Assembly: GCA_031119395.1 (NCBI GenBank)
Contig: JAVHYA010000018.1
Location: 1 to 64,000 of the forward strand
Direction of reading: 5' to 3'
Length of the DNA: 64,000 nucleotides
Source: Pseudomonadota bacterium
GTDB taxonomy: Bacteria; Pseudomonadota; Gammaproteobacteria; Burkholderiales; Burkholderiaceae_C
The position numbers and the translations under genes are program-made. Shown here piece after piece: positions 1 to 64,000 of this stretch; position 1 is the first letter of the stretch; each line of letters opens with the position of its first letter. The notes below the pieces were generated by a model. That model saw nothing but the letters and a program-made list of their open reading frames with translations, did no database searches and was not told the origin of the DNA.

Positions 1-1
1 C

Positions 2-1087
2 GGTGGCGGCGCGCAGCGGGCCGGTGGGTATGGCGGGGCTGGCATCGCTGGTCTTCTTCGGCTGGGCCGCGTTCGTGGGCCGGATGCGGAAGGTGGGCAC
101 GATGCGGTCCCACAACGCCAGCGCCTCCTCGTTGTTCAGGCTCGGCTTCTGCGAATTGCCCTTGCCGTCCTGCGTACCGGTTTCCATCTGGATGATGACC
201 ACCGGCTCTTCCAGGGTGCCTTCGCCCTGGGTTTCCCACACAAAGTTGTGCGCCGGCACGCCGCCACCGTTGGGCGCGGTGAACAGGTATTCCTGCCCTG
301 TGTAACCCGCCACCGTCCGATCGCCCTTTCGCAACACATGAACACTCGAGGCCAAGTTGCCCAACGAGTTGACAACACCGCCCATGCGCTCCAGAAGGGG
401 TTTGTCGCGCTTGCTGGCGGCCAGGGGATAGAACCACACGGACACATAAGCATCCGGGTGACCGGGCAGGCTGAACTCGGTCAGCGCCTCTTCGTTCTCC
501 CATTCGGGGCTGGCGATGAAGCCGCCGGGGAAGCAGTAGCCGGGGTCGGAGGGGATTTCGGTGTCTAACCGAGGACGAAACCCATTAATCCGCTCTTGCA
601 TTCGGCTGATTCCAAGTTGTTGCTTGTCGTCATCTACTTCGCTGACCATTAAAAATCTGGTTCCTCCCATCCACTTATAGCCCTCGACACTGACAAGGCC
701 GGCCGCGGTCGGCGTCTCCCAGAACGCCAACACCCTTGAGCTGTCATCAGGCCGGACAGCCTTTAGGAACTGGCTGGGATCCACATCGTGTTTGCTCGCC
801 TTTAGCTTTGCCTCCTTATCGTCTAGTTCCTTAGTGAACTGCTCTCGACTCATGACTCGCGGCTTTTCGATCTGGGCGAACCGATAGGTGTTGCGCGCAC
901 TGCCGATGATCTTTGCGCCTTCGGGCAGATCAATCAGAAAGCGGCCGGTGCAGAACGTGGTCACGGGTGTTGTCATGGCGGGCGGCAAGGAAGAGGAGGA
1001 ACCGGAGGTGGGATGACAGCCCGAAACTCCCGTAGCGACAAGCACCACGAGCATCGTCCGGCCGATGAGGGATCGGAAGGCCATCAT
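2..1087 (-). CDS. Tli4-like T6SS immunity lipoprotein (partial, runs off left edge)
   Basis: Reading leftward from ATG at 1087 (a second ATG at 1084 is equally possible), the frame is open for about 361 codons to the window edge, so the C-terminus is missing. It starts with a lipoprotein signal: a hydrophobic stretch MLVVLVATGVSGC whose lipobox VSGC ends about residue 24. The mature part contains FCTGRFLIDLP and a later GYCFPGGFIA segment followed by FSLPGHPDAYVSVWF. I recognise these as the N- and C-terminal motifs of the Tli4 family of periplasmic immunity proteins against T6SS lipases. It begins 2 nt after the stop of the lipase gene, as expected for an effector-immunity pair. Its likely role is to protect the producer and its kin from the lipase in the periplasm. 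Bases 560-900 are visibly more AT-rich than the rest of the window, suggesting recent acquisition or fast divergence. Family call fairly sure; specificity inferred from position. Confidence 0.8.
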   Translation of the reverse strand, partial: MMAFRSLIGRTMLVVLVATGVSGCHPTSGSSSSLPPAMTTPVTTFCTGRFLIDLPEGAKIIGSARNTYRFAQIEKPRVMSREQFTKELDDKEAKLKASKHDVDPSQFLKAVRPDDSSRVLAFWETPTAAGLVSVEGYKWMGGTRFLMVSEVDDDKQQLGISRMQERINGFRPRLDTEIPSDPGYCFPGGFIASPEWENEEALTEFSLPGHPDAYVSVWFYPLAASKRDKPLLERMGGVVNSLGNLASSVHVLRKGDRTVAGYTGQEYLFTAPNGGGVPAHNFVWETQGEGTLEEPVVIIQMETGTQDGKGNSQKPSLNNEEALALWDRIVPTFRIRPTNAAQPKKTSDASPAIPTGPLRAAT

Positions 1088-1089
1088 GC

Positions 1090-2868
1090 TCAGGCCCGAT
1101 GCAGGTTGGCATTGAGCCATTCGGAATCGGCTGCCATGCGTGCGATGGAGTACAGCGTCACGGCCTGCACCACGTCGGCCTTGTACGAGCCCTGGTGGTC
1201 GTAGCTGGTGTGGCCACCGGCCAGGCCCTGGTGGCGGAACATCTGCTTGACGTGCGGCGTCGGCGCTGCGCCGGACTCGGCCGGCACGGTGCCGTCTCCA
1301 GGGCCTTCCTGTCCGGCGATGGCGAGTTCGTGCTCCGCCTTACCCGCGCGGACTTTGACCGTGCCGTTGAGGTCGTCATTCAGCAAGTCGCCGCTGCGAC
1401 AGTCGCCATCGACCGGGCGAGCGCAATGCCATCGCACTTCGTTCCAGCTTGGGCGATTCTTGTCGTCGGCATAGGAGGCGTAGGTAATCGGGTGGTACTT
1501 GTCTTCGGTGAGGTCGTGAAGCTCGCGGGCCAGTTTCATTACCTTGGAAAATCTCTTGAAATCGCGCTGCTCATCATTCCCCTCAACCACTTTCTTTCCC
1601 TCTTTCTTCGCCTTCTCCCGATCCTCCCTTCCCGCCGGATCGATCAACTCCTCCTTGACAAGCCGCCACCAGCTTTGCGCCTGGTTGTTCAGGTAGATGT
1701 CCGCGTAGATGTCACCGCCTTCACCCAAGGGAACTGACTTGCGCTGCCCCTGCGAGCGTGGTGTCGGCACCGTAACGGGTGAGGTCATGCGCAGCCAGTG
1801 GCGCTGCACGCCATCGGGGTCTTTGGTCTTGTACTGGCGCGTGGGCAGCAGTTCCAGCGGCCCCGGCGCATTGGCCAGAACGGCTGTGGCATCGGCACCA
1901 TCGCGCCCCAGCAGGGCCTGCTCCGGCCCCTCGAAGCCCGCCCGCATGCGTTTGTAGGTGGCCGGTGCGCCAATGGCAGGCATCACGCCATGAACGACGC
2001 CCAAAATCATGTCCTTCGCCTCCTCAAGCTGCGCGCATGCCCGCGCCGCCAGGCCGCCCATGCTGTGCGTGACGACGATCACCTTGTCGCAGACCTTGTT
2101 GCGGTCGCGATAGAAGTCGCGGATGCGCTTGATCTCCAGGGCCAGATGTTTGCCCGATGCCTGGTTGCTCTGCAGCCAGTTGTAGCCCACTGCGTAGACC
2201 GGATAGAAGGCGCTGGCGGCGCGCTTCAACGCCTCCTCGTCGATGGGTGTGAAGGGCTTGACGGCGCCCAGACGCTGCGCACCGGTCTGGCTGGTCTTTC
2301 CGGCACGCGTGACTTTCATGCGCTCCTCCTGCCAGTCCATTACGGCGGCGGCCCACCGCTCATCAATCTCCTTTCCATTGCGAAACATGGCCGACAGGCG
2401 CTGCTCCAGCACGTCAAGGATGACGCCATAACTGTCTTCATGAAGCTGTCCCCAGCCGCGCCGGGTGGCGCGTTCCGCGTCGCTTTCTCCGGGCGCATCG
2501 CCCATAAGCACAGCGCTTTCGGGCGGCGCATGCGCCGGACCGGTGTCATCCACTTCGGTGTTGTTCGGGTCAAGGATGCGCTGACGGGTGGCTGCACTTC
2601 GGCCCATCGTGCCAATGACCTGCCCCAAGCCCGTGATCTTCCCCTCGGGCGGAAACCATGCCTTCGTCTTCAGGCTGTTCTTGACCTTTAGGCGCGTACC
2701 CATGATCCCGGGAACGAAGATCACTGGAATCACCACCTTGGAAGGGATCAGGCACATGGCGCGAACTTTCATGTTCGTCGCCGTCAGGACCGACTGGGCG
2801 CCGTAGCTACCGTCCTCGTTCATGCGCGTGAGAATGGGCCGCGTCGGCTCCTTGTTCACTGTATTCAC
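1090..2868 (-). CDS. T6SS lipase effector, PGAP1-like alpha/beta hydrolase (Tle4/TplE-like)
   Basis: Encodes 592 residues. An N-terminal VIPVIFVPGIMGTRLK (about residues 46-61) gives the oxyanion-hole region, and VTHSMGGLAARA (about 265-276) carries the nucleophile serine of an alpha/beta-hydrolase lipase of PGAP1 type. The length matches the Tle4 class of type VI lipase effectors (TplE of Pseudomonas is about 588 residues). There is no signal peptide, in line with delivery on VgrG. The start is GTG at 2868 because a GGGAG ribosome site lies 8 nt upstream; an ATG 15 codons in is a weaker alternative. It lies 11 nt after vgrG and 2 nt before the immunity gene. The expected action is cleavage of membrane phospholipids or acyl esters in the periplasm of a target cell. 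Enzyme class is secure; substrate is inferred. Confidence 0.82.
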   Translation of the reverse strand: MNTVNKEPTRPILTRMNEDGSYGAQSVLTATNMKVRAMCLIPSKVVIPVIFVPGIMGTRLKVKNSLKTKAWFPPEGKITGLGQVIGTMGRSAATRQRILDPNNTEVDDTGPAHAPPESAVLMGDAPGESDAERATRRGWGQLHEDSYGVILDVLEQRLSAMFRNGKEIDERWAAAVMDWQEERMKVTRAGKTSQTGAQRLGAVKPFTPIDEEALKRAASAFYPVYAVGYNWLQSNQASGKHLALEIKRIRDFYRDRNKVCDKVIVVTHSMGGLAARACAQLEEAKDMILGVVHGVMPAIGAPATYKRMRAGFEGPEQALLGRDGADATAVLANAPGPLELLPTRQYKTKDPDGVQRHWLRMTSPVTVPTPRSQGQRKSVPLGEGGDIYADIYLNNQAQSWWRLVKEELIDPAGREDREKAKKEGKKVVEGNDEQRDFKRFSKVMKLARELHDLTEDKYHPITYASYADDKNRPSWNEVRWHCARPVDGDCRSGDLLNDDLNGTVKVRAGKAEHELAIAGQEGPGDGTVPAESGAAPTPHVKQMFRHQGLAGGHTSYDHQGSYKADVVQAVTLYSIARMAADSEWLNANLHRA

Positions 2869-2879
2869 AGAGCTACTCC

Positions 2880-5606
2880 CTATACCGCTTGCGGGTCCGA
2901 ATCGTCGGCGATCCGTATGTCTGCCACCCGCATGGCATCCTTCTGCGGCAGATCGGTTCGCCCGTCTTCATCGGTACGGCCTTCAATGACTTGCCCATCG
3001 TCCAGCGCGATTCGGTAGTGGCGACTCTTCAACGGCGCCCCGGTGGTTCGAAGCGCAAGCACAAAGCGCTCGTCGGTCTTAAGTGAACTACTAGGGACAT
3101 CGACCTGCGGGCTACCCCCACCCGCCCCGCCGATGCTGAAGTCCGGGCTCATGATGTGATGCAGGCTCTGGCTTTGCTCCACGATGCGCCCCTGGCCGTG
3201 GTCGACCTGGGTGCCCTGGGCGATGTAGCGGATGCGAGGCGCCTGGATCACGACCTCCTCGCCCGCAGAGATCACCACGCGCTTGGCCGCGGTGATCTCG
3301 ATGTCCTCCTTGTGCGCCTCGACCTGTACCTTGTCCTCGGCCGAGACGATGCGAATGCCCTTGTGCGCGAAGGCGCTGAAGAGCTCCGCTGCGCGAAGGA
3401 GCAGGCGGCGCCCCGCACTGATCTGCGTGTTGCCGGCGCTCACCGCGTCGATGTGGCTCTGCGCGCCGAGCACCAAAGCGTCCTGACTCACCGCGGCGAT
3501 GCCGGCCGGTGCGTCGATGGCCACCATGGGCGCGCCGCCTTCGCCGGCACCGGGTTTGACGTTGCTGCCGTGCTCCCAAGCCTTCAACTGCTCGAGCAGC
3601 TTGGCGATGCGTGCGGTGTCGCTGTTCTCGGCATGGTGGGTGGATGAAAGGTCGCCCAGCGTCTGCACGATGCCGCGCAACTGCTCGGTCAGCCCGAGCA
3701 AGGCCTGGCGCTCGAGCATCTCGCCGCCAGCCCGATTCTGAGCATGGGCTGTGATGTAGACGCCCTTGCCACCACGAACGGCTGCCTGGGCATCGGTGCG
3801 AACCTCGATGCCTTCGCCCCTGGCTTGGCCCTTGCCGTCGCGACGTGGATGGGTGAGCCAGCCCGCATTCAACTGGCTGGACGCGTGGCTGCTGGCGGCC
3901 TGCAGATTGATCTGGCCGGCCGTGTCGTCATGGCGCACCTGGTTGTGCCCGCCACCATGAATCTCGCGGGTCTTGGTGCCGGAGACATAGCGGTTGCCCG
4001 GCAAATGCCCGACATCGCTGAAGGCGGTAGGGGTGTTGCGTGCGTTGTGCACCACACCGATGACCAGGGGCTTGTCGGGATCGCCACCCACGAAATCGAC
4101 GACGACTTCCTGACCCACGCGGGGGATGAAGTCGATGCCGAAGCCCGCACCGGCCAGGCCTGTGGCCCAGCGCACCCAGGCGCTGTCGCGGTCGGTGCCA
4201 CTGGCACCTGCCCCATCGGCGTGCGCGTGGTCTTCGCCGCGATAGCCCTGGAACTGGATCTTGATGCGGCCCAATTCGTCGGTGTGGACCTCTTCGTCTG
4301 CGGGGCCGACGACCAGGGCGGTGAGCGGCATGGCACGGGGGGCGTCGCGTTGAGCGTCATAGCCCGGCACGAGGGGCACATCCCTGCGGATCGCTTCGAA
4401 GCTGTTGCGGTAGCGTCGCTCGTCCTTCTGGGTGTGCTCGTCGTCCTGGGCGCCCAACAGCAGGTGGACCTGAGCCTGAAGTTGCTTGGGCAGGTTGTTC
4501 TCGGCCCGGTGATGCAGACGGGTCACCACATACTCACGTTCATCGGAGGGATGGGCATCGACGATGGGATGTCCATCGATTCGGATGTATTGGCCCACAG
4601 CGAGGTTGCGTACGCCGCTCTGTCCACGCCCCGACTTGGCCTGCATGTCGTGCCAATCGGCCACGCGGTCGGTGCGTCGCAGGTGGTGCGCACTGTCGTT
4701 GGCGGTATGCGGTGGCTCGATGCGCGCGTCGATCAGCAGTCGGGCCAGGGAATTCCCGCTCGGTCCCTGGTCGACCCGGGCCGGGCGGGTCGTGTCGAGC
4801 ATGCCGACCTGCTTGTAGTCCCAGGTCTTGCGCTCGGCGCCACCGGGCACGAGCTGGCGCTCGAGCACGAGTTGGGTGATTGAATCGCGCTGTTCCGTGG
4901 GGGCGTCCCGGTGGTAGCGCACGGCACCGAAGGGCCAGGCCGGCAGCACATAGGCGTCGTCGAACAGCACCATCTGGTGAGCGGGATTCGATTGCTCAGG
5001 CGCCGGTCGAAAGAACCAGCTGATGCCGGAGCGTCGAAGCAGGTAGCGCACGAACCGGGCATCGCTGATGTTGGCCTGGTGCACGAACTCCCGCCCAGGG
5101 TAGCGCTCGCGCTCCAGGCCCAACTCCTGCAGTTCGAAGCAGGCGGCGAGTTCAGGGCTGCGCTGGCGCCACTCGTCCACCAGCAATTCGACAATCTCGA
5201 GATCGCTCTTGCCCCGAAAGACACGGCTGTTCGTGCGCAGGTCCATGATGGCCAGAGCGTCGGTTGCCTGCAGCTCGTAGACGGCAAGGCTGCCGTCGGA
5301 CTGACCGGCGCGGGCATCAGTGACAAGCATGCAGATGCCATGCAGATCGCCCTGGTCGGTGACGATCTGCACTTCGGCGCTCTGGCCGATGAAATTCTTG
5401 AGGGGGAGGTCGGCGGAGGTGCTCAGGCACACCAGACGAGCTTGAATGCCCTCGAACATCGCTTCGCGGATGTCGATGCGCTGAAGGATGAGGTCGGCAC
5501 CGGCTTGGTTGTCGGGGCCAATTCGCAAGCGCAATGCACGATGGCCACGGCCGAGCAGTTCTGCAGCCAGCAACTGGCGCAGCTCGGCAAATGCCGTCTG
5601 GTTCAT
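2880..5606 (-). CDS. vgrG: Type VI secretion tip protein VgrG
   Basis: Encodes 908 residues of the T6SS spike. Residues about 1-380 are the gp27-like base (PLKNFIGQ, PGREFVHQANISDARFV). A gp5-like OB-fold follows about 425-530 (VHTDELGRIKIQF, DSAWVRWA, FIPRVGQEVVVDF). The DUF2345 beta-helix extension lies about 600-815, with repeats such as HIDAVSAGNTQISAGRRLLL. The last 80 residues form a separate tail, HYRIALDDGQVIEGRTDEDG and onward, which resembles the transthyretin-like C-terminal domains that dock cargo on other VgrGs. The ATG at 5606 has an AGGGAGG ribosome site. The tail plus the lipase immediately downstream suggest the lipase is carried by this VgrG. No PAAR, DUF4123 chaperone or sheath genes are in the window, so this is an orphan vgrG island served by a T6SS elsewhere. 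Confidence 0.93.
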   Translation of the reverse strand: MNQTAFAELRQLLAAELLGRGHRALRLRIGPDNQAGADLILQRIDIREAMFEGIQARLVCLSTSADLPLKNFIGQSAEVQIVTDQGDLHGICMLVTDARAGQSDGSLAVYELQATDALAIMDLRTNSRVFRGKSDLEIVELLVDEWRQRSPELAACFELQELGLERERYPGREFVHQANISDARFVRYLLRRSGISWFFRPAPEQSNPAHQMVLFDDAYVLPAWPFGAVRYHRDAPTEQRDSITQLVLERQLVPGGAERKTWDYKQVGMLDTTRPARVDQGPSGNSLARLLIDARIEPPHTANDSAHHLRRTDRVADWHDMQAKSGRGQSGVRNLAVGQYIRIDGHPIVDAHPSDEREYVVTRLHHRAENNLPKQLQAQVHLLLGAQDDEHTQKDERRYRNSFEAIRRDVPLVPGYDAQRDAPRAMPLTALVVGPADEEVHTDELGRIKIQFQGYRGEDHAHADGAGASGTDRDSAWVRWATGLAGAGFGIDFIPRVGQEVVVDFVGGDPDKPLVIGVVHNARNTPTAFSDVGHLPGNRYVSGTKTREIHGGGHNQVRHDDTAGQINLQAASSHASSQLNAGWLTHPRRDGKGQARGEGIEVRTDAQAAVRGGKGVYITAHAQNRAGGEMLERQALLGLTEQLRGIVQTLGDLSSTHHAENSDTARIAKLLEQLKAWEHGSNVKPGAGEGGAPMVAIDAPAGIAAVSQDALVLGAQSHIDAVSAGNTQISAGRRLLLRAAELFSAFAHKGIRIVSAEDKVQVEAHKEDIEITAAKRVVISAGEEVVIQAPRIRYIAQGTQVDHGQGRIVEQSQSLHHIMSPDFSIGGAGGGSPQVDVPSSSLKTDERFVLALRTTGAPLKSRHYRIALDDGQVIEGRTDEDGRTDLPQKDAMRVADIRIADDSDPQAV

Positions 5607-5757
5607 ACGTTTCCTCCCTGGAAACTCGTCATCAGTTTGCGCAGAAGTCTACCGACAATGTCGAAATCCATTCCCGTGAAGATTGCCCAAATGCCCGCCC
5701 GGACTTGGCCCGTTTCTCGCGTGCCACAATGAATCGGACCTACGAGAAAGCCAAGCG

Positions 5758-7392
<1,635 letters not shown>

Positions 7393-7396
7393 CCCC

Positions 7397-9580
7397 ATGC
7401 AAGCCCTGGCCCTGCCCGACGCCGACCTGCGCGCCCTGACGCGCGCCGAGCACGGCGACCCCTTCGCGGTGCTGGGACCGCACGACACGCCCGAGGGCCT
7501 GTGCATCCGCGCCTTCCTGCCCGGCGCGCGCTCGGTGGGGGTGGTGCACGCCGCCTCGGGCGATCCGCTGGCGGTGCTGCAGCGCCAGGGCGATTCGGAC
7601 CTCTTCGCCGCCCTGGTGCCGGCCGCGCCCGCCCGCATGGGCTACCGGCTGCGCGTGCAGTGGGCGCACCAGGTGCAGCTGCTGGACGATCCCTATCGCT
7701 TCCCGCCGGTCCTGGGCGAAACCGACGTCTGGCTGCTGGCCGAAGGCACGCACCTGCGGCCCTGGGAGCGGCTGGGCGCCCACCTGCTGAACTGGCAGGG
7801 CGCCAAGGGCGTGGCCTTCGCGGTCTGGGCCCCGCATGCGCAGCGCGTGTCGGTGGTGGGCGAGTTCAACCAGTGGGACGGGCGCCGCCACCCGATGCGC
7901 CTGCGCCGCGAATGCGGCGTGTGGGAGCTCTTCGTGCCGCACCTCGTGGCCGGCGACGCCTACCAGTTCGAGCTGCTGGCAGCCGACGGCACGGTGCTGC
8001 GCAAGGCCGACCCCTACGCCTTCGCGTCCCGCCTGCGGCCCGACACGGCCTGCGTGGTGCGGCCGCTGCCCGAGCCGCTGCCGATGCGGCCCGAGCGCGC
8101 GGCCGCCAACGCGCGCCATGCGCCGATCAGCATCTACGAGGTGCACCTGGGCTCCTGGCGGCGCAAGAACGGGCACGAGTGGCTGACCTACCCGGAGCTG
8201 GCCGACACGCTGGTGCCGTACGTGCGCGACATGGGTTTCACGCACCTGGAGCTGCTGCCGGTCACCGAGCACCCCTTCGACGGCTCCTGGGGCTACCAGC
8301 CCATCGGGCTGTACGCGCCCACCTCGCGCTTCGGCACGCCGTCGGAGTTCCGCCACTTCGTCGAGGCGGCGCACGACGCCGGGCTGGGCGTGATCCTCGA
8401 CTGGGTGCCGGCGCACTTCCCGACCGACGCCCACGGCCTGGGCCGCTTCGATGGCACCGCCCTCTACGAATATGCCGACCCGCGCGAGGGCTTCCACAAC
8501 GACTGGAACACGCTGATCTTCAACTGGAGGCGCACCGAGGTGCGCAACTACCTGGTCGGCAACGCGCTGTACTGGCTGGAACGCTACGGCATCGACGGGC
8601 TGCGCGTGGATGCCGTCGCCTCGATGCTCTACCGCGACTACAGCCGCGCGGCCGGCCAGTGGGTGCCCAACGAGCAGGGCGGGCGCGAGAACCTCGAGGC
8701 CATCGACTTCCTGCGGCGCATGAACCGCGTGGTGGGCACCGAGCGGCCCGGCGCCATGACCATCGCCGAGGAGTCGACCAGCTTCCCCGGCGTGACGCGC
8801 CCGCCCGAAGACGGCGGCCTGGGCTTCCACTACAAGTGGAACATGGGCTGGATGAACGACACGCTGGCCTATGCGCACACCGACCCGGTGTACCGCCGGC
8901 ACCACCACCGGCAGATCACCTTCGGCCTGATGTACGCGCACACCGAGAACTTCGTGCTGCCCTTCTCGCACGACGAGGTGGTGCACGGCAAGGGCTCGAT
9001 GATCGGCAAGATGCCCGGCGACGAGTGGCAGCAGTTCGCGGGCCTGCGCAACCTCTACGGCTACCAATGGGCCTACCCGGGCAAGAAGCTGCTCTTCATG
9101 GGCTGCGAGTTCGCGCAGCGCACCGAATGGAACGCCGACCGCAGCCTGGACTGGCACCTGCTCGAGCACGGCGGCGCGCAGCCCCTGCACGAAGGGGTGC
9201 GCCGGCTGGTGCGCGACCTCAACAACGTCTACCGCCACTACCCGGCGCTGCATGCGCAGGACTGCGAAGCGGCCGGCTTCCAGTGGCTGGTGCACGACGA
9301 TGCCGACCAGTCCGTGTTCGCCTTCGTGCGCCAGGCACCCGATGGCGCCTGCGTGGTGGCCGTGTGCAACTTCACGCCCGTGGTGCGGCACGGCTACCGC
9401 CTGGGCCTGCCGCAGGCGGGCACCTGGCGCGAGGCGATCAACACCGACCAGGCGGTCTATGGCGGCTCGGGCGTCGGCAATGCGCCGGTCGGCACCCAGC
9501 CCGTGCCGTGGCACGGGCAGCCGCAGTCGGCCGTGATGACGGTGCCGCCACTGGCAACCGTGCTGTGGGTGCTGGCGTGA
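7397..9580 (+). CDS. glgB: 1,4-alpha-glucan branching enzyme, long form
   Basis: Encodes 727 residues, the usual length for full GlgB. An N-terminal N1 module (about 1-110, [16 protein letters not shown]) precedes the CBM48 module ([20 protein letters not shown], about 137-230) and the GH13_9 catalytic barrel. The catalytic triad is visible: Asp in GLRVDAVAS (about 405), Glu in IAEEST (about 458), Asp in [12 protein letters not shown] (about 526). It transfers alpha-1,4 segments to form alpha-1,6 branches on glycogen in the cytoplasm. ATG 7397 follows the alpha-glucosidase stop by 4 nt, so the two are probably translated together. The window has a second, shorter GlgB in the trehalose operon, and this copy is the one linked to GlgC/GlgA. 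Confidence 0.95.
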
Positions 9581-9600
9581 AGGGCACCGTTTCTCAAGCA

Positions 9601-9655
9601 AAAAGTGGCTGCAACGCCCGCCGTACGGGCGCAAGCAGCTATCGAAAAGATAGCA
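9601..9655 (+). repeat. Two-hairpin intergenic repeat between glgB and glgX
   Basis: This copy has both stems intact: CGCCCG (9615-9620) with CGGGCG (9626-9631), then GCTATC (9638-9643) with GATAGC (9649-9654). Related copies occur between other genes in the window, in both orientations. This one sits inside an operon, in the 82-nt gap between glgB and glgX, with no long T-run after it. It could reduce or process the downstream message. Confidence 0.75.
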
Positions 9656-9662
9656 ATCGACG

Positions 9663-11753
<2,091 letters not shown>

Positions 11754-11788
11754 CCGGCGCCCGCCCACAACGATTCAAGGAGACTCTG

Positions 11789-13134
<1,346 letters not shown>

Positions 13135-13135
<1 letters not shown>

Positions 13136-14601
13136 TGCGCATCCTCCAAGTCAGCGCCGAGCTGTTTCCGCTGCTCAAGACCGGCGGCCTGGCCGACGTG
13201 GCCGGCGCCCTGCCGCTGGCGCTCGCCGCCGCCGGCGAGGACGTGCGCGTGCTGCTGCCCGGCTTCCCGGCCCTGCGCGCGGGCGTGCGCCGCGCCGCGC
13301 AGGTGGCCGAGTTCCGCACCCCCTGGGGCGAGACGGCCCGCCTCGTGCACGGCCACATCGAGCTCAATGCACGCCAGCGCATCGGCACCTACCTGATCGA
13401 TGCGCCGGCGCTGTACGACCGGCCCGGCAATCCCTACGAAGACGCGAACCGCCAGCCCTACGGCGACAACCACCGGCGCTTCGCGCTGCTGGGATGGGCC
13501 GCGGCCCAGCTGGCCCAGGGACTCGACCCGCACTGGCACCCCGAAGTGGTGCATGCGCACGACTGGCATGCCGCGCTGGCGCCGGCCTACCTGGCCCACG
13601 CGCCGGGCGGCGCGCGGGCGCGCAGCGTCTTCACCATCCACAACCTGGCCTACCAGGGCCTGTTCGGCGCCTGGGCCTTCGCCGACCTGGGATTGCCGGC
13701 CGAGGCCTTCCGCATCGACGGGCTCGAATACCACGGGCAGGTGTCGTTCATGAAGGCCGGCCTGCACTACGCCGACCGGCTGACCACGGTGAGCCCGAGC
13801 TATGCACGGGAGGTGCAGACGCCCGCGCAGGGCCACGGCCTGGATGGCCTGCTGCGCGCGCGCGCCGGGGTGCTGCACGGCATCCTCAACGCCGTGGACG
13901 ACGCGGTGTGGAACCCCGCCATCGACACCCTCATCCCCCAGCCCTTCAGCATGCCCGAGGGCCGCCGCATGGCCGGCAAGGCGCGCGGCAAGGCCGAGGT
14001 GCAGCATGCCCTCGGCCTCGCGGTCGACGCCACGGCGCCGCTGTTCGTGCTGGTGAGCCGCCTGACCGAGCAGAAGGGCCTGCCCCTGGTGCTCGACGGG
14101 CTGGACGCGCTGCTCGCGCAGGGCGGCCAGCTCGCGCTGCTGGGCAGCGGCGACGCCTGGCTGCAGGACGCCTTCCGTGCCCGCGCAGCCGCAGCGCCCA
14201 CCCGGGTGAGTGCCACCATCGGCTACGACGAGGCCCTGGCACACCGGCTGTTCGCGGCCGGCGACGTGACGCTCGTGCCCTCGATGTTCGAGCCCTGCGG
14301 CCTGACGCAGATGTACGGCCTCAAGTACGGCGCGCTGCCGCTGGTGCACCGCGTCGGCGGCCTGGCCGACACGGTGGTCGACTGCACCCTCGAGGACATG
14401 GCCGAAGGCACGGCCAACGGCTTCGCCTTCGACGGCTTCGACACCGCCGCCTATGCGCGTGCCGTGCGCCGCGCCTTCGCCCTCTACGACCGCCCGGCCG
14501 ACTGGCGCCGGGTGCGCGCCGCCGGCATGCGCCAGCCCTTCGACTGGGGCACGGCCGCCGCGCAATACATCGACGTCTACCGGCGCGCGCTCGGGCATTG
14601 A
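13135..14601 (+). CDS. glgA: Glycogen synthase (ADP-glucose type, GT5)
   Basis: Encodes 488 residues of a GT5 glycosyltransferase. The N-terminal LLKTGGLADV (Lys15-Thr-Gly-Gly) binds ADP-glucose. The C-terminal Rossmann domain has LVSRLTEQKGLPLVLDGL (about 303) and the catalytic region MFEPCGLTQMYGLKYG (about 382-397). It adds glucose from ADP-glucose to the non-reducing end of alpha-1,4 glucan. The start ATG shares its A with the glgC stop. glgP follows 54 nt downstream. Length and motifs are normal and no defect is seen. Confidence 0.96.
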
Positions 14602-14655
14602 GCACCGGGCGGCGCCATTCGCTTTCCTGAAACCCACGGCCTTCAGGCTTTCGCC

Positions 14656-17118
<2,463 letters not shown>

Positions 17119-17132
17119 GATGCGGGCGGCCT

Positions 17133-17352
17133 GAATACGGAAATCCGTACGCGAAGGACGCGAAGGTATCGCGAAGGGCGCGAAAGGAAAGGCAAGAATT
17201 CGAGGGGCCGGCAGGCGCGTTCCGCGCCGCCCTGCGCTCCTCTTTTGATAGCTTCTTGCGCACGACTGGCGGGCGTTTCAGCCATTTTTCATTTGAATTT
17301 TTCGCGTCCTTCGCGAGACCTTCGCGCCCTTCGCGTACGGCTGTCCGAATTC
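17133..17352. repeat. Composite inverted repeat with CGCGAAGG units and a nested hairpin element
   Basis: A left arm (17133-17201) holds four degenerate tandem units of the type CGCGAAGG, bounded by GAATAC and GAATTC. A right arm (17294-17352) holds the same units in reverse complement (CCTTCGCG), also ending in GAATTC. Between them, 17241-17290 is a degenerate copy of the two-hairpin intergenic repeat in minus orientation. The arms could fold into one long stem between the convergent genes glgP and exbD. It may act as a bidirectional terminator or be a small non-autonomous mobile repeat. Confidence 0.75.
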
Positions 17353-17358
17353 AAGCGG

Positions 17359-17823
17359 TCAACGCGCTGCCTCCGGCGCCTCCGTCACGAAGCCGATCCG
17401 GCTCAGCCCCGCCTGGTTGGCGATGCCCATGAGTTCGACGACCTTGCCGTAGGGCACGGTGTGGTCGGCGCGCAGTTGCACCTCGGTGTCGCGGCTGCGC
17501 TCGGCCGCGGCCTTGAGCCTGGCGGCGAGGTCTTCGTTGGTGGCGATGCGCTGCTCGTCGAGGAAGACCTGGCCGCCTGCATCGACCGAGAGCGTGACGA
17601 AGCGCGGCGTGTCGTTGGGTTGGCCCGCGTCGGTGCGCGGCAGGTCGAGCTTGATGCTGCTGGCCATGAGCGGCGCCGTGATGATGAAGATCACCAGCAG
17701 CACCAGCATCACGTCCACCAGTGGCGTGACGTTGATGTCCGACAGAGGGCGCTGGCCGCCGCCGCCCATCGCGCGGCCACCGGCGCCGCTGGCGCTGCCG
17801 AGGGAGCTGCGGCCGAACGCCAT
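17359..17823 (-). CDS. ExbD/TolR-family biopolymer transport protein
   Basis: Encodes 154 residues. A short glycine-rich cytoplasmic head is followed by SDINVTPLVDVMLVLLVIF, one membrane helix at about 35-52 with the conserved proton-path Asp37, and then a periplasmic domain of about 95 residues. This is the ExbD/TolR layout. With the ExbB/TolQ-like protein just upstream (14-nt gap) it would form an inner-membrane proton-driven motor energising either TonB transport or the Tol-Pal system. There is no tonB, tolA or tolB nearby, so which of the two cannot be decided from the window. The gene is last in the bamE-dapB-exbB-exbD string. Confidence 0.9.
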   Translation of the reverse strand: MAFGRSSLGSASGAGGRAMGGGGQRPLSDINVTPLVDVMLVLLVIFIITAPLMASSIKLDLPRTDAGQPNDTPRFVTLSVDAGGQVFLDEQRIATNEDLAARLKAAAERSRDTEVQLRADHTVPYGKVVELMGIANQAGLSRIGFVTEAPEAAR

Positions 17824-17836
17824 CGCGTGCCTCGCC

Positions 17837-18541
17837 TCAGGCGGTGGTGACCGGCATCGGCCGCGCCGGCGGCACCACCGGCACCTCGGGCGCGAAGGTG
17901 GCGAGCAGGTCGTGCGCGAAGCCTTCCAGCTCGGCCTCGATGCGGCCGACGACGCGGCCGAACACGTTGTAGGCCAGCACGGCCGGAATGGCGACCGCGA
18001 GGCCGAAGGCCGTCATCACCAGCGCCTCGCCCACCGGCCCCGCCACCTTGTCGATGGTGAAGCCGCCGGTCTGCACCGCGATGGTGGCCAGCGCGCGGTG
18101 GATGCCCCACACGGTGCCCAGCAGGCCGACGAAGGGCGCGGTGGCGCCGACGGTGGCGAGCAGGATCTGGCCCGCCTGCAGCCGTCGCAGCGCACCGTGG
18201 AGCGCATCGCGCAGCGCGCGGGTCAGCCGCTGGGCGAGGCTGCCCTGCGCGCCCAGCTCGCCGCGGCCGGCCTGCGCGTCCAGCGCCACCTGCTGCAACG
18301 CGAGCACCGCGGGCCGCACCAGGCCCGCACGGTCGAAGCCCTGCAGGCGCTGCGCGGCCTCGTCGAGCCCGGGCGACTGCCAGAAGGCGGCGATGCCGCG
18401 CAGCACGTCGCGCGTGCCGCCGCGCAGCAGCCAGGCCTTCCAGAGGATCACGACCCAGCTCGCGACCGACATCGCGAGCAGCAGGGCCGCCACGGCGCGG
18501 CTGACGGCGTCGCCCTGGGTCAGGAGTTCGAGGGCAGACAT
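17837..18541 (-). CDS. MotA/TolQ/ExbB-family proton channel
   Basis: Encodes 234 residues starting at MSALELLTQGD. A first membrane helix lies near the N-terminus (AVAALLLAMSVASWVVIL) and two more in the C-terminal third (LATVGATAPFVGLLGTVWGI and VGEALVMTAFGLAVAIPAVL). The pattern GATAPFVGLLGTVWGI is the family signature. It is the channel partner of the ExbD/TolR-like protein encoded next. The start at 18541 is chosen because the frame continues upstream only through dapB in another frame. dapB ends 28 nt upstream, so the genes are probably co-transcribed. Confidence 0.9.
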   Translation of the reverse strand: MSALELLTQGDAVSRAVAALLLAMSVASWVVILWKAWLLRGGTRDVLRGIAAFWQSPGLDEAAQRLQGFDRAGLVRPAVLALQQVALDAQAGRGELGAQGSLAQRLTRALRDALHGALRRLQAGQILLATVGATAPFVGLLGTVWGIHRALATIAVQTGGFTIDKVAGPVGEALVMTAFGLAVAIPAVLAYNVFGRVVGRIEAELEGFAHDLLATFAPEVPVVPPARPMPVTTA

Positions 18542-18569
18542 GGCGGCTGGGGCGGGCGCGTCGGCGGGC

Positions 18570-19403
18570 TCAGCGCAGGCCCAGCACGTCGAACATGTCG
18601 AACAGGCCGGTCTTCTTCGTGGCCAGGAAACGGGCCGCACGCAGGCTGCCCTGCGCATAGCCGGCGCGGTTGGACGACTTGTGCGAGATTTCGATGCGCT
18701 CGCCGATGCCGGCAAAGAGCACGGTGTGGTCGCCCACGATGTCGCCGCCGCGGATGGTGGCGAAGCCGATGGTGGACGGGTCGCGCTCGCCGGTCACGCC
18801 TTCGCGCGCATAGACCGCGCAGTCCTTGAGGTCGCGGCCGAGCGCGTCGGCGATGACTTCGCCCATCTTGAGCGCGGTGCCCGAGGGCGCATCGACCTTG
18901 TGGCGGTGGTGCGCCTCGATGACCTCGATGTCGTAGCCGGTCGACAGGGCCTTGGCCGCCATCTCCAGCAGCTTGAAGGTGACGTTGACGCCCACGCTCA
19001 TGTTGGGCGCCATGACGATGGCGATGTCCCTGGCGAAGGCCGCGACCTCGGCCTTCTGCGCGTCGGAAAAGCCGGTGGTGCCGATCACGGCCTGCACGCC
19101 GAGTTCGCGGCACACGGCCAGGTGCGCCAGCGTGCCTTCCGGGCGTGTGAAGTCGATCAGCACCTGCGCATTCGCCAGGCCGGCGCGCAGGTCGTCGGTG
19201 ATCGCCACGCCCGCCGGCTGGCCGAGGAAGGCGGCCGCGTCGCTGCCCAAGGACGGGCTGCCGGGGATGTCGAGCGCACCGGCCAGCTGCAGGTCGTCGG
19301 CCTGGCGCACGGCCTCGACGAGCATGCGGCCCATGCGGCCGGACGCGCCGGCGATGGCGACGCGGCGCGGGGAGGAGGACGGGGAAGGGGTCGGGGAGGT
19401 CAC
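18570..19403 (-). CDS. dapB: 4-hydroxy-tetrahydrodipicolinate reductase
   Basis: Encodes 277 residues. The NAD(P)-binding loop [12 protein letters not shown] (about 15-26) and the substrate motif [20 protein letters not shown] identify DapB, which reduces hydroxy-tetrahydrodipicolinate in lysine and diaminopimelate synthesis. Length is normal, apart from a Ser/Pro-rich extension of about 12 residues before the first beta-strand. A later start is not obviously better. It lies between bamE (88 nt upstream) and the exbB-like gene (28 nt downstream), and the string probably shares a transcript. Confidence 0.95.
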
Positions 19404-19491
19404 GCGCGGCAGGCCTGGAGGCGTCGGATCGGGAGGATGAGGACGCCACCCGCAGCGGCCGGTGGCGCCCCCGGGGCGCGAGGGACGCCGC

Positions 19492-20046
19492 TCAGCGCGG
19501 CGACTCGAGCGGCGGGTAGGTCGGCGGCAGCGGCGTCAGCGAGCGCGCCGAAGCTTCGGTCGATTTCGTGTCGGCCGGTGCGTCGAACTTCTTGAGCTGG
19601 TCTTCGGTGGCCTCGAGCTGCGGGACCTTGCCGGACTTCTTGCGGGTGTCGATGGTGGCGACGAACTCCTGCTCGCTGGGCATGGGGTCGCCCTCGAAGC
19701 TCGCCAGCGTGTCGCCGTTGAACAGCAGCGTCAGTCGGCGCTGCTGGGGATCGACGCCCTGGCGCTTGATGGTGAAGACATAGTCCCAGCGGTTGGAATG
19801 GAACACGTCGGTCAGCAGCGAGGTGCCGAGGATGTCGCGCACCTGCTGGCGCGTCATGCCGGGCTTGAGCGCCTCGACCTGTTCCTTGGTGACCACGTTG
19901 CCCTGCACCACCTCGACCTTGTAGGGCGTGACGGCGTACAGCGCGTTGCGCATGCGATCGCTGGTGCTGCTGCACCCGGCCACGCCGATGCCTGCGAGCA
20001 GGGCGGCAGCCAGCAGCAGCGGCTGGCGTTGGGTTGAACCAAGCAT
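19492..20046 (-). CDS. bamE: Outer-membrane assembly lipoprotein BamE (OmlA/SmpA)
   Basis: Encodes 184 residues. A lipoprotein signal [16 protein letters not shown] ends in the lipobox GVAGC (Cys about 25). The mature part has the BamE core: [41 protein letters not shown] and a terminal [15 protein letters not shown]. The protein is a subunit of the BAM complex that inserts beta-barrel proteins into the outer membrane. The C-terminal 60 residues are Pro/Lys-rich and appear longer than in enteric BamE. It is divergent from fur, with about 86 nt between the two starts. This arrangement is common in Burkholderiales. Confidence 0.93.
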
Positions 20047-20132
20047 GGGAAAAAGGCGTAGCGATATGATCCGAAGATTGTAGCGGCAGGCCCTTGCCGG
20101 GCCTTCGCCGCGGTCCTGCTGCCGAGACCACC

Positions 20133-20555
20133 ATGGGCAACATCGACAACCTCAAGAGCACCGGCCTGAAGGCCACCCTTCCCCGCCTCAAGATCCTGGA
20201 AATCTTCCAGGCCGGCGGGCTGCGGCACATGACGGCCGAAGACGTGTTCCGGGTGCTGCTCAACGAACACTCCGACATCGGCCTGGCCACCGTGTACCGT
20301 GTGCTCACGCAGTTCGAGCAGGCGGGCATCCTCTCGCGCAGCCACTTCGAGAGCGGCAAGGCGGTCTACGAGCTCAACGAGGGCACGCACCACGACCACC
20401 TGGTGTGCACCTCCTGCGGCAAGGTCGAGGAGTTCTACGACGCAGAGATCGAGCGCCGCCAGCAGCTGATCGCCAAGGACAAGGGCTGGCATCTGCAGGA
20501 CCACGCCATGTCGCTGTACGGCGTGTGCGCCGACTGCCAGGCCAAGCAGCACTGA
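20133..20555 (+). CDS. fur: Ferric uptake regulator Fur
   Basis: Encodes 140 residues starting at [20 protein letters not shown]. The winged-helix DNA-binding part is followed by the metal-binding [16 protein letters not shown] (from about residue 86) and a C-terminal CADC pair, the standard layout of Fur. It represses iron-uptake genes when loaded with ferrous iron. ATG 20133 is chosen over an upstream in-frame ATG at 20094 because family homology begins here. The intergenic region shared with bamE must hold both promoters. I see no convincing 19-bp Fur box in it, so autoregulation is not supported by eye. Confidence 0.95.
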
Positions 20556-20571
20556 GCGCCGCCGGGGGTGC

Positions 20572-21522
20572 TCAGTCGCCCTGCTCCATGGCCTTGTGGT
20601 GCCGCGCGACGAAGTCGGCATAGGTATCGATGCCCCGCAGCTGGAGGATGGAATTGCGCACGGCCGCCTCCACCAGCACGGCGATGTTGCGGCCGGCCAC
20701 CACCTGGATGACGGCCTTGCGCACCGGCACGCCGAGCACGTCCTGCGTCAGCGGCTCGGCCGGCAGGCGCTCGTAGTCGCGCTCGAAGGAGTCGCGGCGA
20801 ACCAGGTGGACGATCAGGTTCAGGCGCATCTTCCGGCGCACGGCCGTCTCGCCGAAGATGGCCTTGATGTCGAGCAGGCCGATGCCGCGCACCTCCAGCA
20901 GGTTCTGCAGCAGGTCGGGGCAGCGGCCCACGATGGTGGCCTGGTTGATCCGGTACAGGTCCACCGCGTCGTCGGCCACCAGGCCGTTGCCGCGCGAGAT
21001 CAGCTCCAGCCCCAGCTCGCTCTTGCCCAGGCCCGACTCGCCCGTGATCATCACGCCCATGCCCAGGATGTCCATGAACACGCCATGCATCGAGGTGCGC
21101 TCGGCGAAGTGCTTGGACAGGTAGGCCCGCAGCACGTCGATCACGAAGGCCGAGGATTCCCGCGTGGCGAAGAGCGGCAGCTGGGCCCGCTCGCAGATCG
21201 ACAACAGTTCGTCCGGCGCGGCCTGGCCGTCGGCCAGGACCAGCATCGGCGGCTCCAGCGTCACGATGCGGGCGATGCGGCGTGCGCAGTCCTCGGCCGT
21301 CCCGCGCGTGAGGTACGCGATCTCGCGCGCACCCAGGATCTGCACCCGGTAGGGATGGATGTAGTTGAGGTAGCCGACCAGGTCGGCGGCCGACTGTGCA
21401 CGGCTGATGACGTCGGGGTCGAACTGGCGCTCCGACGCGCCCAGGCCCGCGAGCCATTCCCAGCGCAGGGAGCCGCGGAACTCCTCGAACATCGCGTCCG
21501 CGCTGATGACCGTCGGTTTCAT
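20572..21522 (-). CDS. hprK: HPr kinase/phosphorylase
   Basis: Encodes 316 residues. The P-loop [11 protein letters not shown] (about 155-165) and the signature around [15 protein letters not shown] match HprK/P, which phosphorylates and dephosphorylates Ser46 of HPr. In betaproteobacteria it belongs to the regulatory, sugar-independent PTS rather than to sugar uptake. It follows ptsN by 55 nt on the same strand, which fits that pathway. HPr (ptsH) and enzyme I are not in the window. It converges on fur with a 16-nt gap. Confidence 0.95.
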
Positions 21523-21577
21523 GGGTGCATTGTGACGAGGGCGACCTGCGCCCCGCGCAGCCGGGCGCGAGGGACCG

Positions 21578-22045
21578 TCAGGCGACCTGCGTGGAGCGCC
21601 AGCCGGCGATCAGCGCATGCAGTTCGGTGGCGTCGCTGCTGGTCTTGATCTTTTCGCGCAGCACCGCATCGCTGAGCATCTCGGCGATCTCGGAGAGGAT
21701 TTCCAGGTGCTTCTGCGTGGCCGCCTCGGGCACCAGCAGGAAGATGAGCAGCATGACCGGCTGCTCGTCCGGGGCGTCGAAGCCGATCGGGTTGGCCAGC
21801 TGGAAGACGGCCGCCATGGGCGCCTTCAGGCCCTTGATGCGGCCGTGGGGGATGGCCACGCCATGCCCCAGGCCGGTGGAGCCGAGGCGCTCGCGGGCGA
21901 ACAGGCTGTCGGTGATCAGCGCACGCCCCAGGCCATGGAGGTTCTCGAACAACAAGCCTGCCTCTTCGAAGGCCCGCTTCTTGCTGGTAGCGTCAACGCT
22001 CACGAGAACTTGAGCGGGCGGCAGGATGGACGCGAGACGGTTCAT
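21578..22045 (-). CDS. ptsN: PTS IIA-like nitrogen-regulatory protein
   Basis: Encodes 155 residues of the PTS EIIA type 2 fold. The phosphorylated histidine is His67 in [14 protein letters not shown]. PtsN receives phosphate from the nitrogen-PTS chain and, by its phosphorylation state, regulates targets such as potassium transport and stress responses in other proteobacteria. It lies between hpf (158-nt gap holding a palindrome) and hprK (55-nt gap). The expected neighbour rpoN is not here. Confidence 0.94.
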
Positions 22046-22100
22046 GGTGGGATCGGGGCGCGATTATGCACCTCCCGCCTTGTCTGCACCAGAAATGTCA

Positions 22101-22120
22101 AAGCCGCCCTAGGGCGGCTT
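22101..22120 (-). terminator. Perfect 20-nt palindrome between hpf and ptsN
   Basis: AAGCCGCCCTAGGGCGGCTT is fully self-complementary and lies in the 158-nt gap between hpf and ptsN. Read in operon direction it is followed by TTGACATTTC, only a weak U-tract. It may be a leaky terminator that sets a lower level of ptsN-hprK than of hpf, or an mRNA-processing hairpin. Confidence 0.5.
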
Positions 22121-22203
22121 GCAAGAGGATTTGCCCGGGGGTCCCGGCGCGCAGCACGCAAAATTCTAAAAAGAAAGTGTGCAGTGCCGGGCCGGGCGCG
22201 GCC

Positions 22204-22533
22204 TCACATCACGCGCTTGGGGGCGGCGTGGTGGTGGTCCTGCAGGCGGTCCTTGTGGCGCACGACCTGGCGATCGAGCTTGTCGACCAGTTCATCCACC
22301 GCGGCGTACAGATCAGCGTGGCTGCACTCGGCGAACATGTCATTGCCCTTGACGTGGATGTTGCACTCGGCGCGTTGCCGACGCTCCTTCTCCTTCTGCT
22401 TTTCCACCGTGAGGATCACCCGCACATCGACCACCTGGTCGAAATGACGCGTGATCCGGTCGAGCTTGCTGGTCACATAGCTGCGAAGCGCGGGGGTGAC
22501 GTCGAGGTGATGACCGCTGATCGTCAAATTCAT
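22204..22533 (-). CDS. hpf: Ribosome hibernation-promoting factor (HPF/RaiA, short form)
   Basis: Encodes 109 residues starting [20 protein letters not shown], with [20 protein letters not shown] and [20 protein letters not shown], the compact HPF fold. It binds the decoding region of idle ribosomes and promotes 100S dimers. The C-terminal extension of long HPF is absent. ATG 22533 is set by a near-perfect AGGAGGT ribosome site 7 nt upstream, one of the strongest in the window, which suits a protein made in large amounts on entry to stationary phase. In many proteobacteria the gene follows rpoN. Here a helicase gene takes that place, about 256 nt away on the same strand. Confidence 0.94.
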
Positions 22534-22789
22534 GAATGACCTCCTGGAAATTGACGGTTGGAAAACGGCACGCGCCGGAGGGCGCAGGCCGGCGGGGAAA
22601 CAGGAACGTTGGGGGTGTTTTTGTTGTTGTTCGAGGAAGGACGGTCGATTCACTATGCCCGGGGTGTCATCGAATTGCAATCCCCGCGATTGCCCAGGGT
22701 CAAAGCGCCTGGAAACTGCTTCCGGATCGATAGCAGCGCACGCCGGCCGCACCTGCGTTTGCGGACCCATGAGGCCGAATGACTGACGT

Positions 22790-24901
22790 TCAGCGCCAGT
22801 TGGCACGCAGCCGCGCGCGCAGGTCCATCACGGCGGCCGGCGGCGGCACGAAAGCCGGTTGCGGCGGTGGCGGCGGCCAGGTCACGCGCTCGAAGCCATG
22901 CAGGTCCGACTCGGGCAGGAAGCGCGTGCGGCCCGCGTACATGTGGCGATCGCCGCGTGCACTCTGCTGCGTGACGTAGAAGCGCTGCGGCACCAGGAGG
23001 TGCAGGTGGTCCCTGGCCCGCGTCATCGCGACGTAGAGCAGACGCCGCTCCTCCTCGAGCTCGTGCGTGCCCTGCGCCACGTCGGCCGGCAGGCAGCCGT
23101 CGACCACGTTGAGCACATGCACCGCATTCCATTCCTGGCCCTTGGCCGAATGGATGGTCGAGAGGATGAGGTAGTCCTCGTCGAGCAGCGGCGGGCCGGG
23201 CCGGTCGCTCGTCGACTCGGGCGGATCGAGCGTGAGTTCGGTGATGAAGCGCTCGCGCGACGCGTAGCCCGCTGCAAGTTGCACGAGTTGTTCGATGTCG
23301 CCGCGGCGCACCAGCGCATCGTCGTGCAGCCGTTCCAGATGCGGCAGGTACCAGGCCATGGCCAGTTCCATCTCGGCCGGCCAGCCGGCCTGGCCTGCCC
23401 GCAGTGCGCTCCACGTCCGGGCGAAGCGCGCCCACTCCTCGCGCGCCGCAACGGGCGGCAGGAAGGCCTGCAAGGCGACCGCCGGATCGGCGGCCTCGTC
23501 CATCGCATCGAGCAGCCGCGTGGCCGTGGCCGGGCCGACGCCCGGAATGAGCTGCGCCACGCGAAAGCCCGCGAGGCGGCTGCGCGGGTTCTGCACGAAG
23601 CGCAGCAGCGCGAGCAGGTCCTTCACGTGCGTGGCCTCGAGGAACTTGAGCCCGCCGTACTTGACGAAGGGAATGTTGCGCCGCGCAAGTTCCAGCTCGA
23701 GCGCGGCGCTGTGGCTGGAGGTGCGGAACAGCACGGCCTGCTGCTTGAGCGCGAGCCCGTTCTCGCGCTGCGCCAGCACGCGGTCGGCCACCCACACGGC
23801 CTGCTGCGCCTCGTCGGGCACCAGCACGATCTGCGGCCGGCCCGCCGAGGGCTTGTCGGTCCACAGACGCTTGGCGTAGCGCTCGGCCGCATGCGCCATC
23901 ACCGCGTTGGAGGCATCCAGGATGGGCTGCGTCGACCGGTAGTTGCGCTCCAGCGTGACCACCCGCGCGGGCTGCGCGAACTGCGAGGGGAAGTCGAGGA
24001 TGTTGCGCACCGTCGCGCCGCGGAACGAATAGATCGACTGCGCGTCGTCGCCCACGGCCGTGACGCCCGCGCCGTCGGGCTTCAGGCGCAGCAGGATCTC
24101 GGCCTGAAGCCGGTTGGTGTCCTGGTACTCGTCGACCAGCACGTGGTCGAAGCGCGCGCCCACGTGGGCGGCGATCGATGGCTCGCCCATCATCTCCGAC
24201 CACGCCAGCAGCAGGTCGTCGTAGTCGAGCACGTTCTGCTGCTGCTTGGCTTCCACATAGGCGCCGAACAGGCGCGGCAGCTGCGCGACCCATTCGGCAC
24301 ACCAGGGAAAGGCGTGCGACAGCACCGCGGCCAGCGGCTCGCGCGTGTTGACGGTGCGCGAGTAGATCGACAGGCAGGTGCCCTTCATCGGGAAGCGCTT
24401 CTCGGTGCGCGAGAAGCCGAGCTCGTTGCGCACCAGGCCCATCAGGTCCTCGGCGTCGCCGCGGTCGTGGATGGTGAAGTCGGGGTCCAGCCCGATCTGC
24501 GGCGCGTACTCGCGCAGCAGCCTGGCACCGATGCCGTGGAAGGTGCCGGCCCAGGGCAGCGCGGGCGCGGCGTCGGCGCGCAGGCCGAGCACGCGCGCGG
24601 CCACCTGGCCGGCACGGCGCGACATCTCCTGCGCCGCGCGGCGCGAGAAGGTCAGCAGCAGGATGCGCTGCGGATCGGCCCCCTGCGCGATGAGGTGCGC
24701 CACGCGGTGCGCCAGGGTGCTGGTCTTGCCCGAGCCGGCACCGGCGATGACCAGCAGCGGGCCGTTGTCGCCGGCCCGTGCGCCCACGCCGTGGTCGACG
24801 GCCGCGCGCTGCGCCTCGTTGAGCGTGCCGAGGGCCTGCGCCAGGCGCTCGGCAGGCGTGCCCGCAGCGGGCGCAAGGACGTCGGACGCGAGGGCGGACA
24901 T
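22790..24901 (-). CDS. UvrD/Rep-type ATP-dependent DNA helicase (superfamily 1)
   Basis: Encodes 703 residues. Walker A is GAGSGKT (54-60), motif II is [10 protein letters not shown], motif III is [13 protein letters not shown], motif IV region has [16 protein letters not shown], and motifs V-VI are [19 protein letters not shown] and [19 protein letters not shown]. This is the full set of SF1A 3'-5' helicases. The start at 24901 (MSALASDV) is where homology begins; the frame is open further upstream by about 89 codons of non-conserved sequence. There is no nuclease domain. It resembles housekeeping UvrD/Rep/PcrA but is shorter at the C-terminus and may be one of the additional Rep-like helicases common in Burkholderiales. 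Confidence 0.9.
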
Positions 24902-25233
24902 GGGCCTGAAATGTACTGGATATCCATCCAGATCACGCGGGATCACGGGATGCTGCGGTGCCATAATCCGGGCCCGCTGCAACCACCGGAGTGTTCGCCT
25001 TGGAACCCGACCCGTCTTGGCAGCTTTCGACTCCCGATTGAGCCGGCACCCGTCAGTCCCTTGACGAAGGCCCGCAGGCCGCGAGGAGTGCGAAAGCGGA
25101 CCCATCCTCGCCCCTTGCCCCAACGCCTTCGACAACCGGGAGCACGTGTTGACCCCCACGCTCATCACTCTGTGTATCGCTGCCCCCCAGGGGGGCTCAG
25201 GCCTGCCTTGGGGCGGCCCGGCGGAGGCCTGAA
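24902..25233 (+). promoter_or_regulatory. 332-nt upstream region of corA with a candidate leader peptide
   Basis: No conventional gene is seen between the helicase and corA, which are divergent. A -10-like CATAAT at 24962-24967 would start a leader of roughly 260 nt. Within it a ribosome site GGAG (24988-24991) precedes TTG at 25000, giving a 13-codon frame MEPDPSWQLSTPD ending at 25041; an in-frame GTG at 24991 is an alternative. Further on, GCCCCCC-A-GGGGGGC (25182-25196) is a perfect hairpin just before the corA ribosome site. Enterobacterial corA has a leader with a short open frame (corL) that tunes Rho termination, so a comparable control is possible here. All of this is candidate only. 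Confidence 0.4.
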
Positions 25234-26220
25234 ATGCTCAACATCTTCACGCTTGCCAACGGCCGCCTCGTCCAGGAAGAGATCGAGGCGCTGGAGGAAT
25301 TGTCCAAATTCCAGCCCATCTGGGTGGACCTCGAATCGCCCACGCCCGAAGAGAAGCGCTGGGTCAAGCAGTACTACGGCCTGTCGATCCCCGAGGACGT
25401 GACGGACGACGACATCGAGGAGTCGGCCCGCTTCTACGAAGAGGACAACGGCGACCTGCACGTGCGCAGCGACTTCCTGATCGCCGACGCCGACGAGCCG
25501 CGCAACGTGCGCGTGGCCTTCATCCTCAACCAGCACAACGCCGAGCTCAAGAGCCGCGGCGTGCTGTTCTCGATCCACGACGAGGACGTGCCGGTGTTCC
25601 GCCTGCTGCGCATGCGGGCGCGCCGCGCGCCGGGGCTGATCGAGGACGCCAAGGAGGTGCTGCTCAAGCTCTTCGACGCCGATGCCGAGTACTCCGCCGA
25701 CACGCTCGAAGGCATCTACGACGAGCTCGAGCAGGCCGGCGCGAAGGTGCTCCAGGGCAACGTGAGCGACGAGATCGCCGGCGAGGTGCTGGGCCTGATC
25801 GCCCGGCAGGAGGACCTGAACGGCCGCATCCGCCGCAACGTGATGGACACGCGCCGCGCCGTGAGCTTCATGATGCGCAGCCGGATGCTCAACGCCGAGC
25901 AGTTCGAGGAGGCGCGGCAGATCCTGCGCGACATCGAATCCCTGGACAGCCACACGGCCTTCCTCTTCGACAAGATCAACTTCCTGATGGACGCCACGGT
26001 CGGTTTCATCAACATCAACCAGAACAAGATCATCAAGATCTTCTCGGTGGCCAGCGTGGCGCTGCTGCCGCCGACGCTGATCGCCAGCATCTACGGCATG
26101 AACTTCAAGTTCATGCCCGAGCTGGAGTGGGGCTTCGGCTACCCCTACGTGCTGGGGCTGATGGTGCTGAGCGCGGTGGGGCCGATGCTCTACTTCCGCA
26201 AGCGGGGTTGGCTGAAATAG
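25234..26220 (+). CDS. corA: CorA-family magnesium/divalent cation channel
   Basis: Encodes 328 residues. A long cytoplasmic alpha/beta and helical funnel domain is followed by two C-terminal membrane helices (IFSVASVALLPPTLIASIYG and PYVLGLMVLSAVGPMLYF) with the selectivity motif YGMNFKFMPE (GMN about 288-290). CorA pentamers admit magnesium, cobalt and nickel. The C-terminus ends with the basic tail YFRKRGWLK, as is normal. The ribosome site GGAGG lies 8 nt before ATG 25234. The gene stands alone, with a terminator downstream and a long leader upstream. Confidence 0.95.
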   Translation: MLNIFTLANGRLVQEEIEALEELSKFQPIWVDLESPTPEEKRWVKQYYGLSIPEDVTDDDIEESARFYEEDNGDLHVRSDFLIADADEPRNVRVAFILNQHNAELKSRGVLFSIHDEDVPVFRLLRMRARRAPGLIEDAKEVLLKLFDADAEYSADTLEGIYDELEQAGAKVLQGNVSDEIAGEVLGLIARQEDLNGRIRRNVMDTRRAVSFMMRSRMLNAEQFEEARQILRDIESLDSHTAFLFDKINFLMDATVGFININQNKIIKIFSVASVALLPPTLIASIYGMNFKFMPELEWGFGYPYVLGLMVLSAVGPMLYFRKRGWLK

Positions 26221-26277
26221 CCCCCACCGTTCGGGCTGAGCTTGTCGAAGCCCCACCCCACTCCTGAATTGATAGCT

Positions 26278-26314
26278 GCCTGCGCCCGCCGCATCGGCGC
26301 CGCAGGCATTTTTT
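26278..26314 (+). terminator. Intrinsic terminator after corA
   Basis: GCCTGCG (26278-26284) pairs with CGCAGGC (26301-26307) and is followed by a run of six T. It is preceded by GATAGC, so it also looks like a member of the two-hairpin repeat family. Confidence 0.75.
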
Positions 26315-26336
26315 GCTGAGAAGAGGCGCTCAGGTC

Positions 26337-26400
26337 CGTTCGGGCTGCGCCTGTCGAAGGCCTGCGCGGCGCTTCGACAGGCTCAGCGTGAACGGGTCGG
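26337..26400. repeat. CCGTTCGGGCTG / CTTCGACAGGCTCAGC inverted repeat
   Basis: CCGTTCGGGCTGCGCCTGTCGAAG (from 26337) pairs imperfectly with CTTCGACAGGCTCAGCGTGA followed by ACGGG. A half copy of the same motif stands at 26228-26250. It lies between convergent corA and the Bug receptor gene and may serve as a terminator for the minus-strand gene. The same motif is, to my knowledge, a common intergenic repeat in Burkholderiales genomes. Confidence 0.65.
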
Positions 26401-26422
26401 TGTGTTCGAACGCAATCCGGTA

Positions 26423-27418
26423 TCAATCGGCCTTGATCCCCGCCTTGGCCACGATCTCCTTCCAGATCTTCTGCTGGGCGGCGATGAAGGCGGCGAACTG
26501 CTCGGGCGTGTCGCCCACGCCCACGGCCGAGTCGTGCGCGAAGCGCTCGGTCACGGCGCTGGCCTTCAAGGCCTTGGCGCTCTCTTCCTGGATGCGCTTG
26601 ACGATGGCGCTGGGCGTGGTCGAGGGCGCGAGCAGGCCATACCACTGCGAGGTCTCGAAGCCCCTGTAGCCGCTCTCGGCGATGGTCGGCACCTCCGGCA
26701 GCGCCGGCACGCGCTGCGCCGAGCCGACCGCCAGCGCCCGCAGCTTGCCGGCCTTGATGAAGGAGGACACGCTGGGCAGGCCGTTCATCGCCACCTGCAC
26801 GCGGCCGGCCAGGAGGTCGGTCATCTGCGGGCCGCTGCCGCGATACGGGATGTGCGTCATGAAGAAGCCGGCCGTGAGCTTGAGGTACTCCATGCTCAGG
26901 TGGCCCGCGCTGCCGTTGCCCGCGGACGAGTAGTTGAGCTTGCCGGGATTGGCCTTGGCGTAGGCGATGAATTCCTTGAAGGTCTTCACCGGCACGTCCG
27001 GATGCACCACCAGCACGTTGGGCACCTTGGCCAGCAGCGTGACGGGCGCGAAGTCGCGGTTCACGTCGTAGGGCTGGTTGGGCAGCATGTAGGGATTGAC
27101 GGCCAGCGTGCCGACATGGCCGAGGATGAGGTTGTAGCCGTCGCCCGGCGAGCGCGCGACTTCCTGCATGGCCACCGTGCCGGCGCCGCCGGGCTTGTTC
27201 TCGACGAACACGCTCTGGCCGAGCTGCTTGCTCAGTTCGGCGGCCACGGCACGCGCGACCACCTCGCTCGATCCGCCCGGCGCGAAGGGCACGACCAGGC
27301 GCACGGCCTTCTGCGGCCACGGCGCGCCCTGGGCGAAGGCGGGCGTGACGGCGCCGGCACCGAACGCGGCCAGTGCGGCGAGCGCTTCGCGGCGTGATGG
27401 GGAATGGGTGATGGTCAT
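26423..27418 (-). CDS. Bug-family (TctC) tripartite tricarboxylate transporter receptor
   Basis: Encodes 331 residues. A Tat-like or Sec signal peptide ([20 protein letters not shown], cleaved near AFAQG) precedes the mature protein, which starts with [20 protein letters not shown], the Bug signature. [17 protein letters not shown] and [18 protein letters not shown] follow. Such proteins bind small carboxylates in the periplasm and usually serve TctAB permeases. No tctA or tctB lies nearby, so this is one of the many orphan Bug receptors typical of Burkholderiales, and the ligand cannot be predicted. It is divergent from mnmA. Confidence 0.93.
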
Positions 27419-27562
27419 GGGGCTCCTCGTGCGTCCGTCCGTTTATGGGGGTGGCGCGGATTGTGGAAGCGCGGGGCGTTCGCGGCGCGCGTGCTTTCCC
27501 GGGGCCATCGCATTCCCGCAGGACCGACGGACCCATCCCCAAGCGCCGACAATCCACGCCCT

Positions 27563-28672
27563 ATGACCAAACAGCGCGTGGTGGTGGGGCTGTCGGGCGG
27601 CGTGGATTCGGCCGTCACGGCGCACCTGCTCCAACAACAGGGCCACGAGGTCGTCGGCATCTTCATGAAGAACTGGGAGGATGACGACGACAGCGAGTAC
27701 TGCTCGTCCAACATCGACTTCGTCGACGCCGCCAGCGTCGCGGACGTGCTCGGCATCGAGATCGAGCACGTCAACTTCGCGGCCGACTACAAGGACCGCG
27801 TGTTCGCCGAGTTCCTGCGCGAATACCAGGCCGGCCGCACGCCGAATCCCGACGTGCTGTGCAACGCCGAGATCAAGTTCAAGGCCTTCCTCGACCACGC
27901 GATGCGGCTGGGCGCCGAGAAGATCGCCACGGGCCACTATGCGAGGGTGCGCCTGAATCCCGCCACGGGCCTGCACGAACTCCTCAAGGGCCTGGACCCG
28001 GGCAAGGACCAGAGCTACTTCCTGCACCGCCTGAACCAGGCCCAGCTGTCCAAGGCGCTGTTCCCGGTCGGCGAGCTGCACAAGAGCGAGGTGCGCCGCA
28101 TCGCCACCGAGATCGGCCTGCCGGTGGCGGCCAAGAAGGACTCGACCGGCATCTGCTTCATCGGCGAGCGGCCGTTCCGCGAGTTCCTCAACCGCTACAT
28201 CCAGAAGGCACCGGGGCCGATCAAGGACGAGCGCGGCCGCGTGCTGGGCGAGCATCACGGGCTGTCCTTCTACACGCTGGGCCAGCGGCAGGGCCTGGGC
28301 ATCGGCGGCGTGAAGGAAAAAGGCGCGCAACGCGGCGGCGGCGAGCATGCGCCCTGGTTCGTCGCGCGCAAGGACATGGAGAGGAACACGCTGTGGGTGG
28401 TGCAGGGCCACGACCACCCATGGCTGCTGTCGAACGCGCTGTCGGCGCAGGACGCGAGCTGGGTCGCCGGCACGCCGCCCGCCGCGGGCAGCTACGGCAC
28501 GAAGACGCGCTACCGCCAGGCCGACGCGCCGGGCACGCTGACGATGGACGGTGCGCACGCGTTCCGGCTCGACTTCCCGCAGCCGCAATGGGCCGTGACG
28601 CCGGGCCAGTCGGCCGTGCTGTACGACGGCGAGGTGTGCCTGGGTGGCGGGGTGATTGCCTCGGCGACCTGA
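27563..28672 (+). CDS. mnmA: tRNA-specific 2-thiouridylase
   Basis: Encodes 369 residues. The PP-loop [18 protein letters not shown] near the N-terminus binds ATP. The two catalytic cysteines are visible: Cys100 in [12 protein letters not shown] and Cys198 in [12 protein letters not shown]. MnmA transfers sulfur to U34 of tRNAs for Lys, Glu and Gln. The start ATG 27563 gives the family-length protein; the frame is open further upstream but not conserved. It stands alone and ends at a bidirectional terminator facing the NUDIX gene. Confidence 0.96.
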
Positions 28673-28727
28673 GTCGCGCCCCAATTGCCGGGACTCGCCC
28701 TGGCAATTCCCTGTCGTGAACGAGGCG

Positions 28728-28766
28728 CTGGCGCCCGGCCACCGGGCGCCAGCCGCTATCTTTTTT
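28728..28766. terminator. Strong hairpin terminator between mnmA and NUDIX gene
   Basis: CTGGCGCCCGG (28728-28738) and CCGGGCGCCAG (28742-28752) form a perfect 11-bp stem with a 3-nt loop, followed by GCTATC and a run of six T. GCTA and TAGC flank the T-run, the second-hairpin signature of the dispersed repeat family. It would end the plus-strand mnmA transcript, and in the other direction may stop the minus-strand operon. Confidence 0.8.
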
Positions 28767-29274
28767 GTAGCAACCCGACCGACGCGTCGACGTGGAAGAG
28801 TTCGAGCGGGTAGCGCTGGCCCGCCAGGTGGTCCTCCACGCACTGCAGCAGCAGCGGGCTGCGGTGGCGCTCGGTGCTGGCGCGGATCTCGTCGGGCGTC
28901 ATCCACAGCGTGCGCACGATCCCTTCGTCGAGCGCGCGGCCCGGCTCCTGGTCGCCCAGCTCGCCGGTGAAGGCGAAGCGCAGGTAGGTGATGTCGGTGT
29001 CGCCCGCATCGCCGGGCGTGGAACGCTCGAAGCGCGCCATGTACACGCCGACCAGGGCCGTGGGCGTGAAATGGTGGGCCGTCTCCTCGAGCGCCTCGCG
29101 CGCACAGCCCTCGGCCGGCGACTCGCCGGGGTCCAGGTGGCCGGCCGGCGTGTTGAGCTTCAGGCCGTGGTCGGTGTGTTCTTCCACCAGGAGGTAGCGG
29201 CCGCCCTGCTCGATGATGGCGGCCACCGTGACGTTGGGGCGCCAGCGCGGCGCGCTCGCCGGGGCGGCGTTCAT
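28756..29274 (-). CDS. NUDIX hydrolase
   Basis: Encodes 172 residues. After RPNVTVAAIIEQGGRYLLVE the NUDIX box runs from AGHLDPGESPAEG to REALEETA, matching GX5EX7REUXEEXG except that the last glycine is alanine. The catalytic glutamates are intact. The fold hydrolyses nucleoside-diphosphate-linked substrates. In E. coli the NUDIX phosphatase gene nudJ adjoins mnmA, and here a NUDIX gene again lies next to mnmA, but converging on it. ATG 29274 overlaps the DUF4019 stop by 4 nt (ATGA), so it is the last gene of the response-regulator operon. Substrate not predictable. Confidence 0.88.
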   Translation of the reverse strand: MNAAPASAPRWRPNVTVAAIIEQGGRYLLVEEHTDHGLKLNTPAGHLDPGESPAEGCAREALEETAHHFTPTALVGVYMARFERSTPGDAGDTDITYLRFAFTGELGDQEPGRALDEGIVRTLWMTPDEIRASTERHRSPLLLQCVEDHLAGQRYPLELFHVDASVGLLQKR

Positions 29275-29726
29275 CGCACCACGTACCCGCTGAAGCGCCA
29301 GGTGCCGTCTCGGTCGAGGTGGAAGGAGATCAGCTCGCGCGCATTGCCGCTGGTGCGGTTGGCGAAGCGCGTCTCGTACTCGATGCTGACGTACTGGCCC
29401 GCCAGGTCGGGGTCCTCGTTGTTCACGGCCTGCCGGTTCACCGCCACCCAGGTGCGCTGCTGGGGCGCGCCCAGCGGCGTGCGGGCCTGCGTGATCTGGC
29501 GGACGAAATCGGGCCGCGTCACGCGCTTCTTGGCGCCGGGCGCCGCACCGTCCCACAGCTCGCCGGTGTTGCCGGTGTCGATCATCTGGATCACCTCGAG
29601 GCCGCCGCGGATCATCGCGGTGGCGTCGATGTCCTGCGCCCGGGCGAGGCCGGCGAGCACGAACAGCAAGCCGGCCGCCCACCACAGGCGTTTGCAGGTC
29701 GGAACGAAGTTCATCGGGATGTTCAT
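29271..29726 (-). CDS. DUF4019-type secreted protein
   Basis: Encodes 151 residues with a signal peptide (LWWAAGLLFVLAGLARAQD, cleavage after ARA). The mature part, with MIDTGNTGELWDGAAPGAKK, QRTWVAVNRQ, YVSIEYETRFANR and a terminal DGTWRFSGYVVR, looks like the DUF4019 family of small exported proteins with unknown role. It is coupled by 4-nt ATGA overlaps to the kinase remnant before it and the NUDIX gene after it. The family resemblance is by eye. Periplasmic or surface location is supported by the signal peptide. Confidence 0.8.
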   Translation of the reverse strand: MNIPMNFVPTCKRLWWAAGLLFVLAGLARAQDIDATAMIRGGLEVIQMIDTGNTGELWDGAAPGAKKRVTRPDFVRQITQARTPLGAPQQRTWVAVNRQAVNNEDPDLAGQYVSIEYETRFANRTSGNARELISFHLDRDGTWRFSGYVVR

Positions 29727-29968
29727 TCGGGTTCGGCGGTCATGGCGGCCGGTTCGGCCTCGGTGGGTTTGGGCAGCACCCGGGTCGCGGTGCTGCCCGC
29801 GTCGACGGCACGGTCGATCTCGACCGTGCCGCCGTGGCGCTGCACCACGGTGCGCACCAGCGGCAGGCCCAGCCCACGCCGTGCACCTCGTGGGTGTCGC
29901 GGTGCAGCCGGTGGAAGGGCTGGAACAGCTGCGACTGTAGCGCCGGCGCGATGCGGCGCGCCGTTCAT
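29723..29968 (-). pseudogene. Remnant of a sensor histidine kinase (ATP-binding C-terminus)
   Basis: An 81-codon frame starts at ATG 29968, overlapping the response-regulator stop, and ends overlapping the DUF4019 start, both as ATGA. Its C-terminal half, GLGLPLVRTVVQRHGGTVEI, is the G2 box and end of a HATPase domain. Its N-terminal half is out of frame: in the neighbouring frame the same DNA reads LFQPFHRLHRDTHEVHGVG, the preceding kinase segment. Adding one base near 29872 would join the two as HGVGLGLPLV. The dimerisation and phospho-acceptor region and the N box are absent altogether. So this is a kinase reduced to about 80 residues and then frameshifted. It may still be translated to keep the downstream genes coupled. 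A sequencing error could explain the one-base shift but not the large deletion. Confidence 0.75.
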
Positions 29969-30693
29969 GGCGAGGTGCTGAGGGCGTCCGGCCGGGAGTT
30001 CAGCGCGTCGCCATCGATGGCCTCGAGCCGGTAGCCCAGGCCATAGATGGCAGACAGCAGGAAGCCGTTGTTCGGCCGCAGGTCCAGCTTGGTGCGCAGG
30101 CGAGAGATGTGGGTGTCGAGCGAGCGCGACGGCGCTTCCGGCCCCTGGCCCCACACCGCTTCGCGCAGGTGCTCGCGCGAGAGCAAGCGCCCCATGTTCT
30201 GGAACAGGAACAGCGCGAGTTCGTACTCGCGGTGCTTCAGCTCGAGCGGTTCGCCGTTGACGTGCAGCGTGCGGGAGTGCGGGAAGAAGTGGTAGGGCCC
30301 GAACACCACTTCGGTCTCATGCAGGGCCGGATAGGCGCGGCGCAGCAGCGCCTGCGTGCGGGCCGAGAGCTCGCCCACCCGGATCGGCTTGGGCATGAAG
30401 TCGTCGGCCCCCACGCCCAGCGCCTCGACCATGTCGGCCACTTCGCGCCGGTTGGTCACGAACAGGATGGGGATGCGGTTGAGCAGCTCCTCCCGGATCG
30501 TCCGGACCACCGCCGGGCCCGCCATGTCGGGCAGGCTCCAGTCGAGGATGAGGAGGTCGAAAGTCTCCTGGCGCAGCGCCCTCAGCAGGGCCTTGCCTTC
30601 GGCGAAACCATGGCACTCGTGTCCGAGGCCTTCCATCGTGAGCCGGATCAGTTCGAGCTGAGTCGGCTCGTCGTCGAGCGCGGCGATACGCAT
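29965..30693 (-). CDS. OmpR/PhoB-family response regulator
   Basis: Encodes 242 residues. The receiver domain has the acidic pair in IAALDDEP, the phosphorylated Asp in DLLILDWSLPDM (about 51) and Lys in FMPKPIRVGEL. The winged-helix output domain has LELKHREYELALFLFQNMGR and SLDTHISRLRTKLDLRPNNG. ATG 30693 has a GGGAGA ribosome site. The expected partner kinase is present only as a remnant directly downstream, so the regulator must be an orphan, be phosphorylated by another kinase, or act unphosphorylated. Its operon partners (DUF4019 protein, NUDIX hydrolase) do not reveal its regulon. Confidence 0.93.
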   Translation of the reverse strand: MRIAALDDEPTQLELIRLTMEGLGHECHGFAEGKALLRALRQETFDLLILDWSLPDMAGPAVVRTIREELLNRIPILFVTNRREVADMVEALGVGADDFMPKPIRVGELSARTQALLRRAYPALHETEVVFGPYHFFPHSRTLHVNGEPLELKHREYELALFLFQNMGRLLSREHLREAVWGQGPEAPSRSLDTHISRLRTKLDLRPNNGFLLSAIYGLGYRLEAIDGDALNSRPDALSTSP

Positions 30694-30775
30694 ACCGTTT
30701 TCTCCCTGACTTTGTGAACTCGGAAGTCTAGGTGGGGCCACGGATGTGAACAATCGATCCACGTTTGTAACCGCC
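30694..30775 (-). promoter_or_regulatory. Candidate promoter and direct repeats before the response regulator
   Basis: On the minus strand TTGTTC, 17 nt, TAGACT is a plausible sigma-70 promoter upstream of ATG 30693. On the plus strand three similar heptamers, TTGTGAAC (30712), ATGTGAAC (30744) and TTTGTAAC (30764), are spaced about 32 and 20 nt apart, near whole helical turns, as expected for OmpR-type regulators. Autoregulation is a guess. Confidence 0.35.
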
Positions 30776-30877
30776 AACTTGTGCACGGATTCGCGGGGCC
30801 GGCTTGCCGAAATACGACGGAATGTTGAATACGCCCGGCCTACATCCCACCAGGGAACGCTTCGGCCGATTGCGCTT

Positions 30878-31099
30878 CGCCGTCGGCGCGGCGGCAGCAC
30901 CCGCATCCACATGGGCCAGAACGCGATCGCCCTGGGTGGCGCGGCCGACCCGTTCGACGCCGTCAGCGTCGGCACCGGCACGGACACGCGCGTGCTGATC
31001 CCCTCCCTGGCGCCCGACCGCCGGGTCGGCGTCCTTGTGCAAGCGCGCGCCGACGCACCCGCCGAGGCCGTCGCCGCCCACTCGGCTGCTATGAATTAG
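30878..31099 (+). pseudogene. Possible gene remnant in the 540-nt gap before pntA
   Basis: The stretch from 30694 to 31232 has no complete recognisable gene. From about 30878 to the TAG at 31099 one plus-strand frame shows strong G/C third positions like real genes here, reading HMGQNAIALGGAADPFDAV and later RVLIPSLAPDRRVGVLVQ. Upstream of about 30870 the same frame loses the codon bias. The segment DTRVLIPSLAPDRRVGVLVQ faintly recalls the last strands of serine beta-lactamase-like hydrolases, but I would not assign it. It may be the 3' end of a gene lost by deletion. Confidence 0.3.
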
Positions 31100-31131
31100 A
31101 TAGCTGCCTGCGCCCATCCCATGGGCGCTGC
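31088..31131 (-). repeat. Two-hairpin intergenic repeat before pntA
   Basis: GCTAT (31088-31092) pairs with ATAGC (31100-31104), and GCGCCCAT (31110-31117) pairs with ATGGGCGC (31121-31128). This is the dispersed element in reverse orientation, with both stems present. It directly follows the possible gene remnant. Confidence 0.7.
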
Positions 31132-31232
31132 AGCCCGATTTCGCTCTAGAAAACGGGCGACAGGGGGCCTCTGTCATCTTCATGTAAGCTCGCCCCGAGT
31201 TCGCGACAGCCCGTCGCCTCGAGGAGACTTCC

Positions 31233-32873
31233 ATGCAGACAGACAACCCTGCCGCGACGACGGCGGGTGAATCCCGTGTTGCCGTCCCCCCGCAACGCAT
31301 CGGCGTGCCGCGCGAGATCTTCGCCGGCGAGAAGCGCGTGGCGACGGTGCCGGACGTGGTCGAGAAACTCATCAAGCTGGGCTTTCGCGTCGCCGTGGAA
31401 ACGGGCGCCGGCGAGGCGGCGAACTTCAGCGACGAGGCGTACCGCGCCGCCGGCGCCGAGATCGTGCCCGATGCCGCGACGCTCTGGGCCGGCGCCGACA
31501 TCGTCTTCAAGGTCCGCCCCCCCACTGCCAACGAAGTGGCGCTGATGCGCGAGGGCGGCACGCTGGTCGACTTCATCTGGCCGGCGCAGAACCCCGAGCT
31601 GATGCAGCAGCTGGCCGCACGCCATGCGACCGTGCTGGCCATCGACTGCCTGCCGCGCACGCTGAGCCGGGCGCAGAAGATGGACGCGCTGACCTCCACC
31701 GCCGGCGTGTCGGGCTACCGCGCGGTGATCGAGGCGGCCAACGCCTTCGGCCGCTTCTTCAACGGCCAGATCACGGCCGCGGGCAAGGTGCCGCCGGCCA
31801 AGGTCTTCATCGCCGGCGCCGGCGTCGCGGGCCTTGCGGCCATCGGCACCGCCGCCAACCTGGGCGCCATCGTGCGCGCCAACGACACGCGCGCCGAGGT
31901 GGCCGACCAGGTCAAGTCGCTGGGCGGCGAGTTCGTCAAGGTCGACTACGACGAGGAAGGCTCCGGCGGCGGCGGCTACGCCAAGGTGATGAGCGAAGGC
32001 TTCCAGGCCGCGCAGCGCAAGATGTACGCGGAGCAGGCCAAGGACGCGGACATCATCATCACCACGGCCCTGATCCCCGGCAAGCCGGCACCCAAGCTCA
32101 TCACCGCCGAGATGGTGCAGTCGATGAAGCCCGGCAGCGTGATCGTCGACATGGCGGCCGAACAGGGCGGCAACTGCGAACTCACCGTGCCCGGCGAGGC
32201 CGTGGTGCGCCATGGCGTGACCATCGTCGGCTACACCGACCTCGCCTCGCGGCTGGCCAAGCAGTCGTCCACGCTCTACGCCACCAACCTCCTGCGCCTG
32301 ACCGAGGAGCTGTGCAAGGCCAAGGACGGCGTCGCCGTCGTCAACATGGACGATGACGCGATCCGCGGCCTCACCGTGGTCAAGGACGGCGCCATCACCT
32401 GGCCCGCGCCGCCGCTCAAGCAGGCGCCGGCGCCGGCACCCAAGGCCGCCGCCGCGCCGGTCGAGCAGAAGAAGGGCGGCCACGGCCATGGCAGCGCCGG
32501 CCCGATGCCCGCGAAGACGCTCGCCATCCTCTTCGCGGTCGCGGCCGTGGCCTTCTGGTTCATCGGCGCCTTCGCGCCCGCCGCCTTCCTCGGCCACTTC
32601 ACGGTCTTCGTGCTGGCCTGCTTCATCGGCTACATGGTGGTGTGGAACGTCACGCCCGCGCTGCACACGCCGCTGATGAGCGTGACCAACGCCATCTCCA
32701 GCATCATCGCGATCGGCGCGCTGGTGCAGATCGCGCCGCCGGCGCTGGGCGTCAACGGCCGGCCCGACGGGCTGATCCAGTGGCTGGCCTTCGCCGCGCT
32801 GGTGCTCACGGCCGTCAACATGTTCGGTGGCTTCGCGGTCACGCGCCGCATGCTGGCGATGTTCCGCAAATAA
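31233..32873 (+). CDS. pntA: NAD(P) transhydrogenase subunit alpha
   Basis: Encodes 546 residues, the full-length fused form. The N-terminal domain I ([20 protein letters not shown] to the NAD-binding fold [21 protein letters not shown]) is followed by an Ala/Pro/Lys/His-rich linker (about 392-425) and four membrane helices ([20 protein letters not shown] onward). It binds NAD(H). With PntB it uses the proton gradient to reduce NADP from NADH in the inner membrane. ATG 31233 has a GGAGA ribosome site 11 nt upstream. pntB starts 31 nt after the stop. Confidence 0.96.
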
Positions 32874-32904
32874 CGACAAGAAGAAGAACGAGGAGCACAC
32901 CCAC

Positions 32905-34314
<1,410 letters not shown>

Positions 34315-34358
34315 CCGCGGGCGCACGCAAAAGCCGTTTGCTATTGTTCCTGTCGCTG

Positions 34359-34379
34359 GGCGCCCGTTCGAAGGGCGCC
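34359..34379 (+). terminator. Hairpin between pntB and fadD
   Basis: GGCGCCC (34359-34365) and GGGCGCC (34373-34379) form a 7-bp stem with a TTCG-containing loop. The preceding TTTGCTATTG recalls the second-stem motif of the repeat family. There is no long T-run, so termination may be partial. Confidence 0.5.
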
Positions 34380-34411
34380 GCAGCGCGATTTTCCAGTTGG
34401 AGACAGAGAAG

Positions 34412-36088
34412 ATGACCGACCGCCCTTGGCTCAGCAGCTACCCGCCCGGCGTACCCGCCGACATCGACGCCGGCCAGTACGGCTCGCTCGTGGCGCTGAT
34501 GGAGGAGAGCTTCAAGAAGTACGCCGACCGCACGGCCTACGCCTTCATGGGCAAGGACATCAGCTTCGCCGACACCGATCGCCAGAGCCGTGCCTTCGCG
34601 GCCTACCTGCAGGGCCTGGGCCTCGCGAAGGGCGACCGCGTGGCGGTCATGATGCCCAACTGCCCGCAGTACCCGGTGGCCGTGGCGGCCATCCTGCGCG
34701 CGGGCCTGATCCTGGTGAACGTGAACCCGCTGTACACCGCGCGCGAGCTGGAGCACCAGCTCAAGGACTCCGGTGCCAAGGCGATCGTCATCATGGAGAA
34801 CTTCGCCACCACGCTGCAGCAGGCCATCGGCCACTCGCAGGTCAAGCACGTGGTGCTGGCCGCGATGGGCGACCGGCTCGGCCTCGTCAAGGGCGCGATC
34901 GTCAACTACGTGCTGCGCAACGTGAAGAAGATGGTGCCGGCCTACTCGCTGCCCGGTGCGGTGCGCTTCAACGATGCGCTGTCGCAGGGCGCGAATCGCG
35001 AACTGAAGGCGCCGGCCATCGGCCCCGACGACGTGGCCGTGCTGCAGTACACCGGCGGCACCACCGGCGTGAGCAAGGGCGCCGTGCTCCTGCACCGCAA
35101 CGTGATCGCCAACGTGCTGCAGTCCGAGGCCTGGAACCAGCCCGTGATGGACCGCGTGCCGCAGGGCGAGCAGCCCACCAGCGTGTGCGCGCTGCCGCTG
35201 TACCACATCTTCGCGTTCACGGTGGGCATGATGCTGTGCATGCGCACGGGCGGGAAGCTCATCCTCATCCCCAACCCGCGCGACCTGGCCGCCACGCTCA
35301 AGGAACTGAGCAAGCACACGATCCACAGCTTCCCGGCCGTCAACACGCTGTTCAACGGCCTGGCCAACCACCCCGACTTCAACACCGTCGACTGGAGCCA
35401 CCTGAAGATCTCGGTCGGCGGCGGCATGGCGGTGCAGGGCGCCGTGGCCAAGCTGTGGCTCGACAAGACCGGCTGTCCCGTGTGCGAGGGCTACGGCCTG
35501 TCGGAAACCTCGCCGTCGGCCAGCTGCAACCCGACCACCAGCAAGGAATACACCGGCACCATCGGCGTGCCGCTGCCCAGCACCTACTTCAAGCTGCTGG
35601 ACGACGACGGCCACGAGGTGCCGCTGGGCGAGCGCGGCGAGATCGCCATCAAGGGCCCGCAGGTGATGGCCGGCTACTGGCAGCGCCCCGACGAGACCGC
35701 CAAGGTCATGACCGCCGACGGCTACTTCAAGACCGGCGACGTCGGCACCGTCGACGAGCGCGGCTTCTTCAAGATCGTCGACCGCAAGAAGGACATGGTG
35801 CTGGTCAGCGGCTTCAACGTCTACCCGAACGAGGTCGAGGACGTGGTGGCGACGCTCGACGGCGTGCTCGAGTGTGCCGTCGTCGGCGTGCCCGACGAGA
35901 AGACCGGCGAGGCCGTGAAGCTCGTCATCGTCAAGAAGAACCCCGAGCTCACCGAGGAGCAGGTCAAGGCCTTCTGCCGCGCCAACCTCACCGGCTACAA
36001 GCAGCCCAGGGTGATCGAGTTCCGCACCGAGATGCCCAAGACGCCCGTGGGCAAGATCCTGCGGCGCGAGCTGCGCGACAAGAAGTAG
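34412..36088 (+). CDS. fadD: Long-chain fatty-acid-CoA ligase
   Basis: Encodes 558 residues of the AMP-binding (ANL) family. The P-loop YTGGTTGVSKGA (about 213), the VCEGYGLSETSPSAS signature (about 361) and the hinge/C-terminal DRKKDMVLVSGFNVYPNEVE with the catalytic Lys in PKTPVGKILRRELRDKK are intact. The length and overall pattern match FadD, which activates long-chain fatty acids for beta-oxidation. The start ATG 34412 lies 8 nt after GGAGA; a TTG 15 nt upstream is less likely. A strong terminator follows. A second, more distant acyl-CoA ligase lies downstream at 38805. Confidence 0.92.
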   Translation: MTDRPWLSSYPPGVPADIDAGQYGSLVALMEESFKKYADRTAYAFMGKDISFADTDRQSRAFAAYLQGLGLAKGDRVAVMMPNCPQYPVAVAAILRAGLILVNVNPLYTARELEHQLKDSGAKAIVIMENFATTLQQAIGHSQVKHVVLAAMGDRLGLVKGAIVNYVLRNVKKMVPAYSLPGAVRFNDALSQGANRELKAPAIGPDDVAVLQYTGGTTGVSKGAVLLHRNVIANVLQSEAWNQPVMDRVPQGEQPTSVCALPLYHIFAFTVGMMLCMRTGGKLILIPNPRDLAATLKELSKHTIHSFPAVNTLFNGLANHPDFNTVDWSHLKISVGGGMAVQGAVAKLWLDKTGCPVCEGYGLSETSPSASCNPTTSKEYTGTIGVPLPSTYFKLLDDDGHEVPLGERGEIAIKGPQVMAGYWQRPDETAKVMTADGYFKTGDVGTVDERGFFKIVDRKKDMVLVSGFNVYPNEVEDVVATLDGVLECAVVGVPDEKTGEAVKLVIVKKNPELTEEQVKAFCRANLTGYKQPRVIEFRTEMPKTPVGKILRRELRDKK

Positions 36089-36115
36089 CCTCGTCGTTTC
36101 GAGCCGAATCGGCCC

Positions 36116-36153
36116 GGAGCGCCCGCGCAGCTTGCGCGAGGCGCTCTTTTTTT
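36116..36153 (+). terminator. Intrinsic terminator after fadD
   Basis: GAGCGCC (36117-36123) pairs with GGCGCTC (36140-36146), an inner CGCGCA...TGCGCG stem extends it, and seven or eight T follow. CATAGC just after the T-run again resembles the repeat-family signature. This is the clearest intrinsic terminator on the plus strand. Confidence 0.85.
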
Positions 36154-36218
36154 CATAGCAATCGCGATCCGTGGCACAGTCGTCGGGTTGCTCCGCCCAC
36201 CCAGAAGGAAGACACGAG

Positions 36219-38570
36219 ATGAACGCAGCAAGCTCCCCCGTGGCCGGTGCCGGCCGCTTCGGCAGCGGCCAGGCCGTGCGCCGGCTCGAAGACGACGCCC
36301 TGCTGGCGGGCACCGGCCGCTACACCGACGACGTGCGGCCCGAGGGCCAGGCGCAACTCGCCTTCCAGCGCTCGCCCTACCCGCATGCGCGCATCGTGTC
36401 GGTCGACGCCGAGGGCGCGCGCGGCATGCCGGGCGTGCTGGCGGTCTACACCGGGGCCGACCTGGTGGCGGCCGGCGTGAAGCCGATCCCCGGCGTGGCC
36501 GGCTTCAAGCGGGCCGACGGCAGCGACGGCGCGACGGCGCCGCGCCGCGTGCTGGCGCACGAGCGCGTGCGCTTCGTCGGCGAGCCGGTGGTGGCCGTGG
36601 TGGCCGAGACGCTGCAGCAGGCCCGCGATGCGGCCGAGGCGGTGATGGTCGAGTACGAGGAGCTGCCCATGGCGGTGGCCATCGCCGATGCCATCGCGCC
36701 CGGCGCGCCGGTGCTGTGCGAGGCCGCGCCCGACAACATCTCGGCCGAGATGCGCCACGGCAATGCCGAGGCGGCCGCGAGCGCCTTCGCGCAGGCCGCG
36801 CACGTGGTGAAGCTCGCCGTCACCAACCAGCGCGTGGCGGCGGTGACGATCGAGCCGCGCGCGGTGCTCGGGGAGTTCGACCCCGCGGCCCGCGACGGGC
36901 AGGGCCGCCTCACGCTGCGCATGAGCACGCAGATGCCCTCGGGCGTGCGCAACACGCTGTGCGACGCGGTGCTCGGCATTTCGCGCGACGAGGTGCGCGT
37001 GGTGGTGGGCGACGTGGGCGGCGGCTTCGGCATGAAGACCGGCATCTACCCCGAGGACGCGGCCGTGGCCTTCGCGGCGCGCGCGCTGAAGCGGCCGGTG
37101 AAGTGGATCGCCGAGCGCAGCGAGGAATTCCTCGCCACCACGCACGGGCGCGACATCGAGGCGCAGGCCGAGCTCGCACTGGCGGCCGACGGCAAGGTCC
37201 TCGCGCTGCGCATCCGCACCCACGCCAACGTGGGCGCCTACGCCACGGGCACCGGCGTCGCGATCCAGCTGCTGATCGGCCCCTGGGTGCAGACCAGCGT
37301 CTACGACATCCCGGTCATCGACTTCCACTTCAAGGCGGTGATGACCAACACCGCGCCCACCGGCGCCTACCGCGGCGCCGGCCGGCCCGAGGCCATCTAC
37401 ACGATGGAACGCCTGATGGACGAGGCCGCGCGCCAGACCGGCATCGACCGCATCGCGCTGCGCCGGCGCAACTTCATCCGCCCGCAGCAGATGCCCTACA
37501 AGAACCCGATGGGCCAGGTCTACGACACCGGCGCCTTCGAGAAGGTCATGGACCAGGGACTGCAACTGGCCGACTGGTCGGGCTTCGACGCACGCGCGAA
37601 GGCCTCCCAGGCCAGAGGCAAATGGCGCGGCCTGGGCATCGCCACCTTCCTCGAATGGACCGGCGGCAACGTCTTCGAGGAACGTGTGACCGTCGAGGTC
37701 AAAGCCGACGGCGTGATCGAGGTCTTCTCCGCCGTCAACGCCATGGGCCAGGGCATCGCCACCACGCTGGCGCAGCTGGTGGTGGATGCCTTCGGCGTGC
37801 CCATCGAGCAGGTGCGCGTGGTGCTGGGCGACACCGACCGCGGCGACGGCTTCGGCAGCGCCGGCTCGCGTTCGCTCTTCACCGGCGGCTCGGCCATGCG
37901 GATCGGCGCACAGCGCACCATCGACAAGGGCAAGGAACTCGCCGCGCAGGAACTCGAGGCCGCCGCTGCCGACATCGACTACGCGCAGGGCCGCTTCACC
38001 GTGAAGGGCACCGACCTGGGCATCGACCTCTTCGCGCTGGCCGGCAAGCAGGCCGAGCAGCGCATCTTCGTCGACTCCACCAGCACCGTCGACGGCCCCA
38101 CCTGGCCCAACGGCTGCCACATCAGCGAGGTGGAGGTCGACCCGCTCACGGGCGACGTGGCCGTGGTGGCCTACGCCTCGGTCAACGATGTGGGCCGCGT
38201 GGTCAACCCGATGATCGTGCGCGGCCAGCTCGACGGCGGCGCGGTGCAGGGCATCGGCCAGGCGCTGCTGGAGCAGGTGGTGTACGACCGCGAAACGGGC
38301 CAGCCCGTCACCGGCAGCCTGATGGACTATGCGCTGCCCGTGGCCGGCACTGCGCCCGACTTCCGCACCGAGATGGACGAATCCACGCCCTGCAAGAACA
38401 ACCCGCTGGGCGTGAAGGGCGTGGGCGAGCTGGGCACCATCGGCGCCACGCCCTCGGTGGTCAACGCGGTGGCCGACGCACTGGCCCGCAACGGCCGCGG
38501 CGCGGTCTCCCCGCAGCTGCAGATGCCGTTGACGCCGACGCGCGTGTGGCAGGCGCTGCACGCCGCCTGA
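36219..38570 (+). CDS. Molybdopterin-binding oxidoreductase large subunit (xanthine/aldehyde oxidase family)
   Basis: Encodes 783 residues of the CoxL/XdhB molybdenum hydroxylase family. RRLEDDALLAGTGRYTDDV opens the protein, VVVGDVGGGFGMKTGIYPED marks the molybdopterin site, TGAYRGAGRPEA is the aldehyde-oxidase-like active-site loop, and the catalytic Glu is in GVKGVGELGTIG (about 737). The loop lacks the Cys of the AYRCSFR motif of true CO dehydrogenase, so CO oxidation is unlikely. Normally a FAD subunit and a 2Fe-2S subunit are encoded beside it, and neither is present here. ATG 36219 follows AAGGA. The substrate is unknown; an aldehyde or N-heterocycle is most likely. Confidence 0.88.
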   Translation: MNAASSPVAGAGRFGSGQAVRRLEDDALLAGTGRYTDDVRPEGQAQLAFQRSPYPHARIVSVDAEGARGMPGVLAVYTGADLVAAGVKPIPGVAGFKRADGSDGATAPRRVLAHERVRFVGEPVVAVVAETLQQARDAAEAVMVEYEELPMAVAIADAIAPGAPVLCEAAPDNISAEMRHGNAEAAASAFAQAAHVVKLAVTNQRVAAVTIEPRAVLGEFDPAARDGQGRLTLRMSTQMPSGVRNTLCDAVLGISRDEVRVVVGDVGGGFGMKTGIYPEDAAVAFAARALKRPVKWIAERSEEFLATTHGRDIEAQAELALAADGKVLALRIRTHANVGAYATGTGVAIQLLIGPWVQTSVYDIPVIDFHFKAVMTNTAPTGAYRGAGRPEAIYTMERLMDEAARQTGIDRIALRRRNFIRPQQMPYKNPMGQVYDTGAFEKVMDQGLQLADWSGFDARAKASQARGKWRGLGIATFLEWTGGNVFEERVTVEVKADGVIEVFSAVNAMGQGIATTLAQLVVDAFGVPIEQVRVVLGDTDRGDGFGSAGSRSLFTGGSAMRIGAQRTIDKGKELAAQELEAAAADIDYAQGRFTVKGTDLGIDLFALAGKQAEQRIFVDSTSTVDGPTWPNGCHISEVEVDPLTGDVAVVAYASVNDVGRVVNPMIVRGQLDGGAVQGIGQALLEQVVYDRETGQPVTGSLMDYALPVAGTAPDFRTEMDESTPCKNNPLGVKGVGELGTIGATPSVVNAVADALARNGRGAVSPQLQMPLTPTRVWQALHAA

Positions 38571-38594
38571 TCGGCGGCTCAAGCCGAGTCGGCC

Positions 38595-38640
38595 TGCAGT
38601 GCCCGCCCAGCGGGCCCGGGCAGCTATCGATTCGATAGCA
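38595..38640 (+). repeat. Two-hairpin intergenic repeat after the molybdopterin enzyme gene
   Basis: A first stem TGCCCG (38600-38605) pairs with CGGGCA (38617-38622). It is followed directly by the perfect palindrome GCTATCGATTCGATAGC (38623-38639). Both parts match the element at 9601 and its relatives. The remaining 160 nt up to the next gene hold nothing else recognisable except the ribosome site. Confidence 0.7.
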
Positions 38641-38804
38641 CCCCGGTGTTCCGGCTGTCGCCCGTGCGTCAACGGCCCGGGTGAGCCCCGAGCCACGCGC
38701 GCGCAGGAGCCCGCCAGAATGCGCGAGGCGCCCCGCGCCCAGGACCCGCCTCGTGCAAGAAGGCGGGCCGCCTGCCCTTCCCCTGATCCAACGGAGACAC
38801 ACCC

Positions 38805-40523
38805 ATGGCCGACGCTGTCCGAGCCCACCCCTGGACCGACCACTACCCGCCCGGCATGCGCTGGGACTGCGAACTGGCGCTCAAGCCCGTCACGCGCTTC
38901 CTCGACGACGCGGTGGCGCGCTGGCCCGAGCGCACGGCGATCGAGTTCATGGGCCGCGCGATCAGCTACCGCGAGCTGGCCCAGCTCGCCGACCGCGCCG
39001 CCGCGGGCCTGCGCAAGCTGGGCGTGCAGCCCGGCGTGCACGTGGGCCTGTTCCTGCCCAACTCGCCGCACTACGTGATCGCGTTCTTCGGCGTGCTCAA
39101 GGCCGGTGGCGTGGTGGTCAACTACTCGCCGCTGGATGCCGAGCGCGTGCTCGCGCACAAGATCGAGGACAGCCGCACCGACGTGCTGGTCACGCTCGAC
39201 CTGGCGGCGCTCTACCCGCAGATGGCCCGCATGCTGGGCAACACGCGGCTGAAGACGCTGGTGGTCGGCGACCTCGCCGAATTCAGCGGCGCGCCCGGCC
39301 CGGTGCGCGCGCAGCTCGAGGCCGCGAAGATGGTCGCGCCCGTGGCCGACGACGCGCAGCACCTGCGCTTCGCCGCACTGCTCGACAACGACGCCGCCAT
39401 CACGCCGCACGAGGTGAAGGACCTCGACGACATCGTGGTGCTGCAGTACACCGGCGGCACCACCGGCCTGCCCAAGGGCGCGATGCTAACGCACCGCAAC
39501 CTCGCGGCCGCCAGCGCGCAGTACTTCGAATCGACCCGCGGCGAGCCCACGCCCATCCTGGCCGAAGGCAGTGAGCGCTTCCTCGTGGTGCTGCCGCTCT
39601 TCCACATCTACGCACTCAGTGCGGTGATGCTGCTGGGCCTGCGCCTGGGTGCGACGCTGGTGCTGCACACCAAGTTCGATGTCGAGGCGGTGCTCAAGGA
39701 AATCGCCGGCAGCCGCATCAGCGCCTTCTGCGGCGTGCCGACGATGTACACCGGCATGCTGATGCATCCCAAGGCACGCGAGACCGACCTGAGCTCGCTG
39801 CGCTTCTGCGGCTCCGGCGGCGCACCGCTGCCGGTGGAGATCGAGCAGCGCTTCTTTGAGCTCTCGGGCTGCCACCTCAACGAGGGCTGGGGCATGACCG
39901 AGACATCGCCCTCCGGCACTTTCACGCCGGCGCGCGAGCCGAAGCGCCGCGCGGGCTCGTGCGGCATGCCGCTGCCCAACGTCGACATCAAGCTGCTGGC
40001 GCTCGACGGCTCGGGCCGAGAGGTCGGTCCGGGTGAGCCCGGCGAGCTGTGCATCCAGGGCCCGAACGTCATGAAGGGCTACTGGAACAACCCCCAGGCC
40101 ACCGCCGAGGCGTTCACGGCCGACGGCTTCTTCAAGAGCGGCGACGTGGCGAAGGTCGACGCCGACGGCTACTTCTACATCGTCGACCGCACCAAGGACA
40201 TGCTGCTGTGCGGCGGCTTCAACGTCTACCCGCGCGTGCTCGAGGAGGCGATCTACGAGCACCCGGCCGTGGCCGAGGTCTGCGTGATCGGCATCCCCGA
40301 CGCCTACCGCGGCCAGTCGCCCAAGGCCTTCGTCGTGCTCAAGCCCGGCGCCGAGGCCTTCGACATCGACGCGCTGCAGGCCTTCCTGAAGGGCCGGCTC
40401 GGCAAGCACGAGATGGTGCAGGCGCTGGAGATCCGCGCCGAGCTGCCCAAGACGCCGGTGGGCAAGCTGTCGAAGAAGGACCTGGTGGAGCAGGAAGCGC
40501 ACAGGCGCGCCGAAGCCGCCTGA
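38805..40523 (+). CDS. Acyl-CoA ligase (AMP-binding; PimA/dicarboxylate or long-chain type)
   Basis: Encodes 572 residues of the ANL superfamily. The P-loop is YTGGTTGLPKGAMLTH (about 215), the signature is LNEGWGMTETSPSGTF (about 363), and the C-terminal domain has DRTKDMLLCGGFNVYPRVLE and the adenylation Lys in PKTPVGKLSKKDL. It is clearly diverged from the FadD at 34412. The VGLFLPNSPHYVIAFFGVL and SPLDAERVLAHKIEDS segments recall the PimA-like ligases that activate pimelate and other medium or dicarboxylic acids. Substrate uncertain. It may act with the neighbouring molybdenum enzyme in degrading an organic acid, but only proximity suggests this. Confidence 0.85.
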   Translation: MADAVRAHPWTDHYPPGMRWDCELALKPVTRFLDDAVARWPERTAIEFMGRAISYRELAQLADRAAAGLRKLGVQPGVHVGLFLPNSPHYVIAFFGVLKAGGVVVNYSPLDAERVLAHKIEDSRTDVLVTLDLAALYPQMARMLGNTRLKTLVVGDLAEFSGAPGPVRAQLEAAKMVAPVADDAQHLRFAALLDNDAAITPHEVKDLDDIVVLQYTGGTTGLPKGAMLTHRNLAAASAQYFESTRGEPTPILAEGSERFLVVLPLFHIYALSAVMLLGLRLGATLVLHTKFDVEAVLKEIAGSRISAFCGVPTMYTGMLMHPKARETDLSSLRFCGSGGAPLPVEIEQRFFELSGCHLNEGWGMTETSPSGTFTPAREPKRRAGSCGMPLPNVDIKLLALDGSGREVGPGEPGELCIQGPNVMKGYWNNPQATAEAFTADGFFKSGDVAKVDADGYFYIVDRTKDMLLCGGFNVYPRVLEEAIYEHPAVAEVCVIGIPDAYRGQSPKAFVVLKPGAEAFDIDALQAFLKGRLGKHEMVQALEIRAELPKTPVGKLSKKDLVEQEAHRRAEAA

Positions 40524-40740
40524 CACGCGCCCGGACCGGGGGCGCTCTCGGGTACTTTCGTCTGGCAGCGGCCTCCTACAGGGCATGCGCTGCTGTCCGG
40601 CCCCGCGCGCACCTCGCCCGCGCTACGTTCGGGCACTCAGGGAGTTCCGCGGCGCCATCCCGCCCGACACCGGCTGCACCGCCACGAGCGGGAGCACCGG
40701 GCCGCCGCGCCTGTCCTCGTTTTCCAAGGATCCCCGGTCG

Positions 40741-41619
40741 ATGTTCCCCCTTTCCTTCCGCCCCGCCGCGCGCGGCTGGCCGCTCGCCGTCTTCGCTGCC
40801 GCCGTCGCCGCCCCCCTGTCCTCGTTCGCCCAGTCGACGACCGACGCGCCGATGCCCACCACGATGTCGCCGGCGCTGGACCGCTTCAGCATTTCCGTCG
40901 GCGCCTTCAGCGCCAAGCCGGAGATCAATGCCGCCGTCGGCAACCGCTTCGGCTCGCTCGATTCCGGGCAGATCGACGGCGAGCGCAAGACCATGCCGCG
41001 CATCAGCGGCGAGTTCCTGCTGGGCGCCAACCACGGCATCTCCTTCGAGGCCTTTCGCTACAGCCAGGGCTACGCCAATTCGTACAACGGGGTCTACAAC
41101 ACCGGCCCCTTCAGCGCCGGCATCACGACGGGCGTGAACCTGGACTTCGACCTCGACGTCGCGCGGCTGGGCTACCGCTACTGGTTCGGCAGCGGCAACA
41201 CGGTCTTCGGGCTGGGCGCGGGCCTGGGCTACTACCGGGTCAGCCTGGACACGAACGCCTACGGCGCGGCCAGTGCCGGCCTCGCCGGCCTGGGCTTTGC
41301 GGGCTACAACGGCACCTTCAGCCGGCACGACAGCGACGACGCGGTCGCGCCGATGCTGGAAGTGGGCGTGCGGCACGCCATCACGCCGGACCTGCGTCTG
41401 TTCTTCGACGGCTCGGGCATCCACAAGGGCGGCGGCAGCGGCGTGCGCGGCAGCATCTACAACGCGTCGGCGGGGGTCGAGTGGTTCCCGGTGCGCAACG
41501 TCGGCGTGTCGCTGGCCTACGCCGTGACCGACGTCGACCTCAAGCGCGGCGATGCGGGCGTGCAGCGACTGCGGCTGAAATTCCAAGGGCCGGTGCTGGC
41601 CGTGAAGGGCCGCTTCTAA
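40741..41619 (+). CDS. Predicted outer-membrane beta-barrel protein
   Basis: Encodes 292 residues. A signal peptide MFPLSFRPAARGWPLAVFAA and onward is cleaved near SFAQS. The rest is rich in alternating hydrophobic strands separated by Gly/Asn turns (FSISVGAFSAKPEINAAVGN, LGYRYWFGSGNTVFGLGAGL, NASAGVEWFPVRNVGVSLAY) and ends with an aromatic residue (VLAVKGRF). That terminal Phe is the outer-membrane assembly signal. I do not recognise a named family; the size suits an 8- to 10-strand porin-like or OmpW-like protein. ATG 40741 is chosen over upstream in-frame starts because the signal peptide begins there and AAGGA precedes it. Confidence 0.78.
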   Translation: MFPLSFRPAARGWPLAVFAAAVAAPLSSFAQSTTDAPMPTTMSPALDRFSISVGAFSAKPEINAAVGNRFGSLDSGQIDGERKTMPRISGEFLLGANHGISFEAFRYSQGYANSYNGVYNTGPFSAGITTGVNLDFDLDVARLGYRYWFGSGNTVFGLGAGLGYYRVSLDTNAYGAASAGLAGLGFAGYNGTFSRHDSDDAVAPMLEVGVRHAITPDLRLFFDGSGIHKGGGSGVRGSIYNASAGVEWFPVRNVGVSLAYAVTDVDLKRGDAGVQRLRLKFQGPVLAVKGRF

Positions 41620-41658
41620 TCCGGCCTGCCCGCGCACCACGGCCGGGTGCTTGCGGGC

Positions 41659-41714
41659 CAAAAGTGGCTGCAGCGCCCGCCGGACGGGCGCCAGCCGCTA
41701 CGAAATCAATAGCA
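41659..41714 (+). repeat. Two-hairpin intergenic repeat after the barrel protein gene
   Basis: AAAAGTGGCTGCAGCGCCCG at 41660 is nearly identical to the start of the copy at 9601. GCGCCCG (41673-41679) pairs with CGGGCGC (41685-41691), and GCTA...TAGC flanks the second loop. It separates two convergent genes and probably acts as a terminator. Confidence 0.75.
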
Positions 41715-41722
41715 TGGCGACC

Positions 41723-42730
41723 TCAGGCCGTCGCGGTCTGCAGCCCCTGGGCCGCCTCCGCGGCGATCTCGTAGGAGCGCAGGCGCGCGGCATGGTCGTA
41801 GATGCCGCTGGCCACGATGATCTCGTCCACCCCGGTGCGGTCGGCGAAGGCCTGCAGGCCGGTGCGCACGGCATCGCGCGTCCCGATGGCGGCGCATGAC
41901 AGCACCGAGTCGAGCAGCGCGTTCTCGGCCGGGCCCACGCGGCTGCGGTAGTTCTCGACCGGCGGCGGCAGGCGGCCCGGGCGCCCGCTGCGCAGGTTCA
42001 CGAAGGACTGCTGCCAGGAGCTGGCCAGCAGGTGCGCCTGGCCCTCGTCATCGGCGGCGAAAACGTTGAAGCCCGCCATCACGTAGGGCCGGTCGAGCTG
42101 CGCCGAGGGCTTGAAGGTCTCGCGGTAGATGCGGATCGCCTGCATGAGCTGCTGCGGCGCGAAGTGCGAGGCGAAGGCATAGGGCAGGCCCAGGTGCGCG
42201 GCGAGTTGCGCGCCGAAGGTGCTGCTGCCCAGGATCCACACCGGCACCTCGGTGCCGCGGCCGGGCACGGCCATCACCGGCTGGCGGGGCGTCTTGCTCA
42301 TGTAGTCCATGAGTTCGACCACGTCCTGCGGGAACTGGTCGGCGTCGGACTGCAGGTCGCGCCGCAGGGCATGGGCCGTGCGCTGGTCCGACCCCGGTGC
42401 GCGGCCCAGGCCGAGGTCGATGCGGCCGGGGTAGAGCGATTCGAGCGTGCCGAACTGCTCGGCGATGACCAGCGGCGAGTGGTTGGGAAGCATCACGCCG
42501 CCGGAGCCGATGCGGATGGTCGACGTGCCCGCCCCCACGTAGGCCAGCAGCACGGCCGTCGCCGCGCTCGCGATGCCCGGCATGCCGTGGTGCTCGGCCA
42601 GCCAGTAGCGGCGGTAGCCCAAGCGTTCGCCGTGCTGCGCCAGCGCCAGCGAGTTGCGGAAGGACTGGCCGGCGTCACCGCCTTCGCAGATGGGGGACAG
42701 GTCGAGGATGGAGAGGGCGACGGGATGCAT
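41723..42730 (-). CDS. LLM-class (luciferase-like) flavin-dependent oxidoreductase
   Basis: Encodes 335 residues. The order [80 protein letters not shown] is diagnostic of the MsnO8/YhbW-like branch of bacterial luciferase-like monooxygenases. The enzyme uses reduced FMN, and the substrate cannot be inferred. ATG 42730 is the family start. It stands alone between a convergent repeat and a small membrane-protein gene upstream. Confidence 0.92.
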
Positions 42731-42799
42731 CGCCGGATGATCGCCCCAATGCAGCGCCCCTGCCGCGGCAGGGGCATGGGGGGCGGCGCGCCACGTCGG

Positions 42800-42994
42800 T
42801 CAGCCCGGGTCGCGCTTCTCGCGCCAACGGGTGCGCGGCAGCATCGGATGCCGGGGCGGCACTTCCTCGAGCGCGGCGCGGGTGGTCACCACACGCTCTG
42901 CCATCTCGGCGTTGACGGCGTCCATGGGTGAACGACTCCACATCAGGAAGCCGAAGCCCGCCACGCCGATCACCAACAACACCAACATGTACAC
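42800..42994 (-). CDS. Small single-span membrane protein, hypothetical
   Basis: A GTG start at 42994, 8 nt after a GAGGG ribosome site, gives 64 residues; an ATG two codons in gives 62. One hydrophobic helix (YMLVLLVIGVAGFGFLMW) fills the N-terminus, and a charged tail (MAERVVTTRAALEEVPPRHP) would be cytoplasmic or periplasmic depending on topology. Third positions are G/C-rich as in real genes. No family recognised. It precedes the monooxygenase gene by 69 nt on the same strand and could share its transcript. Confidence 0.6.
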   Translation of the reverse strand: MYMLVLLVIGVAGFGFLMWSRSPMDAVNAEMAERVVTTRAALEEVPPRHPMLPRTRWREKRDPG

Positions 42995-43214
42995 GCGCAA
43001 AACCCTCGATTCGTCGACAAAAAATGATGCATTGCAGCACCGGGAGCCGATGTAAGACATTCGTCCACATTGGCGGGCCTGGCCTGCGAGATCGTGAAAA
43101 GATTCCGCTTTCCGGCGGCCGAAGCCGCGCAAGCGTCCTACGACACGCCGGCCGTGACACTCCGTAGCATTCGTGCAGGCGGACCTCCCTCCTCCGTTTC
43201 GGCCCTGCAACACC

Positions 43215-43553
43215 ATGCGCCTTCATCCCGATGACGACCGCGCCGTGGCCGCCGCGAGACGCGGCATCGACCAGTTGTGCGCCCATGTGGATACCGGCCC
43301 CGTCGCCGCCCTCGAGCCGACGGAACACGCCGCGCTTCGCAAGTGCCTGGCGTCGGCCAACGATCTGTTGACGCTGTGCGAGGGCCTGCTCGAAGGCACG
43401 GACGGACTCAGCAGCGTCGAGCGCGAGCGGCGCATCGAATGGCTGGTCGACCGGGCCAAGCACGTGGCCCACGGCGCCTACGACACCGCGCTCACCGTGA
43501 CGGGCGATCCGGCGCAGGGCGCCGACGCACCGACGGGTCAGGACGGCAACTAG
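43215..43553 (+). CDS. Hypothetical protein, 112 residues
   Basis: ATG 43215 (an upstream in-frame GTG at 43173 is possible) opens a frame with strong G/C third-position bias, so it is probably a real gene. The protein is soluble and mostly helical by eye: DDDRAVAAARRGIDQLCAHV, ALRKCLASANDLLTLCEGLL, RERRIEWLVDRAKHVAHGAY. Cysteines at three places have no metal-site spacing. There is no signal peptide and no family I recognise. It converges with the DUF3606 gene, 23 nt away. Confidence 0.6.
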   Translation: MRLHPDDDRAVAAARRGIDQLCAHVDTGPVAALEPTEHAALRKCLASANDLLTLCEGLLEGTDGLSSVERERRIEWLVDRAKHVAHGAYDTALTVTGDPAQGADAPTGQDGN

Positions 43554-43576
43554 GACGAGGAAGGCGCGCTTGGGCG

Positions 43577-43789
43577 TCAGGCCGGGAGCCCGGCGCGCGG
43601 CGTCGCGACGCGGCTGCACAGCAGCCCGCGCACCGCGTGCGGTGAGCGTCCGACCTGTTGAACGGCCTGACGCAGCACGGTTTCGGTCACGCCGAATTCA
43701 CCCATCCAGACGCTCACGTCGTCGTGAGAGTCCAGGTCTATCCATGCCGGCTGGCTCAGGACGACGTGGGGGAAGACGGGTGGACTCAT
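43577..43789 (-). CDS. DUF3606-type small protein
   Basis: Encodes 70 residues from ATG 43789 (AAGG 6 nt upstream; a frame extension to 43819 is possible). IDLDSHDDVSVWMGEFGVTE followed by VLRQAVQQVGRSPHAVRGLL matches the DUF3606 pattern: a short helical protein with a conserved FGV...L..AV..VG core. These proteins are common in Burkholderiales and have no established function. It lies 102 nt downstream of the trehalose operon on the same strand and could be its last gene, though the gap makes a separate transcript equally likely. Confidence 0.75.
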   Translation of the reverse strand: MSPPVFPHVVLSQPAWIDLDSHDDVSVWMGEFGVTETVLRQAVQQVGRSPHAVRGLLCSRVATPRAGLPA

Positions 43790-43891
43790 GGCAGGCCTTG
43801 TGGGAAGGAAATGCACCACGGGGGGTGGTGCGGCGCTGCATCATGGTGCGCAAGCCTCGCTGCGCAGCGAGGCGCCCGCGCCACGCGCGTG

Positions 43892-46800
43892 TCAGCCGCC
43901 GCTGACAGGGCGTGCCACGAGCACGGCGCAGGGCCAGTGGCGAAGCAGCGCATCGACCTCCCAGGCCTGGCCCTCGGCCCAGGTGCGGCCGGTCAGCACA
44001 TCGGTCCAGGCGGACGCACCCGGCTGCGTCGGCGACGGCACCACCTGCGTGCCGGCCCAGGCGGTCGATCGCCAGGCGCTCGGCGGCGGCCCGCCTTCCC
44101 GCGCGGACGCCTCGTCCTGCTGCGCGAAGAACCGGCCCGCCACCACGCACACCTGGCCCTGGGGCGTGGCACGGCGGTAGGCGATGGTGGCTGTCGCGGC
44201 CGGGCCCACGACCTCCAGCGCCTCGTGCGGGGCATCGCGCAGCACGGGCCAATGGTCCGCGCGCAGGCGCAGCAGCCGCGACACGGCCCACAGCTTGGCA
44301 TGCGGCAGGCGCCCGGGTGCGAGCAGCGCGTGCAGCCGTTCGGCCAGCCCCTCACCCGCCGAGGCGGCCAGCGTGTCGAGCGCGTCCAGCGCTTGCGCGC
44401 GCAGGGCGTAGTCGACCGGGCGGCGGTTGTCCGGGTCGACCAGGCTGAGGTCGATCCACTCGCTGCCCTGGTAGACGTCGGGCACGCCCGCCGAGGTGAA
44501 CTTCAGGGCCATCAGCACCAGGCTGTTCAGGCCGCCGTACCAGGCCAGGCGCCCGGCCAGCGGCCGGAAGTCCTCCAGGAATCGCGGCGAGCGGTCCGGG
44601 TCGACCAGTGCCCGCACGAAGGCCTCCTGTGCCGCCTCGTAGGCCTCGTCGGGCTGCAGCCAGCTGGTGTGGACCTTGGCCTCGCGCGCGGCCTTGCGCA
44701 GGTAGGCGACGAGGCGGTCGGCATAGTCCGCCGGCGGGCGGCCCTCGGCATCGGCCTCCCAGGTGCCCAGCAGGGTCTGGTAGAGCAGGTACTCGTCCGC
44801 GGCCGAGGGCTCGGTGCCGTGCGCGGTGCGCAACTGGCGGCGCAGCGGCGCCTGGAAGGCGCGCCAGCGGCGCAGCGCCAGGCGCCAGGTGGCCGGCATC
44901 TCCGACAGCACGTCGATGCGGGTGCGCACGTCCTCCGCGCGCTTGTTGTCGTGCGTGGACGTGGCCAGCAGCGTGTGCGGCCAGCGTTCGGCGCGGTCGC
45001 GGCTGGCCGCGTGGAAGGCCTCGAGCGTGAAGCCGAACACCGCCGGCTCGCCGCCCACCTCGTTGAGCGCCACGAGCGGGAAGTGGCGGTAGAAGGCCGT
45101 GTCCTCCACGCCCTTGGCCGCCACCGGCGCGCTGAACTGCTGGAAGCGCGCGGCGAAACGGCGCACCAGCGCACGTGCGGCCTGCGTCGTCCCCGCCTGC
45201 CCGAGCATGGCGCCGCGGATGAAGTCGAAGACCGATGCATCGGCCAGTTCGCTGCGGGCCCGCGCGGCGTCGACCGCCTCGTCGATGAAGCGCCGGTCCT
45301 GCGCGCTCGCCCCGTCGGTCACGTAGGTGCGGTACACGCTCATGCAGGCCACCACCTCGGCCAGCGCGCGCCGCAGGTTGTTGAGCGTGTGGTCGCGCGT
45401 GTGGCGGTCGGCCCGCGCGATGCGCAGCAGCATCGAGGCCAGGGCGGTCATGTCCGAGGCGAGGGCGTTGGTGGTGACAGCACGCTTGCACTGCAGCACC
45501 ACCTCCTCGTAGGGCGTCGCGATGCCGGTGAAGCTGCGCCAGGTGCGTTCGAACGCGGCCTCGGCCGTGGTGTCGATGAGCACGCCGTTGGCCACGTTGG
45601 CGAAGCGGTAGCCCGTGGTGCCGTGGATGGCCCAGGATTCGGGCACGTCCTCGTGGCCGGCGGCGATCTTCTCGGCCACCACGTACAGCGGCCGGTCGGG
45701 CCGGCCCTGGGCATCCGCCCCGCTGCGCGGGCGGCCGATACGGCGTGCGTAGCCGTCCTGCAGGCGCTCGAAGTACTCGGCCGGGTCCCGCATGCCGTCG
45801 GGGTGGTCGATGCGCAGGCCGTCGACCCAGCCGCGCGCGGCCAGGTCCAGCGCCAGGCCCTGCGTGGCCTCGAAGACCTCGGGCAGTTCCATGCGCAGGG
45901 CCGCCAGTTCGTTGACGTCGAAGAAGCGCCGGTAGTTGATCTCGTCGGAGGCCACGCGCCAGAACGCCAGGCGGTAGTGCTGCGCCTCCAGCAGCGCATG
46001 CAGTGCATCGCGTGCGCGCGGCCGGTTCCAGGCCTCGAGCGCCGCGCTCAGGGCCGGCGCGGCGGCGGGCTGGTCGTCCAGCAGCGCCACCAGGCGGGCA
46101 TGCGCCATCGCCTGCTCGCGGGCGCGCACCTCGCGCGCCGCATCGCCGCGCGGCAGGTGCGCGAAGGCATGGCCGATGCTGGCGAAGGCGGCCTGCACCT
46201 GCGCGTCGTCGACCAGCCCTTCGGCCCAGCGCAGCACCTCGGCATAGCTCGCCGGTGCGAGCGGGAAGCGGTGCTCGTGGTAGCGGATCGACAGCGCGCC
46301 GCGCGAGTCGTCCAGCGCCAGCCTCAGCTCGCCGCGGTCGAGGATGGCGCCGTAGCTGTCGCCCAGCACCGGCAGCAGCACCTTGCCCGCGAGGTCGGCA
46401 TCGAGCGGCTGCCATTCGATGTCGAAGAAGCGGGCGTAGGCCGAGTCCTCGCCGTTCTCCAGCACGTCGAGCCACCAGGGGTTGTCGGCGCCCAGCACGC
46501 CCATGTGGTTGGGCACGAGGTCGAGCAGCTGGCCCATGCCGTGGTCCTGCAGCGCCCGGGTGAAGCGCGCGAAACCCTCGAAGCCGCCGAGCTCGGGATT
46601 GACCTCGTCGTGCGCCACCACGTCGTAGCCGTGCCGGCTGCCCGGCCGCGCGCGCTGGATCGGCGAGCAGTACACGTGGCTGATGCCCAGCCGCGCGAGG
46701 TACGGGAGCACCGCGATGGCGTCGTCGAAGGTGAACTCCTCGTGGAACTGCAGGCGGTAGGTGGCGCGCGGGATGCGCGTGCGCGGGGCCGCTCCTGCCG

Positions 46801-49006
46801 CATCCGTGCGCGCGGGCCGCTCCTGCGCCACCGCGGCGGCGACGGCGCACGCGCGTGCCTGGGCCGGCCACCGGTGCGCGGACACCGAGAGGCGGCGACG
46901 CCAGTTGGGGTGGCTGTCGAGCGTGCCTGGCATGTTGGCCTGCTCGTGGTCGCCCAGCAGGTCCTCGGCCTGCACCATCATCAGCCGTGCGGGCGTCCTG
47001 GCGAGGTAGCGGTGCACGGCCGCAGTCGCATCGGCGTCCAGCTCGCCGGCACCGAGCGCGCGCGCCACCGCCTCGGCGTCCAGCAGGCCGGCCTGCTGCA
47101 GCGCGAGCATGAGCTGGGCGCGCTCGGCTGCGCGGTCCGCCAATTGCTGCAAGGCCGTTGCCTCGCGCGGGAACAGGCCCAGCCGGATGCGTTCCTGCAG
47201 GTCGGTCGAACTCCACCAGCCCTGCAGGGTGGCCAGGTCGTGGGTGCTCACCGCCGCGAGCGCCTCGCGCGGGTAGGCCTGCGGCGCCTTGAAGGCCGCG
47301 CCTTCGCGTTCGAAGTACAGCAGCCGGTACGACAGCAGCCCGAAGCGCTGCAGCAGATGCCGCGTCTCGTCCGAAACCGTGCCCAGGTCCTCGCCGATCA
47401 CCATGCAGCGGTGGCGCTGGCTTTCCAGCGCGACGATCGCCAGCATCTCCTCGGCCGGGTAGTGCACGTAGGCGCCCTCGGCCGGCGTGGCGCCGGGCGC
47501 CATGCAGAACAGGCGCGTGAGGCCCATCACGTGGTCGATGCGCAGTGCGCCCGCGCCGCGCATGCCGGCGCGCAGCGTGTCGATGAAGAGCGCATAGCCC
47601 GTCTCGCGCAGCGCCACGGGCTTGAGCGGCGGCAGGCCCCAGTCCTGGCCGAGCGGATTGAACTCGTCGGGCGGCGCGCCCACGCTGGCGCCCGTGGCCA
47701 ACACCGCGCGCGCGCCCCAGGCGTCGGAGCCGTAGCGGTCGACCGACACCGCCTGGTCCAGGTACAGGCCGATGGCCAGGCCCTCGGCGCGACAGCGGGC
47801 CGCGGCCGCCTGCAGTTGCGCATCGGCGACCCACTGCAGCCAGGCGAAGAAGTCCACGCGCCCGGCATGTTCGGACGCGAAGGCACGCACCTGCGGCGTG
47901 TCGGGCGACTGGAAGCCCTCGGGCCACACCGGCCAGCCCCAGGCGGCCGGATCGCGCGCATGGAAGTGCGTCTGCAGGGCGTCGAAGAGCGCGTGCCGCT
48001 GCAGCGCCTGCCCACGCGACGCGACGAAGGCGCGGTAGTCCTCGCGCTCGGCCTGCGCCGGATCGCCCGGCGCCGGCGTGGCCGCGGCGAAGTCGGCATG
48101 CACGAGCGCCAGCACCTCCAGCTTGGCTGCGGCCACCCCGGCATGGTCGACCAGCGCCGCCTCGCGCAGCGCCGACAGCCGCGCCTGGAACTCGGGCGAT
48201 GCCACACGCCGCTGCGCCGCCGGACTGCGCCGGTAGCCCGGCGCCGCCTCGACGTCGATGTACAGCAGGTTCAGGTGCAGGCGCGACGAGGGACTGTAGG
48301 GACTGCGCTTGCCCGGATCGTGCGGGAACAGGGCATGCAGCGGGTTCAGCCCGATCGCCTGCGCGCCCAGCCGCGCTGCCGGCGCCGCGAGCGCGGCGAG
48401 GTCGCCGAAATCGCCGATGCCCCACTGCCCCTCGGAGCGCAGGCCGTACAGCTGCACCGCGATGCCCCAGTGCCGCGGCTCGCTCGCGTCGCCCTCGTCC
48501 TGCCCCGGCACGTAACAGCGCGCCGGCGCGGCGATGACCAGCGCTTCCTCCGGACGGCCCTCGATGCGCAGGCGGTGGTAGCCCATGGGCAGGGCATTGG
48601 CGATGGTTGCCATGCGCTCCGAGACCCATCGGCCGTCCAGTTCCCGGCGCCCGCGTTCTTCCATGCCCTCGAGCACGGCGCTGCCGCGGCGGACTTCGCC
48701 CTGCTCGTCGGTGAGCGTCCAGTCGGCGTGCGACTGGTCGGCCGGCAGGCGCAGCGGCAGGCGCAGGGCTTCGCCCGCATGCACGAGCTGAACGGGCGGC
48801 AGCGCGCGCCGCCACTGCGCGGCGTCGCGCGCGGCCAGCTCGGCTTCCCAGGCCGGTGCATCGTCCGGCGCATGGCTGCCGAAGCCGAATTCGGCCAGCA
48901 GCGCGGCGAGCTGCGCCGGCGCGACCTCGACCCGCCGCCCCCAGACGTCGTGGTAGTACGTGGCGATGCCGGCCCGCAGGCAGGCCCGGTGCAGGGCTTC
49001 AAGCAT
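43892..49006 (-). CDS. Bifunctional 4-alpha-glucanotransferase / malto-oligosyltrehalose synthase (MalQ-TreY fusion)
   Basis: Encodes 1,704 residues in one frame. Residues about 1-725 are a GH77 MalQ: YHDVWGRRVEVAP, WGIAVQLYGLRSEGQWGIGD, nucleophile Asp in GALRIDHVMGL, acid/base Glu in VIGEDLGTV, and STHDLATLQGWW. Residues about 740-1704 are a GH13_26 TreY: RATYRLQFHEEFTFDDAIAV, VDGLRIDHPDGM, VVAEKIAAGHE, STHDNKRAEDVRTRI. An Ala/Arg-rich linker joins them (about 715-740). MalQ rearranges maltodextrins, and TreY converts the reducing end of the glucan chain to a trehalose unit that TreZ releases. Fusion may pass lengthened chains straight to TreY. ATG 49006 overlaps the treZ stop by 8 nt. Both active sites look intact and no internal stop is seen. 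Confidence 0.93.
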   Translation of the reverse strand: MLEALHRACLRAGIATYYHDVWGRRVEVAPAQLAALLAEFGFGSHAPDDAPAWEAELAARDAAQWRRALPPVQLVHAGEALRLPLRLPADQSHADWTLTDEQGEVRRGSAVLEGMEERGRRELDGRWVSERMATIANALPMGYHRLRIEGRPEEALVIAAPARCYVPGQDEGDASEPRHWGIAVQLYGLRSEGQWGIGDFGDLAALAAPAARLGAQAIGLNPLHALFPHDPGKRSPYSPSSRLHLNLLYIDVEAAPGYRRSPAAQRRVASPEFQARLSALREAALVDHAGVAAAKLEVLALVHADFAAATPAPGDPAQAEREDYRAFVASRGQALQRHALFDALQTHFHARDPAAWGWPVWPEGFQSPDTPQVRAFASEHAGRVDFFAWLQWVADAQLQAAAARCRAEGLAIGLYLDQAVSVDRYGSDAWGARAVLATGASVGAPPDEFNPLGQDWGLPPLKPVALRETGYALFIDTLRAGMRGAGALRIDHVMGLTRLFCMAPGATPAEGAYVHYPAEEMLAIVALESQRHRCMVIGEDLGTVSDETRHLLQRFGLLSYRLLYFEREGAAFKAPQAYPREALAAVSTHDLATLQGWWSSTDLQERIRLGLFPREATALQQLADRAAERAQLMLALQQAGLLDAEAVARALGAGELDADATAAVHRYLARTPARLMMVQAEDLLGDHEQANMPGTLDSHPNWRRRLSVSAHRWPAQARACAVAAAVAQERPARTDAAGAAPRTRIPRATYRLQFHEEFTFDDAIAVLPYLARLGISHVYCSPIQRARPGSRHGYDVVAHDEVNPELGGFEGFARFTRALQDHGMGQLLDLVPNHMGVLGADNPWWLDVLENGEDSAYARFFDIEWQPLDADLAGKVLLPVLGDSYGAILDRGELRLALDDSRGALSIRYHEHRFPLAPASYAEVLRWAEGLVDDAQVQAAFASIGHAFAHLPRGDAAREVRAREQAMAHARLVALLDDQPAAAPALSAALEAWNRPRARDALHALLEAQHYRLAFWRVASDEINYRRFFDVNELAALRMELPEVFEATQGLALDLAARGWVDGLRIDHPDGMRDPAEYFERLQDGYARRIGRPRSGADAQGRPDRPLYVVAEKIAAGHEDVPESWAIHGTTGYRFANVANGVLIDTTAEAAFERTWRSFTGIATPYEEVVLQCKRAVTTNALASDMTALASMLLRIARADRHTRDHTLNNLRRALAEVVACMSVYRTYVTDGASAQDRRFIDEAVDAARARSELADASVFDFIRGAMLGQAGTTQAARALVRRFAARFQQFSAPVAAKGVEDTAFYRHFPLVALNEVGGEPAVFGFTLEAFHAASRDRAERWPHTLLATSTHDNKRAEDVRTRIDVLSEMPATWRLALRRWRAFQAPLRRQLRTAHGTEPSAADEYLLYQTLLGTWEADAEGRPPADYADRLVAYLRKAAREAKVHTSWLQPDEAYEAAQEAFVRALVDPDRSPRFLEDFRPLAGRLAWYGGLNSLVLMALKFTSAGVPDVYQGSEWIDLSLVDPDNRRPVDYALRAQALDALDTLAASAGEGLAERLHALLAPGRLPHAKLWAVSRLLRLRADHWPVLRDAPHEALEVVGPAATATIAYRRATPQGQVCVVAGRFFAQQDEASAREGGPPPSAWRSTAWAGTQVVPSPTQPGASAWTDVLTGRTWAEGQAWEVDALLRHWPCAVLVARPVSGG

Positions 49007-50867
49007 GCGCAGCGTCCTCGAGGGCCACGCGCAGTCCGCCCGGGGCCAGGCGCAGGCCACCGGCGTGCGCGTCGCACGCCCGCTCGTAGATGACGCGGCC
49101 GGGCGGCGCGGCCACCTGCGCGGGCTCGGTGCCCAGGTTCAGCACCATCTGCAGATGCGCCGGGGTGCGGCCCCCGTCGAGCACCCACTGCAGGTACAGC
49201 ACCAGCCCGTCGGTGTGCCACAGGCCGCTGCCCGGCCGCGACGGCAGCCGCGGCGCGATCTCGCGCGCACGCACGGCGAGCACGGCACGGGTGTCTTCCA
49301 GGGCCCGGGCGTGCATGCCGCTATTCGCCTCGTCGGCATTCAAGCGCGAGGCCTCGAAGGTGGCCTTTGCATTCGGGTCGGGGATCTGCGCCAGCGCGGC
49401 CTCGCCGTCGAAGGCGGCGAAGCGGCCGAACTCCTCCCGCCGGCCGCGCGACACGGCTTCGGCCAGCTCCGGACCGAAATCGCAGAAGTACAGGAAGGGC
49501 GAGCTGGCCGCGAATTCCTCGCCCATGAAGAGCATCGGGGCATGCGGCGACAGCAGCACCGCAGTGCGCGCACCCTGCACGCGTGCCGGGTCGGCCAGGG
49601 CATCGATGCGGTCGCCGAAGGCCCGGTTGCCGACCTGGTCGTGGGTCTGCATGAAGGAGACGAAGGCGCCGTGCGGCAGGCCCGAGGGGTCCTCGCCACG
49701 GCGCTCGCCACCGCGGAAGGGCGAGGCCTGGCCGGTGTAGAGAAAGCCCTGGGCCAGCGCCCGGCCGAACTGTTCCGCGGGCGCCTCGGCGAAGTCGAGG
49801 TAGTAGCCGTCGGTCTCGCCGGTGAGCAGCACATGCGCGGCGTGGTGCAGGTCGTCGTTCCACTGCGCGGTCGCGACCTCGACGATGCCTCGCGGATCGC
49901 GGCCCAGGAAGCGGGCCTGGTTGAGGTCGTTCTCCAGCACGATGTGCACCGCGCGGTCGCGGCCCGGGCCGTCACGCAGCGCCTGGCAGATCGACGCGAC
50001 GATGTGCTCGCTGGAGTCGTCGCGGATGGCGTGCACCGCGTCCAGGCGCAGGCCGTCGAAGTGGAACTCCTCGATCCAGTACAGCGCGTTCTGGATGAAG
50101 AAGGCGCGCACCGCCTCGCGGCCGTCGCCGTCGAAGTTGATGGCTGCGCCCCAGGGAGTCTTGTGGGCCGGGTTGAAGAAGGCGGGGCAGTAGGTGTGCA
50201 GGTAGTTGCCTTCGGGCCCGAAGTGGTTGTAGACCACGTCCAGCAGCACCATGAGGCCGAGCGCGTGGGCTTCGTCGACGAAGGCACGCAGTTCGTCCGG
50301 CCGGCCGTAGACGCTGTCGGGCGCGAAGAGCAGCACGCCGTCGTAGCCCCAGTTGCGCTGCCCGGGGAAGTCCGCGACGGGCATGAGCTCGACGGCGGTG
50401 ATGCCCAGCGCGGCGAGTTCGGGCAGGCGGCGGCGTGCCGCATCGAAGGTGCCCTCGGGCGTGAAGGTGCCCACATGCAACTCGTAGATGACGGCCTCCG
50501 ACCAGGGCCGGCCGCGCCAGGCCGCGTCCTTCCACGCGTAGGCCGCCGGGTCGACGATCTCGCTCGGGCCGTGCACGTCCTGCGGGTTGGCGCGCGAGGC
50601 CGGGTCGGGCACGCGCAGGCCGTCCGGCAGCGCGAAGCGGTACAGCTCGCCCGGCAGGGCGTCGGGCACGTCGAGCTCGTACCAGCCGCCGCTGCGCGGT
50701 TCCATCGGCTGCACGTCCCAGCGCGCCTCGTCGTCACCGCCGGGCAGGCGACGCTCGAGGCGAACGCCGTCGAGCACGTCGATGCCCGGCGCCCAGAGCG
50801 AGAAGCGCACGCCGCCGTCATCGAGCACGGTCGGACCGAATCGCATGGCCGAGCCATGGGTCTTCAT
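48999..50867 (-). CDS. treZ: Malto-oligosyltrehalose trehalohydrolase
   Basis: Encodes 622 residues of GH13_10. The N-terminal CBM48-like module (GVRFSLWAPGIDVLDGVRLE) is followed by SEAVIYELHVGTFTPEGTFD, the nucleophile Asp in FDGLRLDAVHAIRD (about 274), the acid/base Glu in HIVLENDLNQ (about 310) and the third Asp in QTHDQVGNRAFGDR (about 410). TreZ cleaves trehalose from the end made by TreY, and treY is fused to malQ in the overlapping next gene. ATG 50867 has TAAGG upstream. The preceding membrane-protein gene ends 34 nt away. Confidence 0.95.
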   Translation of the reverse strand: MKTHGSAMRFGPTVLDDGGVRFSLWAPGIDVLDGVRLERRLPGGDDEARWDVQPMEPRSGGWYELDVPDALPGELYRFALPDGLRVPDPASRANPQDVHGPSEIVDPAAYAWKDAAWRGRPWSEAVIYELHVGTFTPEGTFDAARRRLPELAALGITAVELMPVADFPGQRNWGYDGVLLFAPDSVYGRPDELRAFVDEAHALGLMVLLDVVYNHFGPEGNYLHTYCPAFFNPAHKTPWGAAINFDGDGREAVRAFFIQNALYWIEEFHFDGLRLDAVHAIRDDSSEHIVASICQALRDGPGRDRAVHIVLENDLNQARFLGRDPRGIVEVATAQWNDDLHHAAHVLLTGETDGYYLDFAEAPAEQFGRALAQGFLYTGQASPFRGGERRGEDPSGLPHGAFVSFMQTHDQVGNRAFGDRIDALADPARVQGARTAVLLSPHAPMLFMGEEFAASSPFLYFCDFGPELAEAVSRGRREEFGRFAAFDGEAALAQIPDPNAKATFEASRLNADEANSGMHARALEDTRAVLAVRAREIAPRLPSRPGSGLWHTDGLVLYLQWVLDGGRTPAHLQMVLNLGTEPAQVAAPPGRVIYERACDAHAGGLRLAPGGLRVALEDAAHA

Positions 50868-50901
50868 GGAGAACCTTAGGAAAAAAGAGGGAGACAGGAG
50901 A

Positions 50902-51770
50902 TCAGATGGGCGGCGGTGGATCGCCCGGCCGCCGGGGGATGAGCGGCTCGCCGCCGGTGCGTCGCGGCGCGGGCGGGCGCAGCGCGTCGTCCGCAGGCAC
51001 CGCGGCCTCCACGGGCGCCGCGGCCGCTTCCTCGGCCAGGCTCTCGCCCGCGCGGGCGACGCGCTCGCCCGGCACGGGCGCGGGCGGCGGCACACCGTCG
51101 CCCGGCAGGCCGTCGCGCGGGAGCCATTCGTCGATGCGGCGCGCCGCCCACTCCTTGCCCGCCAGGCCGAAAGCCAGTGCGACGGCGAACACGAAGCCCG
51201 CGAGGATCACGATGAAGCTCTCGCGCACGATGTCGCCGCCCACCTTGACCTGGTCCAGCGCGATCAGGATCACGAAGACCAGCACCGCGTACTGCGCCAC
51301 CTTCGAGAAGAAGAAGGCGTCACGCACGCCGACGTTGCGGCAGTAGGTCAGCACGGCGTCACCGACGAAGCGCGCGAAGTACGAGCCGAAGGCCAGCACC
51401 AGCAGCGCGACGAAGATGTTGGGCACGAACCAGACCACCTTGCTCAGCAGGTCGGTCACGTAGGTCAGGCCCAGCCCGTTGAAGGCGACGATGAGCGCCG
51501 CCAGGATGACGACCCAGTAGGCCAGCACCCCCACCACGCCGGTGGTGTCGATCTTCATGCCGCCCTGGCGCAGGAAGCCGTCCAGCCCGGCGCGCTCGGT
51601 CAGCACCGGGAAGTTGATGGCGCGCAGCGCCCGCGTCACGGCGAATCGCACCACCTTGGCGATGAGCCAGCCGGCCACCACGATGAGCGCCGCGAACAGC
51701 AGCCGCGGAATGAAGGCGCCGATCTGGAACAGCATCGCGCGCACCGGTTCCAGGTGAAAGCCGAAATCGT

Positions 51771-51774
<4 letters not shown>
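50902..51774 (-). CDS. Mechanosensitive-channel-like membrane protein (TM-helix repeat type)
   Basis: Encodes 290 residues. Five hydrophobic helices lie at about 20-39, 81-99, 116-133, 160-174 and 186-206. The repeated pattern around [20 protein letters not shown] and [20 protein letters not shown] matches the conserved TM-helix repeat of small-conductance mechanosensitive channel relatives (CmpX-like). No MscS beta-domain follows; instead there is a Pro/Ala/Glu-rich cytoplasmic tail of about 80 residues. The start overlaps the treS-mak stop as ATGA and treZ follows after 34 nt, so it is made with the trehalose enzymes. A role in membrane tension or solute release under osmotic change is plausible. 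Channel activity is not shown by sequence. Confidence 0.8.
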
Positions 51775-55124
<3,350 letters not shown>

Positions 55125-55152
55125 GCGGCCTCCATTCCTTCGTTCTTGTCGT

Positions 55153-57195
<2,043 letters not shown>

Positions 57196-57275
57196 GTCGT
57201 CAGGTCTCGTGGCGGGCCGGCTCGGTGCATGGCTGCCCCGGAGCATGAACGATGCCCGGAGCGGTGCCAAGCACC

Positions 57276-59159
57276 TCAGGCCGGTCCTTTCAGGTACAGC
57301 GTGGACAGGGGCGGCAGCGACAGCACCACCGACTGCGGACGGCCGTGGGAGGGCACCGGCGCCGAATCGACGGCCCCCAGGTTGCCCCAGCCGGAGCCGT
57401 CGAACTCGCGCGCGTCGCTGTTGAGGAGCTCGGTCCAGCGGCCGGCGTGCGGCACGCCGAGGCGGTAGTTCTCGCGCGGCACGGGCGTGAAGTTGCTGAC
57501 CACCAGCACCGGCGCCGCGCCATCGCGGCCCTTGCGCAGGAAGGCATAGACGCTGTGCTGGGCGTCGTCGGCCTCGATCCATTCGAAGCCCTCGCCCGAG
57601 AAATCGAGTTCGTGCAGGGCCGGCTCGCCGCGCAGGGCATCGTTGAGCTGGCGCACCAGCCGCTGAGTGCCGCCGTGGCCGGGCAGGCCGGTGACCCACC
57701 ACTCGAGTTCGCCGTCGTGCGTCCATTCGCGGCGCTGGCCGAACTCACCGCCCATGAAGAGCAGCTTCTTGCCCGGATGCGCCCACATGTAGCCCAGCAT
57801 GGCGCGCAGGTTGGCGAACTGCTGCCAGTCGTCGCCCGGCATCTTGTTGACCAGCGAGCCCTTGCCGTGCACCACCTCGTCGTGCGAGAGCGGCAGCACG
57901 AAGTTCTCGTTGAAGGCGTAGACCAGCGAGAAGGTCATCCGGTGGTGGTGCCATCGGCGATGCACCGGCTCCTCCTTGAGGTAGGCCAGCGTGTCGTGCA
58001 TCCAGCCCATGTTCCACTTCATGCCGAAGCCCAGGCCACCCATCTCGGTGGGGCGCGAGACCATCGGCCAGGCCGTCGATTCCTCGGCCACGGTGAAGGT
58101 GTCGGGATGGTCGCGGTAGACGGCGCGGTTGAGGTCGCGCAGGAAATGCACCGCCTCCAGGTTCTCGCGTCCGCCGTGCACGTTGGGGATCCACTGACCC
58201 GGCCCGCGCGCATAGTCGAGGTAGAGCATCGAGGCCACGGCGTCCACGCGCAGGCCGTCGATGTGGAAATGCTCCAGCCAGTACATGGCCGACGAGAGCA
58301 GGAAGCTGCGCACCTCGTGCCGGCCGTAGTTGAAGATGGCCGAGTTCCACTCGGGGTGGAAGCCCTGGCGCGGGTCGGCATGCTCGTACAGGTGCGTGCC
58401 GTCGAACTGCGCCAGCCCGTGCGCGTCGGTGGGGAAGTGCGAGGGCACCCAGTCGAGGATGACGCCGATGTCCTGCCGGTGCAGGTGGTCCACGAAGGCC
58501 ATGAAGTCCTCCGGCGTGCCGTAGCGCGCCGTGGGCGCGAAGTAGCCGGTGGTCTGGTAGCCCCAGGAGCCATAGAACGGGTGCTCGGTGACGGGCATCA
58601 GCTCCACGTGCGTGAAGCCCATGTCCTTCACGTAGGCGGCGAGCCGCACGGCCAGCTCGCGCCAGCCCAGGAACTCGCCGTCCTGCCGCTGCCAGGAGCC
58701 CGGGTGCACCTCGTAGATGGCGACCGGCGCATCCAGCGCATTGCGCGCGGCGCGGCCCACCATCCATTCCGCATCGGTCCAGGCGTGGGCGCCGCCCCAG
58801 ATGCGCGATGCCGTCGCCGGCGGCAGCTCGGTCTGGAAGGCGAAGGGGTCGGCCTTCTCGAGCGTCTGCCCCTCGGGGCCGACGATGCGGTACTTGTAGG
58901 TCTGTCCGGGCTGCGCCTGGGCCACGGTGCCTTCCCAGATGCCGCTGCCGTCGTCACGCACCTGCAGCGCATCGGCGTCGCTCCAGTAGTTCCAGTCGCC
59001 GATCACGTGCACCTGGCGCGCATTCGGTGCCCAGACGGCGAAGTGCACGCCACCGCGCGGCTGCAGGTGGGCGCCCAGGCGTTCGTGCAGGCGCGTGTGC
59101 GTCCCCTCGCGAAAGAGGTGCAGGTCGGCGGGCGAAAGGGGGGCGTGGGTGATCGGCAT
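57276..59159 (-). CDS. glgB: 1,4-alpha-glucan branching enzyme, short form (copy 2)
   Basis: Encodes 627 residues, about 100 fewer than copy 1: the N1 module is missing and the protein begins directly with [20 protein letters not shown] and the CBM48 module [20 protein letters not shown]. The GH13_9 triad is intact: Asp in [11 protein letters not shown] (about 304), Glu in TVAEEST (about 357), Asp in [12 protein letters not shown] (about 426). It would branch the glucan made by GlgE. ATG 59159 is taken because a longer frame (to 59207) adds only non-conserved residues. The 190-nt gap to glgX2 holds a repeat hairpin. Confidence 0.95.
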
Positions 59160-59286
59160 GGAGGAGCGGGAACGGAACCCGGTTATAGGCCGCCGCCGCG
59201 CGGCCACGCGGCGGGGTTCGCCTGAGGGTCCTGTCGGACGATGCCCCTCATCGGCAGATCGTCACGTTCGTGACGAGTTTGGCGCC

Positions 59287-59330
59287 AACGCCCGCCGGGC
59301 GGGCGCTGCGGGCCGATTGCAGAATCGCAT
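59287..59330 (-). repeat. Hairpin repeat between glgX2 and glgB2
   Basis: CGCCCGCCGGGCGGGCG (59289-59305) is an 8-bp perfect stem with a single-base loop; an AATCG...CGATT pair follows where other copies have GCTAT...ATAGC. This is another operon-internal member of the repeat family. Confidence 0.6.
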
Positions 59331-59349
59331 TCGGCACCGGTGCGCGGGC

Positions 59350-64000
<4,651 letters not shown>

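Follow-up and report, generated by a model that had tools for sequence, protein, structure and literature searches.

The window analysed here, a 64,000-nucleotide stretch of contig JAVHYA010000018.1 from a member of the Burkholderiaceae_C (order Burkholderiales), carries a genuine MalQ-TreY fusion, confirmed as two whole enzymes in one frame. Judged by its sequence, the gene very probably specifies a bifunctional 4-alpha-glucanotransferase / maltooligosyltrehalose synthase with a flexible tether between the halves, and lies in a collinear treZ-malQ-treY cluster together with treS-mak, glgE, glgB and glgX. This would place MalQ where linear glucan can turn into trehalose or maltose-1-phosphate. 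The coordinates of the fusion, its parts and its neighbors are collected in Table 1.

Table 1. Features of the fusion gene and its cluster, with positions counted in the window.
Feature	Position	Strand	Evidence and remarks
malQ-treY fusion gene	43892..49006	minus	1,704 aa; ATG 49006-49004; stop ends 43892
MalQ N-terminal beta-sandwich domain (MalQ_N), aa 69-161	48524..48802	minus	Pfam PF21226, 9.8e-17
GH77 catalytic domain, aa 184-707, with D491, E539, D590	46886..48457	minus	PF02446 and alignment
Linker, aa 708-744	46775..46885	minus	alignment, dN/dS, structure model
TreY (GH13_26) part, aa 745-1697, with D1067, E1112, D1353	43916..46774	minus	TIGR02401; own-genome match 43916-46771; alignment
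treZ frame	48999..51095	minus	TreZ match 49113-50810; stop overlaps fusion start
treS-mak fusion (trehalose synthase-maltokinase)	51771..55124	minus	family models
glgE frame, domains from about aa 195	55153..57726	minus	PF11896, PF21702
glgB	57276..59207	minus	NF003811, 966 bits
glgX frame, debranching enzyme from about aa 393	59350..62652	minus	TIGR02100, 1043 bits

The fusion and its family models

Translation of the minus strand gives a fusion frame of 1,704 residues free of internal stops. Its GH77 domain scores 386.6 bits with Pfam PF02446 (2.2e-115, cut-off 25), and both halves pass their NCBIfam models: malQ TIGR00217 at 461.4 bits against a cut-off of 205.65, and TIGR02401 for TreY at 942.9 bits over aa 746-1697 against 498.65, with a Pfam alpha-amylase domain at aa 765-862 forming the start of the TreY barrel. 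The earlier note had described one uninterrupted frame holding complete GH77 and GH13_26 enzymes, which these matches bear out; its coordinates are correct as well, and the strand, absent from that note, is minus. The best sequence matches among solved structures are 4-alpha-glucanotransferase 4s3p for the first half and the maltooligosyl trehalose synthases (MTSase) 6lcv, 6lcu, 5zcr and 1iv8 for the second. The GH77 catalytic region aligns with 4s3p, which we take to be E. coli MalQ, and the TreY catalytic region with 6lcv.

The MalQ-TreY architecture is not new, being already catalogued as NF011077 (PRK14507.1), a model of 1,693 positions that shares the MalQ-then-TreY order and the length of the window protein. 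Since it is titled "malto-oligosyltrehalose synthase", the model's name conceals the MalQ half. It is matched end to end (aa 3-1698 on positions 6-1690 of 1693), yet the window protein, at 2120.2 bits, misses the curated cut-off of 2148 and is therefore classed as a MalQ-TreY fusion by its domains rather than as a formal NF011077 equivalog.

An assembly or frameshift artefact could in principle create such a frame; we give this practically no credence, as it is refuted by the same continuous frame in other genomes and in named records. Three near relatives (L131, L133 and L135; 91-93% identity) have the fusion in one frame, dN/dS stands well below 1 in both halves, and Xenophilus and a Comamonadaceae isolate supply the nearest named records, at 91-93% identity. 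A gene on the plus strand at the same position was rejected: that frame is open, yet the family matches fall on the minus strand. The antisense open frame (window 43658-49093, plus strand, 1,811 codons) spans the whole fusion and is probably a mirror of GC content.

Catalytic residues and linker

We aligned 36 fusions, the window's included, after trimming N-terminal stop-to-stop extensions. The other 35 share 41-52% identity with the window's protein over the best BLAST segment. D1067, E1112 and D1353 of the TreY half are each present in all 36, as is E539 of GH77, while D491 and D590 are each present in 35; we take D491, E539 and D590 (GH77) and D1067, E1112 and D1353 (TreY) to be the catalytic Asp/Glu/Asp residues. 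The window protein thus has both catalytic sets, as had been noted earlier, and we infer that both of its halves would be active. Both GH77 aspartates are missing from one fusion (L034, genome G030), so a MalQ half can decay. The same genome has a second, separate MalQ place (L114) besides this decayed fusion.

The linker, reported before as short, has 37 residues here and 31-46 residues, counted from the last GH77 motif to the first TreY motif, across the 36 fusions, with little sequence conservation. Such variability is more suggestive of a tether than of a rigid channel. In comparisons with three near relatives, dN/dS comes to 0.10-0.135 for GH77, 0.13-0.20 for TreY, 0.18-0.35 for the N-terminal part of MalQ and 0.37-0.73 for the linker, the last being rough as it covers 37 codons. 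Against two Pseudacidovorax records every part falls at 0.39-0.64 and the linker does not stand out; in one of these comparisons it is no less constrained (0.45) than TreY (0.53). An AlphaFold model of aa 520-1704, which truncates the GH77 part and took 28 of the 36 fusions as input, has a mean pLDDT of 85.3 and a pTM of 0.78. A helix is predicted at aa 717-729, and beyond it confidence drops below a pLDDT of 50 (aa 733-740), as it also does in stretches of the truncated GH77 segment. The low-confidence stretch of the modeled linker would suit a short flexible tether.

Gene neighborhood

Read 5' to 3' on the minus strand, the cluster runs glgX, glgB, glgE, treS-mak, a small membrane protein, treZ and malQ-treY. 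The treZ TGA (49001-48999) overlaps the start of the fusion (ATGctTGA). Between treS-mak and treZ, the membrane protein (window 50902-51771, minus strand) has two stretches matching PF05552, the mechanosensitive channel TM helix, and frames resembling it are found in Xenophilus, Pseudacidovorax and several more fusion-bearing loci. A link between osmotic sensing and trehalose synthesis through this protein is possible.

The window's genome contains a single GH77 match, a single TreY above the cut-off and, on a different contig, one OtsA-family match. A second glycogen cluster lies in the window at 5683-17118 (plus strand), with a GH13 enzyme, glgB, glgX, glgC, glgA and glgP, and is adjoined by a VgrG-family gene (type VI secretion) at 2880-5606 (minus strand).

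Distribution of the fusion

The earlier note had proposed a survey of the fusion in Burkholderiales; when this was run, the fusion was found and proved not to be restricted to that order. Searching with NF011077 located the one-frame fusion in 29 of 300 genomes of the order and 8 of 369 genomes of the class, the window's own included in both, and matches above the 2148-bit cut-off in 25 of 300 and 4 of 369, respectively. Fusions broken across contig ends (G073, G170, G557) are left out of the fused counts. Even the window's own family is patchy, with the fusion in 3 of its 9 genomes listed in the order-level set. At an E-value of 1e-60, extra MalQ-only places accompany the fusion in 3 of the 29 genomes (G020, G030, G140) and an extra TreY-only place in one (G224).

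A scan of named records returned 71 loci, 32 of them with both halves in one frame, although in one of the 32 (L153) the MalQ front sits in a second frame. Holders include Xenophilus, Pseudacidovorax, Variovorax, Sterolibacterium, Gallionellaceae, Thiohalocapsa, Halochromatium and Lamprobacter, and the alphaproteobacterium Chelatococcus sp. CO-6 has a fused frame that its annotation calls treY only. Limitation to Burkholderiales is contradicted by Chelatococcus and by Halochromatium, Thiohalocapsa and Lamprobacter (L149, L150, L152, L169, L174), the last three presumably gammaproteobacteria. The fusion is apparently old. In Aquincola (L155:2190-7400), the frame that holds TreY is 1,737 aa long, and the roughly 770 residues ahead of TreY gave no family match.

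In the literature, the MalQ-TreY fusion is absent from the titles and abstract starts among the matches listed, and the exact phrase returns 0; most subscription journals lie outside the coverage, so this silence is weak evidence of absence. Other natural alpha-glucan enzyme fusions have already been published, among them GlgB/MalQ of Neisseria suica and TreS-Mak of Estrella; their partners differ from those of the window's fusion, and MalQ-TreY is not mentioned in the available parts of these accounts (PMC11046441, PMC7935935). The catalogued GlgX-MalQ fusion (NF011082 / NF011083, PRK14510) is another bifunctional protein with a MalQ half, which differs in that the partner is a debranching enzyme and MalQ is C-terminal.

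Synteny and history

Wider fusion contexts were painted with the window's reference genes only, so that other intervening genes would stay invisible. In all 20 of these contexts the first painted gene upstream is treZ, on the same strand, and treS-mak can be seen upstream in 18. Unfused loci have the order treZ-malQ-treY with malQ and treY as separate genes in 14 of 20 chosen loci. Of 30 contexts, 23 have the candidate fusion start overlapping the treZ stop, 3 have it at most 8 bases away and 4 have it at a distance of 36-621 bases; the start codon was taken as the one nearest to the end of treZ, a choice biased towards overlap. Such overlap suggests, short of proof, coupling with treZ.

We built trees of each half from chosen fetched loci rather than from all matches, leaving out pieces below 450 aa (TreY) and 400 aa (MalQ). 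On the unrooted TreY tree (69 rows) the fused label changes 9 times, with 2 changes forced by starred branches, and on the unrooted MalQ tree (74 rows) 13 times, with 7 so forced; the idea that the fusions form one clade was not upheld by these changes. In the careful MalQ tree a standalone MalQ (L107) nests firmly among fused ones, with L008 at 100/100. Because standalone MalQs nest in this way, the halves have evidently parted or joined more than once; the trees, being unrooted, do not tell gain from loss. Within the same clades, each half is also found unaccompanied by the other.

The window's TreY half is nearest to L021, and its MalQ half pairs with the same locus at 86/86 in the careful tree (LG+G4 instead of the mixture model), while a larger quick MalQ tree leaves it unplaced and away from L021. 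A test that constrained the window's MalQ half to a ten-row clade, chosen once the first trees had been seen, did not reject this placement (p-AU 0.244). Separate origins for the two halves were considered and not upheld, as the careful MalQ tree agrees with the TreY tree.

Predicted function

In the mechanism that we propose, GlgX would free short linear chains, from which the MalQ half, by disproportionation, would make longer chains together with maltose or glucose. Isomerization of reducing ends would fall to the TreY half and TreZ would liberate trehalose, with TreS-Mak and GlgE able to send trehalose or maltose back to glucan. The fusion would set a 1:1 ratio of MalQ to TreY on one glucan pool, through a flexible tether and not a dedicated tunnel.

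Among the systems considered, the nearest that has been studied is Pseudomonas aeruginosa PAO1, in which, according to the available part of its description (PMC8084333), one cluster contains glgA, treZ, malQ, treY and glgX and a separate operon contains GlgE and TreS-Pep2. As in the window, treZ, malQ and treY adjoin; unlike in the window, malQ and treY are separate genes, and PAO1 is without otsA/otsB whereas the window's genome has its OtsA-family match. The same portion of that source reports that trehalose went up from 0.13 to 0.32% on deletion of malQ and that MalQ together with TreS/Pep2 converts maltohexaose to maltose-1-phosphate.

One way to read the fusion is as a channel in which short maltodextrins pass from MalQ to TreY and nearly all glucan ends as trehalose. 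The available text of PMC11611815 lends this some chemistry, since MTSase and MTHase leave small maltooligosaccharides unused and addition of a CGTase (not MalQ) raised trehalose production by 20% in vitro, and the recurrence of the fusion in many genomes also speaks for it. Against it stand the rise of trehalose on malQ deletion in P. aeruginosa (PMC8084333, as far as available), the variable linker, the presence of either half alone within the same clades, and the OtsA-family match, glgP and second glgX of the window's genome. On balance we think this reading unlikely. Of what the earlier note proposed, the general idea that MalQ extends chains which TreY handles poorly is sound as chemistry, given the CGTase result (PMC11611815), but its suggestion that the fusion channels chains is not supported, nor is the further claim of a conversion of almost all glucan to trehalose, which runs counter to the PAO1 deletion (PMC8084333), within the available parts of both sources.

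Alternatively, the MalQ half may serve mainly as a branch point that yields maltose for the maltokinase of TreS-Mak and onward to GlgE, competing with TreY for chains while the fusion sets the split. This agrees with the bypass from MalQ to maltose-1-phosphate described for PAO1 in the available part of PMC8084333, with treS-mak upstream in 18 of the 20 fusion contexts, and with Azospirillum and its kin, in which a single frame joins MalQ to a maltokinase and TreZ. In the window, however, the maltokinase is joined to TreS and not to MalQ, and maltokinase-TreZ-MalQ does not appear among the TreZ frames listed for 398 genomes of the phylum; as the main role of MalQ we hold this somewhat unlikely.

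The reading to which we commit is that of one enzyme with two tethered activities, placed at a branch point; its surest effect would be the fixed stoichiometry. This reading was chosen because deletion of malQ raised trehalose in PAO1 and MalQ fed maltose-1-phosphate there, despite the sound chemistry of chain lengthening. Channelling is unproven, and the net effect on trehalose may go either way. Natural fusions of this kind, and likewise those uniting MalQ with a maltokinase and TreZ, could act as one-piece catalysts from maltodextrin to trehalose.

Other fusions along the cluster

Neighboring genes of the cluster are joined in several further ways. Maltokinase, TreZ and MalQ form one frame in 10 loci (L160, L161, L163, L168, L172, L173, L212, L213, L214, L257) from Azospirillum, Indioceanicola and a Rubritepida MAG, the frame being cut by the left end of the locus in 5 of them. 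In 8 of the 10, the painted frame that follows is TreY; in the other two (L168, L173) TreY was not found in the approximately 3 kb that follow. The Azospirillum ramasamyi example (L212:6557-12163) is one CDS of 5,607 bases and 1,868 aa, named treZ, with Mak_N_cap, TreZ-type, MalQ_N and GH77 domains, and the motifs visible in its translation are presumably those of a kinase and a hydrolase. In Azospirillum sp. B510, a lone stop codon (L257:9321-9323) separates the MalQ-bearing and TreY frames. TreZ and TreY share a frame without MalQ between them at L159:1189-5919 and L245:6833-11752, GlgX and TreY at L252:6947-11746, and MalQ and GlgB at L253:3414-7712 and L254:5152-9282.

These fusions bear on a third explanation of the window's gene, namely that it is a near-neutral by-product of a tight collinear operon, in which neighbors become joined with little functional effect. 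The joining of other pairs elsewhere (TreZ-TreY, GlgX-TreY, MalQ-GlgB, and Mak-TreZ-MalQ in its 10 loci) and the single stop in Azospirillum sp. B510 favor this. Against it, fusions as far apart as 41-52% identity still have both halves intact in 35 of 36 cases, which suggests maintenance of the fusion at the least. We give this explanation a sizeable chance, if less than an even one.

In the phylum draw, TreZ is present in 80 of 398 genomes, and the TreZ frames listed above 1,200 aa number three (G733, G697, G863): one TreZ-TreY, one cut by a transposase and one TreZ alone. No Mak-TreZ-MalQ was seen among the TreZ frames listed for these 398 genomes. With so few long TreZ frames, such fusions are a minority. 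Two candidates were rejected: in L246, an apparent TreZ-MalQ has a truncated MalQ that runs into an IS1634 transposase match, and a 1,343-aa frame in L247 holds TreZ alone.

The varied fusions along one cluster, and above all Mak-TreZ-MalQ, are a more interesting lead than MalQ-TreY itself. Tentatively, and with doubt prevailing, the collinear mak, treZ, malQ and treY cluster may be regarded as an incipient assembly line whose neighbors have been joined differently by lineage, as MalQ-TreY, TreZ-TreY, GlgX-TreY or Mak-TreZ-MalQ. If so, MalQ would be wired to both trehalose release and maltose phosphorylation, and different branches of a single metabolic node would have been hard-wired in different lineages. 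The MalQ-TreY and Mak-TreZ-MalQ fusions are ready natural tests of whether joining enzymes shifts the split of flux. The annotated copies that we opened are named treY only (Chelatococcus sp. CO-6) or treZ only (A. ramasamyi), so the MalQ half is missing from gene lists.
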